From Planomicrobium okeanokoites (GTDB lineage Bacteria; Bacillota; Bacilli; Bacillales_A; Planococcaceae), in contig NZ_QQRS01000002.1 of NCBI RefSeq assembly GCF_003428875.1, positions 186,001-250,000 on the forward strand: a stretch of DNA of 64,000 nt, read 5' to 3'. Made by a program: the position numbers and the translations under genes. The notes under the pieces were generated by a model. The model saw nothing but the letters and a program-made list of their open reading frames with translations. It was not told the origin of the DNA and did no database searches. Below, piece after piece: positions 1 to 64,000 of the stretch (the stretch's first letter is position 1; every line of letters starts with the position of its first letter).

Positions 1-408
1 AGGCTTCTGGAACATCTTAAATCTGATGACCGACTGATGGTGAAAAGCCTTCATGTGCTGGCTGATTCAACGCGTCACCTGATGGAACTGCTGGATTTAC
101 TGGAGCAGAAAGGATGCACATTATATTCGCACAGGGAACAGATCGATACCGATCCGGATAAATTATACAGTTTCCAGAAAATCGTCCAATGCCTCGCGGA
201 TTTTCAGAGCGATTCGATCAGTGCCAAAACAAAAGCCGGCCTGACTGTAGCCAAGGAAAAAGGAATGCACGCGGGACGGCCGAGAAAACCGGACGCTAAT
301 GTAAAAAAAGCGATTGAGATGTATGAAAGCAAGAAATATAATCTTGCAGAAATCAAGGAAAAGACCGGCATCAGCAAATCCACCCTATACCGCTACCTGG
401 AAAACTAG
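1..408 (+). CDS. Serine recombinase/resolvase, C-terminal part (cut by window edge)
   Basis: The reading frame is open from the first base, so the true start and the catalytic serine lie upstream of the window. The visible part holds the end of the resolvase catalytic domain (LMVKSLHVLADSTRHLMEL matches the segment that usually reads VVxxLDRLxR). It continues through the long E helix (SISAKTKAGLTVAKEKG), the AGRPRK linker and a C-terminal Hin-type helix-turn-helix (LAEIKEKTGISKSTLYRYL). Small serine recombinases of this kind act as resolvases or invertases of mobile elements. No transposon ends or res site can be judged from this side. An internal ATG at 37 exists but would cut into the catalytic fold, so it is unlikely to be the start. 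Confidence 0.8.
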   Translation, partial: RLLEHLKSDDRLMVKSLHVLADSTRHLMELLDLLEQKGCTLYSHREQIDTDPDKLYSFQKIVQCLADFQSDSISAKTKAGLTVAKEKGMHAGRPRKPDANVKKAIEMYESKKYNLAEIKEKTGISKSTLYRYLEN

Positions 409-430
409 CCCCTCCAGATTATGAAGAAAA

Positions 431-452
431 GAGCGCCTCGGCGCTCTTTTTT
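431..452. terminator. Bidirectional terminator between recombinase and usp
   Basis: A perfect GAGCGC/GCGCTC stem with a short CTCG-type loop is followed by six T. It lies between two convergent genes and has A-rich sequence on its other side, so it could serve both. Confidence 0.75.
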
Positions 453-461
453 AATCTTTTT

Positions 462-881
462 CTATTTCACAATCAGCACAGGACAGTTTGCGCGTTTCAC
501 CACTTTGTGGCTGACGCTGCCCAGCACCATTTCCTGCAGCGAGTTCAGACCACGGCTGCCGATGACCAGAATATCGAAGCTTTCCGAATTGGCGTACTCG
601 ACTATAGCCGGCCCCGGACTCCCATGCAAAATCTTCACACGATATTTAATTGCTGCTTCAGCAATTTTTTCCTCCACTGGCTGAAGTTTCTTACGGCGCT
701 GGAGGTCCAGTTCAACTGAACTTCCGCTGTGCAGCACATCGTTTTTTGCATCGTCGTGGTCTGCTACATATACGATGGTGATTTGTGAATCCCCATTGTT
801 TCCCGCAATAGTGATTGCCTCTTTTGCGGCGCGAAGGGAATGGTCCGAACCATCCACCGCCAATAATATTTTGCTGTACAT
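462..881 (-). CDS. Universal stress protein, UspA family
   Basis: A single Usp domain of 139 residues, the usual length. The N-terminal beta strand KILLAVDGSDHS and the C-terminal ATP-binding signature GSRGLNSLQEMVLGSVSHKV (G-2x-G-9x-G-S) mark the ATP-binding subclass. Such proteins are cytoplasmic and help survival under starvation and stress; the precise role is not known. The ATG at 881 is preceded by an AGGAGT ribosome site. The gene stands alone, converging on the recombinase and separated from the patatin gene by a ~195-bp promoter region. Confidence 0.9.
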   Translation of the reverse strand: MYSKILLAVDGSDHSLRAAKEAITIAGNNGDSQITIVYVADHDDAKNDVLHSGSSVELDLQRRKKLQPVEEKIAEAAIKYRVKILHGSPGPAIVEYANSESFDILVIGSRGLNSLQEMVLGSVSHKVVKRANCPVLIVK

Positions 882-1077
882 CTGCCAACACTCCTTTTAG
901 CTGATCAAAGCTGGCGAAAAACCTTGTTGTTCTGCTTCGCCAGCTGCTTCCCTTTTCTTCACAGTGTACCACCAAAATTCCCAAAAAATAACCTTTATAG
1001 GAAAAATAAATTATGTGTTATGATGTAGGAAATTAAATGGAAATGCAGATCCGTTAACTTGAGATGGAGGGATCGAT

Positions 1078-1947
1078 ATGTACGAGAGTGGATTAGTTTT
1101 GGAAGGCGGCGGCATGAGAGGGATTTATACCGCCGGCGTACTGGAATATTTCATGGAAAAAGACCGTTATTTCCCGTATGTCATCGGCGTATCGGCCGGC
1201 GCCTGCAATGCGGCTTCCTATATCTCCAGACAGCCGGGAAGAAATAAATCGGTGATGGTCGATTTCGTGCGTCACCCTGATTACATTTCATTGCGCAACC
1301 TCATGCAAAAAAGAGAATTGTTCGGAATGGATTTGATTTTCGATCAGATTCCGAACAAACTTTTGCCGTTCGATTTCCCTGCTTTTCATGAAGCAAAAGA
1401 GCGGTTTGTCATCGGCACGACGGATTGCGTAACCGGGGAACCGGTTTATTTCGAAAAAAATGACAGCCCGAAAGACATCCTGTCGATCATCCGCGCTTCC
1501 AGTTCCCTGCCTTTCATGTCCAAAGCCGTTACATACAATGGCCATCAGCTGATGGACGGCGGCGTAGCAGATCCGGTACCGTTCAAAAAGGCGCTCGCAG
1601 ACGGTGTAGAGAAGCCGGTGATCGTGCTGACGAAAAGCAAAGGGTACCGCAGGAAACCTTCGCGCTTCAGAAAAACGGGCCGCTATTTTTACAAGGACTA
1701 TATGGGACTTACTCATGCACTTGAAATCCGCTGGAAACATTATAATGATCAATTGGAAGAAATCGAACAGCTTGAGCGGGAAGGCAAAGTGTTCGTCATC
1801 CGCCCGTCACAGGATATTAAAGTAAAACGGGCCGAGCGTGATCCCGTGAAACTTGATCAGCTTTACCGTCAGGGCTACTCGGATGCACAGCATGCTTTTG
1901 AAGCGATGGAAAACTGGCTCCAGGCGAAAGCTGTGGAATCCAGCTGA
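1078..1947 (+). CDS. Patatin-like phospholipase (YjjU-type)
   Basis: A 289-residue protein with the patatin hydrolase layout. The glycine-rich oxyanion loop GGGMRG lies at about residues 10-15, the nucleophile elbow GVSAG has Ser39, and the catalytic-dyad Asp sits in DGGVADPVP near residue 161. No signal peptide is visible, so it probably acts on membrane lipids from the cytoplasm. The start is the ATG at 1078, eight bases after GGAGG. The gene appears monocistronic: a TATGAT-like -10 lies in the AT-rich upstream region and a strong terminator follows. The natural substrate cannot be told from sequence. Confidence 0.9.
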   Translation: MYESGLVLEGGGMRGIYTAGVLEYFMEKDRYFPYVIGVSAGACNAASYISRQPGRNKSVMVDFVRHPDYISLRNLMQKRELFGMDLIFDQIPNKLLPFDFPAFHEAKERFVIGTTDCVTGEPVYFEKNDSPKDILSIIRASSSLPFMSKAVTYNGHQLMDGGVADPVPFKKALADGVEKPVIVLTKSKGYRRKPSRFRKTGRYFYKDYMGLTHALEIRWKHYNDQLEEIEQLEREGKVFVIRPSQDIKVKRAERDPVKLDQLYRQGYSDAQHAFEAMENWLQAKAVESS

Positions 1948-1980
1948 ATTTGCTGGCCCACTTTACGCATGCGTTTAAAA

Positions 1981-2025
1981 AACCCCGGTCACTCCACTGT
2001 TTTTCAGTGTGAGCTGACCGGGGTT
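1981..2025. terminator. Bidirectional terminator between patatin and selA
   Basis: AACCCCGGTCA pairs with TGACCGGGGTT across an inner region that also has complementary bases. T-rich sequence follows on the plus strand and A-rich sequence precedes it. It separates the convergent patatin and selA genes. Confidence 0.8.
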
Positions 2026-2029
2026 ATTT

Positions 2030-3442
2030 TTATTCTGCTGCCGCAATAGTAATGTATGCCTGTATGACTTCGTCCATTTCATCTTCACGGACCGTCCGGA
2101 AGTCGACACACACTTTTTCATCTTGGATTCTCGCAATGACCGGCGGACGATTTTCTCTGAGACGCTTCGCCAGTTGCTGCGCGGGCATCCCATCATGGCT
2201 GATCGCCGCCAGGTATGTGGGAATTTCGACTTCCGGCATGGTGCCGCCGCCGATTTGAGAAACCCCCGCCAGCAATTCCACACTGTAATCACCGGTGCGT
2301 GATTCCAGTGCTGTGATAAAACTCCCTGCCTGCCGCTTAATGTCATCTGAATCTCGCATAATATCCCGTACTGTCGGAATTTCATTTACGGCATCTCCAC
2401 CAGCCACATAGGCTTTCAGCGTTTCTTCCAATGCAGCGAATGTCATTTTATCGACACGCAGTACACGCGCCAGCTGATGTTTCTTGAGCTTGCCGATCAG
2501 CTCTTTAGTGCCGGCGATGATACCGGCTTGCGGGCCGCCGAGCAATTTATCGCCGCTGAAGCTGACGAGATCCGCTCCTGCAGCAATCACATCCCGTACA
2601 TGAGGTTCGCTTCCGATACCGTGTTTTTGGAAGTCATACAGCGCGCCGCTGCCGAGGTCTTCATAAAACACCAGCTCGTCGTAGCGTTTCTTCAATTCCA
2701 CCAATTCTTCGGTTTCAACCGTTGCTGTAAAGCCCGACATGAAGAAATTGCTGGTATGGACTTTCATGATCATAGCTGTCTCTTCATTAATCGCATCTTC
2801 ATAATCGAATAAATGCGTCTTATTGGTCGTGCCGACTTCACGGAGATGCGCCCCGCTTTCTTCCATAATGGAAGAAACCCGGAACGATCCGCCGATTTCT
2901 ACAAGCTGGCCGCGGGATACAATGACTTCTTTCCGTTTCGCCAATGCGCTTAAAATCATAAACACTGCCGCAGCGTTATTGTTCACGACCATAGCCGCTT
3001 CTGCTCCTGTCGCCTGCTTGATCAGGTCTTCCAGGATGTCATGGCGCGAACCGCGCTTTCCTTCGGCGATCCGATATTCCAGATTGGAGTAGTCGCGCGC
3101 TGCCCGTGTCACTTGTTCCACTGCCCGTTTGCTCAGGCGCGAGCGCCCCAGATTGGTGTGCAGCACCGTGCCGGTCCCATTAATGACACGCATTAGCCGG
3201 TCTTCATTCCATTCAGCTGCTTTTTTCTTGGCGTTGCTGAAAATCAGTTCGCTGAAATTTTCCTCAGCAGGCAATACATCCGATTTTCCCGCAAGCAGAT
3301 TTTCACGCAGCACACCCAATTCCTGCTGGATGTACTTCGTACCCTGTTCGGCAGTCAGCCCGAAAGAAATTAAAAATTCTTCAAAACGCCTGTCTTTCTG
3401 CAATTCATGGACGGGCGGTAATAGGCGCAAATATTGCTTCAT
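2030..3442 (-). CDS. selA: L-seryl-tRNA(Sec) selenium transferase SelA
   Basis: SelA converts Ser-tRNA(Sec) to Sec-tRNA(Sec) with selenophosphate, using PLP. The protein has 470 residues, normal for the bacterial decameric enzyme. The N-terminal tRNA-binding region is followed by the fold-type I aminotransferase core with INGTGTVLHTNLGR and the PLP-lysine motif SGDKLLGGPQ (Lys299, matching Lys295 of E. coli). It is the last gene of a selB - SelW-like - selA minus-strand operon, 30 bp after the small selenoprotein stop. The ATG at 3442 follows GGAGG. With selB, selC and selD all within 6 kb, the host should make selenoproteins. Confidence 0.97.
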   Translation of the reverse strand: MKQYLRLLPPVHELQKDRRFEEFLISFGLTAEQGTKYIQQELGVLRENLLAGKSDVLPAEENFSELIFSNAKKKAAEWNEDRLMRVINGTGTVLHTNLGRSRLSKRAVEQVTRAARDYSNLEYRIAEGKRGSRHDILEDLIKQATGAEAAMVVNNNAAAVFMILSALAKRKEVIVSRGQLVEIGGSFRVSSIMEESGAHLREVGTTNKTHLFDYEDAINEETAMIMKVHTSNFFMSGFTATVETEELVELKKRYDELVFYEDLGSGALYDFQKHGIGSEPHVRDVIAAGADLVSFSGDKLLGGPQAGIIAGTKELIGKLKKHQLARVLRVDKMTFAALEETLKAYVAGGDAVNEIPTVRDIMRDSDDIKRQAGSFITALESRTGDYSVELLAGVSQIGGGTMPEVEIPTYLAAISHDGMPAQQLAKRLRENRPPVIARIQDEKVCVDFRTVREDEMDEVIQAYITIAAAE

Positions 3443-3472
3443 CGCAAATCCTCCATCTGCCGTGTTGGTAAG

Positions 3473-3706
3473 CTATTTTTCAATGATCCGGATGATTTCA
3501 CTGAGCTCCGGGTACTGCCTCGTTTCCAATTTTGAGTGGATTTTTGTTCCATCCACTGTGATTTCGAATGCGCCGCCGGAACTCGGGATGAGTTCAAGCG
3601 CTTTGATGTCGTGTCTGAAATGGCTGAATAATTGTTCCGCAAAACTTGCGGCTTTGGGTGCGTAATTTCATTGCATGCAAAACTCGATTACGATTTTCAT
3701 TGCCAT
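3473..3706 (-). CDS. SelW/Rdx-family selenoprotein with in-frame TGA (CMQU)
   Basis: Read through a TGA at 3668-3670 as selenocysteine, this gene gives a 77-residue protein. It starts MAMKIVIEFCMQUNYAPKAA, where Cys10 and Sec13 form the CxxU redox motif of the Rdx (SelW/SelT/SelH) family. The family's second signature follows (LIPSSGGAFEITVDGTKIHSK). These are small thioredoxin-fold proteins thought to act in thiol/selenol redox reactions. The ATG at 3706 has a GGGAG site, 16 bp after the selB stop, and the stop is 30 bp before selA, so it is co-transcribed with the decoding machinery. A SECIS-like hairpin lies 22 nt past the TGA. Standard gene calling misses it or calls a frame-shifted shadow. 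Confidence 0.92.
3637..3651 (-). promoter_or_regulatory. SECIS element of the SelW-like gene
   Basis: On the minus strand CCGCAA pairs perfectly with TTGCGG around a GTT apical loop. The loop begins 22 nt after the TGA. This meets known bacterial SECIS rules: a small loop, a G in its first two bases, and 16-37 nt spacing. SelB would bind here. Confidence 0.8.
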
Positions 3707-3722
3707 CACACTCCCTTCTGCG

Positions 3723-5621
3723 CTATTTTCCGGTCCAGCGGCGCTGGTCTTCAGCGCGCTCGGTGATTCCAAGCGAATCGAACAGTTCCAATAATGGAAT
3801 CAGGTATTTCCGTGATAAATCCAGCGAATCTTTGGCTTCCTTCAAACCGAATGCCGCTTCTGTATCCTGCTTGAGTCTGGCTGCAGCCTCTTCAACTGCG
3901 CTGCGATGAATCATCGTATCCTCCTGCAGCGGGTAAATCTGTTTCATTTCCAATAAATACAACGTCAAATCCGAAATTTCGCTTTTCGGCAGCGGCGAGC
4001 CTGCAAAGTACTGCTCCCATTTCTTAACTTGGATGCCGTCCTTTTCAAGTGCGGCAATAATCCCTTCCATCCGCACCTTCCATTGCTTCGGCAAATGCGG
4101 TTCGAAAGTGCCGAGCGCGATAAACTGCCCGACTTTCTTCAGGTCCCCTTGTTCAGTCAATCGGTTCAGGCTGTATTCAATGAAAGGCTTCGGATAACTG
4201 GCACTCAGCGACTGGCTCAATTCCGCCTTGCTCATGCCGGGTCTCATCGGAAAGTCTGTATGATAGGTTTCAACGCGCTCTACGAATTCCCCTGTGATTT
4301 TTGAAAAAGTTTTCGCCAGGGTGAATTTCTGCGAACCCGTTTCAAGCAGGCTGCCATTCTCCAAGCCCGCCGCAATCGTTTCTTTCAGGACCGGTTCATC
4401 CAGTGAAGTTTGCTGGATCAGTTGCTTTAAATCCAGCAGGATATTTTTCGCCAGCGCTTCTTCAACAAGATCTGCCGGTGTCCCTTTCATGACATTCCGC
4501 AGCATCTCGATCGTTTCCGGACCGAAACGGTATTTGCCGCCTTTCGGCTGGATTACCCAGCCGCCGCCCAGTGTTTCAACCGGCGTTGGCCGCCGCAGGA
4601 TGAAGCGGTCGCCGCGCCGGACCACGATTTCTTCATCAAGACGAATCTGGCACATCACTTCTTCACCGGTCTGCTCCAGTTCATTGCGGTCAAAAAAGAC
4701 GATTTTCCCCATCACTTCCGAAGTTCCCACATGCACTTTCACCGGTGCCCGCTGCTTGAGCGGCGTGAATGAGCCGCCGGTAAGATTCAAGACGATATCA
4801 ATGGTGGCAGTCACCAGAAAATGGTCGGATGCCACCAGCACATCCCCACGGAATACCTCGGTTTTATCGATTCCGCCCAGGTTGACCGCTGTCCGCTGCC
4901 CTGCCCGCGCTTCTTCCCGCTCTTCGTGATGAACTTGGATCTGGCGTGCTTTCACTTTCAGCCCTTTCGGCAATAAAGTCAGCTGTGCCCCTTTTTGGAC
5001 CGCCCCTTCATAGATTGTTCCGCGGACAACCGTCCCTTGCCCTTGTACCGTAAACACCTGGTCAATCGGCAAACGGAATGAACCATAGGCATCACGGAAT
5101 TTTACCGCTTTCAGGCTATCGATAATGGTGGATTTCAATTGATTGACGCCAGTTCCCGACAAGCTGTCGACCATCACATACGGCGCGCCGTCAAAAATCG
5201 TTCCTTCGAGCCGCTCCTGAATGTCTTCCTGTACGAGTTCCAGCATGATGTCATCAACACGGTCGATTTTCGTGATGGCCACGATGCAATGTTCAACTCC
5301 CAGAAATTGAAGAATCTCCAAGTGCTCTTCAGTTTGCGGCATGACACCTTCATCTGCCGCTATGACAAGAACCACCAAATCGATTCCGGCAACCCCGGCA
5401 ATCATCTGGCGGATAAACCGTTCGTGCCCTGGCACATCAATAATCGATAATTGCGTCCCGTCTTCCGTCTCGAACGGTGCGTAACCCGGTTCAATGGAAA
5501 TGCCCCGCTCTTTCTCTTCCTTTAAACGGTCCGTGTCCACATTCGTCAGCGCTTTCGTCAGCGCCGTTTTGCCATGGTCGATGTGACCGGCCATGCCGAT
5601 CGTGTAATATGTCTTCTCCAT
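3723..5621 (-). CDS. selB: Selenocysteine-specific elongation factor SelB
   Basis: SelB is the GTPase that carries Sec-tRNA(Sec) to a UGA held by a SECIS hairpin. The 632-residue length fits. The N-terminal EF-Tu-like GTPase domain has G1 [10 protein letters not shown]2 region [11 protein letters not shown]3 DVPGHERFI and G4 TKID. Beta-barrel domains follow, and the C-terminal ~250 residues have the winged-helix repeats that bind SECIS RNA. It is the first gene of the selB - SelW-like - selA operon, and divergent selC lies about 135 bp upstream. The ATG at 5621 follows a GGTGAG-type site. Confidence 0.97.
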
Positions 5622-5757
5622 TTGCTCACCCGACTTCTCTGTTTGATCATATCTTAACTTTAAGCTTCCATCAGGCGGGTTTCAAGCACAGCGTTCCAAT
5701 CTCCGTTCTTGCGATTCTCCAAGTTTCCCTATACAATTAAAATCGCTTACAGATTAC

Positions 5758-5854
5758 GGGGTTGGATGAGTGACTGGTGTCTTCCTGGGTCTTCAAAACC
5801 CTGAGGGACCTGCGTGCCAGGTCCGGTGGGTTCGATTCCCACACGATCCCGCCA
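5758..5854 (+). tRNA. selC: tRNA-Sec (anticodon TCA)
   Basis: A 97-nt tRNA with encoded CCA. The 5' strand GGGGTTG pairs with CGATCCC (two wobbles; the eighth acceptor pair G-A is mismatched). A GTGGG/CCCAC T-stem closes the loop TTCGATT, and the anticodon loop is CTTCAAA with TCA at 5793-5795. A long variable arm (GGGACCT with AGGTCC) is typical of tRNA-Sec. A TATACA at 5730-5735 is a plausible -10. It is transcribed away from selB and ends in its own terminator. Confidence 0.95.
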
Positions 5855-5868
5855 ATACATAGAAGAAA

Positions 5869-5892
5869 AGCCGCCAATTCGGCGGCTTTTTC
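5869..5892 (+). terminator. selC terminator
   Basis: AGCCGCC pairs with GGCGGCT around AATTC, followed by TTTTTCT, 15 bp after the tRNA CCA end. Confidence 0.85.
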
Positions 5893-5917
5893 TATAATAA
5901 AGTAGCCTGGCGGAAAT

Positions 5918-5970
5918 TTGCGTGCGATTAGGGTCTGCTTGCGTGCGATTCACACCCTCTTGCGTGCGTT
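5918..5970. repeat. Intergenic array, 21-bp period, core TTGCGTGCGATT
   Basis: Three copies of TTGCGTGCG(ATT) start at 5918, 5939 and 5960, exactly 21 bp apart, with unrelated 9-bp spacers. The array lies between the selC terminator and the glycosyltransferase gene. It is one of five arrays of this design in the window. No coding content is supported, although frames stay open across it. Confidence 0.8.
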
Positions 5971-6116
5971 CCGCCCAATTCTCAAAGATTTTATTGAAAT
6001 AAAAAATTAGCAAGTGGTTAAAGATGACAAAATACACTAGTTTCAGGATAATTAAGTGGAGACATTTAATCCCTGGCTGATTCTATACGCCAAAACGCAA
6101 AAGGATTGAACTGACG

Positions 6117-7127
6117 ATGAAAATAGTATTGGCCGCGCCGAATTATCCACAGCCGCGGGGCAACACCGTGACGGTGCGAAGAATTGCAGCGAATTTGGAG
6201 AAAATTGGTGTACGTACTGAAATTGTTTCAATTACAGGAGAAAACCGCGCCAACACATTGCCCGAAGCCGATCTGGTGCATGGCTTTCACGCCTATTACT
6301 TCCATCAGTTTCTGCAGCAGCTCGATCAAAAACCGAAATCTTATATCATCACGATGACCGGCACCGATTTGAACGCGGATCTCTTCAATCCGGAAAAACG
6401 GCCTGGAGTGCTCAGCACGCTGGAAGACGCAGCTGCAATCCATGTTTTTGATGAAGCCGCCAAAAACACAGTGCTGCAGGAAGCGCCGCAATTCGAGGGG
6501 AAAGTCTTCGCGATTGCGCAAGGTACGAGTGATTTTTCTCCCGCGAACCATTCACAGCTTGAAAAAAAAGCGGGTACTTTTTTATTCGTATTGCCGGCTG
6601 GCATCCGAAAGGTGAAGAATATCCCTTTTGCCATCAATGTTCTCGCCAAACTGCATGAAGCGATTCCGAACATTCGCCTGTGGCTGGCTGGCCCGATTCT
6701 CGAACAAGCGGAAGCGGACATCGTGCTCGCTTTGACGGAAGAACACGCTAGCTGGCTGACCTACATCGGAGAAATTCCTCATGCTGAAATGGGGGCAGTT
6801 TTCGAAAAGGCAGACGTCGTACTGAACACTTCCCATTCAGAAGGCCAGCCTGCCGCAATTTTGGAAGCAATGGGTTACGGCAAGCCCGTTCTAGTTTCAA
6901 ATGTTGCCGGCAATAACGGGATGGTTGAAAATGGAAAAACCGGGTATTTATTTACTGGCCAAAAGCAATTCCTTGATTACGCAGCCGAGCTGATTAATAA
7001 TAACGAAGCAAGGCAACGCATCGGCATGCAGGCGAAACAATATGCGGCCGCTCACCATTCCCCTTCCTTCGAAGCGGAAGCCTTGCTGAAAATTTACACT
7101 TCAATAACACAGCAGGACATTACTTAA
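6117..7127 (+). CDS. SenB-like GT4 glycosyltransferase next to selD (possible selenosugar synthase)
   Basis: A 336-residue GT-B fold glycosyltransferase. Features are the N-terminal MKIVLAAPNYPQPRGN, the acceptor-side motif TGTDLNADLF near residue 80, and a GT4 nucleotide-sugar segment EGQPAAILEAMGYGKPVL. The TGTDL motif, its placement and the overall length resemble SenB, which joins selenophosphate-derived selenium to a UDP-sugar in selenoneine biosynthesis. The gene ends 21 bp before selD, the selenophosphate maker, which supports such a role. No senA homologue is in the window. A substrate other than selenium remains possible. The ribosome site is weak (AAAGGA about 11 bp upstream). Confidence 0.7.
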   Translation: MKIVLAAPNYPQPRGNTVTVRRIAANLEKIGVRTEIVSITGENRANTLPEADLVHGFHAYYFHQFLQQLDQKPKSYIITMTGTDLNADLFNPEKRPGVLSTLEDAAAIHVFDEAAKNTVLQEAPQFEGKVFAIAQGTSDFSPANHSQLEKKAGTFLFVLPAGIRKVKNIPFAINVLAKLHEAIPNIRLWLAGPILEQAEADIVLALTEEHASWLTYIGEIPHAEMGAVFEKADVVLNTSHSEGQPAAILEAMGYGKPVLVSNVAGNNGMVENGKTGYLFTGQKQFLDYAAELINNNEARQRIGMQAKQYAAAHHSPSFEAEALLKIYTSITQQDIT

Positions 7128-7148
7128 TATAGAAAAGAGGCGATCCTA

Positions 7149-8198
7149 ATGACTGAAAAAGATATGGTTAAATTGACTTCTTTATCATCGAAAGGTGGTT
7201 GAGGATGCAAAATTGGTCCTGAGGACCTGGCGCAGGTTCTGCGTCATTTACCGAGAAATGCAGAAAACCCTAATTTACTGGTCGGACTGGATACAGCCGA
7301 CGATGCCGGCGTTTATAAAATCAGCGACGATGTGGCGCTTGTCCAAACCTTGGACTTTTTCACACCAATCGTCGATGACCCTTATATGTTCGGACAAATC
7401 GGCGCAGCCAACTCATTGAGCGACGTTTACGCAATGGGCGGCAAGCCGCTGACCGTCATGAATATTGTGGCGTTCCCGATCAACACACTTGATAAGAGCA
7501 TCCTGGCTGACATTTTGGCCGGTGCTTCCGACAAAGTGAAGGAATCCGGCGCCACTTTGGTCGGCGGACACTCAATCGATGATGAGGAGCCGAAATTCGG
7601 CTTATCCGTTACCGGCACGATTCACCCTGACCGCATCCGCGCGAACGCAGGAGCGAAGCCTGGCGACCGCTTGATTTTGACCAAACCGATCGGCGTCGGC
7701 ATCCTGACGACTGCCATCAAGCAGGATTTGCTTGAAAAAGACGATCTTGCAGAAGTGATGGAAGTTATGGCCACGCTGAATAAAAAAGCGGCTGAAGCAA
7801 TGGAGAACTATACCGTCAATGCCTGCACGGATATCACCGGCTTCGGCCTTCTTGGCCACACGATGGAAATCGCGAAAGGCAGCAGCACAGGCGTCACGAT
7901 CTACAACGATGATGTCCCTGTCCTGGCGAGAGCCAAGGAGCTTGCTGAACAGAACATCATTCCAGGAGGCACGCATAAAAATCACAAATGGCTTGCGCCT
8001 GATATCGATTACGCGGACAATATCAGCAAAATCGATCAGCTCATCCTTTGTGACGCTGTAACTTCCGGCGGATTGCTGATTTCTGTTCCTGAAGCAGAAG
8101 CGGATGCATTGCAGCGCGACCTTCAGAGCAGCGGCGTCCACTCTTCGATTATCGGAGAAGTTACCGAAGACAATGCGGGACGCATTAAAGTTATCTAA
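7149..8198 (+). CDS. selD: Selenide, water dikinase SelD, itself a selenoprotein (U18)
   Basis: SelD makes selenophosphate from selenide and ATP, the selenium donor for SelA. The true start is the ATG at 7149, after GAGGCG. The frame runs through a TGA at 7200-7202 to the stop at 8198 (349 residues). The N-terminus reads SSKGGUGCKIGPEDL, with Sec18 where E. coli SelD has catalytic Cys17. The P-loop-like glycine-rich segment and DTADDAGVYKI follow. It is co-transcribed with the SenB-like gene. Sec-containing SelD is known in other lineages. Conventional calling would begin at an internal ATG near 7332 and lose the active site. Confidence 0.96.
7215..7227 (+). promoter_or_regulatory. SECIS element of selD
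   Basis: GGTCC pairs perfectly with GGACC around a TGA loop. The loop begins 17 nt after the Sec codon, inside the usual bacterial SECIS window, and has a G in its first two bases. Confidence 0.8.
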
Positions 8199-8224
8199 TT
8201 AAAAGCCTTAAAAACTGTACAATA

Positions 8225-8255
8225 AAAACAAGGACTCGCAACGAGTCCTTGTTTT
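8225..8255 (+). terminator. selD terminator
   Basis: A perfect 14-bp stem AAAACAAGGACTCG/CGAGTCCTTGTTTT with a CAA loop and T-run within the stem lies 26 bp after selD. Confidence 0.88.
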
Positions 8256-8314
8256 AAAATTACAGGCAATATGATAAGCCGTAGCGGCATCACCAAAGAA
8301 TAGAGTTGATTTTG

Positions 8315-9070
8315 ATGTGGTTTAAAAAGAGGAGTTTAGTAATATACGCTTTATTGGTTGTGGCGATATTCATCAGTATGCGCCTGACTGAGTTCGATCT
8401 GACGAAATTCCGGGATTTCCGGAATATGATCGACTTCTTGTCGCAATGGTTCCCGATGGATTTCACACGCTTGCCTGGTATGCTCGAAGATACCCTGGCC
8501 ACTTTGGCGATGGCGTTTCTCGGCAGTTTTCTCGGGCTGATCATCGGTTTGCCGCTGAGTTTCCTTGCCGCGCGGAATACAGCACATTCCAAGCTTGTGT
8601 TTCACTTTTTCCGGGTGGCACTCAGTTTTGTGCGCTCTGTACCGGAAATCGTTTTTGGTTTAATTCTTCTGACTACACTCGGGCTCGGGCCATTCCCGGC
8701 AGTGCTGGCGATTACATTCCATAACATCGGCGTCATGGGCAAACTGATTTCCGAGCTGATCGAAGCGGCGGATACCGGACCCCAGGAAGCGATGAAAGCG
8801 GTCGGCGCAAAACGCTGGGTCGCTTCACTCTTCAGCATCCTTCCCCAGATCTGGCCGAATGTCCTGTCCAACTTTTTCTATCGCTTCGAAGTGGCGATCC
8901 GCACTTCATTGATATTGGGATTCATCGGCGGCGGCGGTATCGGCCAGCGTCTGTTCAATGATTTCAATACGTTCAATTATTCATCTGTGTCGCTCGATGT
9001 CCTGATCATCATGGTCATGGTCATTCTCGTCGACTCGCTCGGCAGTTTTGTCCGGAATCGCGTTATCTAA
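8315..9070 (+). CDS. ABC transporter permease, PhnE/PtxC family (candidate selenium-oxyanion importer)
   Basis: A 251-residue integral membrane protein with about six hydrophobic segments. The permease-ATPase coupling (EAA) loop reads LIEAADTGPQEAMKAVGAKR, typical of PhnE-type permeases for phosphonate, phosphite and related oxyanions. It is followed directly by a PhnC-type ATPase; the matching binding protein is encoded on the other strand at 11183-12085. Placement between selD and yedE-type genes, without any C-P lyase or phosphite dehydrogenase gene, suggests selenium uptake; this is inference. ATG 8315 is chosen over TTG 8306; neither has a strong ribosome site. Confidence 0.85.
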   Translation: MWFKKRSLVIYALLVVAIFISMRLTEFDLTKFRDFRNMIDFLSQWFPMDFTRLPGMLEDTLATLAMAFLGSFLGLIIGLPLSFLAARNTAHSKLVFHFFRVALSFVRSVPEIVFGLILLTTLGLGPFPAVLAITFHNIGVMGKLISELIEAADTGPQEAMKAVGAKRWVASLFSILPQIWPNVLSNFFYRFEVAIRTSLILGFIGGGGIGQRLFNDFNTFNYSSVSLDVLIIMVMVILVDSLGSFVRNRVI

Positions 9071-9083
9071 AGGAGGCATGAAA

Positions 9084-9845
9084 ATGCTTGAACTGAAAAA
9101 TGTATCCGTCCGGTACCCGGGAATGAAAGACAATGCCCTTAACCAGCTCAATTTGTCTTTTGAAAAAGATGAGTTTGTCTGCGTTCTCGGAAAAAGCGGC
9201 GCCGGAAAATCGACATTCATCCGCTGCATCAACGGCTTGCAGCAGCCGACGGAAGGCGAAATCCATTTTGACGGCACGCCGATGTCGTTTCAAAAAGAAG
9301 AGCTGCGCCAGACCCGGCGTGAAATGGGGATGGTGTTTCAGCATTTCAACCTGATCCCCCGCATGAGCGTGCTGCAAAATGTGCTGACCGGCCGCTTCGG
9401 TTACCGTTCCACATTAAAAAACCTGATCGGCTGGTTCACATCGGAAGAGATCCAGGAAGCGAAGCGCATCATCGCGGAAGTCGGATTGACGGAAATGGAA
9501 AACCGCCGTGTCGAGAATTTGAGCGGCGGCCAAAAACAGCGTGTCGGCATTGCACGCGCATTAGTTCAGCATCCGCGGATTCTTCTGGGTGACGAACCTG
9601 TTGCCAGCCTGGACCCCGGAACTTCGAACCGGATTTTCTCTTTATTGCAGGACATCCATGAACGACTGGGTTTATTGACCATCATCAATGTGCATGATAT
9701 TGAACTTGCCAAACGCTATGCAACGCGGATCATCGCCCTGAAAGACGGCGAATTGATTTTTGACGGCAAGCCCCAGGACTTCACGAGCACGGAATATGAA
9801 GAAACTTACGAGGCTGAACAGCAGAATCTGTTCTTCCAGATTTGA
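9084..9845 (+). CDS. ABC transporter ATPase, PhnC/PtxA family
   Basis: A 253-residue ATPase with Walker A GKSGAGKST, signature LSGGQKQRVGIARAL, Walker B ILLGDEPVASLDP and the H-loop in INVHDIELAKRY. It energises the neighbouring PhnE-type permease. ATG 9084 is chosen because the AAAGGAGG site at 9069-9076 stands seven bases before it; the ATG at 9078 is too close. The gene starts 13 bp after the permease stop and ends 28 bp before the deacetylase start, so the three probably form one transcript. The transported ion is not known. Confidence 0.92.
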   Translation: MLELKNVSVRYPGMKDNALNQLNLSFEKDEFVCVLGKSGAGKSTFIRCINGLQQPTEGEIHFDGTPMSFQKEELRQTRREMGMVFQHFNLIPRMSVLQNVLTGRFGYRSTLKNLIGWFTSEEIQEAKRIIAEVGLTEMENRRVENLSGGQKQRVGIARALVQHPRILLGDEPVASLDPGTSNRIFSLLQDIHERLGLLTIINVHDIELAKRYATRIIALKDGELIFDGKPQDFTSTEYEETYEAEQQNLFFQI

Positions 9846-9873
9846 TACAATCGTCTTAAGGAAGGTGATTTTG

Positions 9874-10521
9874 ATGAGAAAAAGTCCATGAGCAGTCAAT
9901 TCGTCCAGAGTCGTGTACGACTCTCAAAATCCGGAAATCCTGGCCTCGGCTCCTAACCGGAGCGCGGACAGGAAAACCGTTATTCTCACTTTTGACGATG
10001 GGCCAAGCAGGGTCCTGCCTGACATACTTGATGTATTAAAGGCAACCGGGACACCCGCGGTTTTCTTCTGGCAGACACGCCTTCTGCATAAGGAAAGACC
10101 GTGGAAACGGGTCTTGGCTGAAGGCCATCAAATCGGCACCCATACCGTAAACCACAGAAATTTGGCTGACCGAATGACACAGCAGCAGCAATACGATGAA
10201 CTGAAAAAGAGTGTAGACAAGCTCGAACGCATCACCGGCAGACCAGTGGCCTTCTTCCGTCCACCCTATGGGCAGTTCAATGATGATACGCTTCGGGCAG
10301 CCAATCAGCTGAAGCTCAAAACCGTCATGTGGCGCATCGCTTCGATGGACTGGGAGCTGAAAGACGAGCCGGACCAGATAGTCGCGAATGTCGTCGACCA
10401 TCTGGAAGACGGTGCCATTATTTTATTGCATGAGTTAAGCCAAACAGTCAAAGTTCTTCCGCAGCTGATTGCCGCCATTAAAGAACAGGGATATGAGTTT
10501 GCTGTACTGGAAACCGAATAA
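9874..10521 (+). CDS. Polysaccharide deacetylase with in-frame TGA at codon 6 (possible Sec or recoded start region)
   Basis: The catalytic domain is complete: TFDDGPS (motif 1), GTHTVNH (motif 2), RPPYGQ (motif 3) and ILLHE (motif 5), as in NodB-type enzymes that remove acetyl groups from peptidoglycan or chitin-like polymers. The only good ribosome site (AAGGAAGG) serves ATG 9874, but that frame reads MRKSP-TGA before continuing into the enzyme. A strong palindrome lies 22 nt after the TGA to its loop, as in the Sec genes of this window. The alternative is a GTG at 9913 with no ribosome site. It follows the ABC genes by 28 bp. Sec insertion, selenium-dependent readthrough control or a disabled start are all possible. 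Confidence 0.6.
9907..9924 (+). promoter_or_regulatory. SECIS-like palindrome in the deacetylase start region
   Basis: AGAGTCG pairs perfectly with CGACTCT around TGTA (or 8 bp with GT in the loop). From the TGA at 9889-9891 to the loop is 22 nt, and the loop has G at its second base. It could instead be a DNA operator or hide the GTG at 9913. Confidence 0.5.
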
Positions 10522-10527
10522 TGTATG

Positions 10528-10564
10528 AAAAGCTTGCTCCCTTCAATTGGGCGCAAGCTTTTTT
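10528..10564 (+). terminator. Terminator of the ABC-deacetylase unit
   Basis: AAAGCTTGC pairs with GCAAGCTTT (with an inner CCC/GGG), followed by a run of T, just after the deacetylase stop. Confidence 0.85.
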
Positions 10565-10589
10565 AGGCTTAATACATACTTTTTCGTTT

Positions 10590-10684
10590 ACTCCCAACTT
10601 TAGCCTGAATACTCCCAACTTCCTTCGGTTTACTCCCAACTTAGGCCAGAATACTCCCAACTTCCCCGCTTTTATTCCCAACTC
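10590..10684. repeat. Intergenic array, 21-bp period, core ACTCCCAACTT
   Basis: Five copies of A(C/T)TCCCAACT start at 10590, 10611, 10632, 10653 and 10674, exactly every 21 bp, with varying 10-bp spacers. It lies between two converging terminators. A frame translating to KLGVF-type repeats is open on the minus strand but lacks coding support. Confidence 0.85.
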
Positions 10685-10735
10685 GCTTAAAACGCCTTGA
10701 AATAAAAAACTCTTAACCTGTTTTATGTCAAAAAA

Positions 10736-10797
10736 AGCGCCTCCAGCTGACAGTCCACGAATTGCTTCGTGAGACTGACGCTGGAGGCGCTATTTTT
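10736..10797. terminator. Terminator of the Sec-thioredoxin gene
   Basis: A long hairpin with arms AGCGCCTCCAGC and GCTGGAGGCGCT and further pairing inside; T-rich sequence lies on both outer sides. It ends just before the thioredoxin stop on the minus strand. Confidence 0.8.
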
Positions 10798-10804
10798 ATG
10801 GAAG

Positions 10805-11113
10805 TTACGTTAGTGCAAATTCCTTCAACGGTTCTTCCGGCATAAAGCCGACAGAACGTTTTACTTCTTTCCCGTTTTTAACGAGCACTAAAGTCGGGAT
10901 GCTCATAATGCCGAATTGCTCTGCCAACTCTGGAGCATCGTTGACAACTACTTTATAAAAATCTACTGAATCAACCTGTTCAGCTACATTTGAGACCACC
11001 GGCCCCAATTGGGCGCAAGGCCCTCAACCATTCGATCCAAAATTTAGGACTGCCGGTCTTTCATTGTTTCCAACAAAATTTGCATAGTCTTCTGCAGTGA
11101 TTGTTTTAACCAT
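10805..11113 (-). CDS. Thioredoxin with selenocysteine active site (UGPC)
   Basis: Reading a TGA at 11024-11026 as Sec gives a 102-residue thioredoxin. The strand VLNFGSNGU30GPC33AQLGPVV replaces the usual WCGPCK, so the attacking Cys is Sec. The cis-proline loop IMSIPTLVLVKNG and the C-terminal VGFMPEEPLKEF are standard thioredoxin. ATG 11113 has GGAGG seven bases upstream. A GGT-loop SECIS lies 23 nt beyond the TGA. It follows the PhnD-type gene on the same strand by 69 bp, so it may be co-expressed with selenium uptake. Sec-containing thioredoxin-like proteins are known in some bacteria. The partner substrate is unknown. Starting from an internal codon would leave only a fragment without the active site. 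Confidence 0.92.
10990..11008 (-). promoter_or_regulatory. SECIS element of the Sec-thioredoxin
   Basis: On the minus strand an uninterrupted 8-bp stem (TTGGGGCC with GGTCTCAA, two G-U pairs) closes a GGT loop. The loop begins 23 nt after the TGA. Confidence 0.8.
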
Positions 11114-11144
11114 ATGACATCCTCCTTTTTCTATACGAACTATA

Positions 11145-11173
11145 GTATAACCGTTTTTTTATAACGGCTATAC
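11145..11173 (-). promoter_or_regulatory. Inverted repeat between PhnD-type gene and Sec-thioredoxin
   Basis: GTATAACCGTT and AACGGCTATAC form an 11-bp inverted repeat (one G-U pair) around TTTTTAT. A smaller repeat CTATA/TATAG lies beside it. It could be an attenuator that partly ends the upstream transcript or an operator for the thioredoxin. Confidence 0.45.
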
Positions 11174-11182
11174 GTTTCATCT

Positions 11183-12085
11183 TTATTCTTCGATAATGCC
11201 TTCTTTGATCGCTGCCTGTCTGATGCTTTCATAATCTTCCGTAGTGGCTTCAGTAAAACCTGAAGCACCGAAGGCATCCAGGATGACCTGATCTTCTATC
11301 GCAAGGAATGCTTCCTGCAGCTTGTCAACCGTTTCTTCATCGATGCTTTCACGGACTGCCCACGGATATTGGAATAATTCTTCCGATTCCCAGATCGTCT
11401 TAATTTGTTCGCCATCGATTTTTCCTGATTCCACCAATTGATTGTAAATCGCGCTGTCGATCGCACCGGCATCCACTTGCTTGTTCAGAACCGACAAAGC
11501 AGTGGCATCGTGTGAACTTGTGTTGCGCACGGAATTGAAGTCATTTTCCTGCTGTGATTCATAAACACCGCGGTCCTTCAGTTCAATGGACGGAATCAAT
11601 GAACCCGAAGTGGAGTTCGGATCACCGAACGCAAAATCGACATCCCCCGGATTTTCCAGTAAATCTTCAAGAGAATTCCATGGATTATCGGCATGCGTAA
11701 TGATGTATGAACGGTAGAAAGGTTCGCCGTCCACCAATGAGGTAATAATCGCCTGCGCGTTGCTGTTGGCATTCGCGATTACGAAAGTCAATGGCCCAAG
11801 ATATGCCATATCGATCTTGTCGTAATTCATCGCTTCCACCACACCGTTATAATTCGGATAAACATCCAGTTTCACTTCACGATCCAGCTCTTCACTCAAA
11901 TAATTCTGGAGCTTGTTCATCGCTTCTTCCATTTCCCCTTCAGTCTGAGCCGGAATAACGCCGATTGTAAAGGCTTCCTCTGAGCTTTCTGTTGCTTGCT
12001 CTGTGTTTTCTTCTTCTGCGCTTCCGCAAGCCGCCAAAACGATGGCGAGGCTCAGCAAAATTGCAGTCATCCAAAATTTCTTCAT
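11183..12085 (-). CDS. PhnD-family substrate-binding lipoprotein of the ABC importer
   Basis: A 300-residue lipoprotein. The signal peptide ends in the lipobox LAAC (MKKFWMTAILLSLAIVLAAC), followed by a Glu-rich linker and a type II periplasmic-binding fold of the phosphate/phosphite/phosphonate family (FTIGVIPAQTEGEM, MAYLGPLTFVIAN, FGDPNSTSGSLIP). ATG 12085 is chosen over GTG 12094 because GAGGTG stands six bases before it. It presumably delivers ligand to the PhnE/PhnC-type pair encoded at 8.3-9.8 kb. Surrounded by selenium genes, it may bind selenite or selenate, but binding residues cannot settle this by eye. An upstream palindrome may be its operator. Confidence 0.87.
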   Translation of the reverse strand: MKKFWMTAILLSLAIVLAACGSAEEENTEQATESSEEAFTIGVIPAQTEGEMEEAMNKLQNYLSEELDREVKLDVYPNYNGVVEAMNYDKIDMAYLGPLTFVIANANSNAQAIITSLVDGEPFYRSYIITHADNPWNSLEDLLENPGDVDFAFGDPNSTSGSLIPSIELKDRGVYESQQENDFNSVRNTSSHDATALSVLNKQVDAGAIDSAIYNQLVESGKIDGEQIKTIWESEELFQYPWAVRESIDEETVDKLQEAFLAIEDQVILDAFGASGFTEATTEDYESIRQAAIKEGIIEE

Positions 12086-12117
12086 CCATTGCACCTCAAC
12101 TTCTATTTATTTCCTCA

Positions 12118-12133
12118 TTTCATTCAAATGAAA
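12118..12133. promoter_or_regulatory. Palindrome upstream of the PhnD-type gene
   Basis: TTTCATT-CA-AATGAAA is a perfect 7-bp inverted repeat 33 bp before the lipoprotein start, between it and the divergent yedE-type gene. An operator is plausible; the regulator is unknown. Confidence 0.4.
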
Positions 12134-12305
12134 ATAAGATTATGCTGTAGTAATTATTCAACAGACGTTCAATACAATCAAGGAATTAGCCTTGCAATAA
12201 ATCCAAACAAATTAGGACGAGCCATTCGCCTGCTCGTAAGGAATGGGAGAAACCTCTCATACCATACCGTTCCAATAAGCTTTCTCTTGCTGGAAGCTCA
12301 AAGAG

Positions 12306-12334
12306 TTGACTTGAATTTCCAGAAACATTATCAT
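12306..12334 (+). promoter_or_regulatory. Sigma-A promoter of the yedE-type gene
   Basis: TTGACT at 12306-12311, a 17-bp spacer and TATCAT at 12329-12334. Transcription would start about 40 bp before the TTG start codon. Confidence 0.7.
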
Positions 12335-12380
12335 AGAAAAATATTCCCGACTAAATTAATAGGAAAAGGATGTTATAAAT

Positions 12381-13637
12381 TTGACCACTACACAAGTTCA
12401 ACCTGTCAACGACACAAAAGGTCCGATTGCAAGAGACAGTCTTGCCCTGAATGATCCTCAAAAAGCATTGATTGCGGGCGGGATCATTGTCGGATTTCTT
12501 TTACTCGTTTATCTGCTCGCCACCCAGCATATTTCACAGTCCATGCTTCTTGTGATTGGCCTGCTGCTTGGCTACACTTTATTCCATGCACGCTTCGGTT
12601 TCACCTCAGCGTTCCGCCGCATAGCGGCAGTCGGCAATGGCCAGGCGATGCGCTCCCATATGCTGATGCTGGCAGTGGCAGTCTCACTGTTCGCACCGAT
12701 ACTTGCATACGGCACCACCTTTTTCGGCGGTCCGGTTGCGGGATACGTTTCACCTGTCGGCGTCAGCCTTGTTGTTGGCGCGTTCCTCTTCGGAATCGGC
12801 ATGCAGCTCGGCGGCGGCTGTGCTTCCGGCACACTTTACGCAATCGGCGGCGGACGCACCGTCATGTTCGTGACGCTGCTGTTCTTTATCGTCGGCGCAA
12901 CAATCGGCGCATACCACTTGCCGTTCTGGACAGAAGAAATGCCTGCGTTCGAGCCTTACTCCCTTGCCACTTCTACGGGTCTGGGCTATGGCGGCGCATG
13001 GCTTGTATCGATCATCTTCTTCGGTGTGATTGCATGGATTACACTGATTATCGAGAAGAAACGCAAAGCGCCGAAAATGGCGCCGGTTCCATCTGCAAAA
13101 GGCTGGCACCGGATCCTTCGCGGTTCTTGGCCATTATTCGCTGCGGCAATCGCTTTGGCGCTGCTTAATGCGCTGACATTGATGACACGCGGTACGCCTT
13201 GGGGCATCACATCCGCTTTCGCCCTTTGGGGTTCCAAAATTGCAGGCGCATTCGGTGTCGACGTGGCAAGCTGGGGTTATTGGCAAGGCGCCAATGCCGC
13301 TTCACTTGAAGCTTCCATTTTCGCTGACTCCACAACCGTCTTGAACTTCGGTGTCATCCTTGGCGCATTCGTCGCTTCCGCTGCCGGCGGCTTGTTCAAA
13401 TTCACACAAGTCACTGCTGGCAATTTCGCTGCTTCTGTCATCGGCGGCTTGCTGATGGGCTACGGCGCACGCCTTGCTTTCGGCTGCAACATCGGCGCAT
13501 ATTTCGGCGGCATTGCATCGTTCAGCCTCCACGGCTATATCTGGGGAGTCCTGGCACTTGCCGGCACTTTCCTCGCACTGTATCTCCGGCCACTGTTCGG
13601 GCTGTCGGTGCCAAAATCCAATGATTCGGTATGTTGA
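12381..13637 (+). CDS. yedE: YeeE/YedE-family membrane protein (selenium-linked)
   Basis: A 418-residue polytopic membrane protein with about ten hydrophobic segments. It has the two signature half-repeats with conserved cysteines: GMQLGGGCASGTLYAIGGG and GYGARLAFGCNIGAYFGG. The YeeE/YedE family includes thiosulfate importers, and YedE proteins co-occur with Sec genes and are proposed to move selenium species. The TTG start at 12381 is the only suitable codon after AAAAGGA and a good promoter. It is divergent from the PhnD-type lipoprotein and closes the selenium island. Its cargo (selenite, selenide or a sulfur compound) is not proven. Confidence 0.85.
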   Translation: MTTTQVQPVNDTKGPIARDSLALNDPQKALIAGGIIVGFLLLVYLLATQHISQSMLLVIGLLLGYTLFHARFGFTSAFRRIAAVGNGQAMRSHMLMLAVAVSLFAPILAYGTTFFGGPVAGYVSPVGVSLVVGAFLFGIGMQLGGGCASGTLYAIGGGRTVMFVTLLFFIVGATIGAYHLPFWTEEMPAFEPYSLATSTGLGYGGAWLVSIIFFGVIAWITLIIEKKRKAPKMAPVPSAKGWHRILRGSWPLFAAAIALALLNALTLMTRGTPWGITSAFALWGSKIAGAFGVDVASWGYWQGANAASLEASIFADSTTVLNFGVILGAFVASAAGGLFKFTQVTAGNFAASVIGGLLMGYGARLAFGCNIGAYFGGIASFSLHGYIWGVLALAGTFLALYLRPLFGLSVPKSNDSVC

Positions 13638-13650
13638 TGAATCCAATCAC

Positions 13651-13686
13651 AAAAGGAGTGTCTGTCAAAATGGCAGACACTCCTTT
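13651..13686. terminator. Bidirectional terminator between yedE and queE
   Basis: AAAAGGAGTGTCTG pairs with CAGACACTCCTTTT, with A and T runs on the two sides, between convergent genes. Confidence 0.88.
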
Positions 13687-13694
13687 TTTCTGTT

Positions 13695-14402
13695 TCAGAC
13701 ACCGCGTTTATTTCCCCATACCAAAGCATGGAGCTGAGGCAGCACTTTCACATCATTCATGATGGTGGAATTCGTGCTGAGATCGATCAGCCATTCATAG
13801 CGCTCCAATAAACCCGATACCAGACGGACATCGTCTGTAGAGGTAATATCGTCATTTCCCACCTGAAGAAAAAATGGCACGGCCGGATAACGGAGATGGA
13901 GTTGCCCGGCAAACGCGAAATCCGTTTCATCGAATATCACGATTTTTAAACTGGCATTCGAATCCTCCAGCTTTTCCATATAAACATCAAGCTTTTCAAA
14001 ATCAGTAACCATGCCTGAGCTTGGCGGCTTCGGTGAAAGTGTAATATCATCCACTTCCAGCAGCCAGTCCTGCCAGAATGTCGCTTGTGTCTCCACCGCC
14101 ACTTTCCAGCCTTCCACATGACAAAGCCGGATCAGCTCTCCGATTCCCTTGTGGAGCAGCGGATTCCCACCCGAAATGGTGACATGGGAAAATTTTTGCC
14201 CACCGATCTCTTTCAGTTCTTCGATGATCTCCTGTGGCTTCCGGGAAAAGCTTTTGCCCGTACCGTCCCATGTGAAACTGGAATCGCACCATGAACAGGA
14301 ATAATCACAGCCGGCAGTCCGGACAAACATCGTTTTTTGGCCGATGACCATTCCTTCCCCTTGTATTGTCGGACCGAATACTTCCATTACAGGAATCTTC
14401 AT
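13695..14402 (-). CDS. queE: 7-carboxy-7-deazaguanine synthase QueE
   Basis: A radical-SAM enzyme of 235 residues that converts 6-carboxy-tetrahydropterin to 7-carboxy-7-deazaguanine on the way to queuosine. The cluster motif is CDYSCSWC in RTAGCDYSCSWCDSSFTWDG. The N-terminus is VMEVFGPTIQGEG. ATG 14402 overlaps the queD stop by 4 bp (ATGA), which fixes the start and shows translational coupling. It is the third gene of queC-queD-queE, controlled by the preQ1 riboswitch ahead of queC. Confidence 0.95.
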   Translation of the reverse strand: MKIPVMEVFGPTIQGEGMVIGQKTMFVRTAGCDYSCSWCDSSFTWDGTGKSFSRKPQEIIEELKEIGGQKFSHVTISGGNPLLHKGIGELIRLCHVEGWKVAVETQATFWQDWLLEVDDITLSPKPPSSGMVTDFEKLDVYMEKLEDSNASLKIVIFDETDFAFAGQLHLRYPAVPFFLQVGNDDITSTDDVRLVSGLLERYEWLIDLSTNSTIMNDVKVLPQLHALVWGNKRGV

Positions 14403-14824
14403 CGCAGCCACCCCTGTTCCGGCCGGTAAATCACGTAACTCGTCGGTGTTTCCCTGACAATGACCTGAAGGCATGCCGGTTTATTGTCCCGGGTTTTAAG
14501 GATTCCATCAATCGACTGCCAAATCTGTTCCGCCAGCCGTTCCGTGGTCGGGAATTTACCGTTGAATTCGGGGTGATCGTTCAATATCGAATGGTCATAC
14601 TTTTTATGGATTGCGTCTTTCAGCAATTTGAAATCTATTAAAAAATCAGAAGCATCAAGTTCATTTCCAGCCACCGTTACATTTACAAAATACGTATGTC
14701 CGTGCACCGCCTGACACTTCCCTGCTTCCGCATGCGGAATGAAATGCGCTGCTGAGAAGTTCATATCTTTATTCAATTCAAATCTGTAGGCATGCGGGAC
14801 TGATGGATAAAATTGCTGCATCAT
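14399..14824 (-). CDS. queD: 6-carboxy-5,6,7,8-tetrahydropterin synthase QueD
   Basis: A 141-residue member of the 6-pyruvoyl-tetrahydropterin synthase fold. Zinc ligands are visible in FSAAHFIPH and [11 protein letters not shown], with the catalytic Cys in GKCQAVHGH. It makes carboxy-tetrahydropterin from dihydroneopterin triphosphate, the substrate of QueE. The start ATG overlaps the queC stop codon, and its stop overlaps the queE start, a tightly coupled operon. Confidence 0.95.
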
Positions 14825-15486
14825 TTCGCTGCACCGCCGGTCTTTTCTGCCAGATAAGCTTCCAGACCGTCATTTCTCAACTGGCATGCCGGACATTCCC
14901 CGCAGCCGCTGCTTGGTACTCCGTTATAGCAGGTGACCGTTTTTTCCTGCACAAATTCGAGTGCCCCGAATCGGTCAGAAAGCTCCCATACCTGTTTCTT
15001 ATCGCGCCACATAAGCGGCGTATGAATGACGAATTGAGCATCCATCGCCAGATTCAGTGTTACATTAAGTGATTTGATGAACGTGTCGCGACAGTCCGGG
15101 TAGCCGCTGAAATCCGTTTGGCTCACACCGGTAATGATGTGCTGTGCCCCAATTGTCTGTGCATGAACAGCAGCAAATGACAGGAATAGATGATTTCTCC
15201 CCGGCACAAAAGTGGAAGGCAGCTCCCCTTCTTCTTCGCTGATCGGAATTTCGTCACGTGTAAGCGCGTTGGCAGACAATTGATTGATCAATTGCATATC
15301 CAGCTCTTTAAACGGAACTTCCAATTCTTCGGCAATCTTTCGCGCATACTCTATTTCCACAGCATGGCGCTGTCCGTAATCGAACGTAACGGTGGTAACT
15401 TCCTTAAATTTTGATAATGCCCAAAAAAGACAGGTTGTACTGTCCTGGCCGCCACTGAATACGACGACCGCTTTTTCATTCTTCAA
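14821..15486 (-). CDS. queC: 7-cyano-7-deazaguanine synthase QueC
   Basis: A 221-residue ATP-dependent enzyme that turns carboxy-deazaguanine into preQ0. The PP-loop [17 protein letters not shown] is at the N-terminus, and the C-terminal zinc-binding set reads [12 protein letters not shown]. It is first in the queCDE operon. Its ribosome site (AAGGAG) lies within the tail of a preQ1-I riboswitch, so translation should fall when preQ1 is abundant. Confidence 0.96.
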
Positions 15487-15499
15487 TTAAAACATCTCC

Positions 15500-15532
15500 T
15501 TAGTTTTTTTAAGAGGGATTTCGCGAACCTCT
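15500..15532 (-). promoter_or_regulatory. preQ1-I riboswitch upstream of queCDE
   Basis: The minus strand reads AGAGGTTCGCGAAATCCCTC followed by TTAAAAAAACTA, which matches the class I preQ1 consensus: a hairpin with an A-rich tail ending in ACUA. The tail runs directly into the queC AAGGAG site, so control is probably translational. Confidence 0.92.
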
Positions 15533-15743
15533 ATATTTTGAACGTTTTTCATCGTACCACATTCCAGGAAAAGAGCGTCAATATATATTCTCGAATTTTT
15601 ATTGATAAACAAATTTTCTATGCTGATTTTTGAATTTATTACTGCAAAAATAATCTGACCCTTTTAAAAAAACAAATCTGGTCATTTTCATATGGTCAAA
15701 TTCCTTTAAACTGGAGGTATCAAACTTCAAGGAGGAATAATAT

Positions 15744-16628
15744 ATGAATCAGCAAGGAACGAATCGCGTAAAAAGAGGTATGGCTGAAATGCAAAAAGGC
15801 GGTGTAATTATGGATGTAGTAAATGCGGAGCAGGCCCGGATTGCTGAGGCAGCAGGAGCGACTGCTGTCATGGCTTTAGAACGAGTACCATCAGACATCC
15901 GCAGAGACGGCGGTGTTGCCCGGATGGCAGACCCCCGCATAACTGAAGAAGTGATGAAAGCTGTGTCCATTCCGGTTATGGCAAAAGCGCGGATTGGCCA
16001 TATTGTTGAAGCGCGGGTGCTCGAAGCAATGGGTGTAGACTACATTGACGAAAGTGAGGTACTGACACCAGCCGATGAAGAGTTCCATTTATTAAAAGAT
16101 CGGTTCACAGTGCCTTTTGTCTGCGGTTGCAGAAACTTAGGAGAAGCAGCAAGACGGATTGGGGAGGGTGCATCCATGCTCCGGACTAAAGGTGAGCCAG
16201 GGACAGGAAACATTGTCGAAGCTGTCCGCCACATGCGTCAAGTCAATTCTGAAGTTTTGAAAGTGGTCCATATGAGCGACGACGAATTGATGACTGAAGC
16301 ACGAAATTTAGGGGCTTCCTATGAATTCCTCCGTGAAGTGAAATCTCTGGGGCGCTTACCTGTAGTAAACTTTGCGGCTGGCGGGGTTGCTACACCGGCG
16401 GATGCTGCATTGATGATGGAATTGGGTGCTGATGGTGTCTTTGTCGGCTCCGGAATCTTCAAATCGGAAAGCCCTGAAAACTTCGCACGTGCAATAGTAG
16501 AAGCAACTACTCATTATCAGGACTATCAATTGATTGCGGATTTATCCAAGAATCTTGGCGTCGCTATGCACGGTATAGAAATTTCTGCAATTGCTGCCGG
16601 TGAACGCATGCAGGAGCGGGGCTGGTAA
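15744..16628 (+). CDS. pdxS: Pyridoxal 5'-phosphate synthase subunit PdxS
   Basis: A 294-residue TIM-barrel synthase that builds PLP from ribose 5-phosphate, glyceraldehyde 3-phosphate and ammonia supplied by PdxT. The active-site lysines are visible in MAKARIGH and [15 protein letters not shown] 15744 follows AAGGAGG. pdxT begins 3 bp after the stop. The upstream region has repeated TGGTCA-like half-sites (near 15679 and 15693) that could bind a MocR/PdxR-type regulator, but no such gene is in view. Confidence 0.97.
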
Positions 16629-16630
16629 GT

Positions 16631-17221
16631 ATGAAAAGAATTGGAGTACTGGCGCTGCAGGGCGCTGTCCGGGAACATCTGCTTGCCATCGAAGCATGCG
16701 GTGCTAAAGCGGTACCTATTAAAAAACCGGCAGAGTTAATAGGCTTGGATGCACTCGTGTTGCCAGGAGGTGAAAGCACGGCAATGCGCCGACTCATCGA
16801 ACGCTATAGATTTATTGATCCTCTGCGTGAGTTCGCTAAGACTGGAAAACCAATGCTCGGCACATGCGCCGGGCTGATCCTGCTAGCTCGGGAAGTAGAA
16901 GGTTATGATGAACCGCATTTAGGCGTAATGGATGTAAAAGTCGAACGCAATTCATTTGGACGCCAAATCGACAGTTTCGAAGCAGACCTGGAAATTAAAG
17001 GATTTGATGCTTCTTTTAATGCAGTCTTTATCCGTGCGCCACATATTATCAGTGCTGGACCAGACACCGAAGTGCTTTGTGAATACGATGGAAAAATCGT
17101 AATGGCACGTCATGCACAATTCCTTGGCTGCTCGTTTCATCCCGAATTGACATTAGACTACCGAATTACTGAATATTTTATGAAGATGATTTCTGCAGAA
17201 ATCCAAAGTCTCCAAGCGTAA
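16631..17221 (+). CDS. pdxT: Pyridoxal 5'-phosphate synthase glutaminase subunit PdxT
   Basis: A 196-residue class I glutaminase that supplies ammonia to PdxS. The nucleophile motif is [10 protein letters not shown], the glycine-rich loop is [12 protein letters not shown], and the His-Glu pair is in SFHPELT near the C-terminus. It starts 3 bp after pdxS, so the two subunits are co-translated. A strong terminator follows. Confidence 0.97.
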
Positions 17222-17269
17222 GTCATGACCGATTAGATAAACTGATGACATTTTAATCTGTCTCAAAAA

Positions 17270-17308
17270 AACAGGTGCAGAAAAATCCCGCTTTTTCTGC
17301 ACCTGTTT
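17270..17308. terminator. pdxST terminator
   Basis: A perfect AACAGGTGCAGAAAAA/TTTTTCTGCACCTGTT hairpin with loop TCCCGC. A and T runs let it also serve the convergent GGDEF gene. Confidence 0.9.
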
Positions 17309-17361
17309 TTGATTTGATTGGAATATCCATTGACTTCACCAGCAGAGATCTATTCTCGGCT

Positions 17362-19665
17362 TTAATTATGCGTTTCTTTTAATTGACTGTTCTTCCAATC
17401 TTTTAGTTTCCCCAGTGTCAATGGCTTGCTGAAGTAATACCCTTGCAAATAAGAGTGACTTTCCCTTTGGACAAACCGCAATTGTTCTTCGGTTTCAATT
17501 CCCTCGGTCACCACTTCTATACCCAAATCCCCCAAGGTTTGATAGATTCGTTTTAACAGAATTGTATCGTTGGCGCCTGCTGGAACTTTTTGAAGAAAGC
17601 TGCGGTCAATCTTTACTCTGTCCACATCCAATTGAATCAATTTGAATAAGGACGACGCACCAACCCCGAAATCGTCTAATGACACCACAATATTTTTCGC
17701 CTTCAGTTCCTGGATAAAATTTATCATTTCTTCTTCTTGAACCACCATATCACTCTCAGTGATTTCCACATGCAGCAGATTCGCTTTAAAATCGTATTCC
17801 CCTAGAACGGAATCTATGGTTGAAATCAATTCTTCTTTAAAGTTTAATTGGTAATTCGATACATTCACTGCCACAGAAATGCTCTCAGTGAATTTATCAT
17901 TCCAGCTGCTAATATCTTTTACTGCTTGCCGGATGACCCAGGCTCCAATATTTCTGATCAAGCCACTTTCTTCTGCCAATGGAATGAAATGCAGGGGCGG
18001 AATAATTCCGAATTCCGGATGTCTCCATCTGATCAAAGCCTCCACCCCAGAAATTTTTTCAGCTTCCGGATTCATGACAGGTTGATATTCCAAGAAAAAT
18101 TCTTCTCTATTCAACGCATGAAGCAAATCTTCTTTTAGATTCAAGTAATAATTATGAAGCTCTTTGTTTTGTAATTCTTCATAAAAGCAAAAACCGTTTT
18201 TCCCTGTCTTTTTCGCTTCGTACATGGCTGTATCGGCATATTGCAGCAAATCACTTAATCTATTTCCATCAGAAGGATACACACTTATCCCAATGCTGGT
18301 GGAAAGCGAGGTACGGATGTTTTTTATCGATATTTCTTTTCGGATTTCACATAACAGTTGTTCAATCATTTGAGTCAGACGATTTTTGTCGTCAAAGGGA
18401 GTTATCATGATAAATTCATCTCCCCCTATTCTGAATAATACTGCTTTGTCATCCGACGTCCAATTCTTCAACCTCCTTCCAACCTGCTTCAGCACCTCAT
18501 CACCAATATTGTGGCCAAACAAATCATTAATGCGTTTGAAACCATCCAAGTCGAAAAATAAAATTGCATATACTGATGTACCATCTTCTATTTCATCTTT
18601 AAAATATTTAGAAAGATTCAAACGGTTAGGCAAATCTGTTAAATAATCAAAATAAGCCATTTGACTGATTTCACGGTGGGCCCCACCTAAACTTTCAACC
18701 ATTTCCTGGAATGCATCTTCAAGTGCAGTAATCTCATCATCAGCATTTTTTAACTTCTTCACCTGGAAAGTCTCTGGATTACTGACGTTGATCCCTTTTA
18801 ATTGATTGGCTAAAAAGGATATCCGGGATAACACAAGTGAATTCATTAAACTATACGTTATAAATGTAATTATTAGCATTGCTAATGTCATGTAGATAAA
18901 AAGATCATTGATACTCCTTAATTTCTCGTTATAATATTTCCTGTCCTTTTCCACCCCGATGGCGATATCGTCACCCAGATAAACGACCTTAGATACCAGT
19001 TCCCTATTTTTCTGCTCAGCATTAGTAACGGCTTCCCTAATTTCCCAAGGATTGGCCAGCACTTCTGTATTAATGACCAATTGATTGTTCATCTTCTTGA
19101 AAAACTGATAATCCAATATCTTTCCCATCACCAAATATCCTTTAAAAGGACCTTCTTCATTGCTTGGTAATATTTTTTCGCTAGTCAGCAGAAGTAATCC
19201 CAACCGAGTGTCATATATGATAGTGCCTGCTTCGCTATGTTCCAGTTCCTCCAGCAGCATGGAATTCATGAAGGCAAAAGAATTATCTTCCCACTCCTCT
19301 GAAGTTTGCAAATCATAGCCTGCTGAAAAGTATATTTCTGTCTCTTCATTAAGAAAAACCATGAGATTTATGTCATTGTTTTCAAAAGTCTCAAAAAAAA
19401 TATTTGATTGGATATAAACAGGGTCTAAGGTGTCTGCAAAATTGTATGTGTCATCCCAAATGGCCCAATCCCGGTTCAATGATTGTAAGTCTGAGGCAGT
19501 GGAATCGAGATGGTTCACTGCACGAACCCGGTCTTTCTCCAAACTTTCCTGATCCATTTCATTTGCATTTTCCAGTAACACCGGCCGTACAAACAAAAAC
19601 ACCAATGATATGCAAATAATCATAGTTGCCCCTATTAACCCCATGGTTTTCAACTTTATATTCAT
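17362..19665 (-). CDS. Membrane sensor with CHASE4-like, GGDEF and EAL domains
   Basis: A 767-residue c-di-GMP turnover protein. There is a transmembrane helix near residues 8-28, an extracytoplasmic sensor of about 240 residues resembling CHASE4, a second helix and a HAMP-like linker. A GGDEF domain follows with intact RIGGDEFIM, then an EAL domain with EALIRWRHPE, DDFGVGASSL and EGIET. Both cyclase and phosphodiesterase signatures look intact, so the net activity is not predictable. ATG 19665 is chosen because AGGTGG stands seven bases before it. It lies just downstream of a second, soluble GGDEF/EAL gene on the same strand, 158 bp apart. Confidence 0.9.
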   Translation of the reverse strand: MNIKLKTMGLIGATMIICISLVFLFVRPVLLENANEMDQESLEKDRVRAVNHLDSTASDLQSLNRDWAIWDDTYNFADTLDPVYIQSNIFFETFENNDINLMVFLNEETEIYFSAGYDLQTSEEWEDNSFAFMNSMLLEELEHSEAGTIIYDTRLGLLLLTSEKILPSNEEGPFKGYLVMGKILDYQFFKKMNNQLVINTEVLANPWEIREAVTNAEQKNRELVSKVVYLGDDIAIGVEKDRKYYNEKLRSINDLFIYMTLAMLIITFITYSLMNSLVLSRISFLANQLKGINVSNPETFQVKKLKNADDEITALEDAFQEMVESLGGAHREISQMAYFDYLTDLPNRLNLSKYFKDEIEDGTSVYAILFFDLDGFKRINDLFGHNIGDEVLKQVGRRLKNWTSDDKAVLFRIGGDEFIMITPFDDKNRLTQMIEQLLCEIRKEISIKNIRTSLSTSIGISVYPSDGNRLSDLLQYADTAMYEAKKTGKNGFCFYEELQNKELHNYYLNLKEDLLHALNREEFFLEYQPVMNPEAEKISGVEALIRWRHPEFGIIPPLHFIPLAEESGLIRNIGAWVIRQAVKDISSWNDKFTESISVAVNVSNYQLNFKEELISTIDSVLGEYDFKANLLHVEITESDMVVQEEEMINFIQELKAKNIVVSLDDFGVGASSLFKLIQLDVDRVKIDRSFLQKVPAGANDTILLKRIYQTLGDLGIEVVTEGIETEEQLRFVQRESHSYLQGYYFSKPLTLGKLKDWKNSQLKETHN

Positions 19666-19823
19666 TCGGCAACCACCTGTTAGTATATTATTTAAAATCG
19701 ATTGCATCTTCTTTTATCTCAACAAAAAAAGTGACTGTAGAAAAACATGGCAGCCATCTTTTTTCTTCATCATTATTTTTTGAGCGCACTGAAAAATAGA
19801 GAAACCTGACTCTATACAAATGT

Positions 19824-21932
19824 CTATTTTACAGGGATCTTAAGAAATACTTTTAAATCTTTTAAAGAAAGAGGCTTGCTGAAATAATATCCTTGGCCAA
19901 TTTCGCAGGACCAATCCTTTAAAATTTCACACTGCGTTTCAGTTTCAATACCTTCAGCTATTACTTTTAAATCCAAGTTGTGTGCAACTTCCAGGATTGA
20001 TTTTGTTAAAGTCCTATTTGATACATCATCTTCCAAACCATTGATAAATGACCGATCGATTTTTAAATAATGAACAGGCAATTTAGTTAAATAACTGAGA
20101 GACGAATAGCCGGTACCAAAATCATCAAGTGATAATTTGATTCCTTTCCCAACTAAATCGTGAAGCACTTTTAACGTATTTTTCACATCATATAAAGCAA
20201 CACTTTCAGTAATTTCCAAATTCAATTTTCCAGGATTAAAGGAGTTATCCCGAAGCATTGAAGAAACTTCCTCTGCAAAACCGTCCTGCAATAACTGGTG
20301 AACGGAAACATTGACATTCAACATAAGATCTGGTGAAATCGCTTTAATTTTTTCCATAGAATGCTTCAATACCCAATTACCGATTTCAACAATTTTACCG
20401 CTTTTTTCAGCGAGCGGAATGAACTCCAGTGGGGGAATATTCCCGAATTCCGGATGCTCCCAACGAATCAAGGTCTCCACCCCCATGGGCTTAAGTGTTT
20501 GAAGATCAATTTTAGGCTGATAAACCAAGTGGAATTGCTCTTCGTCCAAAGCTTTTTGAAAATCGTTTATCAGCTTATTTGTTTTCATGAGATTGGATGT
20601 AAAGGATTCATCATATACCAGGTAATTCTGTTTTCTGTTTTTGTTGCGTGTAGAACGGTACATGGCAATATCAGCAAAGCGGACCAAATCATCCGTGTCT
20701 TGAGTGTGCTCTGGAAAATAACTGATGCCAACTGTCGGCGTCATATTAATCTCAAGCGGCAGAGTATGAGGAATCAAATCAATGATTTGTTTTACTAATA
20801 ATTCTATCTCGTCTTTTACGGAAAATGGAACGATCCCCACAAATTCATCGTCTCCATACCTGGCTACGCAAGCAGATTCCGGCAGTAACCCTCTTATCTT
20901 CTTACCGGCTTCTTTAACGACAAGATCTCCCGCTCTATGCCCATACGTATCATTGATGGATTTGAAACGATCCAATCCGATAAATAGGAGTGCAAACGAA
21001 GTGTTTGATTCTCCGCAAGTTTCTGCAAATACGTTTAACTCCTCATAAAACTGATGTCGGTTCGGCAATCCTGTTAGTGTATCAAAAAAGGCCAGACTGT
21101 TTATCAAGTCTTCATCTTTTTTCTTTTGGGTTACATCCAGTAAAGTTCCCATCATGGCAGGTGCATTCTGATAAGTGATTAAAGCCGAGCGAAGTTCCGC
21201 AATTATGCGGCTGCCGTCTTTTCTTACCATTGTAACTTCCTGGCAATCATTATCCTGTCCTTTTAAAACATGCTCCACTCGCTTCAAGGCGATTTCCCGG
21301 CTTTCTGGATCGAGTAACTGAAGGGAATTCATCCCAAGCAGTTCCCGATCACTATATCCAGTCATATCTGCCATCCGCTCGTTTACATACTTCAAACCGT
21401 CGGGTTGGGATATGTAAACTGCCTGGGCGTTATTTTCCACAAGCGTCTTGTATTTCATGGCAGCTTCAGCTTGCTCTATCGCAGCGATTTTAGGGGCTGT
21501 AACGTCCATCGTAAAGCCATTGTATCTTTTCAATTCCCCATTCGAATCAAATACAGGCCGCCCCTTCGTTCTCACCCAAGCCGTTTGTCCATCTTTTTTA
21601 ACAATTTTGTAAGTCACATCAATTTTTTCTTTTTTATAATAGGATTCAATGATTGATTTCTGTGAATCTTTGCTGTCTGAATGGAATAATTCTTCCCCCA
21701 GCATATCTCCTTCTATTTCATCCACTTGATATCCATATATTTCTTCAAATTCGACAGAAAATATAATTTCATTTTCAATAACATCCAATCCCCAGAAAAG
21801 GATTTTTACATCTTCACCAAACAGATTAACTTCCCTTTGTTCAGTGGCACTGAAGAACGATAATAATCCTTCCATTTCAACGACTCTGCTTTTCTTAAAA
21901 TCACTCAATATATTTTCCACCTTTTTTGTCAT
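19824..21932 (-). CDS. PAS-PAS-GGDEF-EAL protein with altered GGDEF and EAL motifs
   Basis: A soluble 702-residue protein. Two PAS domains (about residues 40-145 and 160-275) have PAC-like ends (KKDGQTAWVRTKGRP, RKDGSRIIAELRSA). The GGDEF domain reads RYGDDEF, so the second Gly is replaced by Asp. The EAL domain reads ETLIRWEHPE rather than EAL but keeps DDFGTGYSSL, KIDRSF and EGIET. The phosphodiesterase metal ligands therefore look present while cyclase activity is doubtful. The PAS domains may sense a ligand or redox state. No signal peptide is seen. Confidence 0.9.
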   Translation of the reverse strand: MTKKVENILSDFKKSRVVEMEGLLSFFSATEQREVNLFGEDVKILFWGLDVIENEIIFSVEFEEIYGYQVDEIEGDMLGEELFHSDSKDSQKSIIESYYKKEKIDVTYKIVKKDGQTAWVRTKGRPVFDSNGELKRYNGFTMDVTAPKIAAIEQAEAAMKYKTLVENNAQAVYISQPDGLKYVNERMADMTGYSDRELLGMNSLQLLDPESREIALKRVEHVLKGQDNDCQEVTMVRKDGSRIIAELRSALITYQNAPAMMGTLLDVTQKKKDEDLINSLAFFDTLTGLPNRHQFYEELNVFAETCGESNTSFALLFIGLDRFKSINDTYGHRAGDLVVKEAGKKIRGLLPESACVARYGDDEFVGIVPFSVKDEIELLVKQIIDLIPHTLPLEINMTPTVGISYFPEHTQDTDDLVRFADIAMYRSTRNKNRKQNYLVYDESFTSNLMKTNKLINDFQKALDEEQFHLVYQPKIDLQTLKPMGVETLIRWEHPEFGNIPPLEFIPLAEKSGKIVEIGNWVLKHSMEKIKAISPDLMLNVNVSVHQLLQDGFAEEVSSMLRDNSFNPGKLNLEITESVALYDVKNTLKVLHDLVGKGIKLSLDDFGTGYSSLSYLTKLPVHYLKIDRSFINGLEDDVSNRTLTKSILEVAHNLDLKVIAEGIETETQCEILKDWSCEIGQGYYFSKPLSLKDLKVFLKIPVK

Positions 21933-22309
21933 AAATAGCCTGACTGATTAATGTCTATTGATAGGGAGACAATTGTTATTCGTAACTAACAATTCTAACC
22001 GGATGCTACAAAAGAAATCTTGTTTGTCTAATAACCATCCAATAAAAATAAATTATCAACATAACAATATTTTTATAATAAAAACGAGTACAATACCATA
22101 TTCGATTTTTATTGTTATTCAAGGTATCTGTCAATATTCGCAATTATTCCAATTCCTTAAATACAGTCATATTTTTAACTAATTGTTTTAAAATTGATTT
22201 ATAAACAGTAATTACAACTTAAAATTATTTATTTTAGGTTATAATTACCTATATTTGCTTATATTTTTTAATTATATACTTATTTTAGCACTTTGAGATA
22301 ATTAGTCAA
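21933..22309. other. AT-rich non-coding stretch
   Basis: About 375 bp of very A+T-rich sequence between divergent genes. It must hold promoters for the flanking genes, but no clear -35/-10 pair, hairpin or small coding frame with a ribosome site stands out. No c-di-GMP riboswitch pattern was found. Confidence 0.6.
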
Positions 22310-22792
22310 TTGTACTTATTTTCAAGTATATATTTTTTAGACTTAAGAACGGGGTTGGTTCGATTGTTCATTTTCAAAAGAAAACCTCTGCTGTCAGATA
22401 TAGATTTAGACGAATTAAAAAATTATATCGAAAAAACGGTGGAATTATTGCTCATCAGTAAAGAAGAAACAATATATGTTATAGAAAAATACGATTTAGT
22501 CATTATTTTCACCTGGGAACGAGATTATATAGAAGGCTCACTTTTTCACTTGAAAAATTTCAACCTAGCGTCAGAAGGCTCCAGCAGCATCTACAACATC
22601 CCCTTGTATACAGAAACAAGATATTTTAACCCGACAAAATCCGACATCCCTTATATTTATATCGATGATGAGGCTATTAAAGGATTAAGCCGAAAGAATT
22701 CAGTAGCATTTTACTGTCTTTGTGAGTTAATGACCTTATTTGATATAGAAGTAAATTCCATTAAAAAGTTTAGTTTAGTTTGGAAAAAATAA
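22310..22792 (+). CDS. Hypothetical protein, unknown family
   Basis: An open frame of up to 160 residues in an AT-rich region. I do not recognise a family. The body has mixed alpha/beta character (DELKNYIEKTVELLLISKEE, YDLVIIFTWERDYIEGSLF) and no signal peptide or clear membrane span. The start is uncertain. TTG at 22364 lies nine bases after an ACGGGG, while TTG 22310 has no ribosome site. It could be a small stand-alone gene or an acquired remnant. Confidence 0.5.
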   Translation: MYLFSSIYFLDLRTGLVRLFIFKRKPLLSDIDLDELKNYIEKTVELLLISKEETIYVIEKYDLVIIFTWERDYIEGSLFHLKNFNLASEGSSSIYNIPLYTETRYFNPTKSDIPYIYIDDEAIKGLSRKNSVAFYCLCELMTLFDIEVNSIKKFSLVWKK

Positions 22793-22948
22793 ATTTTCAG
22801 CTGTAAAGGATACCTTTTAAGAATATTGGTTCTAAACTGAAGTAAGAGAATCGATATTCTTGACTAAAACTTAATTGAGTTTGAACAAAGATTTCATTTA
22901 ATTTTCACTTATTTGTTTTCAGTTGCCTTTATCGATCACTAGAAAAGA

Positions 22949-22963
22949 TTATAATAAAGATAA
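22949..22963 (+). promoter_or_regulatory. Candidate PerR box upstream of pfeT
   Basis: TTATAATAAAGATAA matches the Per box consensus TTATAATNATTATAA at all but two positions, 46 bp before the P-type ATPase start. B. subtilis pfeT is known to be PerR-controlled, which fits. Confidence 0.65.
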
Positions 22964-23009
22964 GTTTTCTGGTTAAGGATAATCTGGATTTCTGCAGGGA
23001 GATGAGCCC

Positions 23010-24878
23010 ATGAGGAATTGGAGAACGCATATTGAACTGATCGCCGCCATTCTTTCCGGTATTTTGATCATCATTGCTTATATTCTTGAAACCCAGTCCA
23101 TCGAATTGTGGTCGGTCATCACCTATCTGGCGGCTTTTTTGATCGGCGGTTACGCCAAAGCGAAATACGGCATCCGCAAGACGATCGAAAACCGGAAGCC
23201 GAATGTGGAATTACTGATGGTGCTGGCCGCAATCGGCGCTTCCCTAATCGGCTACTGGACGGAAGGCGCCATCCTGATTTTCATCTTCTCCCTCAGCGGC
23301 GCACTTGAAACCTATACCATGAATAAAAGCCGCAAGGAAGTTTCGGCATTGATGCAGATCCAGCCGGAAGAAGCGTGGCTCTTGAAAGACGGTGACACGA
23401 CCCGCGTATCTGTTTCTTCCCTGCAGCCGGGTGACCGGCTTGTCGTCAAACCGGGGGAACGCATTCCGGCAGACGGCCGTTTGCTGATCGGCCATACGGT
23501 AGTTGATGAATCCGCCATCAGCGGGGAATCGGTGCCGGTTTCCAAAGATATTGAAGATGAACTGTTCGCTTCTACGGTTAATATGAGCGGCGCTATTACA
23601 ATGGAAATGACCAAGCCGAATTCCGAAACGCTGGTACAGAAAATCATCGATCTTGTACAGTCTGCTCATAGCGAAAAACCGCCTTCCCAGCAATTCGTCG
23701 AACGTTTTGAAGGCCGATATGTAAATATCGCTTTGATTGTATTCATCCTTTTACTGTTTCTGCCGCATTATTTGATCGGCTGGGATTGGAACACGACTAT
23801 TTACCGTGCCATCCTCTTTCTGGTTGTGGCTTCACCATGCGCATTGGTCGCATCGATCATGCCGGCAACGCTGGCGGCCATTTCAAACGGCGCGAAAAGC
23901 GGAATCATCTTCAAAGGCGGCGTCCATCTCCAGAACCTTGGTGAAATTCGTGCCATCGCTTTCGATAAAACCGGCACCATTACGCGCGGACGACCGGAAG
24001 TCACTGATTTTTCACTGCGGAAAGATATCGACAATGACCGGCTGATGGCCATCATCTCCGGCATCGAAATGCAGTCGAACCATCCGCTTGCCAAGGCGAT
24101 CACTGAATTTATTCAAGCAAAAGGCATAGAACCATTGAGAAATCTGCAGATCACCGATGTACCCGGCAATGGATTGAAATCGGTAATTGACGGTGAAGAA
24201 ATTTTGATCGGCAAACCTGATTTCGTCAACCTTCACGATGCGGAAGAGTTTCAGGGCGGTGTGCTGAACCGCTGGGCTGATGAAGGAAAGACAGTGACCT
24301 TCGTCCGCGACAGCAAAGGCATCGCAGCCGCCATTTCGCTGAAAGACACGGTTCGGGAAGACGCAAAAGCGACGATTGAGAACCTGCAGAAAGCTGGCAT
24401 CTACTGCATCATGCTGACCGGGGACAACAAGAAAACCGCCAAAGCCATTGCCGAAGAAAGCGGCATGGACGCTTATATCGGCAGCTGCATGCCTGGCGAT
24501 AAAGTCGAAGAACTGAAAAAACTGCTGACCGAGCATCAATATGTCGCCATGATCGGCGACGGCATCAATGACGCGCCGGCGCTTGCCATTGCCACGACCG
24601 GCATCGCAATGGGCGAAGGCACCGACGTCGCACTCGAGACAGCTGACGTTATCCTGATGAAAAATGACTTGACCCGCATCGCCTATTCCATCCGGATGGC
24701 ACGAAAAATGCAGCGCATCATCAAACAGAACATCGTTTTCTCAGTCAGCGTCATCATTGTGCTGCTGATCCTGAACTTCATGCAGTCGATTACGATCCCC
24801 ATCGGCGTTGTCGGCCATGAAGGCAGCACGATCCTCGTGATTCTGAACGGCCTGCGTATGTTGAATCGGAATATATGA
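23010..24878 (+). CDS. pfeT: P1B-4 type metal efflux ATPase, PfeT/ZosA-like
   Basis: A 622-residue heavy-metal P-type ATPase with no N-terminal metal-binding domain. Key motifs are the membrane SPCAL (instead of CPC), the phosphorylation site DKTGTITRG, the hinge GDGINDAPAL and the final-helix motif HEGST. SPC with HEGST marks the P1B-4 group (Fe2+, Co2+ and related efflux), and the length matches B. subtilis PfeT. It exports metal across the cytoplasmic membrane. ATG 23010 follows AGGGAGATG. A PerR box upstream supports peroxide/iron control. The gene is monocistronic. Confidence 0.9.
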   Translation: MRNWRTHIELIAAILSGILIIIAYILETQSIELWSVITYLAAFLIGGYAKAKYGIRKTIENRKPNVELLMVLAAIGASLIGYWTEGAILIFIFSLSGALETYTMNKSRKEVSALMQIQPEEAWLLKDGDTTRVSVSSLQPGDRLVVKPGERIPADGRLLIGHTVVDESAISGESVPVSKDIEDELFASTVNMSGAITMEMTKPNSETLVQKIIDLVQSAHSEKPPSQQFVERFEGRYVNIALIVFILLLFLPHYLIGWDWNTTIYRAILFLVVASPCALVASIMPATLAAISNGAKSGIIFKGGVHLQNLGEIRAIAFDKTGTITRGRPEVTDFSLRKDIDNDRLMAIISGIEMQSNHPLAKAITEFIQAKGIEPLRNLQITDVPGNGLKSVIDGEEILIGKPDFVNLHDAEEFQGGVLNRWADEGKTVTFVRDSKGIAAAISLKDTVREDAKATIENLQKAGIYCIMLTGDNKKTAKAIAEESGMDAYIGSCMPGDKVEELKKLLTEHQYVAMIGDGINDAPALAIATTGIAMGEGTDVALETADVILMKNDLTRIAYSIRMARKMQRIIKQNIVFSVSVIIVLLILNFMQSITIPIGVVGHEGSTILVILNGLRMLNRNI

Positions 24879-24944
24879 ACTGCAACTCTGTTTGGGATCG
24901 TTACAGCGCGGAAAATCATCATATCCGAAGCAGAAAATTAGCCT

Positions 24945-25013
24945 TGCGCAAGTAAATTCCAATCTGCGCAAATAAAACTGATTCACCGCAAATAAAATCA
25001 ATTCTGCGCAAAC
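24945..25013. repeat. Intergenic array, 20-bp period, core TGCGCAAATAAA
   Basis: Four copies of (T/C)GCGCAA-type cores (the third is ACCGCAA) start at 24945, 24965, 24985 and 25005, exactly 20 bp apart, each followed by (A/G)(T/C)AAA. The array lies between the pfeT stop and a bidirectional terminator. Confidence 0.8.
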
Positions 25014-25045
25014 AAATTTATAAGTTGTTAAATATGAACGCAAAA

Positions 25046-25081
25046 AAACCAGTATCGGCTCCAATCCGCCGATACTGGTTT
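25046..25081. terminator. Bidirectional terminator between pfeT and tauE
   Basis: AAACCAGTATCGGC pairs perfectly with GCCGATACTGGTTT around TCCAATCC, with A and T runs outside. Confidence 0.9.
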
Positions 25082-25086
25082 TATTT

Positions 25087-25863
25087 TTATAGAATATCCA
25101 TCCAAATTTTAATTGCTGTGCCGAGGATCAGCAGCGCCAATATCCATTGGAGGTATTTCGTGTTCATCTTCTGGCCAAGTTTGGCGCCAAGCGGTGCGGC
25201 GATGATACTTGCCACAATCATGACTGCCGCGGGACCATAAAGGATCTGGTCTGTAACGATTTTACCGAAAGTCGACCCGATGGACGAAATGAATGTGATG
25301 GCGAGGGAAGTCGCAATCGTCATCCGCGTCGGGATTTTCAAGACGACCAGCATGATCGGCACCAGGATGAAAGCACCTGCTGCTCCGACGATGCCGGCTG
25401 CAATTCCGACGACGAACGCCAAGCCAGCCGCCAGCCATCTATTGAATGTCACCTGATCAAGCGGGATGTCATCGACACCTTTTTTCGGCAGGAACATCAT
25501 GACGACCGCAATGGTCGCCAAAATAGCATAGACAAAATTGATGGCTGCCTCCGAAAGAAGCGTCGAGCCGTAGCCGCCGATGAAACTCCCGACCAGGATA
25601 GCTCCCCCCATATAAGTGATCAGGGTTTTATTCAGATAACCGCTGCCACGGTACGCCCAAACACCGGCGATGGTGGCGAAAAACACCTGGATCGCGCTGA
25701 TGCCGGATACTTCATGGGCGCTGAACGCCGTGTAGCCGAACATGACCGGAATATACAGCAGCATCGGGTATTTGATGATCGATCCACCGATTCCAACCAT
25801 TCCGGAGATGAAGGAACCGATGAAGCCGATCAGGAATATGACGATAATAAAATCAAAACTCAT
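25087..25863 (-). CDS. TauE/SafE-family sulfur-compound exporter
   Basis: A 258-residue membrane protein with about eight hydrophobic segments and the two TauE glycine-rich repeats ([17 protein letters not shown] near residue 20; [17 protein letters not shown] in the second half). The family moves sulfite, sulfonates or related organic anions. As the last gene of a CstR-type island rich in persulfide dioxygenases, which make sulfite, an exporter of sulfite is the natural inference. A hairpin (25893-25911) separates it from the TusA gene. ATG 25863 follows GAGGTG. Confidence 0.85.
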
Positions 25864-25892
25864 CTTTTGTCACCTCTTCCAAAAGCGAAAAG

Positions 25893-25911
25893 GGTATCAC
25901 AGCGATACCCT
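25893..25911 (-). terminator. Hairpin between TusA and TauE genes
   Basis: GGGTATC pairs with GATACCC around ACAGC; on the minus strand it is followed by CTTTTC. It could weaken transcription into tauE. Confidence 0.5.
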
Positions 25912-25921
25912 CTTGCAACTC

Positions 25922-26152
25922 TTAGCCTTTCTTGATCCAGAATTTAAGGACGTCGCCTGCTTCTTCAATCTCCAATAGTTCGTGGCCGCCTGATTTTGCC
26001 CAGGCAGTCATGTCAGCTTTTGCTCCTTTGTCAGTCGCAAGGATTTCCAGGATTTGTCCTGACTCCATGTCTTTCATTTCTTTTCTTGTTTTTACGATCG
26101 GCATTGGGCAAGCCAAGCCTTTTGCGTCTAGTACTTTATCTGCGTTCATCAA
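25922..26152 (-). CDS. TusA/SirA-family sulfur carrier protein
   Basis: A 76-residue TusA-fold protein with the persulfide-carrying motif in LDAKGLACPMPIVKTRK (Cys in CPMP). Such proteins accept sulfur from rhodaneses and pass it on. The sequence closely resembles the N-terminal half of the TusA-rhodanese fusion at 28073-28642, suggesting duplication within the island. It follows a ~310-bp non-coding insertion after the persulfide dioxygenase gene. ATG 26152 (or the next codon ATG) follows GGAGA. Confidence 0.93.
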   Translation of the reverse strand: MMNADKVLDAKGLACPMPIVKTRKEMKDMESGQILEILATDKGAKADMTAWAKSGGHELLEIEEAGDVLKFWIKKG

Positions 26153-26204
26153 AATCTCTCCTTTAGGGTTTGTGTTGTTTTAATTCCAATAAAAATAACT
26201 TTTA

Positions 26205-26300
26205 CTTAACGCTTCGGCGCTTAGGACAAAGCTCCCGCAATAAGCCGAGAAGCCCACTCGTCTTATTGCTTCGCTCAGTCCATGTGCGCGCCGGCGCTGA
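26205..26300. repeat. GC-rich hairpin element inside the sulfur operon
   Basis: GCAATAAG and CTTATTGC form a perfect 8-bp arm pair, nested within GGAC/GTCC and GGCGC/GCGCC-type arms. Together they fold ~95 bp into a long imperfect stem. It is non-coding and sits next to the dispersed repeat at 26309, between two genes of the same strand. It may be a second intergenic repeat family. Confidence 0.55.
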
Positions 26301-26308
26301 GAGAAGTC

Positions 26309-26448
26309 TCTAAAGATATGGAGCAAAACAGCGAAGACTCCCAGGTGAGCAAGCGAAGTGCTGAGATCCACTCGGGGGAAGTGGAACGAGCCCGAGTTAG
26401 CTTAGCGCGAGCCACCAGGAAAGCGGAGCTGTTTTGCGGAATATCGAT
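26309..26448 (+). repeat. Dispersed intergenic repeat, copy A
   Basis: Both ends match the reverse complement of 38607-38739. The left end TCTAAAGATATGGAGCAAAA and GCGAAGAC, and the right end GCGGAGCTGTTTTGCGGAAT, are nearly identical. The 90-bp middle diverges but stays GC-rich. Ends are partly complementary (GCAAAACAGC with GCTGTTTTGC), as in miniature hairpin elements. No gene content is visible. Confidence 0.75.
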
Positions 26449-26464
26449 TACTTTGGATTACTAC

Positions 26465-27592
26465 TTAACGAACCGCACAACGGTTTGGCCCGATTTCCAT
26501 TTCACGCTGAACTTCTTCGTCAGGCGTGATTTTACCCATATTTGTTTTGCGGATGTCCTGATAAGCGTTTGGCTGCGGCGGCAGGTTTTTCGTTACCATG
26601 TCGCGGAATTCCTGCTCATCTTCGATATTCAATCCGTGGTTTTCTTTGAAAAGGTCGCCCAATTTTTTCGCGACGCTTCCGTCTTCATTTAACTCATCCA
26701 TGATCATGAAGTGAGCCGGTAAAACGACAAGTTCATCAGCGAGTTCCGCATAGCGGCTGTAAAGCGATTCACGAAGGTCGCCTACCCAGTCTTCAGCAAG
26801 GCCTGCAAGGTCAGGGCGTCCAATGGAATCGATGAACAGGATGTCGCCTGTCATCAAGTATTGGTCGTCAACGATGAATGATGTTGAACCGATTGTATGC
26901 CCCGGTGAGTATAATGCTTCGATTTCAATTTTCGCGTCGCCGATAGCCACTTCCAGTCCATTGACCAATTCCGCATAGTCGAATACCACTTCTTCAGCGT
27001 CAGCCGGCGGCAAGTAATACGTTGCGCCTGTTGCTTCAGCGATCTGGCGTCCTCCGGAAATGTGGTCTGCGTGCAAGTGCGTATCGAATACGTGCTTGAT
27101 CTTAGCACCTTTTTCCTGCGCGAAATCCAAGAAGATATCAGTCATGCGTGTTGCATCGATAATAGCGGCTTCACCGTCTGAGATTGCCATGTAAGAAAGG
27201 CATCCTTTTCCGATGCGTACGAATTGATACAATTCCCCGCCATTTTTCAAATCGCCGACTTTCACTGGTTCCAGGTGTTCACTCCACGCTTTCATGCCGC
27301 CTTCAAGGTACGCCGCGTCGACGCCTTCTTCATCAAGCATTTCCGCAACCATGACAGAAGATCCTTCTTTCGCGCAAACGACAAGAATGTCTCTGTCTTT
27401 CGGAAGTTCTGAAACCACTTCTTCGACACCGTCCAATAAATCAAAATAAGGTGTATTCAGATACTGAATGTTGCCGCCTTCGATTTTCCAGTCGGCGAAA
27501 GCGTCGCCGTTGCGGACATCAAGGATAAATAAAGGCTGATTTTCTATTACTTTGCGTGCTACTTCTTTTGCTGTCATTGCTTTTACAGTCAA
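26465..27592 (-). CDS. Rhodanese-persulfide dioxygenase fusion (CstB/ETHE1-like), copy 1
   Basis: A 375-residue fusion. The N-terminal rhodanese domain (about 1-105) has the active-site Cys in VCAKEGSS. The metallo-beta-lactamase domain carries [36 protein letters not shown] and LPAHF, the iron ligands of ETHE1-type persulfide dioxygenases. It should oxidise persulfides to sulfite and handle thiosulfate, as CstB does in Staphylococcus, although CstB has its rhodanese domain on the other side. The C-terminus ends RCAVR. TTG 27592 is chosen for its GGAGGT seven bases before; ATG 27577 is possible. A second copy is at 30469-31587. Confidence 0.9.
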
Positions 27593-27637
27593 TTTAAATA
27601 CCTCCATCAGTATATTTTTCGTTGTATTTTTAAGAGA

Positions 27638-28033
27638 TTAGAAAGTTAATGTAACGTCTGCGTCTTTTGCGAATTCAAGGAATGTGACTGCTCCACCAAC
27701 ATCAATGCCATCGACGAAAGCATCTTTTTCAAGGCCGAATAAATCCATTGTCATTTGGCAGCCGATGAATTTCACATCAAGTTCCTGCGCCATTTCAACC
27801 AGTTCCGGGATTGCCGGTACATTTCCTTTTGCGAATCCTTCAGCAATTTCTTCCTTGCCTTCAGGCAGCGGCAATTGGCCATATGCTTCTTTATTGATCA
27901 AGTTCAATCCTTCGAATGTAAAGAAGATTGCCACTTCGTGATCACTTGCCGCTGCTGCTGTTGCGATATTGTATACTTTATAAGCATCGAATAATGTTCC
28001 GTTTGATGCGATGATTGCTGTTTTACCTGCCAT
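27638..28033 (-). CDS. DsrE-family sulfur relay protein, copy 1
   Basis: A 131-residue DsrE/DsrF/DrsH-like protein. The fold signature includes the N-terminal strand TAIIASNGTLFDAYKVYNIA, the FFTFEGLNLI segment and the conserved Cys in FIGCQMTMDLFGL. These proteins bind or relay persulfide sulfur, commonly with TusA and rhodaneses, which are its neighbours here. It is cytoplasmic and lies 45 bp upstream of the dioxygenase gene. Compared with the second copy (29404-29883) it lacks the internal insertion. Confidence 0.9.
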   Translation of the reverse strand: MAGKTAIIASNGTLFDAYKVYNIATAAAASDHEVAIFFTFEGLNLINKEAYGQLPLPEGKEEIAEGFAKGNVPAIPELVEMAQELDVKFIGCQMTMDLFGLEKDAFVDGIDVGGAVTFLEFAKDADVTLTF

Positions 28034-28072
28034 TTTATAATTCCTCCAGTTAAATTGTTTTTTAATATATGC

Positions 28073-28642
28073 TTATGCGTTGTTTTGTTCTGTTTCGCCG
28101 TCCCATTGGCTCATGCCTTCTACTGCATTTTTTACGCGTCCAAAGCCTTTGTCCGCCAATTGTTTTGCTGCGAAATCACTTCGGTTGCCTGTGCGGCAAA
28201 TGACGATCACTTCTTTTTCAGCATCCAATTCCGCTGTACGGTTTTCCAGCTCGCCAAGCGGAATGGAAATTGCGCCTTCGATGTGGCCAAATGCGTATTC
28301 AGCAGGTTCACGGACATCAAGTACGACTACATCGTCGCGGCCCATCTGTTCTTTCAATTCAGCGTTTGTCACTGTATGCGGAAATTGCACTTCTTCTTTT
28401 TCTTCTGACTGATCCGCTTTGCGCAAATAATGCTTCAGCACATCGCCTTCTTCGAATGTTCCGAGGTATTGGTTGCCGCTGCTCTTCGCCCAGGCTTTGA
28501 TGTCAGCCAAGGATCCTTTGTCAGTTGCCTGCACTTCAATAACCTGCCCCGGCTCGAGTTCAGTCATCGCTTTCTTCGTGCGTACGATCGGCATTGGGCA
28601 AGCAAGCCCTTTTGCATCCAGTAATTTATCTGTTTGAATCAT
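28073..28642 (-). CDS. cstA: TusA-rhodanese fusion (CstA-like sulfurtransferase)
   Basis: A 189-residue protein. The N-terminal TusA domain (about 1-75) has LDAKGLACPMPIVRTKK, a charged linker of about 20 residues follows, and the C-terminal rhodanese (about 95-185) has active-site VICRTGNRSDFA. Two cysteine-bearing carriers in one chain are the hallmark of CstA, which moves sulfane sulfur in the Staphylococcus cst system, although that protein has one more domain. A CstR-type operator lies 15-30 bp upstream of ATG 28642, so transcription may restart here. Confidence 0.88.
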   Translation of the reverse strand: MIQTDKLLDAKGLACPMPIVRTKKAMTELEPGQVIEVQATDKGSLADIKAWAKSSGNQYLGTFEEGDVLKHYLRKADQSEEKEEVQFPHTVTNAELKEQMGRDDVVVLDVREPAEYAFGHIEGAISIPLGELENRTAELDAEKEVIVICRTGNRSDFAAKQLADKGFGRVKNAVEGMSQWDGETEQNNA

Positions 28643-28656
28643 TTAATTTCCTCCTA

Positions 28657-28675
28657 ATTACCCCCTGGGGTATAT
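28657..28675. promoter_or_regulatory. CstR-type operator (cstA-like gene)
   Basis: ATTACCCCCTGGGGTATAT resembles the CsoR/CstR palindrome (ATACCCC...GGGGTAT), directly upstream of the TusA-rhodanese ribosome site. Confidence 0.8.
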
Positions 28676-28701
28676 TAATTGTTAAAAAAATATTGATTTA
28701 T

Positions 28702-28998
28702 TTATTCAGTCGGTCCGTCCCAGGCCATCATGCCGCCGTCCATATTGATTACATTGTAGCCACGGCCCGTGAGAATGTTTGTTGCCATTCCGCTGCGGCT
28801 TCCTGAACGGCATACCATAATGTGTTCCTGAGATTTGTCGATATCCTGCAGGCGGAACTCGATAAGCCCTAAAGGAATATTCACAGCACCGGGAATTTTC
28901 CCTGCCTTCACTTCTTCTGTTTCCCGGACATCAATAATTGAAACAGCTTTATTGTTATTCATATATTCTTGTACTTCTTGTGCAGTCATTGTTTTCAT
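28702..28998 (-). CDS. Single-domain rhodanese
   Basis: A 98-residue rhodanese with the whole domain and little else. The active-site loop MVCRSGSRSGMA has the six-residue loop typical of sulfurtransferases acting on thiosulfate or persulfides. It is cytoplasmic. Genes with the same design lie on both sides in this operon. ATG 28998 follows GGAGG. The domain begins with MTAQEVQEYMNNN and ends GGMMAWDGPTE. Confidence 0.93.
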   Translation of the reverse strand: MKTMTAQEVQEYMNNNKAVSIIDVRETEEVKAGKIPGAVNIPLGLIEFRLQDIDKSQEHIMVCRSGSRSGMATNILTGRGYNVINMDGGMMAWDGPTE

Positions 28999-29017
28999 TC
29001 GTTATTCCTCCTTTAAA

Positions 29018-29383
29018 TTAAGCGCGGTAGCTTCCCATGCCGCCTCTTACGTTGATCACATCAGTAAAACCATTTTTGTTCAGGATGGCAGCCGCTTTGC
29101 TGCTTCGCATGCCGCTCTGGCAAATAACATAGGTTTCTTTATTTGCGTCGAGTTCGCTGACCCGTCCAGGCAATTCATTCAATGGAATGTTTTTAAATTC
29201 CTTGATGCGATTGGCTTTGAACTCTCCAGGCGTCCGAACATCGATGAATTGCTTATCTTTCTTCTTCAATTGTGGTTTCAATTCGTCTATGGAAATGGAT
29301 TTTACACCTTTTGCCGGTGACATTGCGCGATAACCGATGAAGACGATTACTGCTCCGATTAAAATGATTAACCAAGTATCCAT
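29018..29383 (-). CDS. Membrane-anchored rhodanese
   Basis: A 121-residue protein. An N-terminal transmembrane helix (about residues 4-20, WLIILIGAVIVFIGY) is followed by a rhodanese domain with active-site VICQSGMRSSKA. The helix should tether the sulfurtransferase to the membrane, the domain probably facing the cytoplasm (positive residues follow the helix). It lies between a DsrE gene and the soluble rhodanese with short gaps, in one operon. Such YqhL-type rhodaneses are common in Bacillus relatives. Confidence 0.9.
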   Translation of the reverse strand: MDTWLIILIGAVIVFIGYRAMSPAKGVKSISIDELKPQLKKKDKQFIDVRTPGEFKANRIKEFKNIPLNELPGRVSELDANKETYVICQSGMRSSKAAAILNKNGFTDVINVRGGMGSYRA

Positions 29384-29403
29384 GTTTTCCCTCTCTCCTT
29401 CTG

Positions 29404-29883
29404 TTAAATGAACAAGTTTACGTTGCCGTCTTCAGCATCCGCCAGATAAGCGGCTACTCCTGCATACGTCACACCGTCGAGCAGTTCTTCCTGTTTCAAT
29501 CCAAGAAGGTCCATTGTCATCGTACATGCTACAAGATTGATATCCTGTTCCTCTGCCATTTCGATCAATTGCGGCATTGTCATTGCGTTATGCTTCTGAA
29601 TGACCTGTTTGATCATTTTCGGGCCCATACCGCCCATATTCATATTGGATAAGCCAAGGTTGTCCGCACCGCGCGGCATCATTTTGGCAAACATTTTTTC
29701 CAGGCGTGTTTTTTTCACTGCTGGCGGATTTTCTTTCCGTAATGCATTCAATCCCCAGAATGTGTGGAAGATCGTCACTTCATGATCATAAGCCGCTGCT
29801 CCGTTTGCAATAATATAAGCAGCCATTGCTTTATCGTAATCTCCACTGAATAATATGATGTTCGTTGTCTTTTTCTGTTCCAA
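29404..29883 (-). CDS. DsrE-family sulfur relay protein, copy 2 (with insertion)
   Basis: A 159-residue DsrE-like protein. It has the N-terminal NIILFSGDYDKAMAAYIIAN and the conserved Cys in VACTMTMDLLGL. The middle carries a Met/Gly-rich stretch (SNMNMGGMGPKMIKQVIQKH) absent from copy 1, as in DsrE2-type proteins. It is the first gene of the main sulfur operon, directly after two CstR-type operators. Its likely role is persulfide relay with the TusA and rhodanese partners. Confidence 0.9.
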   Translation of the reverse strand: MEQKKTTNIILFSGDYDKAMAAYIIANGAAAYDHEVTIFHTFWGLNALRKENPPAVKKTRLEKMFAKMMPRGADNLGLSNMNMGGMGPKMIKQVIQKHNAMTMPQLIEMAEEQDINLVACTMTMDLLGLKQEELLDGVTYAGVAAYLADAEDGNVNLFI

Positions 29884-29905
29884 TTGCTTGTATCCCCCTT
29901 GATAA

Positions 29906-29924
29906 TATACCCTATGGGGTATAT
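29906..29924. promoter_or_regulatory. CstR-type operator 1 of the main sulfur operon
   Basis: TATACCCTATGGGGTATAT, 23 bp upstream of the DsrE copy 2 start. Confidence 0.85.
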
Positions 29925-29971
29925 AAAAGTCAAAAATAAAAAACGCACCGGCTTAAGCAACAGAGAAGTAA

Positions 29972-29990
29972 AATACCTATAGGGGTATAC
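29972..29990. promoter_or_regulatory. CstR-type operator 2 of the main sulfur operon
   Basis: AATACCTATAGGGGTATAC, an almost perfect palindrome 66 bp before operator 1, suggesting two tetramers over the promoter. Confidence 0.85.
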
Positions 29991-30009
29991 TAACATCCGA
30001 GATAAAAAC

Positions 30010-30036
30010 TCGTCAACCCATAAGTTTGACGAATTT
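30010..30036. terminator. cstR terminator
   Basis: TCGTCAA pairs with TTGACGA around CCCATAAGT, with A and T runs on both sides, just after the cstR stop on the minus strand. Confidence 0.7.
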
Positions 30037-30038
30037 TT

Positions 30039-30299
30039 TTATCGGCTTTTCACAAGCAGGCTGACTGCATCTTTTACGAGATTGTCTGTGCTTTCACCGT
30101 TTTCAAGGCTTTCACGCACACATTGTTCCAAGTTTTCGCTGACGATGACCCCGATAGCCCGATCCACTGCACTTCTTACAGCAGACAATTGTGTAACTAC
30201 ATCACGGCAATCGTCATTTTCCTCCACCATGCGAAGCACACCTTTCAGCTGGCCTTCAATCCGCTTTAAGCGATTCTGGACTTGTTTGTCGTATTCCAT
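30039..30299 (-). CDS. cstR: CstR, persulfide-sensing CsoR-family repressor
   Basis: An 86-residue all-helical CsoR-family regulator. The two cysteines fall exactly at positions 31 (NDDCRDV) and 60 (LEQCVRE), the pair that forms di- and trisulfide links in CstR of Staphylococcus aureus. The copper-binding His of CsoR is absent, arguing against copper sensing. It should repress the sulfur genes until polysulfide or persulfide modifies the cysteines. Its own operator lies upstream, and five similar sites lie near other genes between 28.6 and 32.9 kb. Confidence 0.95.
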   Translation of the reverse strand: MEYDKQVQNRLKRIEGQLKGVLRMVEENDDCRDVVTQLSAVRSAVDRAIGVIVSENLEQCVRESLENGESTDNLVKDAVSLLVKSR

Positions 30300-30347
30300 C
30301 TTTTTCTTGCCTCCTTGTTGATTTCTTTATTAATACTATAACCCAAT

Positions 30348-30368
30348 TATATACCCCTTAGGGTATAA
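30348..30368. promoter_or_regulatory. CstR-type operator upstream of cstR
   Basis: TATATACCCCTTAGGGTATAA, about 50 bp before cstR, implies autoregulation. Confidence 0.85.
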
Positions 30369-30397
30369 ATTCAAGTAATTGAACTGAGAAGTAAAAT

Positions 30398-30458
30398 GGA
30401 TAATCCGTTGACCTGTGCCCAGTTTAGGACTAAACATTTCCACGGTCAAGGATTATCC
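30398..30458. terminator. Hairpin after the second dioxygenase gene
   Basis: GGATAATCCGTTGACC pairs with GGTCAAGGATTATCC (one bulge) across a 30-bp loop. TTTT follows on both strands. It separates the dioxygenase copy 2 from cstR. Confidence 0.65.
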
Positions 30459-30468
30459 TTTTCTTCTA

Positions 30469-31587
30469 TTATACTGCGCAGTTATTCGGACCGGTCTCCA
30501 TTTCCTTCGCTTCTTCAAGCGGCGGATGGATTTTGCCCATATTGGTCTGCCGTATTTCTTCGTAAGCATTCGGCTGATCTTTCAGATCTTCCGTCACCCG
30601 TTTGATAAATTTTTCTTCATCGTTAATCTGCAAGCCTTCATTGTTCTGATACAGGACAGACAATTTTTCGGAAACACTGCCGTCTTCGTTCAATTCGCTG
30701 ACGTCAGCGTAATGGGCCGGGAGCACAAGCAAATCATCCGCTAACTTTTTATAACGGTCATACAGGGTCTGATAAAGATCATCAGCCCAGTCTCCCGCCT
30801 TACCGGCAAGATCCGGACGACCGATGGATTCAACAAACAGAATATCACCCGTCAGCAGGTATTTATTGTCGACAACGAAAGTTGTGCTGCCGATCGTATG
30901 CCCCGGAGAGTATACGGCTTCGATTACCGCACTGCCGACTTCCAGTTTCATGCCGTCGGTTATCGGTTCAAAATCGAAAACGACTTCTTCCGCATCGTCC
31001 GGCGGCAGATAGTAGGTGGCATCCGCTGAATCCGCCAGCTTTTTACCGCCTGAAATATGATCGGCATGCAAATGCGTATCGATTACATGCGTGATTTTCA
31101 GCCCTTTTTCCCGCGCGAATTCTTCATAGGATTCTGTCATGCGGCTGGCATCGACAATGGCGGCCTCTCCGTCAGATTCGATCAAATAAGACAGGCAGCC
31201 TTTGCCCAGGCGCACGAATTGATAAAGCGCACCGCCGGCCACTTCGCCGATTTTGACTGTTTCAAGCTGTTCACTCCAGGCAGCCATACCGCCTTCGATC
31301 GAGTACACATTATCGAAACCATTTTCCTGCAGGAATGCGGCAGCTTTCTGTGAAGTATTCCCTTTCCCGCAAACCGTATACAGTGTCTGATTCTCCGGCA
31401 GTTCTTTCAGGTCGGATGAGTCGGAATTACTCAACTCTTTGAATGGTATATTGATAAATTGAACGTGATCGCCTTCAATTTTCCAGTCTTCCGCTTCCTC
31501 TGGGCTGCGGACATCCAATACATAAATGGGTTCATTGTTAAAAACCTGACGGGCAACTTTCTTGGGTGATACGAATTCTACTGTCAT
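30469..31587 (-). CDS. Rhodanese-persulfide dioxygenase fusion (CstB/ETHE1-like), copy 2
   Basis: A 372-residue paralogue of the 26465-27592 protein with the same order: N-terminal rhodanese with active site VCGKGNTSQ, then the ETHE1-type domain ([41 protein letters not shown]). Its rhodanese loop is closer to the standard CxxGxxS form than copy 1 (CAKEGSS), so the two may differ in sulfur donor. ATG 31587 is chosen, seven bases after AAGGAGG. A separate CstR-type operator lies just upstream, and a hairpin isolates it from cstR. Confidence 0.9.
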   Translation of the reverse strand: MTVEFVSPKKVARQVFNNEPIYVLDVRSPEEAEDWKIEGDHVQFINIPFKELSNSDSSDLKELPENQTLYTVCGKGNTSQKAAAFLQENGFDNVYSIEGGMAAWSEQLETVKIGEVAGGALYQFVRLGKGCLSYLIESDGEAAIVDASRMTESYEEFAREKGLKITHVIDTHLHADHISGGKKLADSADATYYLPPDDAEEVVFDFEPITDGMKLEVGSAVIEAVYSPGHTIGSTTFVVDNKYLLTGDILFVESIGRPDLAGKAGDWADDLYQTLYDRYKKLADDLLVLPAHYADVSELNEDGSVSEKLSVLYQNNEGLQINDEEKFIKRVTEDLKDQPNAYEEIRQTNMGKIHPPLEEAKEMETGPNNCAV

Positions 31588-31616
31588 ATGCATTCCTCCT
31601 TGCCATTTAGCCATTT

Positions 31617-31635
31617 ATTACCGTATGGGGTATAT
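31617..31635. promoter_or_regulatory. CstR-type operator upstream of dioxygenase copy 2
   Basis: ATTACCGTATGGGGTATAT, 30 bp before the gene, between it and DUF302. Confidence 0.8.
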
Positions 31636-31656
31636 GGGCCGTTAAAAAAATTTATC

Positions 31657-32040
31657 TTAAACGGTCTTATCGATGCAGCCGATCAATCTTTTCTCAATAT
31701 CCACTGCGATTTCTTTGATCGAATCATTTTCAACCATCTGGATTAGCGCACTTGGCTTCGGCATGCCGATTTTCGTAGTGCCTTCCTCTTCGTAGACAAC
31801 TATTTTACATGGAAGGAAATAGCCGACCATTAGATCTTCCGACAATACGCGGTTGGCTTCCTGCGGGTTGCAGACTTCAAGTATCGTATAAGGTGTACTG
31901 AAATCAGTTCCTTTTTCCTGAAGCTTTGCCGTCAAATCGAAATTCCAAAGCACCCCGAATTTCTCGTCTTTCAAGTTCGCTTCCAGGTCCCGGACTGCTT
32001 CGTCCTTGCTCTTGCTTGTTTCTACTGTGTAATCAAACAT
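31657..32040 (-). CDS. DUF302-family protein
   Basis: A 127-residue protein of the DUF302 family, with the typical openings YTVETSKSKDEAVRDLEANL and FGVLWNFDLTAKLQEKG and the conserved ILEVCNPQEANRVL and GYFLPCKIVVYEE. Two cysteines lie in those conserved segments. DUF302 proteins occur with sulfur and metal stress genes but lack a settled function. Within this CstR island a role in handling reactive sulfur is a guess. It lies 88 bp downstream of the micro-selenoprotein gene. Confidence 0.88.
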   Translation of the reverse strand: MFDYTVETSKSKDEAVRDLEANLKDEKFGVLWNFDLTAKLQEKGTDFSTPYTILEVCNPQEANRVLSEDLMVGYFLPCKIVVYEEEGTTKIGMPKPSALIQMVENDSIKEIAVDIEKRLIGCIDKTV

Positions 32041-32128
32041 GTGTATTGCTCCTCTCTTTTAAGTACTCATTCTTTTGGTAAATTTCCCTCATTGATGCAT
32101 ATAAAACATTTTTTATCGAATTAAGCCG

Positions 32129-32224
32129 TTAATACTGAGTAATAATAAGGAATAACAGAAACGCGATTCCTGCCAGGAACGCAAATTTTTGAGATGGTCA
32201 CAAAGCCGTCCAAAGGTCTTTCAT
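32129..32224 (-). CDS. Candidate 31-residue membrane micro-selenoprotein (U9)
   Basis: An ATG at 32224 stands five bases after AAAGGAG and opens a frame that meets TGA at 32198-32200, then continues to TAA at 32129-32131. Read as Sec, the N-terminus is MKDLWTALUPSQK, followed by one strongly hydrophobic span (about residues 14-28) and a short polar end. A hairpin of SECIS type lies 23 nt past the TGA. It is 14 bp downstream of the methyltransferase and upstream of DUF302, in a CstR-operator unit. I know no family with this sequence. The strong ribosome site, the membrane helix encoded only after the TGA and the SECIS argue for a real gene. Orientation is probably N-inside. Confidence 0.75.
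32163..32182 (-). promoter_or_regulatory. SECIS element of the micro-selenoprotein
   Basis: On the minus strand GCG-TTCCT pairs with AGGAA-(T)-CGC, eight base pairs with one bulged T, closing a GGC loop. The loop begins 23 nt after the TGA at 32198-32200 and starts with G, matching the other SECIS hairpins in this window. Confidence 0.72.
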
Positions 32225-32238
32225 ATGGGCTCCTTTCG

Positions 32239-32808
32239 TCATGCAAGTTTCGCGATGATGCCGTAATTTTTTTCATTCAACTGAATAATATCTTGAGTAA
32301 AACCATTTTCTTTAAGAAGATCCGCCATATCCGCTGAAGGAATTTTATCTTCGAGCGGCGGCCCGATTTCTGTCTCGACCGCTTCCCACTCGATTAAAAG
32401 CAATGTCCCGTCCGGCTTCAGAATTCTCTTGATCTCCTTAAGAGCTTTTGCGGGATCCGGCACTTCATGGATGACGAATGCGGCCATCACTTTGTCCACG
32501 GAACGATCTTTTAATCGGATACTTTCCAAATCGCTTTCGATATAGCGGATATTGGCCAATCCACCTTTTTCAGCCAGCTCCTGCAGCAGCGCCAGCATCT
32601 TCGGTTCAATGTCCACCGCGTAAACCTGATTCTTCGTCTTTGACGCCAACGGTAAAGTGAAATATCCGTTTCCGGCACCTAAATCCGCGATTTCTTCATC
32701 ACCATTCAACTTCAAATGCGCAAGAATACTTTCAGGCGGCAATAAAGCCTTCCGTTCCTCACTGTACAGTACAGCCGCTTGTTCAGGATTAAATCTTTTT
32801 TCCACCAT
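32239..32808 (-). CDS. Class I SAM-dependent methyltransferase
   Basis: A 189-residue methyltransferase with SAM motif I IADLGAGNGYF, the acidic loop VYAVDIEPKML, motif III-like VDKVMAAFVIHEV and LKPDGTLLLIEW. The family includes small-molecule methyltransferases of the UbiE/arsenite type. First in a unit with the micro-selenoprotein and DUF302, under a CstR-type operator, it might methylate sulfide, selenide or another chalcogen compound, but the substrate cannot be read from sequence. ATG 32808 (or the preceding ATG-rich context) follows GGAGG. Confidence 0.85.
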   Translation of the reverse strand: MVEKRFNPEQAAVLYSEERKALLPPESILAHLKLNGDEEIADLGAGNGYFTLPLASKTKNQVYAVDIEPKMLALLQELAEKGGLANIRYIESDLESIRLKDRSVDKVMAAFVIHEVPDPAKALKEIKRILKPDGTLLLIEWEAVETEIGPPLEDKIPSADMADLLKENGFTQDIIQLNEKNYGIIAKLA

Positions 32809-32837
32809 TACGCAACCTCCTGTTCTTCACTATCTCT

Positions 32838-32858
32838 TATATACCCCTGCGGGTATCT
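32838..32858. promoter_or_regulatory. CstR-type operator between methyltransferase and Sec thioredoxin-like gene
   Basis: TATATACCCCTGCGGGTATCT, 30 bp before the methyltransferase and 144 bp before the divergent selenoprotein gene. It probably controls the former and could affect the latter. Confidence 0.8.
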
Positions 32859-33001
32859 ATGTAAAAAGGATATCGCGATTGATTTTATTAGACAACTGAT
32901 TCGACTTGGCTTCAAAATGGTGCGCTGTTGTTTGAAAAGGCTGCCGGCGAGGGAATGGAATAGGTAAAACCTGAATGGTGGAAAAGTCAGGAGTGAAAAT
33001 A

Positions 33002-33337
33002 ATGAAGGAACTCATTTCAATGGAAGAAGTAACGTCGTTCAGCGAAAAGCCGGGATTGCAGTTTCTCTACGTTTTAACGACGAGTTGAAGCGTATGCCAT
33101 GGTTTACTTCCTCAGGTCGAGGAAGCGATGAATGATTTTCCGCGTATTCAAACCAGCGTTGCCAATGCGGAGGAAATCCCCGAGATTGCCGGTCATTTCT
33201 CCATTTTCACAGTGCCGGTCCTTATTTTATTCGCGGACGGAAAAGAGATGCTGCGAGAGGCAAGGTTTGTCCATGTAGAAGAGTTTAAAATGAAAGTCAG
33301 TAAAATATATGAAGGCTTCTATTCTTCAGACCAATGA
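33002..33337 (+). CDS. Thioredoxin-like selenoprotein with USVC active site
   Basis: Read through TGA 33086-33088, the gene gives 111 residues. After a first strand (LQFLYVLTTS) the active site is U29SVC32 in SUSVCHGLLPQVEEA, matching thioredoxin-family proteins that carry CSVCH at this site. The cis-Pro motif is FTVPVLILFADGKEM. There is no signal peptide, so it is cytoplasmic. ATG 33002 follows AGGAG by nine bases. A perfect 7-bp SECIS lies 25 nt past the TGA. It is divergent from the CstR-controlled methyltransferase unit and is followed by its own terminator. Conventional calling keeps only an internal fragment from 33128. Confidence 0.92.
33107..33125 (+). promoter_or_regulatory. SECIS element of the USVC protein
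   Basis: CTTCCTC pairs perfectly with GAGGAAG around loop AGGTC. The loop begins 25 nt after the TGA and has G at its second base. Confidence 0.85.
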
Positions 33338-33375
33338 AAACGGCGGGCGATTTTTCCGTAATCGCCCGCCGTTTT
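33337..33375. terminator. Bidirectional terminator
   Basis: AAAACGGCGGGCGAT pairs perfectly with ATCGCCCGCCGTTTT, between the convergent Sec thioredoxin-like and racemase genes. Confidence 0.9.
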
Positions 33376-33376
33376 A

Positions 33377-34072
33377 TCAGTTATTATCCAATGCCTGATC
33401 AACGGCTGCAGCCGCGTGGATTTCGGTTGTGTCGAAAACCGGCACCTCCGCGTCTTGCGGCTTGATCAATAAACCGATTTCCGTGCAGCCGAGGATGATC
33501 CCTTCTGCGCCATCAGCCACCAGTTCGCGGATGGCCTGCTGGAAAGTCTCCTTGGAGCTTTGCCGTAAGTCACCCGCAACCAGTTCTTCAAAAATGATGC
33601 GGTTAATCTCACCGCGCTGCTGGGCTGGCGGCACCAACACGTCGATGCCATGTGATTCGATACGCGAGCGGTAGAAATCCTGTTCCATCGTATAGCGGGT
33701 GCCGAGCAAACCGACTTTTATCAGTCCCCGGCTGCGGATTTCCGCAGCGGTTGCGTCAGCGATGTGAAGCACCGGAATTGAAATCTTTTCTTCAATCTGC
33801 CCGACAACTTTATGCATCGTATTTGTGCAAATGACGATAAATTCCGCACCTGCCTGTTCCAGTTTTTTCGCTGTGTCCGCCAGCTGTTCACCCGCTTTCT
33901 GCCACTCACCCGCTGATTGCAGCTGTTCAATCTCGTCAAAATCGACGCTGTACAGCAGACATTCTGCCGAATGCAAGCCGCCTAGCCGCGCATTCACTTT
34001 CTTATTGATCATCCGGTAGTATTCGAGCGACGATTCCCAGCTCATGCCGCCAATTAAGCCAATTGTCTTCAT
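33377..34072 (-). CDS. Aspartate/glutamate racemase family protein (RacX/YgeA-like)
   Basis: A 231-residue Asp/Glu/hydantoin racemase-family enzyme. The N-terminus is TIGLIGGMSWESSLEYYRMIN. The two catalytic cysteines lie in FIVICTNTMHKV and GIILGCTEIGLLI. These enzymes interconvert amino-acid enantiomers without PLP; RacX of B. subtilis has broad specificity. D-amino acids may feed cell-wall or biofilm functions. The gene is monocistronic, and ATG 34072 follows GGAGG. Confidence 0.92.
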   Translation of the reverse strand: MKTIGLIGGMSWESSLEYYRMINKKVNARLGGLHSAECLLYSVDFDEIEQLQSAGEWQKAGEQLADTAKKLEQAGAEFIVICTNTMHKVVGQIEEKISIPVLHIADATAAEIRSRGLIKVGLLGTRYTMEQDFYRSRIESHGIDVLVPPAQQRGEINRIIFEELVAGDLRQSSKETFQQAIRELVADGAEGIILGCTEIGLLIKPQDAEVPVFDTTEIHAAAAVDQALDNN

Positions 34073-34336
34073 GAAATTGCCTCCTTCATTTCTTTTATTT
34101 CAATTCGATGAAATCTTGACTGTTGTTTTCTAACTTTTCGTGAATAAAGCCCCATATTTCTGGACAAGGTGAAGACACTATCGGTAAACTGAAAACTGAG
34201 AAATACAGACGACCGCGATTAACCAATATTAACGGAGGCTTCAATTTATCCGATTCTCCGGTCATGCCATGCTTTTGAATGGGAGCAGCCGCGACTGGCT
34301 GCACCACTGACTACCTAACAGACTGGAGAAATCACG

Positions 34337-35131
34337 ATGAAACATTTAAGCCCCGATACCCAATCCGCCCTTTTTGAGGCGATGCTTGATGGAAGCCAGG
34401 TTGCAACGACCGTAACAGATCCGCAGCAGCCGGATAATCCCATCATTTATACAAATCAAACTTTTGAAAAACTGACCGGTTACAGCCGCGAGGAAGCTAT
34501 GGGCAGAAACTGCCGTTTCCTGCAAGGGGAAGACACCAGCCAAAGAGCCGTTCAACAACTGAGGGACGCTATTGCGAATAAAGAAAAGACGACTGTCACC
34601 CTCCGCAATTTCAAGAAAGACGGCACTCCGTTCTGGAACCGGTTGAATATCGAACCGATGACCGTCAATGACCATCTCTATTTCATCGGTACACAGACGG
34701 ACGTTTCCACCGAAGAACGCCAGCGTCTGCTGCTCATCGAGAAAGAAGATGAGATCAACCGCCTGATGCTGCCGATCCTGTCCATCCATAATAACCTGGG
34801 TGCAGTGACACTCGTCGGCAAGATGAATGAAGAACGGTTCTCCGCGCTGACGGAAAAACTGAGTGAGTATGTACAGAAAAATGCTGTCCAGCACATCATC
34901 ATCGACATTTCCGGTGTCATCTGGGAAGGCGATTCCTTCATCCACCGCCTCTTGATGATCCAGGATGTGCTCCGTTTAATGGGCGGCAAATTATATGTGA
35001 CTGGCATCAACGCGAAAACCGCCATTGAAATTTCCGGTTTCCAGATGCACCGCCAATCCCTGATGACATTCTCCACTGTCCAACAGGCCATCGAGTTTTC
35101 AAGCGGCATCAGCCTTGAATCCCGCGACTGA
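34337..35131 (+). CDS. ytvA: Blue-light photoreceptor YtvA (LOV-STAS)
   Basis: A 264-residue protein, close to B. subtilis YtvA (261). The LOV domain has the flavin-adduct motif GRNCRFLQGEDT, and NRLNIEPM and FIGTQTDVS complete the FMN pocket. After the J-alpha linker comes a STAS domain (AVTLVGKMNEERF, HIIIDISGV, GGKLYVTGINAKTAIE). YtvA acts in the stressosome to switch on the general stress sigma-B pathway in blue light. ATG 34337 follows GGAGAAATCACG. It is monocistronic. Confidence 0.96.
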   Translation: MKHLSPDTQSALFEAMLDGSQVATTVTDPQQPDNPIIYTNQTFEKLTGYSREEAMGRNCRFLQGEDTSQRAVQQLRDAIANKEKTTVTLRNFKKDGTPFWNRLNIEPMTVNDHLYFIGTQTDVSTEERQRLLLIEKEDEINRLMLPILSIHNNLGAVTLVGKMNEERFSALTEKLSEYVQKNAVQHIIIDISGVIWEGDSFIHRLLMIQDVLRLMGGKLYVTGINAKTAIEISGFQMHRQSLMTFSTVQQAIEFSSGISLESRD

Positions 35132-35156
35132 CAAATCGCTTTATAAGAAGACAGTC

Positions 35157-35189
35157 ACCCTCCAGGAACTCATTTTCTGGAGGGTTTTT
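35157..35189. terminator. ytvA terminator
   Basis: ACCCTCCAG pairs with CTGGAGGGT and is followed by TTTTTC. Confidence 0.85.
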
Positions 35190-35200
35190 CTATTCAGCTT

Positions 35201-35917
35201 TTATTTCCCCATTGAGAAGCCTTCAAACAAACGTCCGCCGTGCGGCTGCATGACCTGATCGGCAAGTTCGATGACCCTTTCTTTATTGCCATGACGGTAA
35301 TAATGGTCGAATGCCTCCACAAAATGTTCGGCGAACTGCCCATCGTACTGCTTCAAAGAGCGAACGATCCACTTGGATGCGCCTATCCAACGACCATGCG
35401 TCCGCAGCTCGAACTCAGCGATGCCTTCAGCCAAAGCACCCGCGATGAAGATGCCTTCCGCGCGGTCGGTGCAGCCGATAAAGTCGTCCAGCGTGTCGGT
35501 CAGAAAATAGCGCTTGGTGCGGATGGCGGCATCTGTCCATTCTTCCGGTCCTTTCGCCAACAAGGTTTGCGCTTCACCTTTGATGGCGTCGATCACACCA
35601 GTATCCCGGAGCACAAGGCCTTCGGATACCATGCGCGGCATCGATGGCCGGGCCCGCTCAGTATCATCCCGAAAAAACGCCTGATACGATGTCAGGTTAT
35701 GGACGAACACTTCGACTGGCCAGCCGGACGCCATCAATGACTCCCGGTAGGAAGACGGAACTTTACTGTCGAACACGACAATGTCCAAATCTGATGTGGC
35801 GGTCGCTTCCCCGCGCACCGCGCTGCCGGCCAGCAACGCGCCGTCGCAATCTGGAAAATTTTGGTCTATGAACTTTCGCGCCGCTTCGAGCGGCGCTGTT
35901 TTATCGGTTGTTTCCAT
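35201..35917 (-). CDS. Nucleotidyltransferase-domain protein
   Basis: A 238-residue protein with the nucleotidyltransferase motif GALLAGSAVRGEATATSDLDIVVF (GSxxRG...SDxD, giving two metal-binding Asp). The remaining ~150 helical residues resemble the C-terminal part of aminoglycoside adenylyltransferase-like proteins, but nothing fixes a drug substrate. It is the second gene of a pair, 28 bp after a uridine-kinase-like gene. ATG 35917 follows AAGGAG. Chromosomal proteins of this type in Bacillus relatives are mostly uncharacterised. Confidence 0.8.
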   Translation of the reverse strand: METTDKTAPLEAARKFIDQNFPDCDGALLAGSAVRGEATATSDLDIVVFDSKVPSSYRESLMASGWPVEVFVHNLTSYQAFFRDDTERARPSMPRMVSEGLVLRDTGVIDAIKGEAQTLLAKGPEEWTDAAIRTKRYFLTDTLDDFIGCTDRAEGIFIAGALAEGIAEFELRTHGRWIGASKWIVRSLKQYDGQFAEHFVEAFDHYYRHGNKERVIELADQVMQPHGGRLFEGFSMGK

Positions 35918-35945
35918 GTTTTTGTCTCCTTTTATGTATCTGCCG

Positions 35946-36536
35946 CTAATTCCGGACGATGAAATCCGCGTGGCTTTGCGGGTTTTGTGACTTCAGATAA
36001 TAATCTTCCGCTTTCCAGTAGCGGTTTTGGAACTTGTCAATATTCCGCTTGGCTTCTGCGGATTCGCGGTTGAAACGCTGTTCCTGCGCACTGTCGACAT
36101 AGACGACGTAATCACAGAGTCCGCGCCACTCGCTGCGCTGCAGAAAAACGCCTTCGATGATGATAATGCCGGTTTCAGGAAGCGCAACTTTCCGGCTCTC
36201 CCGGCGATCCATTTGCGGATCGTAAAATGGCAGCGCCAGTTCTTCGGCGGTTTTCAGTTGCCCGAAAAAATGCTCGCGCAGCCATTCCGTTTCCCATTGC
36301 AGCTGGTAGTATTCATACCATTCCGCTTTGCCCGTGCCGTAGCGCCGTTCCCTTTCGACAATCAGATCATCAAGATGAAAACTGATCACCGGTATATTCT
36401 CTTTTTCGTAATGCGCCAGCAGCTTCGACGTAAGCGTCGTCTTCCCCGACCGGCTCAGCCCATCGATACCCACCACAAGCCGGACGCCGCCGATTGCCGG
36501 CAGGCGCTCCGTAATTTGAGTAATCAGCTCTTCCAT
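35946..36536 (-). CDS. Uridine kinase-like P-loop protein
   Basis: A 196-residue P-loop kinase of the uridine kinase/phosphoribulokinase type. Walker A is GIDGLSRSGKTTL, a lid/substrate segment reads VISFHLDDLIVERERRYGTG, and IIIIEGVFLQRSEWR is the strand before the catalytic region. The true substrate may be a nucleoside or another sugar alcohol. ATG 36536 is chosen because AAAGGA stands nine bases before it; an upstream frame to 36665 has no comparable support. It is followed by the nucleotidyltransferase gene. Confidence 0.8.
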   Translation of the reverse strand: MEELITQITERLPAIGGVRLVVGIDGLSRSGKTTLTSKLLAHYEKENIPVISFHLDDLIVERERRYGTGKAEWYEYYQLQWETEWLREHFFGQLKTAEELALPFYDPQMDRRESRKVALPETGIIIIEGVFLQRSEWRGLCDYVVYVDSAQEQRFNRESAEAKRNIDKFQNRYWKAEDYYLKSQNPQSHADFIVRN

Positions 36537-36764
36537 TTCCATCTTTCCTTTCAGCCTCTCCTTTACTGTTTCGATTGCCGCGCGGCGATTTCCTTTAAAG
36601 ATCCGGATTGATGCGAATAAATTCTGGGATGAGGAAAGGAGAGTTTTTGCCGCGTTTTTTCTCATTTTAGTTGATTTCTTTACAGAAAGACTTGCTGTTT
36701 GGGAAGTTTGGGTTTTATTTTGTTGATATTTGCTCGATTTGGAGTGGCCATCGAGGCTTTGAAA

Positions 36765-36885
36765 AATTATATCGGCGTTCAGGAAATTATATCGGCGTTC
36801 AAAAATTTATATCGGCGCTCAGGAGATTAAATCGGCGTTCAAAAAATTATATCAGCGCTCAGACAATTATATCGGCGTTCAGCCA
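36765..36885. repeat. Intergenic array, 20-bp period, core TTATATCGGCGTTCA
   Basis: Six copies of ATCGGCG(T/C)TC (one ATCAGCGCTC) occur at 36771, 36791, 36811, 36831, 36851 and 36871, exactly 20 bp apart, with short A-rich spacers. It lies between the kinase gene and the anti-sigma terminator, in about 430 bp otherwise without genes. Its core is related to the array at 46114. Confidence 0.88.
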
Positions 36886-36924
36886 ATCCGGCGGCAAAAT
36901 TGCCGCATCGCCGTTCTAAAAACC

Positions 36925-36958
36925 ATCAAAAAAACCGGCTGCACTCGGCAGCCGGCTT
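36925..36958 (-). terminator. Anti-sigma operon terminator
   Basis: On the minus strand AGCCGGCTGC pairs with GCAGCCGGT around CGAGT, followed by seven T. Confidence 0.85.
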
Positions 36959-36968
36959 GCTTTCAAAT

Positions 36969-37868
36969 CTATATCCCCGCGCTCAGCACTACTTCGCCCT
37001 GCGGCAATTCATTGCCGGCTTGCGGTTCCAAGGTGATCGCGATGGTATCCCATTCTTCGGTGCTATTGTCGATATTGAAATACGTTGCGCCTTCGCCGTC
37101 TGCGTTCGTCGTGAATGCGCCGGCTGGAATCGGGTTGTCGCCTTCGATGAGCCAGACCTGGTAGACCTGGTCGCCTTCAAGTGCGGCAAGCTGTTCTGCT
37201 GTCACAACCAGATTGAGCGCCCCGTTTTCTTCTTCAATAACGGCGGCAGTTGCGTCGCCGCCAAAGCCTTCGCTTGGCTGCAAGTCAACTGACTGGAAGG
37301 CTGTCTCCGGCGGAGTTGGTGCCGGTTCCGGCGCCGCCTGCTCAGGCTCTTCCTGCAATTGCATGTATGCAAACACGTTGCCAAGCAATGAAACCAGCAG
37401 AACTGCCGCAATCAGCGGCGTCACCCAATTCCGTTTGCGGCCACGGCCGGTCATCGGCACCACATTCGTCCGTTCATCATTGCGCGGCTTTCGATCTGAT
37501 GTTTCAGACTCAGCGTGTGAAGCACTTGATGCCCGGTTGCCGACAGCAGCTCCTGCAGCGGCGGACGATGCAGATGAAGCACTCGACGCCGAATGTGAAC
37601 TCCGGTTTTCCGGCTCGCCATCAATTGTTCCACTGTCTGCTGGATCAGCACTTTCACTTTCTTCTGCGAAAACATTCGACAGGATCCGTGATTTCATTCC
37701 CGCAGGTGGTTCTGCAGGGTCTGAAAGATAAGGGAGCTGCCCGGTTGCGTCCGCGATTTCGCGGCATTCGTCGCATGTCTTCAGGTGTTCTTCGAATTGG
37801 CGGTTTTCTTCGGCGGATAATGTGCCGTTCAGATAGTCGACCAATTGATCACAATGTTCGTTATTCAT
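36969..37868 (-). CDS. Anti-sigma factor with zinc-finger and RskA-type domain
   Basis: A 299-residue single-span membrane protein. The N-terminus has the anti-sigma zinc motif HCDQLVDYLNG...HLKTCDEC (HxxxCxxC). It is followed by a long low-complexity Ser/Ala/Glu region (residues 75-145), a transmembrane helix near 150-170, and an extracytoplasmic RskA-like beta domain (VYQVWLIEGDNPIPAGAF). It should hold the ECF sigma factor encoded immediately upstream until cleaved. The start overlaps the sigma stop by 8 bp. The neighbouring divergent surface protein/sortase pair is a plausible target. Confidence 0.9.
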   Translation of the reverse strand: MNNEHCDQLVDYLNGTLSAEENRQFEEHLKTCDECREIADATGQLPYLSDPAEPPAGMKSRILSNVFAEESESADPADSGTIDGEPENRSSHSASSASSASSAAAGAAVGNRASSASHAESETSDRKPRNDERTNVVPMTGRGRKRNWVTPLIAAVLLVSLLGNVFAYMQLQEEPEQAAPEPAPTPPETAFQSVDLQPSEGFGGDATAAVIEEENGALNLVVTAEQLAALEGDQVYQVWLIEGDNPIPAGAFTTNADGEGATYFNIDNSTEEWDTIAITLEPQAGNELPQGEVVLSAGI

Positions 37869-38427
37869 CGATAGCCCCCCTTTCCTGCATCCCGTGCAGT
37901 GTTTTCTTTAGCTTGCTGAGCGCCAGCCGGATCCTGCTCTTGACGGTTCCGAGCGGTATCCCGCATAATTCGGCGATTTTTTCGTGTGTATGGCCTTTAA
38001 AGTAAAACAACTGGATCATCTCCTGCTGTTCAGCTGATAACTGCGAAACCGCAGCCTGGATATGTTCTTTTTCTTCCTGCCATTCAGCCGTCTGCTCGAC
38101 ACTGGATTCGCCGCTCGGCATTTCAGCGACTTCATCCAGCGGCACAGTCGCCTTCTTCCGTTTCCGGATCAGGTCGATCGCGGAATTCTGCGCCATCCGG
38201 AACAGCCAGGAAGTGAACTTCCCTTTGCTGTCGTCGTATTCGCCGACGCCCCGCCAGATTTTGATGAACACTTCCTGCAGGGCTTCCTCCGCCAAGTCGC
38301 GGTCCTGGGTCATTTTTAAGAGAAACGAGAATAGGATCTTTTCGTACCGGTCGTACAAATATTCCAGCGCATCTTTGTCTTTCTCACGGATGCGCGAGTA
38401 AAGCAGCGTATCGGAACTTTTCTCCAT
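37861..38427 (-). CDS. ECF RNA polymerase sigma factor (SigK-like group)
   Basis: A 188-residue ECF sigma factor. Region 2 includes ALEYLYDRYEKILFSFLLKM and KFTSWLFRMAQNSAIDLIRK, and region 4 holds LSAEQQEMIQLFYFKGHTHEKIAE with the helix-turn-helix GIPLGTVKSRIRLALSKL. It is co-translated with the RskA-type anti-sigma gene, the usual cognate pairing. ATG 38427 follows GGAGA. Its target promoters cannot be named from this window; the divergent sortase locus is the first candidate. Confidence 0.93.
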   Translation of the reverse strand: MEKSSDTLLYSRIREKDKDALEYLYDRYEKILFSFLLKMTQDRDLAEEALQEVFIKIWRGVGEYDDSKGKFTSWLFRMAQNSAIDLIRKRKKATVPLDEVAEMPSGESSVEQTAEWQEEKEHIQAAVSQLSAEQQEMIQLFYFKGHTHEKIAELCGIPLGTVKSRIRLALSKLKKTLHGMQERGAIDE

Positions 38428-38606
38428 GGATGTTCTCCTTTGTATTCGTGTGTCATAGTACTAGCTTACTATACCCTGCCAGATTGGAGATAGTCTCGGC
38501 CGGTATTATTTTTTGTAAGCTTATCTATCTAACGTGCAAAAGGCCGATTTAGATCAGTTTTGCAATAAATAATGTGTCGCTTCCTTATTATGAAAGAATT
38601 GATAAA

Positions 38607-38739
38607 CGATATTTCGCAAAACAGCTCGCTTGTCGCAGGCTCGCTTCCAAGCCTCCTCGTCCGCATTCGCTCCCTGCGGGGTCTCGGCAGTCTCGCTGAT
38701 CTGCAGACGTCTTCGCTATTTTGCTACATATCTTAGATA
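38607..38739 (-). repeat. Dispersed intergenic repeat, copy B
   Basis: This is the inverted counterpart of 26309-26448. The ends CGATATTTCGCAAAACAGC and GTCTTCGCTATTTTGC are near-identical to that copy on the other strand, with a GC-rich divergent middle. It lies in the 430-bp gap between the sigma gene and the surface protein gene and contains no coding sequence. Confidence 0.75.
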
Positions 38740-38857
38740 GTTTTTAGTACACAGCATCTTCGTTCAAAAAATCTTTGTATTTTTATAAAAAAACTGATCT
38801 AATTCCCAACTTCCTCCGTTATACCTGTATGAAACAAAAAACAAAGGAGTGTTGAGG

Positions 38858-40189
38858 ATGAAATACGGAAAAATTTTAGCACCTATTTTAGGAGCAGCTT
38901 TATTGGTGCCAAGCATGGGCATGACAGTAAGCGCAGATGAAATGGCACCAACAGAAACGAGCGGTGTCGAGCTGCGGGCTACATTGGATTCATTGTTATC
39001 CGAGCATTACGCACTGGCAGTCGATTCGATGATGAAAATCTATGACGGCGACGAAGCAGCTGAAGCAGCAATGGCCGCTCTTGACGCCAATGCAGCAGAT
39101 ATGGAGCCGGTGATCGCTTCTGTATACGGTGAAGAAGGCGGAGCCGCTTTTACTGAGATTTTTGAAACACATAATACCGGCACTGATGAATATGCCATGG
39201 CCGTGAAAGCAGGCGACGAAGCAGCTCAGGAAGAAGCATTGGCTGAGATCCAGTCTTTCGTCGATGAAATGGGCGCATTCCTTGGAACTGCCACTGAAGG
39301 CAATCTTCCGGAAGACGGCGCGACTGAAGCACTTCGCGCACATGAAGATTTCGTGCAAAACACCTTTGACCTTTATGTAGACGGTGATTACGAAGCAGCT
39401 TACACATCTTATCTTGAAGGCTTCAAACAGATTTTCGGAGCCGGCGGTGCCATCAGTGGCGCAATCGCTGCACAGTTCCCAGATAAATTCACTGACCCGA
39501 ATACACCAGCCGGCGACTTCCGTTCAACGGTCAGCCGTATTGCAGCAGAGCATTTCGCATTGGCACAGCTTAGCATGACAAAAGGCTATAACGGTGCGGC
39601 AGACTTTGATTTTGCCGATTGGGCACAAGATCAGAACACAGAAGAATTCAGTGCAGCCATCGCTTCATTTTACGGTGAAGACGCAGCCACTCAATTCGCG
39701 ACTCTTTGGAACAACGAACACATTTCGGTACAAAGTGATTTAGCTGCTGCACAAGCAGGCGGCAATGAAGAAGAAATTCAACAGGCGCAAACAGCGTTGA
39801 TTGAAACATTTGCATCAGAACTGGCTGCATTCCTGAGCACTGCAACAGAAGAACGTTTGCCGCAGGAAGAATTGACAGCTAATATTGCAGCACATGAGCA
39901 ATCGGTAATTGATACTTTCACTCAATATGCGACCGGCGATTTCGAATCATCTTATAATACGTACCGTGAAGGCTACACAATTGTATTTGCAATCGGTAAA
40001 GGCTTAAGCGGCGCGATCGTTGACCAGTTCCCTGAAAAATTCGAAACAGCTGTTCCTGACAAAATGCCTGCTACCGGCCTTGGCGGTTCAGCAAACCAGT
40101 CAAACACGATGATGATTTGGGTTGCAATGAGCACGCTGATCCTATTGGCAGCTGGAACAATGACGTTTCGTCAAAGAAAGCAGCAATAA
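38858..40189 (+). CDS. Cell-surface protein with duplicated domain and MPATG sorting signal
   Basis: A 443-residue secreted protein. The signal peptide (GKILAPILGAALLVPSMGM) is followed by two tandem copies of a ~170-residue, acidic, Ala-rich helical domain (about 30-205 and 210-390). Each has matching landmarks (ALAVDSMMKIYDG / ALAQLSMTKGYNG; SGAIAAQFPDKF / SGAIVDQFPEKF). The C-terminus has DKMPATG, a hydrophobic helix and the tail RQRKQQ, the layout of an LPXTG-type wall-sorting signal. The domain family is unknown to me. It precedes a sortase by 24 bp, probably its dedicated enzyme. ATG 38858 follows AAAGGAG by eight bases. Confidence 0.85.
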   Translation: MKYGKILAPILGAALLVPSMGMTVSADEMAPTETSGVELRATLDSLLSEHYALAVDSMMKIYDGDEAAEAAMAALDANAADMEPVIASVYGEEGGAAFTEIFETHNTGTDEYAMAVKAGDEAAQEEALAEIQSFVDEMGAFLGTATEGNLPEDGATEALRAHEDFVQNTFDLYVDGDYEAAYTSYLEGFKQIFGAGGAISGAIAAQFPDKFTDPNTPAGDFRSTVSRIAAEHFALAQLSMTKGYNGAADFDFADWAQDQNTEEFSAAIASFYGEDAATQFATLWNNEHISVQSDLAAAQAGGNEEEIQQAQTALIETFASELAAFLSTATEERLPQEELTANIAAHEQSVIDTFTQYATGDFESSYNTYREGYTIVFAIGKGLSGAIVDQFPEKFETAVPDKMPATGLGGSANQSNTMMIWVAMSTLILLAAGTMTFRQRKQQ

Positions 40190-40213
40190 CCAAACTGGAA
40201 AGGAGCATGGGCG

Positions 40214-41179
40214 ATGAGACAATTTTGGACAATGGCAACAGCGGTCATCCTCTGCGGGGTGCTGTTCGTTATCTTGAAACCCCTTGCGGATGAACCTACA
40301 TTTGAAGAAGACATCGCTCAGCTCGACCTTCCGGAAGTGACCGAAGAAGCGCCGGCTGAGCTGCTGGCTTCGGGTGAAGACATCGATAAAATCGCGGAAT
40401 TCCCGATTAAACCGGCACAGCGCGAAAAGCTGCAGGAATTGCAGAAACAGCGTCAGCAAAGCATCCAGGGCATGGTTCCTGCAAGAGTGGCCATTCCTTC
40501 CATCGGTGTGGACGCGGCTATCGAAGCGACCGGCATTCTGGAGAACGGTGAAATGGGTGTACCGGAAGACATCAACCAGGTGGGCTGGTTTGAACCCGGC
40601 TTTAAAGTCGGAGCCAAAGGCCATGCGGTTCTAGCGGGACATGTCGACAGCTATACCGGACCGGCGATTTTCTATCATCTGAAGAAAGTGGAAGCAGGCG
40701 AAAAAGTAATCGTAACGGATAAAGACGGCCGTGAAATGGTCTATGAAATCCAAGAAAAAACAAGCTATGTGACAGACGAAGCGCCGATTGAGGAAATCTT
40801 CGGCCCTTCCGACAGCCGGATGATCAATTTGATCACCTGCACCGGTACTTTTAACCGGGATACAGGTTCCCATGAAGAACGCCTCGTTGTCACGGCAAAA
40901 TTGATATCAGACTCGAGCGTCCAGGATAAACAGCCTGAAGCGCCGACGAATGTCACGGCGACATCGTTCAATGTTTCCTGGCATGCGGTCCGCGATGACG
41001 CGATCATCGGCTACCGCGTCTACGAAGAAGATATCGAGACGGGTGAAATGACGAAGGTCGCCACTGTGTCGCTGTTCGACCGCAAGAAAGTGGAAATTAC
41101 AGCGGATGATGCAAAACGCTATTATGTGTCTTCTGTGGATGTCGATCTGAATGAGTCGGAGAAAACACCGGCCGAATAA
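40214..41179 (+). CDS. Class F-like sortase fused to a C-terminal FN3-like domain
   Basis: A 321-residue membrane-anchored sortase. The N-terminal helix (about 7-21) is followed by an acidic linker and the sortase barrel. The catalytic residues are His143 (AGHVDSY), Cys209 (LITCTG) and Arg223 (EERLVV). The barrel opening ARVAIPSIGVDAAIEATG fits class F (formerly E/F) sortases. Residues ~240-321 form a fibronectin type III-like domain (EAPTNVTATSFNVSWHAV), unusual on a sortase. It should cleave MPATG of the protein encoded 24 bp upstream and attach it to the wall. ATG 40214 follows AAAGGAG. Confidence 0.9.
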   Translation: MRQFWTMATAVILCGVLFVILKPLADEPTFEEDIAQLDLPEVTEEAPAELLASGEDIDKIAEFPIKPAQREKLQELQKQRQQSIQGMVPARVAIPSIGVDAAIEATGILENGEMGVPEDINQVGWFEPGFKVGAKGHAVLAGHVDSYTGPAIFYHLKKVEAGEKVIVTDKDGREMVYEIQEKTSYVTDEAPIEEIFGPSDSRMINLITCTGTFNRDTGSHEERLVVTAKLISDSSVQDKQPEAPTNVTATSFNVSWHAVRDDAIIGYRVYEEDIETGEMTKVATVSLFDRKKVEITADDAKRYYVSSVDVDLNESEKTPAE

Positions 41180-41186
41180 TGAAGCA

Positions 41187-41221
41187 AGGGCAGTTGGAGA
41201 AACCTTCCATTGCCCTTTTTT
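41187..41221 (+). terminator. Sortase terminator
   Basis: AGGGCA...TGCCCT with an inner TTGGA/TCCA pairing, then a T run. Confidence 0.75.
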
Positions 41222-41336
41222 CTAATTTATCTAATTATTCAGAAAACCATTGACAATAAAGCCGCTGATTGCTAGTTTCAATATAATAGGCTTCATGTCA
41301 GCTGGACGTGCACGAATTCAAAGGGGGAATCAGTTC

Positions 41337-42614
41337 ATGGAAGCTCAGCAAAAAAAGATCCTGCTGCTCAGCGGCATCGCCCACATGGTCGATGTCGTCA
41401 AAACAGCCCAGAACATGGGATACTACGTCATCGTCACCGACCGCGACGCCGGATCTCCGGCCAAAAAAGCCGCTGATAAAAGCTATGAAGTCAGCACGGC
41501 CGATATCGACAGGCTCGTGGAAATCGCCCAGGCCGAAAAGATCGATGGCGTCTTCAACGGTTTTGACGACGTCAATACATGGAACGCGCTGGCTCTTTGC
41601 GAGCGTCTCGGCATCCCTTATTACGCCACCTATGAACAGCTGGAAATCTGCTCCAATAAAGACCGCTTTAAAAATCATTGCCGAAATTTTGATGTGCCCG
41701 TTGTCGAAGAATACAATCTGGACAACGGGCTCACAGAAGAATTGATCGGCAGCCTGCAATTCCCCGTCATCGTCAAACCGGTCGACAGCTATGCCAGCCA
41801 GGGCATTACCGTGTGCTACGGACCGAAAGACGTAAAAGCAGGTTATGCCAAAGCACTGGAGTATTCGAAATCCGAAACGGCGATCATCGAGCCGTTCATT
41901 GATACCCCGTATGGTTTAATGATGTACTATACCGCCTATCAGGGGGATATTGTCTTGTCAGCCGTGACGGACCGCCATGTCCATAAGCATTTTGCCGAAC
42001 ATCCGCCGCTGCCGATCGCTGTCATGTTCCCTTCCCGCCACCGCGAACAATATCTCGCGGATGTCGATCCGCAGGTGCGTGCCATGCTGCGCGGCATGGG
42101 CATCCAAAACGGTGTGCTCCTGATTCAGGCGCTATACGATAATGGCCGCTTCTATCTTTATGAAATGGGCTTCCGCATCAGCGGTTCACAGCATTACAAT
42201 ATCATCGAAAAGCAGACCGGCATCAACCTGCTCGAAATGATGCTGGACCTTTCCGTCGGCAAGGACATCAGCAAATACGATACCCGCCATTTCGACGACA
42301 GCTATATCCCGCATCCTTCCTGCAACCTGCCGATCCTGATGCACAGCGGGACCATCGCGGACATCCGCGGCATGGAAGAGATTCTGGCCATGCCGGAAAT
42401 CCTGACCGCTGTCGTCAACCGTAAAGCGGGCGACACGGTTGCGCCTTCAGGTTCCTATGCACAGATGTTCGGCCGATTCACCATTGTCGCCGATTCTTCC
42501 ACCGAACTGAACCGGGCCATCGATGCCATCTATGACACACTCGAAATCCGCTCCACTGAAGGTGAGGAGATGCTGCTGGTCCGTTTCCATCCGGAAGAAA
42601 TTCTCAAAGCCTGA
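41337..42614 (+). CDS. ATP-grasp domain protein
   Basis: A 425-residue ATP-grasp ligase. It opens with a nucleotide-binding-like KKILLLSGIAHMVDVVKTAQ, then has the ATP-grasp segments FPVIVKPVDSYASQGI and FYLYEMGFRISGSQHYNI. The family joins a carboxylate to an amine or thiol, with substrates from amino acids to peptidoglycan or capsule precursors. The acceptor here cannot be identified. ATG 41337 is preceded by AAGGGGGA; an upstream in-frame ATG at 41250 lacks such a site. It stands alone between terminators. Confidence 0.85.
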   Translation: MEAQQKKILLLSGIAHMVDVVKTAQNMGYYVIVTDRDAGSPAKKAADKSYEVSTADIDRLVEIAQAEKIDGVFNGFDDVNTWNALALCERLGIPYYATYEQLEICSNKDRFKNHCRNFDVPVVEEYNLDNGLTEELIGSLQFPVIVKPVDSYASQGITVCYGPKDVKAGYAKALEYSKSETAIIEPFIDTPYGLMMYYTAYQGDIVLSAVTDRHVHKHFAEHPPLPIAVMFPSRHREQYLADVDPQVRAMLRGMGIQNGVLLIQALYDNGRFYLYEMGFRISGSQHYNIIEKQTGINLLEMMLDLSVGKDISKYDTRHFDDSYIPHPSCNLPILMHSGTIADIRGMEEILAMPEILTAVVNRKAGDTVAPSGSYAQMFGRFTIVADSSTELNRAIDAIYDTLEIRSTEGEEMLLVRFHPEEILKA

Positions 42615-42635
42615 AGGGTTTTAAATCGCTCAACC

Positions 42636-42680
42636 AATAAAGACCTTCCCCATTCATCAGAATGCAGGAAGGTCTTTATT
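42636..42680. terminator. Bidirectional terminator
   Basis: AATAAAGACCTTCC pairs perfectly with GGAAGGTCTTTATT across a 17-nt loop, between convergent genes. Confidence 0.88.
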
Positions 42681-42692
42681 GATATCAGTCAT

Positions 42693-44972
42693 TCAGCGGA
42701 CAATGCCATGTTCGAGTTCTTCCGCCAGCATTCCGGGAATTTGCATCAGTCCCTCGAAATCTTCCGGCGCGACCGGCTTCGAAAACAGGTAACCCTGGCC
42801 GATCGTGCAGCCGTGTTCGATGAGGACGTTCATCTGGTTTTCGGATTCGATTCCTTCCGCGACCAGCGTCATGTCCAGGTTGAGGCCTAGATCGATGATG
42901 GCTTTTACCATCGGATTCAACTCGTCAATGTCCAGTTCATCCACGAATGATTTGTCGATTTTCAAGGTATCGATCGGCAATTTCTGCAGGACATGCAAAG
43001 ACGAATAGCCGGTCCCGAAATCGTCAATGGATATTTTGATGCCCATCTGCTGCAGGCTTACAAGAATCTTTTTGCTTTCCTTGATGTTCTGCATGATGCT
43101 CTCGGTGATTTCCAGCTCCAGATAGCGGGTATCAAGCCCCGTTTTACCCAAAATCCGCTCGACCGTTTCAAGGAATTTGCCATGCTTGAACTGCAGCACC
43201 GATACGTTGACCGAAATGTTCAGGGGCGGATAACCCGCGTCCTGCCATTGCTTGTTCTGGCGGCACGCTTCTTCGAGCACCCATTCCCCGATGGCAACAA
43301 TCTGCCCGGTTTCTTCAGCCACCGGTATGAATTCAACAGGTGATACCCAGCCAAGGTCCGGATGCCGCCAACGCAGCAAGGCTTCCATACCGATGATTTT
43401 CCGTGTGCCGAGCACGACTTTCGGCTGGTAATAAAGGATAAATTGATCTCTTTGGATGGCTTTCTTCAAAGCATTTTCAATCGTCATTTTGCGTGATTTC
43501 TCCTGGCTCAGCTCTGCATTGAAAAAACTGTAGCCATTCTTGCCTTTTTCTTTCGACACATACATTGCCGCGTCCGCATTTTTCATCAAATCTTCCGGCG
43601 TATAGCCATGCTCCGGATATTTGCTGATGCCGATGCTCGGCGTGATGTTGATCTGATATTCATCCACATCGAGTGATTCATTGAAATTGTCCAGGAGTTT
43701 ATTGGCGACAGCTTCACATTTTTCATCGGTTGCATCCAGAACGACAATGATGAACTCGTCTCCTCCGAGGCGGTACAGCAGCATATCGGGGTCCAGCGCC
43801 GCCTGCAGCCGTTCAGCCGTTTTGACGAGCACCAAATCCCCGATGTGGTGGCCCATCGTATCGTTCACCACTTTAAACTGGTCTAGGTCAATCAGCAGCA
43901 GCGCCATCTGTTTGGTCGGATAATCCGCAAGGAAATGCTCGATTTCCTCATTGAAACTGCTTCGGTTGCGTAAATCCGTCAGCTGATCATGATATGCCAG
44001 ATACCTGTATTGCTCCACCAACTGGCGATTTCTCAACAGCACCTGCAGCTGGCGGCCGAGCACCATAATGAAGATGATCAGCAAACCGCTGCTGAGCCCG
44101 TTGAAGTCAAACTGATAACTATGCATGACCAGCATCAGCAGAATCAGGATGCTTACATACGGAAAAGCGGTTCCTTTATCGTTCGCTGTACTTTTCAGCT
44201 TCCATAATTCATTTCTCTTATCGGATTTGGAGTAATAGCCCGAAAAGCCGAACAGCAGCACTGACAGCAGCCAGAGCAGGTCTACCAGATGCCCCGGCTG
44301 GTAACTTTCTTTGTAGGATACATAGACATAAAGAAAATCAGCAGCAATCTGAATAAAAAATCCAATCAGCAAAAACAGCAGCACTTCCTGTTGTTTATTC
44401 TTCCGGATCAGATAGTACAGAATGCTGACCACCAATAAAATGGTGATGTCTGCTACCGGATAAATGATGGCGGTCATCGTGATCAGCCAGGATTCTCCGG
44501 ACAATTCCAGCACCGGATTGATGAGGTAATGAAAGCTGATCGAAGCGACGGTGATGATGAAAACCGCGATATTAAACAGATAGGAGTTTTCGCTGAACTC
44601 ATTGCTCAATTCGCGGGTTTTGAAAATCAGTGCCACGAGGAAAATCAGATAGGAACTGAGCCACACGACAGAAGAAAGAATCGTTGAATTCTCCGTCCCT
44701 TGGCTGAACTGAAGAATCAGCCAGATCCAGTTGCCGGCTGTGTACAGAATCAGCGCCAGCTGCAACAGCAGCCAAAAAGATTTATGTCTGGCCTCGGCAC
44801 TGCGGTAAGCCTGGTACAGCCAGATGAAACTGAGTGTCCCGGCGAGAATTTGCAGCACATTGGTCCCCGTTGTCACCAGCCACGGGTCTCCCTGAAATGT
44901 CAGTGTCCAGCTATAGAATAAGGCGATTGCCAATGAAAGTATTGTAATGGGAAAAAGCATCTGCTTTAACAA
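42693..44972 (-). CDS. Multi-pass membrane GGDEF-EAL protein
   Basis: A 759-residue c-di-GMP protein. About nine hydrophobic segments fill the first 310 residues, a membrane sensor unlike the CHASE4-like one at 17.4 kb. The GGDEF domain is intact (YRLGGDEFIIVV), as is the EAL domain (EALLRWRHPDLG, DDFGTGYSSL, KIDKSF, EGIES). Dual activity is possible. The ligand sensed is unknown. It is monocistronic; the 340 bp upstream contains its promoter. Confidence 0.92.
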   Translation of the reverse strand: MLKQMLFPITILSLAIALFYSWTLTFQGDPWLVTTGTNVLQILAGTLSFIWLYQAYRSAEARHKSFWLLLQLALILYTAGNWIWLILQFSQGTENSTILSSVVWLSSYLIFLVALIFKTRELSNEFSENSYLFNIAVFIITVASISFHYLINPVLELSGESWLITMTAIIYPVADITILLVVSILYYLIRKNKQQEVLLFLLIGFFIQIAADFLYVYVSYKESYQPGHLVDLLWLLSVLLFGFSGYYSKSDKRNELWKLKSTANDKGTAFPYVSILILLMLVMHSYQFDFNGLSSGLLIIFIMVLGRQLQVLLRNRQLVEQYRYLAYHDQLTDLRNRSSFNEEIEHFLADYPTKQMALLLIDLDQFKVVNDTMGHHIGDLVLVKTAERLQAALDPDMLLYRLGGDEFIIVVLDATDEKCEAVANKLLDNFNESLDVDEYQINITPSIGISKYPEHGYTPEDLMKNADAAMYVSKEKGKNGYSFFNAELSQEKSRKMTIENALKKAIQRDQFILYYQPKVVLGTRKIIGMEALLRWRHPDLGWVSPVEFIPVAEETGQIVAIGEWVLEEACRQNKQWQDAGYPPLNISVNVSVLQFKHGKFLETVERILGKTGLDTRYLELEITESIMQNIKESKKILVSLQQMGIKISIDDFGTGYSSLHVLQKLPIDTLKIDKSFVDELDIDELNPMVKAIIDLGLNLDMTLVAEGIESENQMNVLIEHGCTIGQGYLFSKPVAPEDFEGLMQIPGMLAEELEHGIVR

Positions 44973-45312
44973 GGTTGTTCCCCCTAGGTGTCAGAAATTG
45001 AATGAACTGCAGACTCCGCTTAGCCAAATATGATTTCACCTGCGGAAGTGAAATTACAGCAATAACTTAGTAAAAACAGTATAACCGTTATTATGACAAA
45101 AACATAGAACTTTTATCACATTTACAATATAAGGGATTAAAGCCTAAGGACCTACTCATTTCGAGAAACGAAGAGTCGGAATCCCCCCTCATCGTTTATG
45201 CAAAAAGACGTCCTTATCCTCCTTTATCGGCAAATCTCCGTAAAAATTGACTTCTTTTTTCGACATTGCTACGGTCAATATAAGCTTTTAGCGCAAAAAA
45301 CGAGGTGAAGAA
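44973..45312. other. Non-coding stretch between divergent genes
   Basis: About 340 bp. A hairpin TTTCAC/GTGAAA (45036-45055 region) and several AT-rich promoter-like patches (TTGACT near 45248) are visible, but no clear riboswitch, repeat array or small gene. Promoters for both flanking genes must lie here. Confidence 0.55.
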
Positions 45313-45924
45313 ATGATTTTCTTACTCATCTGGCTGCTTCTGATCGGGTACGCTGTCTACATAGCTCCCGGCACAGGCGCCAACAACCCGATTTTCCCTG
45401 AACTATTCAACGGCAATATCGGCGACATCGATCCGCTCGTCTTTGCCGTATTCAATTCGCTCGGCATTTTCCCCATGGTCTTTCTGACGATTCTTTTGCT
45501 CAACGACAAACAGCGCTGGCCGGCGTGGCCGTTCGCCCTGCTGTCATTCGGCATCGGCGCCTTTGCGCTGCTCCCATATTACGCATTCGGCATCAAGAAA
45601 TCCGACAAGAAACTGCGTACGCCGCGCTGGCTCGTCCGCTTCCTCCGCTCCCGCTTCTGGCTCATCGCCCTCATCATCATGTGGGTTGGCAATTGGCTGA
45701 CGCTGCTGCAGGGATTCTCGTTCGCCGATTACGTCGATTATTTCTTCGCCTCGAGTCTCGTGTCGGTCATGACCGTCGACTGGTTCGTGCTGTACGGCCT
45801 GTCCATCTACACCGTCCACCGCTTTTATCCGGACGCCCGCTCCAAAGGATTGGCCTGGGTGCCAATTATCGGGCCGGTGCTGGTGCTATTAGTGAACAGG
45901 AATCTGACTGGCAATAAAAACTAG
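45313..45924 (+). CDS. Polytopic membrane protein, unknown function
   Basis: A 203-residue membrane protein with about five hydrophobic segments, including MIFLLIWLLLIGYAVYI at the N-terminus, FPMVFLTILLL, FWLIALIIMWVGNWLTLL and WVPIIGPVLVLLV at the end. There is a basic cytoplasmic loop (KKSDKKLRTPRWLVRFLRSR). I do not recognise the family. ATG 45313 follows GAGGTGAAGAA. Base composition is clearly more GC-rich than the flanking non-coding DNA, as expected of a coding region. It stands alone before a terminator. Confidence 0.85.
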   Translation: MIFLLIWLLLIGYAVYIAPGTGANNPIFPELFNGNIGDIDPLVFAVFNSLGIFPMVFLTILLLNDKQRWPAWPFALLSFGIGAFALLPYYAFGIKKSDKKLRTPRWLVRFLRSRFWLIALIIMWVGNWLTLLQGFSFADYVDYFFASSLVSVMTVDWFVLYGLSIYTVHRFYPDARSKGLAWVPIIGPVLVLLVNRNLTGNKN

Positions 45925-45949
45925 CGTTTTGAAATGTTTTCTTCTTTAC

Positions 45950-45985
45950 AAAAAGAGCGCACAGGATTTCTGTGCGCTCTTTTTC
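45950..45985. terminator. Terminator after the membrane protein
   Basis: AAAAAGAGCGCACA pairs with TGTGCGCTCTTTTT. A near-identical hairpin occurs at 46262-46295 across the repeat array. Confidence 0.85.
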
Positions 45986-46113
45986 GCTTTTCGCCCGCGA
46001 AAAGCATGCATTTTGGCTTTTGACCTTTGATTTTAGAATGATATTGAGTGAAATTCTTCTTTTCACCGGTGTTTTGTGCTGTTTTTCCGTTCTCGAATTA
46101 GGGATGCCGGCGG

Positions 46114-46226
46114 ATATCAACGTTCAGCGAAATATATCAACGTTCAGGAGATTATATCAACGTTCAAAAAATTATATCGACGCTCAGGAAATTATATCAA
46201 CGCTCAGAAAAATATATCAACGTTCA
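46114..46226. repeat. Intergenic array, 20-bp period, core ATATCAACGTTCA
   Basis: Six copies of ATATC(A/G)ACG(T/C)TCA start at 46114, 46134, 46154, 46174, 46194 and 46214, exactly 20 bp apart. Spacers are short and A-rich. It lies between two similar terminators and otherwise gene-free sequence (45925-46321). The core differs from the 36771 array mainly by AA for GG. Confidence 0.88.
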
Positions 46227-46261
46227 CCTTAATCAGGGCCCTCACCCATTTTCTCCAAAAC

Positions 46262-46295
46262 AAAAAGAGCACACACCTATATGTGCGCTCTTTTT
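46262..46295. terminator. Terminator of the dehydratase operon
   Basis: AAAAAGAGC(A)CACA pairs with TGTGCGCTCTTTTT; the arms match the hairpin at 45950-45985, so a duplication is likely. Confidence 0.8.
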
Positions 46296-46321
46296 CATCC
46301 GAGTCCCCTTTTATCGTTTCT

Positions 46322-46744
46322 TCATTTATTCGTAAAACTTTGAATCGCCAGCGAAAAAGCCACTTGGCCACTCAGCACCCGTTTCCCGTCCTGATTGACA
46401 GCCGCAACTTCAAAAATCAGCCTGTCGCTTTCCTTCTCTTTCAGCTCCGCCTGCAGCGAAATGACATCACCCAGAAACACCATGCCTTTAAAGCGGATTG
46501 AATAGGTCTCAATAAAACCTTCATCCAAATAAGGGGTGAACAGTTTCGCCAGATTCCCCATCGTCCACATGCCGTGCGCGATGATGCCCGGAAGCCCGGC
46601 GCGCTCCGCTTCCTTGTCAATCGTATGTATGGGATTGAAATCGCCGGAAGCTCCGGCATACTTAATAAGATCCAGCCGCGAGACGGGCTCCAGCCCAATT
46701 ACAGGCAGCGTTTCCCCTACTTTCATCTGACCGATCCGGCTCAT
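46322..46744 (-). CDS. MaoC-like hot-dog dehydratase, catalytic half
   Basis: A 140-residue hot-dog protein with the R-hydratase catalytic signature in YAGASGDFNPIHTIDKEAERAGLPGIIAHGMWTMG split here over residues 29-62 (Asp and His of DFNPIH). It should hydrate or dehydrate (R)-3-hydroxyacyl thioesters. It is translationally coupled by an ATGA overlap to an upstream N-terminal MaoC-type partner, and a FabG-like reductase precedes both. This split pair resembles heterodimeric dehydratases such as mycobacterial HadAB. The pathway (fatty acid, PHA or a degradation route) is open. Confidence 0.87.
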   Translation of the reverse strand: MSRIGQMKVGETLPVIGLEPVSRLDLIKYAGASGDFNPIHTIDKEAERAGLPGIIAHGMWTMGNLAKLFTPYLDEGFIETYSIRFKGMVFLGDVISLQAELKEKESDRLIFEVAAVNQDGKRVLSGQVAFSLAIQSFTNK

Positions 46745-47190
46745 TTCCCCATCTCCTTCCGCGCAGCTTCATTGATGATGATCACACGTTCTTCCGAAAA
46801 GAGCAGCTCCCCCTCTTTGTCTTCCCCGTAAAGAACGACAATGAGAAAACCCATCTTCCCGAAACTGCCGGTCCGCTCATAATAATCTTTCACTTCGATC
46901 CAGCAATAGATTTCTTCACCTACATAAAGCGGACGCGTATAGACATATTTCTGCTCGCCGTGGATCAGCCCTTTCGAAGGCAAGTCGAGTCCCGGAATCG
47001 ACCCGCTGTCGAAAGTGACCGGGAACGTCGGCGGCGCAATGTTTCTGCCGTAGACTGACTGTTTTCCCGCTTCTTCATCTGTGAACAGCGGCGAAGCTTC
47101 CCCTATCGCTTCCGCAAACTTTTTGACCGCACCGCGTTCAATCACATTTTTCATTTTCTCAGACCGTCTGCCAATCATCTCTTTCAGCAT
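46741..47190 (-). CDS. MaoC-like N-terminal dehydratase partner (HadA/FAS1-type)
   Basis: A 149-residue hot-dog protein of the MaoC N-terminal type, with GEASPLFTDEEAG and IAPPTFPVTFDSG as the substrate-tunnel segments but without the full catalytic DxNPIH. It is expected to pair with the downstream half, giving a split hydratase. ATG 47190 is chosen because GAAAGGAG lies nine bases before it. The stop overlaps the next start by 4 bp. The FabG-like gene ends 16 bp upstream. Confidence 0.85.
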   Translation of the reverse strand: MLKEMIGRRSEKMKNVIERGAVKKFAEAIGEASPLFTDEEAGKQSVYGRNIAPPTFPVTFDSGSIPGLDLPSKGLIHGEQKYVYTRPLYVGEEIYCWIEVKDYYERTGSFGKMGFLIVVLYGEDKEGELLFSEERVIIINEAARKEMGK

Positions 47191-47206
47191 CCGCGCATCT
47201 CCTTTC

Positions 47207-47971
47207 TCAGTCCTTTGGTCCGCCAGCGACATACAAGACCTGGCCGGATACAAATGAAGAACGTTCATCCGCGAAAAATGCTACGGCGTTCGCGATGTCT
47301 TCCGGCTTGCCACTTCTGCCGACAGGAATCATCGCCACGTTCGCTTCGACAAAGCCGTCAAACGGCACACCCATACGCTCCGCCGTCGCTTTTGTCATAT
47401 CCGTTTCAATGAAGCCCGGCGCCACCGCATTGGACGTTACCCCGAACTTGCCGAGTTCAATCGCCAGCGTCTTCGTGAAGCCCTGCAGCCCCGCTTTGGC
47501 TGTCGCGTAATTCGCCTGCCCGCGGTTGCCAAGTGCCGAAGTGGACGAAATATTGATGATTCTGCCGTATTTCTGATCGATCATGTATTTCTGCGCTGCA
47601 CGTGTCGCATAAAACGCGCCTTTCAAATGCACGTCCATGACCGTCAGCCAGTCTTCATCCGTCATCTTAAACAGCATATTATCCCGGATGACGCCTGCAT
47701 TATTCACAAGGATGTCGATGGAGCCGAAATGCTCATTCACTTCCGCCACCGCACCTTCCACCTGCTCTTTTTCCGTGACACTCGCCACTTTCGCATAAAC
47801 GGAATAGCCTTTTGCCTCCAGCTCCTCTTTCGCCGCGGCCAGCGCTTCTTCGTTGATATCGATGATCGCGACATTCGCCCCTTCTTCCGCAAAGCGTTCG
47901 GCGATCTGCCTGCCGATCCCTCTGCTCCCTCCTGTCACCAATGCTGTACGTCCTTCAAAATTCTTCGTCAT
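47207..47971 (-). CDS. SDR-family 3-oxoacyl-ACP/CoA reductase (FabG/PhaB-like)
   Basis: A 254-residue short-chain dehydrogenase. The cofactor motif TGGSRGIGRQIA, the NNAGVIRD segment, the catalytic Ser in INISSTSALG and the YATAKAG Tyr-Lys pair are intact. It reduces 3-ketoacyl thioesters with NAD(P)H. First in an operon with a split MaoC dehydratase, so reductase and dehydratase probably act in sequence on one acyl chain. ATG 47971 follows GAGGGG; the longer frame to 48007 lacks a site. No thiolase or synthase is in view. Confidence 0.92.
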   Translation of the reverse strand: MTKNFEGRTALVTGGSRGIGRQIAERFAEEGANVAIIDINEEALAAAKEELEAKGYSVYAKVASVTEKEQVEGAVAEVNEHFGSIDILVNNAGVIRDNMLFKMTDEDWLTVMDVHLKGAFYATRAAQKYMIDQKYGRIINISSTSALGNRGQANYATAKAGLQGFTKTLAIELGKFGVTSNAVAPGFIETDMTKATAERMGVPFDGFVEANVAMIPVGRSGKPEDIANAVAFFADERSSFVSGQVLYVAGGPKD

Positions 47972-48160
47972 GCCGATTCCCCTCTCTGTGTAAATAAAAC
48001 CATTCATTATCTGTTTAATTTTTCTGACAATTAATTACTTTTTCAATATACAGGAAGCGTTTGGGCCAGTCAATTAGGCACCCAGCCCGGCGCCCAATCA
48101 AAAAAGAACTGCCTGACAGGCAGCCTCCAAATTACACAGCTATCCAGTTTGCCTTCCCGC

Positions 48161-48526
48161 TCAATCGATCAGCGTAACCCCCACAATCTCATCCAGACTC
48201 AACCGCTCCATCCCGAACGGACTCTCATAAACCAGTTCCCGGTGCGCCACATCGATGCGCTCGATGACGCCGCGATGCTTGAACAGCTGCTTTTCCCGCC
48301 AGGTTTCAATCAGCACTTCGCATTTCCGCTTCAACGCGATGTCCAGCTCTTCCTGAATCAGCTGCAGGTCGAATTCATCGAGCTCCGGCCGCTTCACTTC
48401 CTCATCTTCCTTATACCATTCGCGCAGCATCTGGATATGCTCCGGCAGCATCAGCCCCTGCCATTTGATATTTCCCCGGTCCTTGATATCGCCCTGCATC
48501 TTGAATTGATTGTTCATCTTCTTCAT
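48161..48526 (-). CDS. YolD-like protein under a LexA box
   Basis: A 121-residue YolD-like protein (GNIKWQGLMLPEHIQMLREW is the family opening; a Glu-rich helix and a small beta end follow). In B. subtilis yolD sits next to the Y-family polymerase gene uvrX and is SOS-induced; its activity is unclear. Here no polymerase gene is adjacent. ATG 48526 follows AGGGGTGG, and a perfect LexA-type box lies 25 bp upstream, so SOS induction is likely. Confidence 0.88.
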   Translation of the reverse strand: MKKMNNQFKMQGDIKDRGNIKWQGLMLPEHIQMLREWYKEDEEVKRPELDEFDLQLIQEELDIALKRKCEVLIETWREKQLFKHRGVIERIDVAHRELVYESPFGMERLSLDEIVGVTLID

Positions 48527-48550
48527 CAGAACCACCCCTTTCTAAAAATA

Positions 48551-48564
48551 AGAACATTTGTTCT
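48551..48564. promoter_or_regulatory. LexA (DinR) box of the YolD-like gene
   Basis: AGAACATTTGTTCT is a perfect palindrome that fits the Bacillus GAAC-N4-GTTC consensus. Confidence 0.88.
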
Positions 48565-48676
48565 TATTCTATACCACGTATAAGAGGGCGGCAATCCTTT
48601 ATGGCAAATAAAAGCCGGAAACAACTGTCTCAGTGGTTACTCATAACAATTGGCCAATCAGTATGCAAAGAAAGGA

Positions 48677-48705
48677 TTGGCAAGTTCTTCCTCTTTAGCT
48701 ATACT
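48677..48705 (+). promoter_or_regulatory. Promoter of the small membrane protein gene
   Basis: TTGGCA, a 17-bp spacer and TATACT, about 30 bp before ATG 48736. Confidence 0.65.
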
Positions 48706-48735
48706 ATTCAAAATACCTTATTGAACGGAGACACT

Positions 48736-48915
48736 ATGAACAATTTTAAGCGTAAGGCAAAAGATAAAAACAAAAGCAGCAAAGACAATGTGTTTCTTGA
48801 TTGCTTTGCTGAATTCAGCTTTACGCTGGTATTCGAACTGTTGATAAGCATCGTATGGAATATCATCTTATTCATTCCCAGAGTCCTTATTCGAGCTTTG
48901 AGCAATATATTTTAA
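48736..48915 (+). CDS. Small membrane protein (59 residues)
   Basis: A 59-residue protein with a very basic N-terminus (NNFKRKAKDKNKSSKDN) and one or two hydrophobic segments (FSFTLVFELLISIVWNIILF) leading to an amphipathic end. The function is unknown, and similar small proteins are common in Bacillus relatives. ATG 48736 follows GAACGGAG, and a good promoter and a terminator frame it, which supports a real gene despite its size. It stands between two LexA-box genes, though its own promoter has no such box. Confidence 0.75.
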   Translation: MNNFKRKAKDKNKSSKDNVFLDCFAEFSFTLVFELLISIVWNIILFIPRVLIRALSNIF

Positions 48916-48922
48916 CAAGACA

Positions 48923-48955
48923 AAAACCCTTTTCCTGATTACGGAAGAGGGTTTT
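48923..48955. terminator. Bidirectional terminator
   Basis: AAAACCCT...AGGGTTTT with inner TTCC/GGAA pairing, between the small membrane protein gene and the convergent LexA-box gene. Confidence 0.85.
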
Positions 48956-49319
48956 CCACTGGCCCAGTCAACGACAAGTACATACCGATTAATTCTTCGG
49001 TTCGATTGCGTAATTGAAAATGCATATACTTGCGGTGGTCTTCGTAGCCGTTGTAGTAAAACACATACTCTGTAAACAGATCGTCTTTCTTGCCCTTAAG
49101 TATTCGATACTGCTGTCTTTTCATATAAATTCTGGTGGTTCTCAAATCGTTTTCAGCGCATTTTATCGCTTGGTCAACCATCTGCAGGTAAGGACGTTTT
49201 AATTTAAAGGGCATCGTGTCAATCATCTCCCTGTCTTTATGCAAAATGGTGAGAACAAAAGGCAGGTAAATCATATTCTCGAAATGAACGATAAGGTCCT
49301 TCGACATTAAAGGAGTCAT
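48939..49319 (-). CDS. Conserved hypothetical protein under a LexA box
   Basis: A 126-residue, mostly helical protein with a tyrosine/basic-rich middle (IYMKRQQYRILKGKKDD) and MHFQLRNRTEELIGMYL near the end. It resembles small proteins found near yolD/uvrX in Bacillus, but I know no function. The LexA box 19 bp upstream of ATG 49319 and the AGGAGG site support a real SOS-regulated gene. It is not homologous to the YolD-like neighbour at a glance. Confidence 0.8.
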   Translation of the reverse strand: MTPLMSKDLIVHFENMIYLPFVLTILHKDREMIDTMPFKLKRPYLQMVDQAIKCAENDLRTTRIYMKRQQYRILKGKKDDLFTEYVFYYNGYEDHRKYMHFQLRNRTEELIGMYLSLTGPVENPLP

Positions 49320-49337
49320 GTAAACCCTCCTAACATA

Positions 49338-49351
49338 AGAACGTTTGTTCT
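49338..49351. promoter_or_regulatory. LexA (DinR) box
   Basis: AGAACGTTTGTTCT fits GAAC-N4-GTTC, directly upstream of the 48939-49319 gene. Confidence 0.85.
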
Positions 49352-49437
49352 CATTTTATACCATATATGTACAAATGGCAATCCTTTCTGGCAAATAAAA
49401 AAAGCCCCCCAGCTGAAAATGAGCGGCTTTCCATCCT

Positions 49438-50409
49438 TTATCTCATAAAAATCTTGGCACCAGTCGACGGCGCGACATAAATATTCCGATGGCCTCGGCC
49501 CGTTTCAATCGTCGCAATATGCGCTTGCGGATAGCCCAGTATCTCATATTCCAGTCCTCCAAACTTCGCCGGCGTCAAACTCCAGTCGCTGTTCTTCGCA
49601 ACCGGCGCCGCGTCCAGCCGGTAGGTCTTCCACGTCTTCGCCGTTTCCGGCAAGTAAACATATTCCTTCATGGCGAGTTGCCGCTCCGGCACCGGTTTCT
49701 CTTTTAGAGCGGCTCCTTTAGCCTCACCCAGTTTAATGACCTGGCCAATCTGCAGGAACCTGCTGTCGACGCCCGGATTCGCCGCCTCCAGATCTGCCAC
49801 CCGGATACCGTCCATATTATTCGCGATGTTCCAGAACGTATCGCCTTCCTGGATGGTATACGTCGCCGGCACGGGTTTGACCAGCGCCTGCTGGTTCAGG
49901 AATGTGAAAGCCCCTTTATAGTCAAACACACAGCACGCTTTCCAGCTGTAGCCCGGCATTTCGTGATGCGATTTATCTTCGCGGCCGACGCCGTCCGCCA
50001 CCAGCGCCGCCTGCAATTCATCGATCGTCTCTTTGACGAAATCGCGCATCCGTTCATTGCGGTAATCGCCCGCCACGCAAATGCCGAGCGAATAATCGTT
50101 GGCGTTGCCGGCGTGGTACGTGCGCCGGTCAAAATCATGCGCCCAGACAATGCGCGCCCGTTTGCCGCGCGGCGTCTGCACAACGTTTTTCGGCTCGATG
50201 ATGATCGCATACGCAACTCCGGGCCAGCCGTTCGCTTCTATATGATAGCTTGCAAAACTTTCGGCGTCGGACCCTGGCAAATGCGACAGCGTCAGCGAAT
50301 GATGCCAGACGCGGGTGGTGATCTTCTTGCTCCGCGCGCCGTAATGCTGTTTCTTCGGCAAACGGCTGCGCATATCCACGACATTCGGCAATGCTAAAAA
50401 GTTTTTCAT
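49438..50409 (-). CDS. Amidase_2/PGRP-like peptidoglycan hydrolase with LysM domain
   Basis: A 323-residue protein. Residues ~20-165 resemble the zinc amidase_2/PGRP fold: VWHHSLT supplies a His ligand, YHIEANGWPGVAYAIII is the family core, and HEMPGYSWKACC is close to the second His/Cys site. A LysM domain follows (YTIQEGDTFWNIANNMDGI to GQVIKL). The C-terminal ~90 residues are unassigned. It has no signal peptide, as in phage endolysins, and sits beside a DUF4357 gene, so a prophage remnant is possible. ATG 50409 follows GGGGG. Confidence 0.85.
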   Translation of the reverse strand: MKNFLALPNVVDMRSRLPKKQHYGARSKKITTRVWHHSLTLSHLPGSDAESFASYHIEANGWPGVAYAIIIEPKNVVQTPRGKRARIVWAHDFDRRTYHAGNANDYSLGICVAGDYRNERMRDFVKETIDELQAALVADGVGREDKSHHEMPGYSWKACCVFDYKGAFTFLNQQALVKPVPATYTIQEGDTFWNIANNMDGIRVADLEAANPGVDSRFLQIGQVIKLGEAKGAALKEKPVPERQLAMKEYVYLPETAKTWKTYRLDAAPVAKNSDWSLTPAKFGGLEYEILGYPQAHIATIETGRGHRNIYVAPSTGAKIFMR

Positions 50410-50454
50410 GACTAACCCCCTGTTTTAGTTTGACCTTGTAATGCGCTATGTGTT

Positions 50455-50904
50455 TCATTTCTTCCCTTTCCAGCCATGCGGCCCTTTGCACCAGCCGCCA
50501 ATCACTGTGCCCATGGCAATCACCGGATTCTCGAACGTGTAATCTTCCAGTAAAAACAGCTGGTTATGCAGCGGAATCAGCAAGCCTTCCAAAACCAGCT
50601 TTTCACGCAGCTTCACGTAATTCTTCGGGCATTTCGCCGAAGTCGATGCGGCGAACTTCGACCCTTTCCGCACCACAAACTGCTCGCCGGCGAAATAGCC
50701 GCTGGCATCCGCTCCCCGTCTTGAAGAGATCTTCAGAATCTCCGGCAGCACTTCCACTTCTTCCTCTTCCGCCATCAGCAGAAGCCCCGCCTCGAACGGA
50801 TCCAGCGAAGTTTCTTCCAGTGTCGCTCCATCCACTTCGTAAAACTGGTAAAGCTCGCCGTAATCGGGATGCGTGATCCGTTTTACAAACTGTGTTTTCG
50901 TCAT
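50455..50904 (-). CDS. DUF4357-domain protein
   Basis: A 149-residue protein whose C-terminal ~85 residues match DUF4357: GEQFVVRKGSKFAASTSAKC and YTFENPVIAMGTVIGG are the family's landmarks. This domain is often joined to nucleases or restriction enzymes; here the N-terminal part is a short acidic segment with no clear fold. ATG 50904 follows AAAGGAG. It is upstream of the amidase gene on the same strand (45 bp), possibly co-transcribed. Function unknown. Confidence 0.82.
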   Translation of the reverse strand: MTKTQFVKRITHPDYGELYQFYEVDGATLEETSLDPFEAGLLLMAEEEEVEVLPEILKISSRRGADASGYFAGEQFVVRKGSKFAASTSAKCPKNYVKLREKLVLEGLLIPLHNQLFLLEDYTFENPVIAMGTVIGGWCKGPHGWKGKK

Positions 50905-51076
50905 TTTTTCATCTCCTTTTTTAGGCAGGATTCCCAGCAAAGGGGCCTATACTCCCTATATAGCGAATCAGGCCATAACAGGATACTTTTCTTCGAATAA
51001 AAAAAAGACCGAATCACATCCGCAGAATAAAATCTGCAGATGGACTCAGTCCATTGAATTCTATAGCCGCCGCTTA

Positions 51077-53489
<2,413 letters not shown>

Positions 53490-53531
53490 TCCAAAACACT
53501 CCTTTTCAGTTTAAAGCAAACACACTGGAAC

Positions 53532-53623
53532 ACAAAAAAATCCGCAATCAATGAGAGTTCTCCTTTAACAGAAGGACTCATTGATGTGCGAATCTCAGAT
53601 CTCCAGCACAATTCTTAACTTGT
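53532..53623 (-). promoter_or_regulatory. glpFK leader: GlpP target and antitermination terminator
   Basis: On the minus strand ACAAGTTAAG-N4-GTGC-N2-GAGA (53600-53623) is followed by a terminator with arms ATCAATGAG/CTCATTGAT and seven T. The first segment is shared almost exactly with the glpD leader (55821-55844), so it is probably the RNA site bound by GlpP when glycerol 3-phosphate is present. Confidence 0.8.
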
Positions 53624-53630
53624 TGTATAT

Positions 53631-53659
53631 ATTTTACATACAAAAGAAAGCGCTGTCAA
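53631..53659 (-). promoter_or_regulatory. glpFK promoter overlapped by CcpA cre site
   Basis: On the minus strand TTGACA (53654-53659), 17-bp spacer, TAAAAT (53631-53636). The plus-strand AGAAAGCGCTGTCA at 53645-53658 matches the cre consensus and overlaps the -35, implying glucose repression. Confidence 0.8.
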
Positions 53660-53675
53660 TATATGTCTGAATATT

Positions 53676-53712
53676 GGAGAAAAACAGCCGATTTTCCCGA
53701 CTGCTTTTCTCC
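53676..53712 (-). terminator. glpD terminator
   Basis: GGAGAAAA...TTTTCTCC with inner CAGCCGA/TCGG-type pairing follows the glpD stop on the minus strand. Confidence 0.7.
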
Positions 53713-53734
53713 TGTTTTTCGCACTGTTGTCCGT

Positions 53735-55348
53735 TTATCCGACCGGATGCGTCGCTTCGTACAGCAACCTATCCAATTCTTTCGTGTAGCTTTGCGTTTG
53801 CTGCGTTGTCCAGCCGAAGCTTTCCGTCATATGCGCGATGGCCGCTTCTTTGAATTTATAGACAAACTGGATATCGAACAGCAAAGCGCCTGTCCGGCGG
53901 ACGAAAAAGTCGACCGGTTTATACGCCGCCTCGTATTCCATCGCGTAACGCAGCATCGCAAACACCAATGGATCCAGTCCTGCCTGCGCCGCTTCCTGCT
54001 GTCTGCCGGCGAATATTCCCAGCACCTGGTCGACATTGGCGCCGTAACGGCTTGTCAGCATCTCCGCCGTCTTCTGGTTCAAGCCCATGGACAGCGCCTG
54101 CTGCTCACGGTCCAGACGGAAGGCTTTGAATCCTTCCGAGCCGCCGACTTCACCGCCGGAAATCGGCAGATGCTTCGTCGAAACTTTCTGGAACCGCAGT
54201 CCCTGCTCTTTTGCTAATTGCTCCGTCACCAAGTCGACGATGCTTTCGCCCATTTTGCGGTAGCCGGTCAGCTTGCCGCCTGCAATGGAGATCAAGCCGG
54301 AATCCGAAATGAAGATTTCGTCTTTGCGCGAAATCTCCGAAGGATCTTTGCCTTCTTCGTGGATCAGCGGACGCAGCCCTGCCCAGCTCGATTCGATATC
54401 GTCTTCGCTAATGGCCACTTCCGGGAACATGAAATCGATGGCGCGCAGCACATAATCGCGGTCTTCCCGTGTCATCGTCGGATGGGCGATATCCGCTTTA
54501 TAAACGGTATCGGTCGTCCCGACATACACTTTGCCTTCACGCGGAATGGCGAATGCCATCCGGCCGTCCGGCATATCGAAATAGATGGCTTGTTTCAGCG
54601 GGAAACGGCTGCCATCGAAAATCAGGTGGATACCTTTTGTCAGCTGCAGCGTTTTGCCTTTTTTCGAATGGTCTTTTTCACGCAAAGTGTCGACCCATGG
54701 CCCCGCTGCGTTGACGATCCGTTTCGCGAAAATCTCGTGGACTTCGCCGTTTGTCTGGTCTTCCATGCGGATGCCGACTGCTTTGCCGCCATCATAGATG
54801 AAATCGATGACTTTCGCGTAGTTCAGCGCAAGCGCTCCTTTTTCCACCGCTTTTTTCATCACTTCAATGGTCAGGCGCGCATCGTCTGTCTTGTATTCCA
54901 CATAATAGCCGCCGCCTTTTAAGCCTTCTTTCTTCAATAAAGGCTCGCGTTTCAATGTTTCTTTGCGGCTCAGCATCTTTCTGCGTTCTTCCCGTTTGAC
55001 GCCAGCCAAAAAGTCATAGACGCGCAAACCGACGTTGGTGCTCAAAGGACCGAACGTGCCGCCTTTGTAAAACGGCAGCAGCATCCATTCCGGCGTCGTC
55101 ACGTGAGGTCCGTTTTCATAAACGATTTCCCGTTCCTTGCCGACTTCCGCCACCATCTTCACTTCAAACTGCTTCAGGTACCGCAGGCCGCCGTGCACCA
55201 ATTTGGTGGAACGGCTGCTGGTGCCCGCTGCGAAATCCTGCATCTCCACCACTGCCGTCTTGACGCCTCGGACACTTGCGTCCAAGGCGATGCCGGCGCC
55301 CGTAATCCCTCCGCCGATGACCAATAAGTCGAGTGGCTCGTTTTTCAT
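53735..55348 (-). CDS. glpD: Glycerol-3-phosphate dehydrogenase GlpD (aerobic, FAD)
   Basis: A 537-residue FAD enzyme that oxidises glycerol 3-phosphate to dihydroxyacetone phosphate and passes electrons to the quinone pool. It has the dinucleotide fold LLVIGGGITGAGIALDASVRG, then SSRSTKLVHGGLRYL (GlpD signature), and VNAAGPWVDTL near residue 235. ATG 55348 is chosen as the family start; the longer in-frame extension to 55567 merely overlaps the glpK remnant in another frame. It stands 4 bp downstream of the remnant's stop codon. Expression should depend on the GlpP leader at 55755-55844. Confidence 0.95.
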   Translation of the reverse strand: MKNEPLDLLVIGGGITGAGIALDASVRGVKTAVVEMQDFAAGTSSRSTKLVHGGLRYLKQFEVKMVAEVGKEREIVYENGPHVTTPEWMLLPFYKGGTFGPLSTNVGLRVYDFLAGVKREERRKMLSRKETLKREPLLKKEGLKGGGYYVEYKTDDARLTIEVMKKAVEKGALALNYAKVIDFIYDGGKAVGIRMEDQTNGEVHEIFAKRIVNAAGPWVDTLREKDHSKKGKTLQLTKGIHLIFDGSRFPLKQAIYFDMPDGRMAFAIPREGKVYVGTTDTVYKADIAHPTMTREDRDYVLRAIDFMFPEVAISEDDIESSWAGLRPLIHEEGKDPSEISRKDEIFISDSGLISIAGGKLTGYRKMGESIVDLVTEQLAKEQGLRFQKVSTKHLPISGGEVGGSEGFKAFRLDREQQALSMGLNQKTAEMLTSRYGANVDQVLGIFAGRQQEAAQAGLDPLVFAMLRYAMEYEAAYKPVDFFVRRTGALLFDIQFVYKFKEAAIAHMTESFGWTTQQTQSYTKELDRLLYEATHPVG

Positions 55349-55352
55349 GGCA

Positions 55353-55667
<315 letters not shown>

Positions 55668-55756
55668 CTATGAAACCGCGGTTTCGTCTAATCGCCCTGC
55701 ATTGCGGCGGCTTCTTCCCAGTTCTGCGCCGGCCGTCCAGAAACCTGAAAAACAGA

Positions 55757-55844
55757 AAAAACCCGCACCGAACGGACAAATCCCCATGAGGATTTGTCCG
55801 TACCAGTGCGGGTCTCTTCTTCTCTTGCACAGCGCTTAACTTGT
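55757..55844 (-). promoter_or_regulatory. glpD leader: GlpP target and antitermination terminator
   Basis: On the minus strand ACAAGTTAAG-N4-GTGC-N2-GAGA (55821-55844) precedes a long terminator with outer ACCCGCAC/GTGCGGGT and inner GGACAAATC/GATTTGTCC arms and a T run. It matches the glpFK leader in sequence and order. Confidence 0.82.
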
Positions 55845-55851
55845 CACTCTA

Positions 55852-55880
55852 AATTTATCAGCTTTTAAAAACGCGGTCAA
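55852..55880 (-). promoter_or_regulatory. glpD promoter
   Basis: On the minus strand TTGACC (55875-55880), a 17-bp spacer and TAAATT (55852-55857), just upstream of the leader and touching the end of glpP. Confidence 0.7.
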
Positions 55881-55887
55881 TAGATTG

Positions 55888-56439
55888 CTACCGCTGCAAA
55901 TCCCACAGATCGGAATCCGACGTCGATACGGCAAGAGCCCCTCCGCTATAGGCAAGCTCCACGTCTTCCGGCGTGCGGATCAGCCCGCCGGCGATGATCG
56001 GGATACCCGTTTTCTGATGCACTTCCTCGATCACCGACGGAATGATGCCCGGCAGCAGCTCGATATAATCCGGTTTGTTCTGGCCGATCAGTTTGATATT
56101 ATGCTCCAGCGCCTGGCTGTCCAGCAAAAACAAGCGCTGAATCGTCAGCAGGTTGTTCTTCTTCGCCAGCGTGATCACATTGCCGCGCGTCGAAATGATG
56201 CCGTCCGGCTTGATCTCCCTGACCAGAAACTCAAAGCCGTAAGCATCCGTCTTCAGCCCCTGGATCAAGTCGGCATGCAAAATAACTTTCTTCCCCGCCT
56301 TTTTCGCCGTCCGCACCAGCACCTGCAGCTGCGCCAGCCGCACCTCCAGAAAAATAATATACGGATGATGGCTCTCCAGCAAACGCTCAAAATCCTTCAT
56401 ATTCCGCAACACGGGCAAGACGCCCTGCAACTCCGGCAT
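55888..56439 (-). CDS. glpP: Glycerol-3-phosphate-responsive antiterminator GlpP
   Basis: A 183-residue GlpP-family protein with a TIM-barrel-like fold. HADLIQGLKTDAYGFEFL and GIISTRGNVITLAKK are family landmarks, and IIAGGLIRTPEDVELAYSGG resembles a phosphate-binding loop, suited to glycerol 3-phosphate. It binds the leader RNAs of glpFK and glpD and lets transcription pass their terminators. It is the most upstream gene of the glycerol regulon. ATG 56439 (or nearby) follows GGAGGA. Confidence 0.94.
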   Translation of the reverse strand: MPELQGVLPVLRNMKDFERLLESHHPYIIFLEVRLAQLQVLVRTAKKAGKKVILHADLIQGLKTDAYGFEFLVREIKPDGIISTRGNVITLAKKNNLLTIQRLFLLDSQALEHNIKLIGQNKPDYIELLPGIIPSVIEEVHQKTGIPIIAGGLIRTPEDVELAYSGGALAVSTSDSDLWDLQR

Positions 56440-56627
56440 TCCGTTTTCCTCCTCAGATATTCTGCGCTCTCAACTCAATCGCTTCTAAGATTGATGATGC
56501 TACTATTTGGCGGATTAATCAAGGGGGAGGTTTCCCTAATCCAGCGAAATTCATGATTAAAATCCAGACAGAAGGGAATATAAGACAGTGCCATCCAGCC
56601 AATCTAAATACATAAGGACGTGACTTC

Positions 56628-57773
56628 ATGAAAAAATTAATCCTGCTGGCCTTTGCCATGCTGCTGACTTTATTCCTTGGAGCCTGCTCCGACTCTTCTA
56701 CTGGAGACGGCCAAGACAAAGAAGACGAAAACGCAGCAGCCCAGGACGGGACAACGGAGAAAGACAACGAGCAAGAAGAAACAAAAGCTTCGGAAGAAGA
56801 TAAAGAAGAAGCGGAAAAAGAAGAACCGGAGCCCGAAGAGCCCTTTACAGCCTTAGAGCCGGCTGAAGGGGCCCAGTCCATTCAGGAGTCGTGGTCTGAA
56901 GAAGAACTGGCCAATATGCCTGAAGCCCAAGCTTATGGAGACGAAACCGAACGAATGGTTCCTGCCGGTGAAACGCTGGTCAAAGATGGCGAGGACCTAA
57001 CTGATGGACCCTTAAAAAATCATCGCCTTGTGGCCTATTACGGACATCCCAACTCGTCCAATATGGGCATATTGGGTGAAATGGAACCGGATGCCTTCAT
57101 GGCAAAACTGAAAGAACAGACCCAGGCTTATTCGGACGCCGACCCTGACCGGCCAGCCATCCCGATGATTGAATTGATCACCACCGTCGCCCAAAGAAGC
57201 CCGGCGACCGACGGAAAATATTATCACATGACACCATCCGATAAAATTGACGAGTACGCCAAACTCGCCGAAGAAAATGGCGCGCTGCTCATGCTGGACG
57301 TGCAGCTGGGAACAGATTCTGTCCTGAACCAAGTCAAGCTGATCGAGAAATGGCTGAAGCTTCCTCACGTCCACCTCGCCATCGACACTGAATTCTCTGT
57401 GAAGGAAGGCGAAATCCCCGGCACGGTCCTGGGCCAGGTAAACGGTTCCGAAGTGCAGGAAGCGGTGGACTACCTCACGAACATGGTGGAAGAACATGAT
57501 CTGCCGGACAAAATCGTCCTCGTCCACCAGTTCATGGATGAAGCGCTGACGAATAAAGAAGCCATCCAGCCAACTGAAAATGTTGAAGTCGTCCTGAACT
57601 TTGACGGGTGGGGCCCTGCCTCCCCCAAAATTTCGAATTACCGAAGATTCGTGCGGAACGAAACTTCCCAATACGGCGGCTTTAAAATTTTCTATAAGAA
57701 AGACGAACCCATCTTAACCCCGGAAGAAGTCATAGCGCTTGATCCGAGTCCGGCGGTTGTGAATTATCAGTAG
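56628..57773 (+). CDS. Secreted lipoprotein with acidic linker, unknown function
   Basis: A 381-residue lipoprotein. The signal peptide ends in the lipobox LGAC (MKKLILLAFAMLLTLFLGAC). A ~70-residue Glu/Asp/Lys-rich disordered linker follows, then a ~270-residue globular domain. That domain has LVAYYGHPNSSNMGILGEM, LLMLDVQLGTDSVLNQVKLI, HVHLAIDTEFSV and LVHQFMDEALT, a pattern resembling a TIM-barrel hydrolase seen in Bacillus proteins of unknown function. It should sit on the outer face of the membrane. ATG 56628 follows AAGGACG. It is monocistronic. Confidence 0.82.
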   Translation: MKKLILLAFAMLLTLFLGACSDSSTGDGQDKEDENAAAQDGTTEKDNEQEETKASEEDKEEAEKEEPEPEEPFTALEPAEGAQSIQESWSEEELANMPEAQAYGDETERMVPAGETLVKDGEDLTDGPLKNHRLVAYYGHPNSSNMGILGEMEPDAFMAKLKEQTQAYSDADPDRPAIPMIELITTVAQRSPATDGKYYHMTPSDKIDEYAKLAEENGALLMLDVQLGTDSVLNQVKLIEKWLKLPHVHLAIDTEFSVKEGEIPGTVLGQVNGSEVQEAVDYLTNMVEEHDLPDKIVLVHQFMDEALTNKEAIQPTENVEVVLNFDGWGPASPKISNYRRFVRNETSQYGGFKIFYKKDEPILTPEEVIALDPSPAVVNYQ

Positions 57774-57821
57774 GTGAAGATGTGGGCTGTTTTGAAGCAG
57801 ATTGTATATCAGAGAATAGAA

Positions 57822-57852
57822 AAAGCAGACTGCCAGCATGGCGGTCTGCTTT
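57822..57852. terminator. Bidirectional terminator
   Basis: AAAGCAGACTGCCA pairs with TGGCGGTCTGCTTT (one mismatch), between the lipoprotein gene and the convergent restriction island. Confidence 0.85.
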
Positions 57853-57875
57853 CTCATTTTAGATTTTGAAATTAA

Positions 57876-58265
57876 CTAAACAGGTATATCGGCTTTTGCC
57901 TGTTCCATCATTTTATTGTATTCAAGAATCTCTTTATCCGTGAAGACATTTGCTGCCAGTCGTTTCACCTTGTCCCAGTATTCTGTTTTGAACTGGGCAT
58001 AGTCCAAACCTTGTTCACCAATAAACTCGACTAAACTTCCTCCAGTAAAAAATACATGTGTTTTTGGATATTTTGCATCCCAATAAATATTCCCGCGGAG
58101 TTTTAATTCGTTATCAGTTCCTTTAATCCGGATAGTTAATGTAACCGCACATCTGAGTCTCGGTTCTCCTCTATCGTGCCCTTGACCTTTTCCAGTTATG
58201 ATCATTCTTGATGCATATTGCTCGTTTTCAAATTGCATTTCTTTTTCAGTGATTTTGAACTCCAT
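57876..58265 (-). CDS. Hypothetical protein downstream of McrC
   Basis: A 129-residue soluble protein, unknown family. It is mixed alpha/beta, with a C-terminal helix (YWDKVKRLAANVFTDKEI). ATG 58265 is 34 bp downstream of the mcrC stop on the same strand, so it may belong to the mcrBC transcript, possibly as an accessory gene. A role in defence is only guilt by association. Confidence 0.7.
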   Translation of the reverse strand: MEFKITEKEMQFENEQYASRMIITGKGQGHDRGEPRLRCAVTLTIRIKGTDNELKLRGNIYWDAKYPKTHVFFTGGSLVEFIGEQGLDYAQFKTEYWDKVKRLAANVFTDKEILEYNKMMEQAKADIPV

Positions 58266-58299
58266 TGTTGTTCTCCCATTTTTTATAGTTAATCTAATT

Positions 58300-59331
58300 T
58301 TACTTTACGATCATTGCCACTTCACTCAGCTGCTCAACTATAATAGCCCATTCCGCTCCTAAATCTAATGTTCTTACAATTATCTTGTTTCCATCAATCT
58401 GGTATTGATTATTTGGAGAAATTTCTTCATCAGTCTTGGCGTAAAGCAGCAAACCGCTGACATTTCCGCTTCCGCTTCTGTCTTTGTTTTTAACATAAGT
58501 ATAGATTTGATATAAGTTGTTGGAGTTTAGAGTTCTGCTGTTGTACATCGAATGTGTCTGCATCGTTTTCCCGTAATACTTGGCGTCTATGATTAATGTT
58601 TTATCACCATTAATCATAGTAATATCAGATTTCATTGCCGGGAGAAATTCAGTAATGCCATTATCAACATTCCAATCAATAAATGAGGCTTTTACGGAAA
58701 ACTCCGGATACTCCTTTTTAAAATAACCAAGAAGAAATTTTTCATATAGTTGATGCATTTGCTGATCATCCAGAAATTGCCGCATTTTGTATTCTCCGTT
58801 TTCCGTTGTCATCAGCAACCCCTTTATAATTAGTAAACAAATATTCATCAACAGTTTATAAGTTGCGTTATTCCGGTGATAAGAAAGAGCACTCCAATTG
58901 ATTGTCTGCGGTGAGATTAAATCTACATTTTCAAAGAAAAGAGAGAGTTTCCTCAGTTCTTTGCGGTTGTCCGCTTTAACTTCTTTGCTCTGAATAAGTA
59001 ATTGCATAGTCGTTTTGACGATTTGATTTAACAGGATATTTTCTGAGAATTCATCAAAATGGCATACCATACTTCTTCTCATCAGCGTATTTTGTTTTAT
59101 TGAGTTTGTAACATCGATTTTTCCTCGCAAATTGCCTGTCACTTCAGTGGCCTTGATATAGTCCTTATGCAACCCCCTCTTGCATTGGAGAGTCACTCCC
59201 TGAATTAAAATAGCAGCCATTAAATCATGAATATTTTCAAATTCTTCGGCCTGGATACTTTTATAACCTTCCTCGTTTAAAACTCGATAAGCGTAGGAGA
59301 GCATATAATAGATGTTTTTCAGCCTAATCAC
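58300..59331 (-). CDS. mcrC: McrC-like nuclease subunit of a McrBC restriction system
   Basis: A 343-residue McrC-family protein with the N-terminal IRLKNIYYMLSYAYRVL and the NLRGKIDVTNSIKQN segment. The PD-(D/E)xK nuclease core has an Asp in SDITMINGDKTLIIDAKYY. It supplies the cleavage activity to the McrB motor when modified cytosine sites are met. The start overlaps the mcrB stop by 8 bp, fixing both and showing coupling. The neighbouring C5-cytosine methyltransferase would need to make a pattern McrBC does not attack. Confidence 0.92.
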   Translation of the reverse strand: MIRLKNIYYMLSYAYRVLNEEGYKSIQAEEFENIHDLMAAILIQGVTLQCKRGLHKDYIKATEVTGNLRGKIDVTNSIKQNTLMRRSMVCHFDEFSENILLNQIVKTTMQLLIQSKEVKADNRKELRKLSLFFENVDLISPQTINWSALSYHRNNATYKLLMNICLLIIKGLLMTTENGEYKMRQFLDDQQMHQLYEKFLLGYFKKEYPEFSVKASFIDWNVDNGITEFLPAMKSDITMINGDKTLIIDAKYYGKTMQTHSMYNSRTLNSNNLYQIYTYVKNKDRSGSGNVSGLLLYAKTDEEISPNNQYQIDGNKIIVRTLDLGAEWAIIVEQLSEVAMIVK

Positions 59332-61459
59332 GTAGGGAACCTCTGAGCTTATTATTCCAATACTCTACCTGCGAAAGTTCATCAAACCAATACTCATTAA
59401 TGAGCGGAATTAATTCATACTCCACTATCTCTGTCAGCCATTCATCGTCAATATCAATTCTGGTTGAAAAATAACTGTGTCCGATTCGGAAACCGTCTCC
59501 CAAAGAAGCATCTTCCGCAATTGCTTTATTCAATGCAATCACAGTGTCCACTAATTGTCCGAATTTCTCATTCTCAATAGTTGCTTGATACTTCTTGAAT
59601 CCTTCACTTCCAAAAGCCGGTTCAAACTCAAAAAAAGCAAATCTGCGGCGTAAAGCATAATCGATCATAGCCAGACTTCGATCAGCTGTATTCATCATTC
59701 CTATAATATAAACGTTCTCCGGAACAGAAAATTGTTCATCAGAATATAGCAGTCTTAACTCTTTCCCTCTTTTATCATTTTCAATTAACATTAATAGTTC
59801 CCCGAAAATTTTACTTAAATTTCCCCTGTTGATTTCATCAATGATAAAAAAATACGGCCGGTCATCTGGCTCCGCTTTTTTACAGAATTCATAAAAAGGG
59901 CCTTTTGATAAAGAAAAACCATTATCATCAGGTCTATAGCCCATAATAAAATCTTCATAGCTGTAGCTTTGATGGAATTGTACAACTTGAACTCTGCTCT
60001 TATCTTTACTGCCCATTATAGAATAAGCGAGACGCTCAGCTGCATAAGTTTTACCTACTCCGGGTGCCCCCAGTAAAATAAGGTTTTTCTTTCTAATAAG
60101 GAGATTCTTAAGTGTGTTGTATTTTTCTTTGCTCATATACACTTCTGAAAGAAAATCCGACTCTTTATATTTTTCATAATTAAAATTTTCATCATCAGAA
60201 ATAAGAATGTCATCTGAAATTTCATCAAATAATTGTTCTAGCTTATGATAATCCTCTGTGTAAGGGGTGATTTCCGTGAGTGCTTTAAGGGCAATCTGTC
60301 CTTTATAGTCCCATTCTCCTTTATGTGTCCAATCCACTTTATGAATATGGTTATATTCCTCAAGTGTTTCATCATAAAAGTATTCCGAAGTCACAACTCC
60401 CCGCCCGATGATCTTTTTCAGACCTTTCTTTGCATAAATAACATCGTTTTTCCGTATTTCATTGGCAAATTGCCAAGTCGCATGCCCAGCATTTTTATAA
60501 GAAAAATCTTCTCCATAAATTTCTTTCATTTTTTCTTTCATCGCATTTTTTGTGGGGAACTGCTTCAAATCACCGAGGTCTTCCCATCCAAGCCCCATAA
60601 TTCCTTTTTCATAAAATTCTTCCCATAAACGGGATCCTTCTCCAGGAGCGTACATCCAATAACGTCTTTCATCTTTAATTTGAACTTCAGGAGGTGTAGC
60701 AGCTGGAATGTGTTCATAATTACCTTCAATAATACTCTGTATGACCTGATCTTCTTCTTTAGTAACTTTAAAATTCGTTGCCCCGGGATAAGTCAATATT
60801 TCCATCTTTTTCGTTCTTTCATCAGCGAGAAGAAGCGTTCTTTCGACAATTGAAGCAGTCAATTTTCTTTCGATATTTATATCCACTGCTAAATATTGTT
60901 TGTTATTCAAACTTTCACTCTGACTATAGCGATCCTGCAAGTTTGGCTGGCGAATCTCAGGATTGCATAAAATTGTTCCAGCAGCGACAATGCCTCCACC
61001 AGGCCCAGACAGCCAAATATAAGCTCTGTCTCCTTTTTTAATTTGCTTTGTATATTGATTAACTGCCCATGTAATTTTCTCTAAATCATTTACTGCATCG
61101 ACTACATCATAGTACTTCGGATTACCTTGAAATATCCAAACAAAATAATGTTCTCTTTCTATAAGAAATCTAGAGTATAGTGACATAGCTGCTGAATAAG
61201 CTTTATTATTTGTAGCACGGTCCACCTCAGCAAAATTTGGGGCAGCTTTAAGTAATTTTTCTATCTCCCTAAACTTATCTATTGAGACTATATTAAACAA
61301 ATCTGTTACAGGCAGATTCGACACTTTCAACTTTGCACTGCTTTTTTCCAAGGCATTAGAATACATTTTAATAGTTGTGAATTTATACTCTTTTCCGTTC
61401 GTTTTTTTTTGATGTGCCATCCATTCTTTAAATTCATCCTTTAAATAATGTTCCACCAT
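59324..61459 (-). CDS. mcrB: McrB-like AAA+ GTPase with EVE-type modified-base reader domains
   Basis: A 711-residue protein. The C-terminal AAA+ domain (about 455-700) has Walker A LLGAPGVGKTY, Walker B FFIIDEINRGNLSKIFGELL and the McrB signature GMMNTADRSLAMIDYALRRR. In front lie two regions like EVE/PUA-type readers: residues ~110-230 (KKGDRAYIWLSGPGGGIVAAG) and ~265-400 (RRYWMYAPGEGSRLWEEFYEKG, then KNDVIYAKKGLKKIIGRGVV). EVE-like domains recognise modified bases, so the two may read modified cytosines. It is transcribed first, ahead of mcrC. ATG 61459 has only a weak ribosome site. Confidence 0.9.
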   Translation of the reverse strand: MVEHYLKDEFKEWMAHQKKTNGKEYKFTTIKMYSNALEKSSAKLKVSNLPVTDLFNIVSIDKFREIEKLLKAAPNFAEVDRATNNKAYSAAMSLYSRFLIEREHYFVWIFQGNPKYYDVVDAVNDLEKITWAVNQYTKQIKKGDRAYIWLSGPGGGIVAAGTILCNPEIRQPNLQDRYSQSESLNNKQYLAVDINIERKLTASIVERTLLLADERTKKMEILTYPGATNFKVTKEEDQVIQSIIEGNYEHIPAATPPEVQIKDERRYWMYAPGEGSRLWEEFYEKGIMGLGWEDLGDLKQFPTKNAMKEKMKEIYGEDFSYKNAGHATWQFANEIRKNDVIYAKKGLKKIIGRGVVTSEYFYDETLEEYNHIHKVDWTHKGEWDYKGQIALKALTEITPYTEDYHKLEQLFDEISDDILISDDENFNYEKYKESDFLSEVYMSKEKYNTLKNLLIRKKNLILLGAPGVGKTYAAERLAYSIMGSKDKSRVQVVQFHQSYSYEDFIMGYRPDDNGFSLSKGPFYEFCKKAEPDDRPYFFIIDEINRGNLSKIFGELLMLIENDKRGKELRLLYSDEQFSVPENVYIIGMMNTADRSLAMIDYALRRRFAFFEFEPAFGSEGFKKYQATIENEKFGQLVDTVIALNKAIAEDASLGDGFRIGHSYFSTRIDIDDEWLTEIVEYELIPLINEYWFDELSQVEYWNNKLRGSLRD

Positions 61460-61579
61460 AGATAGGATCCCCCCTTTATTCTCATTTATATATATTTTTT
61501 TATTCTTTCACGACAGAAAAGCACACCTCGAATATAGTAATACAAAAGAAATTGGAAATAAGATAGTCTATTAAAATAT

Positions 61580-62089
61580 TTATATTATAGAATCCATAAC
61601 AATGACGTTGGATTCAGCAATTAAACCCTTAGTAATTGGTAAATTCCAAGCCCTTACCCTACTATGCCACTTTCTATATTTTAAAAACACTGACCATTCC
61701 ACCTCCAAAAAATATTTAATTTCAAATTCTTTACTGAATACAACAACAATTACGTATTCAAATTTGATGCTTTCTGACTCTGTACTACCAGGCTCCAAAA
61801 GACCATAAAATGCCCCCGTAACTCTTCCTGTTGTAGATTTAATACTATATCTCTTTCCTTCTACAGAAATAGCATCAATATTTTGCGTGCCTATGGGTGC
61901 CGCTTGTAAACGCGGAAGATCTTTCGTGCTATTATAAATTTTAATAGCCAAGGATTCACCTAATTCACCAATCACATTATTAGTTCTTATCAAATTTCTC
62001 TCTTTTAACTCTTTTAACCATATAGCATAAATACTCATTAGCTCTATATCATTTAGCTCTTTAAATATATCTTCAAATTTTAATTTCAT
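61580..62089 (-). CDS. Nuclease-like hypothetical protein of the restriction island
   Basis: A 169-residue protein. The segment GELGESLAIKIY...NIDAISVEGKRYSIKSTTG has the spacing of a PD-(D/E)xK nuclease core (Glu, then Asp, then S-I-K). No family can be named with certainty. ATG 62089 is chosen because GGGAG lies six bases before it. Its A+T-rich composition matches the neighbours and suggests transfer with them. It lies between a small hypothetical gene and mcrB on the same strand, and could be a second nuclease or a partner of the PLD-type enzyme. Confidence 0.7.
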   Translation of the reverse strand: MKLKFEDIFKELNDIELMSIYAIWLKELKERNLIRTNNVIGELGESLAIKIYNSTKDLPRLQAAPIGTQNIDAISVEGKRYSIKSTTGRVTGAFYGLLEPGSTESESIKFEYVIVVVFSKEFEIKYFLEVEWSVFLKYRKWHSRVRAWNLPITKGLIAESNVIVMDSII

Positions 62090-62123
62090 TATGTTTACTC
62101 CCATTCATTATCTTAAACGGAAC

Positions 62124-62396
62124 TTACTTACTTTTAAGGGTTTTATAATTTTTTAGCGTCGGAAATATATACATCGATTTATAATAAATTATAGAGTCAT
62201 AGCTTTTTATTTTTTCCTTAAGATCATAGGAAGACAAATAAATTACATCATCTATTTGTATAGGGTCTCCAAAATATTCGTAATCCAATACATTTATGTT
62301 ACTTGCTCCACTACTTTTTAATTCTAATATCCAATATGAGGTATCTATGTTTCTTCCTAAAATAATATTTGCTTCCACTAAAGATCCCACCCGCAT
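62124..62396 (-). CDS. Small hypothetical protein of the restriction island
   Basis: A 90-residue AT-rich gene, no recognised family. It has repeated Ser/Tyr-rich segments (VIYLSSYDLKEKIKSYDSII) and no membrane span. The start is uncertain: ATG 62396 lacks a clear ribosome site and a GTG six codons later is an alternative. It begins 15 bp after the PLD-type gene, so the two are likely co-expressed. Confidence 0.6.
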   Translation of the reverse strand: MRVGSLVEANIILGRNIDTSYWILELKSSGASNINVLDYEYFGDPIQIDDVIYLSSYDLKEKIKSYDSIIYYKSMYIFPTLKNYKTLKSK

Positions 62397-62411
62397 TTTT
62401 TGTGCAAATAA

Positions 62412-63371
62412 CTAAACAGAAAAATCTACGTAATATGTCCCTCTTTTTAACAATGAAATTTTAATATCACTTCTTCCGTAGCTTTCTAAATCCTTTTTAG
62501 TTATCAAAGCATCCCCAGGTAATTCCATTCTCTTTCTTAAATATTCACCTAAAATATTTTTACGTGGAAAAGAGCTTATCTGCTTAGGATACCTAGTCTC
62601 TCCCATCGGCTGAGTTCCTTCAAGTAACGCTTTCATAACAAATCCATCATCCCAAATTAATTCAATAGGATCACTTTGTCTGCTACTCCGACCTTCTTGA
62701 TTTTTCAAATTAGTACTAATTTGTTTTTTAGGGAATAATTTAGGATATTTCTTAAGATGTTCAGTTCTTATCGTTATATAGCTATCACCTATGTTAGTAT
62801 GACCTTTTACGCTATGCCCCCAATTTAAACCACTACCTTGAGGCACCTCGTTATTAAGTGGATTATATAGAATCATTGAGCACTCTTGACTACTGCGATT
62901 TTCAGAGGTGTTAGGAATAAACCTTACTTTAGGAGAATTACACTTTATTGAATTTCCAATAATGTGATTCATGTAATTTTCTAATTCACCGAAAGAATCA
63001 TTAGTCATTTCTGCAAGCGATTCTCTATAACCTGCACTTAGGCTACTTGTACTAAAATTGGCCGAACCAATCAAAGAATAAACTATTTTTCCTTCCAGTT
63101 TCCAAACATAACATTTCGAATGCACAGGTATATCTGAATAGAGGATTTCATGTCTTCCATCAAGATGGTTGTCCACTAATATTTTATGCAAAGCTTCTGG
63201 TATTAACTCACTTCCATACATACCATATATAACTTTTGTTTTTATAGAAATACTTTGCAGTCTAGATACTGGAGTCGGTCCAAGGTATCCAGAGAGTATT
63301 TGTAACTCATCACATTTAATATACTTATGTACATTAAAGATTTTTTCTTCTAAGTTATTAGTAAAAAACAT
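62412..63371 (-). CDS. PLD-type restriction endonuclease, NgoFVII family
   Basis: A 319-residue protein. The N-terminal domain is a phospholipase D-type nuclease with one HxK motif (PVHSKCYVW...LIGSANFSTSSLS). The C-terminal ~150 residues would form the B3-like DNA-recognition half of the NgoFVII/BfiI group. These enzymes cut DNA without metal ions. It follows a C5-cytosine methyltransferase on the same strand, the expected partner. NgoFVII enzymes recognise GC-rich sites, but the site here cannot be told. ATG 63371 follows GGGGAG. Confidence 0.87.
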   Translation of the reverse strand: MFFTNNLEEKIFNVHKYIKCDELQILSGYLGPTPVSRLQSISIKTKVIYGMYGSELIPEALHKILVDNHLDGRHEILYSDIPVHSKCYVWKLEGKIVYSLIGSANFSTSSLSAGYRESLAEMTNDSFGELENYMNHIIGNSIKCNSPKVRFIPNTSENRSSQECSMILYNPLNNEVPQGSGLNWGHSVKGHTNIGDSYITIRTEHLKKYPKLFPKKQISTNLKNQEGRSSRQSDPIELIWDDGFVMKALLEGTQPMGETRYPKQISSFPRKNILGEYLRKRMELPGDALITKKDLESYGRSDIKISLLKRGTYYVDFSV

Positions 63372-63483
63372 TTCTTCTCCCCCCTATATTTCCCATCATA
63401 CCTCACATGACTTTAGAAATACATAAAAGTTATTAATAGGAAATTCATATAAAATAAATAAAAAAAAAACAGCCATAGGCTGC

Positions 63484-64000
63484 TTAAAAAAATGTCAACA
63501 AGTCATTACTTGATGTTTTTTTCACTTGATAAACTGGTGATAATATTTCTTTTAAAGCAAATGCTAATTTCTCAGCCAATTTAGGAGGAACAGCATTACC
63601 AATCATTTTATAATTATCACCGATATTACTGATAAATTCATAGTCATCATCAAAAGTTTGTAGTCTGGCGGCTTCTCTGACAGTAATAGATCTTGCTTGC
63701 GAAGAATCAGGATGTATATGCCTTAACCCATCTTTGTAAAGATGAGCAGGAATTGTATTACTTGGAGAATCCCATTTCAAAACATGGTATTTATGAATAT
63801 TTGATGATTTCCCAGTTTTTAATGTGTAAAGCATTTTTAAAGATTCTGATGATGCATATTTGTAGATTTTATTTTCAATATCAAGTGCTAATTCTTTAAA
63901 AATTTCAATATCCCTTTTGCTGTGATACCTAGGTTGGTGATTAAAAACTCTATTATTATTAATATGATGCGAATACATTTTTCCTTCAAATTTATAGTCC
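63484..64000 (-). CDS. C5-cytosine DNA methyltransferase, C-terminal part (cut by window edge)
   Basis: The frame is open to the window edge, so the catalytic PCQ and ENV motifs lie outside. The visible part has the target-recognition region and the conserved motif IX (RSITVREAARLQTFDDD) and motif X (IGNAVPPKLAEKLA) of Dcm-type enzymes. It should methylate the site cut by the PLD-type endonuclease 112 bp downstream. The A+T-rich composition agrees with acquisition as a mobile restriction cassette. Confidence 0.92.
   Translation of the reverse strand, partial: DYKFEGKMYSHHINNNRVFNHQPRYHSKRDIEIFKELALDIENKIYKYASSESLKMLYTLKTGKSSNIHKYHVLKWDSPSNTIPAHLYKDGLRHIHPDSSQARSITVREAARLQTFDDDYEFISNIGDNYKMIGNAVPPKLAEKLAFALKEILSPVYQVKKTSSNDLLTFF

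What the first reader, a model, noticed from the sequence alone, without database searches (positions are those of the whole stretch)
32129..32224. A 31-residue membrane micro-selenoprotein hidden in the CstR sulfur island
Seen: AAAGGAG, then ATG, eight sense codons, TGA, then 22 more codons encoding one hydrophobic span, then TAA. An 8-bp hairpin with a GGC loop sits 23 nt after the TGA. The same window has four well-supported Sec genes with the same geometry. Known: bacterial SECIS rules (loop 16-37 nt after UGA, G in the loop). Inferred: Sec9 just before the membrane, in UPSQK, could be a membrane-surface selenol working with the adjacent methyltransferase and DUF302 protein. I know no family with this sequence. 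It is too short for standard annotation.
Basis: partly seen in the sequence, partly recalled or inferred. Interest (0 to 1): 0.93.

Follow-up and report, generated by a model that had tools for sequence, protein, structure and literature searches.

The report
Tiny membrane selenoprotein in sulfur operon
A 31-codon bacterial gene with a UGA codon inside it, conserved together with its RNA hairpin in 25 other genomes, likely makes a tiny membrane-anchored selenoprotein that is predicted to handle reactive sulfur and that the protein catalogues searched do not hold.

Summary
On the minus strand (32224-32129) lies MKDLWTALUPSQKFAFLAGIAFLLFLIITQY*, with UGA as codon 9. Six-frame searches found 29 copies (own included) with UGA at this codon, in seven families of the class; 26 have an intact frame. 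All six core pairs of the hairpin form in 29 of 29, one pair switching between U-A and C-G. 25 of 29 genomes carry selA, one more a tRNA-Sec; of the three without, two have damaged copies. The decisive find is a Cys form (G813): TGC for TGA, hairpin destroyed, no selA match, same slot between the persulfide-dioxygenase-like gene and TauE as in its Sec relatives. 22 of 29 loci lie near CstR/rhodanese/DsrE/DUF302-type sulfur genes (controls 0 of 20); 10 of 29 have a CsoR/CstR-type operator ahead of the gene or its operon. No Pfam or NCBIfam match above cut-off, no database relative, no fit in a 2026 table of 119 families. Best reading: a micro-selenoprotein, likely N-in, whose Sec caps the membrane helix and handles sulfane sulfur. 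Translation, topology and chemistry are untested; the gene is an accessory, and the link to the methyltransferase is weak (10 of 29).

The parts
32129..32224 (-). Micro-selenoprotein reading frame, 31 residues, Sec at residue 9, one hydrophobic span
32198..32200 (-). UGA codon 9, read as Sec
   Evidence: UGA at this codon in 29 Sec-form loci; TGC in G813
32163..32182 (-). Bacterial SECIS-type hairpin inside the frame, loop GGC 23 nt after UGA
   Evidence: six-pair core standard in 29 of 29 loci; pair count on 25 rows; fold
32230..32236 (-). Ribosome-binding site AAAGGAG
   Evidence: sequence
32239..32808 (-). SAM methyltransferase directly upstream (Methyltransf_11)
32841..32856 (+). CsoR/CstR-type operator ATACCC-N4-GGGTAT ahead of methyltransferase and micro-selenoprotein
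31657..32040 (-). DUF302 protein, next gene downstream
30469..31614 (-). MBL-fold plus rhodanese protein (persulfide-dioxygenase-like)
   Evidence: Pfam; NCBIfam matches below cut-off
30351..30366 (+). CsoR/CstR-type operator ahead of the cstR-like gene
30039..30299 (-). CsoR-family repressor, CstR-like by context
   Evidence: NCBIfam CsoR-family matches below cut-off; its tblastn match in G523 is a Pfam Trns_repr_metal protein
29404..29883 (-). DsrE-family sulfur carrier (DrsE_2)
29018..29383 (-). Rhodanese with N-terminal hydrophobic span
   Evidence: NCBIfam matches below cut-off; span by eye
28073..28642 (-). TusA-rhodanese fusion
   Evidence: NCBIfam matches below cut-off
27638..28033 (-). 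DsrE-like protein
   Evidence: NCBIfam match below cut-off
26465..27607 (-). Second MBL-fold plus rhodanese protein
   Evidence: NCBIfam matches below cut-off
2057..3427 (-). selA, Sec synthase
5758..5850 (+). tRNA-Sec

Best explanation
Window 32224-32129 (minus strand) holds a 31-codon frame with UGA as codon 9, conserved with its hairpin in 25 other genomes with an intact frame, that likely makes a single-pass membrane selenoprotein predicted to handle sulfane sulfur (persulfide) at the inner membrane face. Shown by sequence: conserved UGA, SECIS-type hairpin with a pair that changes on both sides, Sec machinery in 26 of 29 host genomes, a Cys form in the same gene slot of a genome without a selA match, and residence near CstR-type sulfur genes in 22 of 29 loci with a matching operator ahead of it in 10 of 29. 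Inferred: it is translated; it inserts with its short N-terminus in the cytoplasm; Sec9 sits at the N-cap of the membrane helix, which would lower its pKa; the selenolate takes sulfur from persulfides or polysulfides (perhaps from sulfide:quinone reductase) as a selenyl-sulfide and passes it to rhodanese, TusA/DsrE carriers or the MBL-fold dioxygenase, being reset by cellular thiols.
For: Conservation: 12 of 261 family genomes, 20 of 398 class genomes, 12 of 80 selA-positive genomes and 9 of 41 genomes of G460's family carry the UGA form; the sets overlap and together give 29 loci. SECIS: six pairs standard in 29 of 29; pair codon 16/codon 20 is U-A in 13, C-G in 13, U-G in 3 (25 loci); on 25 rows 100% of cells pair, no shuffle of 500 as high, slid versions 33-68%. 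Sec use: class sample, selA in 16 of 20 carriers against 70 of 378 others, p 1.6e-8 (the others include G523, a carrier this model missed); family, 9 of 12 against 18 of 249, p 6.3e-8; G460's family, 8 of 9 against 5 of 32. Cys switch: G813 has Cys, four of six hairpin pairs broken, no selA match, and the gene order of G460 and G531. Context: 22 of 29 loci, against 0 of 20 control regions from 20 of these genomes. Operators: within 70 nt upstream in 6 of 29, ahead of the methyltransferase-micro pair in 4 more, 0 in 320 kb of control. Model: long helix from Pro10, mean pLDDT 75, made on the G515 homologue with Cys for Sec. A FliF protein shows a like N-terminal anchor with Ser at the Sec place.
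Against: No protein or selenium data. Seven of 29 loci have none of the island genes nearby (G074, G398, G515, G562, G814, G815, G816), though G074, on a 4.8-kb contig, has a quinone-reductase-like gene 39 nt upstream and G562 an operator at -49. 19 of 29 lack the operator ahead of the gene; of these G531 and G460 have a poor match at -251 inside the upstream gene. Six genomes of the genus with DUF302 82-94% identical lack a Sec or Cys micro-frame upstream of it, four of them selA-positive, and G088, selA-positive, has a frameshifted copy: the gene is an accessory. G012 keeps an intact frame without selA or an above-cut-off tRNA-Sec. Codon 1 is not ATG in several loci; for G815 no usual start is apparent. 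Two of five measures (pairs changed on both sides, further pair types) do not exceed the shuffles; only one pair changes on both sides. Folding energies are ordinary, and in 2 of 7 loci folded (G074, G523) the best fold does not hold the stem. The Cys form has lost L17 and G19, and G813 is listed with contamination 10. Genomes are related, so p-values overstate independence.
Confidence: 0.62

Rival explanations
1. It is a selenium-sensing leader peptide: completing or ending translation at the UGA controls the downstream gene, and the peptide itself does nothing.
For: Short frame ahead of DUF302, TauE or other genes; the hairpin is inside the frame.
Against: The downstream gene differs (DUF302, TauE, CstR, methyltransferase or unrelated); W5 and the hydrophobic span are conserved and the span continues past the hairpin; the Cys form keeps the span without UGA or hairpin.
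Confidence: 0.1
2. It is a small subunit that docks a soluble or membrane partner (DUF302, TauE or a quinone-linked reductase) and lends it a Sec for a redox step such as persulfide or peroxide reduction, rather than carrying sulfur itself.
For: DUF302 near in 18 of 29, TauE in 8 of 29; quinone-reductase-like gene adjacent in G074 (the NCBIfam matches below cut-off); tiny membrane subunits of larger enzymes are common (recalled).
Against: No partner is constant over all loci; seven loci have none of these island genes.
Confidence: 0.22
3. It serves selenium rather than sulfur: a membrane perselenide or selenite handler that feeds or protects the Sec pathway.
For: selA and tRNA-Sec lie about 26-29 kb from it in this window; the TusA-rhodanese protein has a weak match to the selenium protein YedF, below cut-off.
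Against: The Cys form stands in a genome without a selA match; operators are of the sulfur-island type; 68 of 80 selA-positive genomes show no copy.
Confidence: 0.07
4. Chance open frame or decayed remnant.
For: Three of 29 copies are damaged (G088, G015, G228).
Against: Conservation, pairing, Cys switch and Sec-genome link.
Confidence: 0.01

Closest known systems
CstR-regulated persulfide islands: S. aureus cst operon (passages of PMC5480029) and B. licheniformis yrkD-yrkJ-nreBC-sqr-pdo (abstract and passages of PMC9918477)
   Same: CsoR/CstR-family repressor, DsrE, TusA, rhodanese, MBL-fold dioxygenase-like and TauE genes
   Different: The passages seen name no membrane micro-protein and no selenoprotein there; 'DUF302' and 'small membrane' do not occur in the main text of PMC9918477, and the 15 papers listed of 54 hold no 'DUF302'
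Known prokaryotic selenoprotein families (119 families and subfamilies, Table 1 of PMC13188914, section 7 parts 1 and 2 read)
   Same: UGA plus bacterial SECIS; some act in sulfur metabolism (rhodanese, DsrE-like, type III SQR)
   Different: By name and motif none fits a 31-43-residue single-span protein with LUPSQ (the table was compared by eye, not by sequence); no NCBIfam model matches above cut-off
VhuU of methanogens, a very small selenium-bearing hydrogenase subunit; eukaryotic selenoproteins K and S, single-span membrane selenoproteins (recalled; VhuU is also named in the table)
   Same: Very small size (VhuU) or one membrane span with a Sec (K, S)
   Different: VhuU is a hydrogenase subunit; K and S are eukaryotic and longer; no sequence comparison was made here
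FliF flagellar M-ring N-terminal anchor
   Same: W-x2-L-x-P-x-x-[KR] then a membrane span (L168)
   Different: FliF is about 500 residues, has Ser at the Sec place, and no family match links the two

Membership tests
Bacterial selenoprotein | In-frame UGA conserved between relatives with coding beyond it | tested here: met
   29 loci with UGA at codon 9; 26 intact
Bacterial selenoprotein | SECIS hairpin with G in the loop, 16-37 nt after UGA (rule as in PMC13188914) | tested here: met
   Loop 23 nt after UGA, first loop base G in 25 of 25; core pairs in 29 of 29
Bacterial selenoprotein | Sec machinery in the host genome | tested here: met
   selA in 25 of 29, tRNA-Sec in one more (G531); neither above cut-off in G012, G015, G228
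Bacterial selenoprotein | Cys homologue aligned at Sec | tested here: met
   One: G813; none in the protein database
Bacterial selenoprotein | Selenium found in the protein | not testable with these tools
   needs 75Se or mass spectrometry
Member of the CstR (persulfide) regulon | CsoR/CstR-type operator ahead of the gene or its operon | tested here: met
   Met for this window (-630) and 9 more of 29 loci; 19 of 29 have none or only a poor match there; 9 operators in the window at up to 2 mismatches, 1.08 expected
Member of the CstR (persulfide) regulon | Binding of CstR and induction by sulfane sulfur | not testable with these tools
   needs binding and expression assays
Any Pfam or NCBIfam family | Profile match above cut-off | tested here: not met
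   Pfam none; NCBIfam only PID_CTERM at 16.1 and 14.9 bits, cut-off 26, for two of four members

The most novel reading that the evidence does not exclude
A first known class of membrane micro-selenoproteins: a 31-43-residue peptide that is little more than one selenol capping a membrane helix, switched on by persulfide stress, which relays sulfane sulfur between the quinone-linked sulfide oxidation at the membrane and the soluble rhodanese/dioxygenase chain, and which stays hidden because it is very short and is cut at UGA by gene callers.
Probability: 0.4. Interest if true: 0.93.

Novelty: new variant of a known kind. Interest (0 to 1): 0.86.

Why it matters
Selenoprotein discovery leans on Cys homologues and annotated proteins (as PMC12013277 says of SECIS-independent methods, passage); this family has one Cys form found here and about 31-43 residues, so both filters would miss it. 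It would add a single-span membrane protein to the bacterial selenoproteome, give a selenol to persulfide handling in this class, and suggest that other micro-selenoproteins await a search built on six-frame models and SECIS pairing. A UGA-to-TGC switch in a fixed gene slot also gives a natural experiment on what selenium adds.

Tried and rejected
tblastn in plasmids and phages: no match. Protein database: no relative at E <= 1 with two alignments, 1319 and 50 candidates scored; proteins this short may not be held. Phylum sample of 199 genomes: 9 match, G000 and G012 with the motif; of the other seven I read four: G652 and G628 lie in another frame of a longer open frame, G809 is FliF, G685 is an open frame with Pro at the Sec place; G632, G748 and G643 were not read. 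G250 is chance: Ile at the Sec place. One search printed some loci on the wrong strand; one search replaces it. Folding energy was not used as support. The SQR-like gene beside the G074 copy is below NCBIfam cut-offs. Literature searches showed no report of this protein in their listings; only open-access papers are held. NCBIfam scan of eight neighbours gave nothing useful.

Full report
What is there. The frame is on the minus strand, 32224-32129: MKDLWTALUPSQKFAFLAGIAFLLFLIITQY*, UGA at codon 9, with AAAGGAG upstream. It follows a SAM methyltransferase gene and precedes DUF302, an MBL-fold-rhodanese gene and a CsoR-family (CstR-like) repressor gene. The window holds selA and tRNA-Sec.

Conservation. 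With the 31-residue query, 13 of 261 genomes of the own family match at E <= 0.1; 12 have exactly one TGA and it aligns at the Sec place, the thirteenth (G250) is chance. With a nine-row alignment, 20 of 398 genomes of the class match with one TGA at E <= 0.0024, 12 of them outside the own family. With a twenty-row alignment, 12 of 80 selA-positive genomes match with one TGA, G523 being new; four further genomes had only weak matches without TGA. In the family of G460, 9 of 41 genomes carry the UGA form, four new, and one the Cys form. In all 29 Sec-form loci from seven families. Three are damaged: G088 and G015 are frameshifted (before the UGA; within the span), G228 has lost its start region. 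In the 22 intact loci of the first 25, U9, L17 and G19 are constant, W5 and P10 occur in 21 of 22; G814 and G816 have Ile for P10.

RNA. The six-pair stem over codons 15-20 forms in 29 of 29 loci (25, 29). Pair codon 16/codon 20 is U-A 13, C-G 13, U-G 3; the amino acids change in step, Phe..Ile against Leu..Val/Ala in most. On the 25-row alignment no shuffle of 500 reached the observed pairing, cells changed on both sides or covariation score, but the number of pairs changed on both sides (one) and of further pair types did not exceed the shuffles; partners slid by 1-3 columns pair in 33-68% of cells. Shared ancestry may account for much of the switch. Folding energies are ordinary (z from -1.71 to 0.91), and the stem is in the best fold of 5 of 7 loci folded.

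Sec and Cys. selA passes the cut-off in 27 of 261 family genomes, 86 of 398 class genomes and 13 of 41 genomes of G460's family. Among the 29 carriers it is present in 25; G531 lacks a selA match but has a tRNA-Sec of 62 bits near a contig end. G012, G015 and G228 have neither above cut-off; two of these three are damaged, G012 is intact. G813, without a selA match (listed 99% complete, contamination 10), has Cys (TGC) at the place, no standard pair in four of six hairpin positions, and the order rhodanese, DsrE, TusA-rhodanese, MBL-rhodanese, micro-gene, TauE, rhodanese, CstR, DUF302, methyltransferase, the order of G460 and G531. That is the classic Sec-to-Cys exchange and the strongest single piece of evidence.

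Context. With island proteins as tblastn queries on up to 16 kb around each locus, 22 of 29 loci have CstR, MBL-rhodanese, rhodanese, TusA, DsrE, DUF302 or TauE genes nearby (21 of 25; 1 of 4, G817, rhodaneses only); 20 control regions from 20 of the genomes gave none. CstR-like 19, DUF302 18, MBL-rhodanese 17, methyltransferase 10 and TauE 8 of 29. G074's contig is only 4.8 kb; a Pyr_redox_2, sulfide:quinone-reductase-like gene ends 39 nt before its copy.

Regulation. ATACCC-N4-GGGTAT fits the published CsoR type 2 consensus ATATACCCCTNAGGGGTATAT (passage of PMC3902906). It stands 34-69 nt before the micro-gene in G117, G085, G091, G082, G349 and G562 and 623-642 nt before it, ahead of the methyltransferase, in G000, G107, G088 and G112. 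The other 15 of 25 loci and G814-G817 lack one there, apart from a poor match at -251 inside the upstream gene of G531 and G460; G499, G531, G460 and the Cys form G813 have one at about +128, between the micro-gene and TauE. Controls 0 in 320,019 bases. In the window, 9 matches at up to two mismatches against 1.08 expected. That CstR itself binds is inferred.

Accessory nature. Of 46 genomes of the genus 39 have DUF302 at E <= 1e-20. I aligned the upstream stretch of 13 of them; in six whose DUF302 is 82-94% identical (G081, G098, G099, G100, G101, G116) it holds no Sec or Cys micro-frame. The gene is a cassette, not a fixed part.

Fold and mechanism. The AlphaFold2 model of the G515 homologue (Cys for Sec) has a short helix 3-6 and a long one 10-42, mean pLDDT 75, pTM 0.40; hydropathy of codons 14-28 averages 2.48 over 22 loci. 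The stretch resembles the N-terminal anchor of a FliF protein, whose N-terminus faces the cytoplasm (recalled), so an N-in topology with Sec at the helix N-cap is likely. A selenolate there would be more acidic and nucleophilic than a thiol (recalled chemistry). Combined with the regulon, I infer sulfane-sulfur handling. Direct carrier and docked redox subunit cannot be told apart here.

Known or not. Pfam gives no family and NCBIfam none above cut-off; the protein database no relative; the 119-family table of PMC13188914 (section 7 parts 1-2 read) none by name or motif; PMC12013277 and PMC5322559 were seen in passages only. Searches for prior reports were made, of which I saw listings. It is a new family of a known kind, selenoproteins, with an architecture I did not find in those searches.

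Noticed in passing
33002-33337 +: Thioredoxin-like selenoprotein with USVC motif (PF00085, 25.7 bits), on the other strand beyond the methyltransferase gene.
   Followed up: partly
10805-11113 -: Thioredoxin selenoprotein with GUGPC motif (PF00085, 70 bits).
   Followed up: partly
L176 (G813), 1501-1605 +: Cys form of the micro-protein carries a second Cys two residues earlier (SCLCP), a CxC motif not seen in the Sec forms read.
   Followed up: no
L111 (G562), 49 nt before the micro-gene: A copy with no island genes nearby still has a CsoR/CstR-type operator, suggesting a lone regulon member.
   Followed up: partly
36969-38427 - and L105/L106: ECF sigma and RskA-type anti-sigma genes lie about 5-6 kb upstream of the micro-gene here and about 2 kb upstream in G570 and G602 of another family.
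   Followed up: no
15494-15537 -: PreQ1 riboswitch.
   Followed up: no
L095, L093, L100: Damaged copies: G015 and G228 in genomes without selA above cut-off, G088 in a selA-positive genome.
   Followed up: partly
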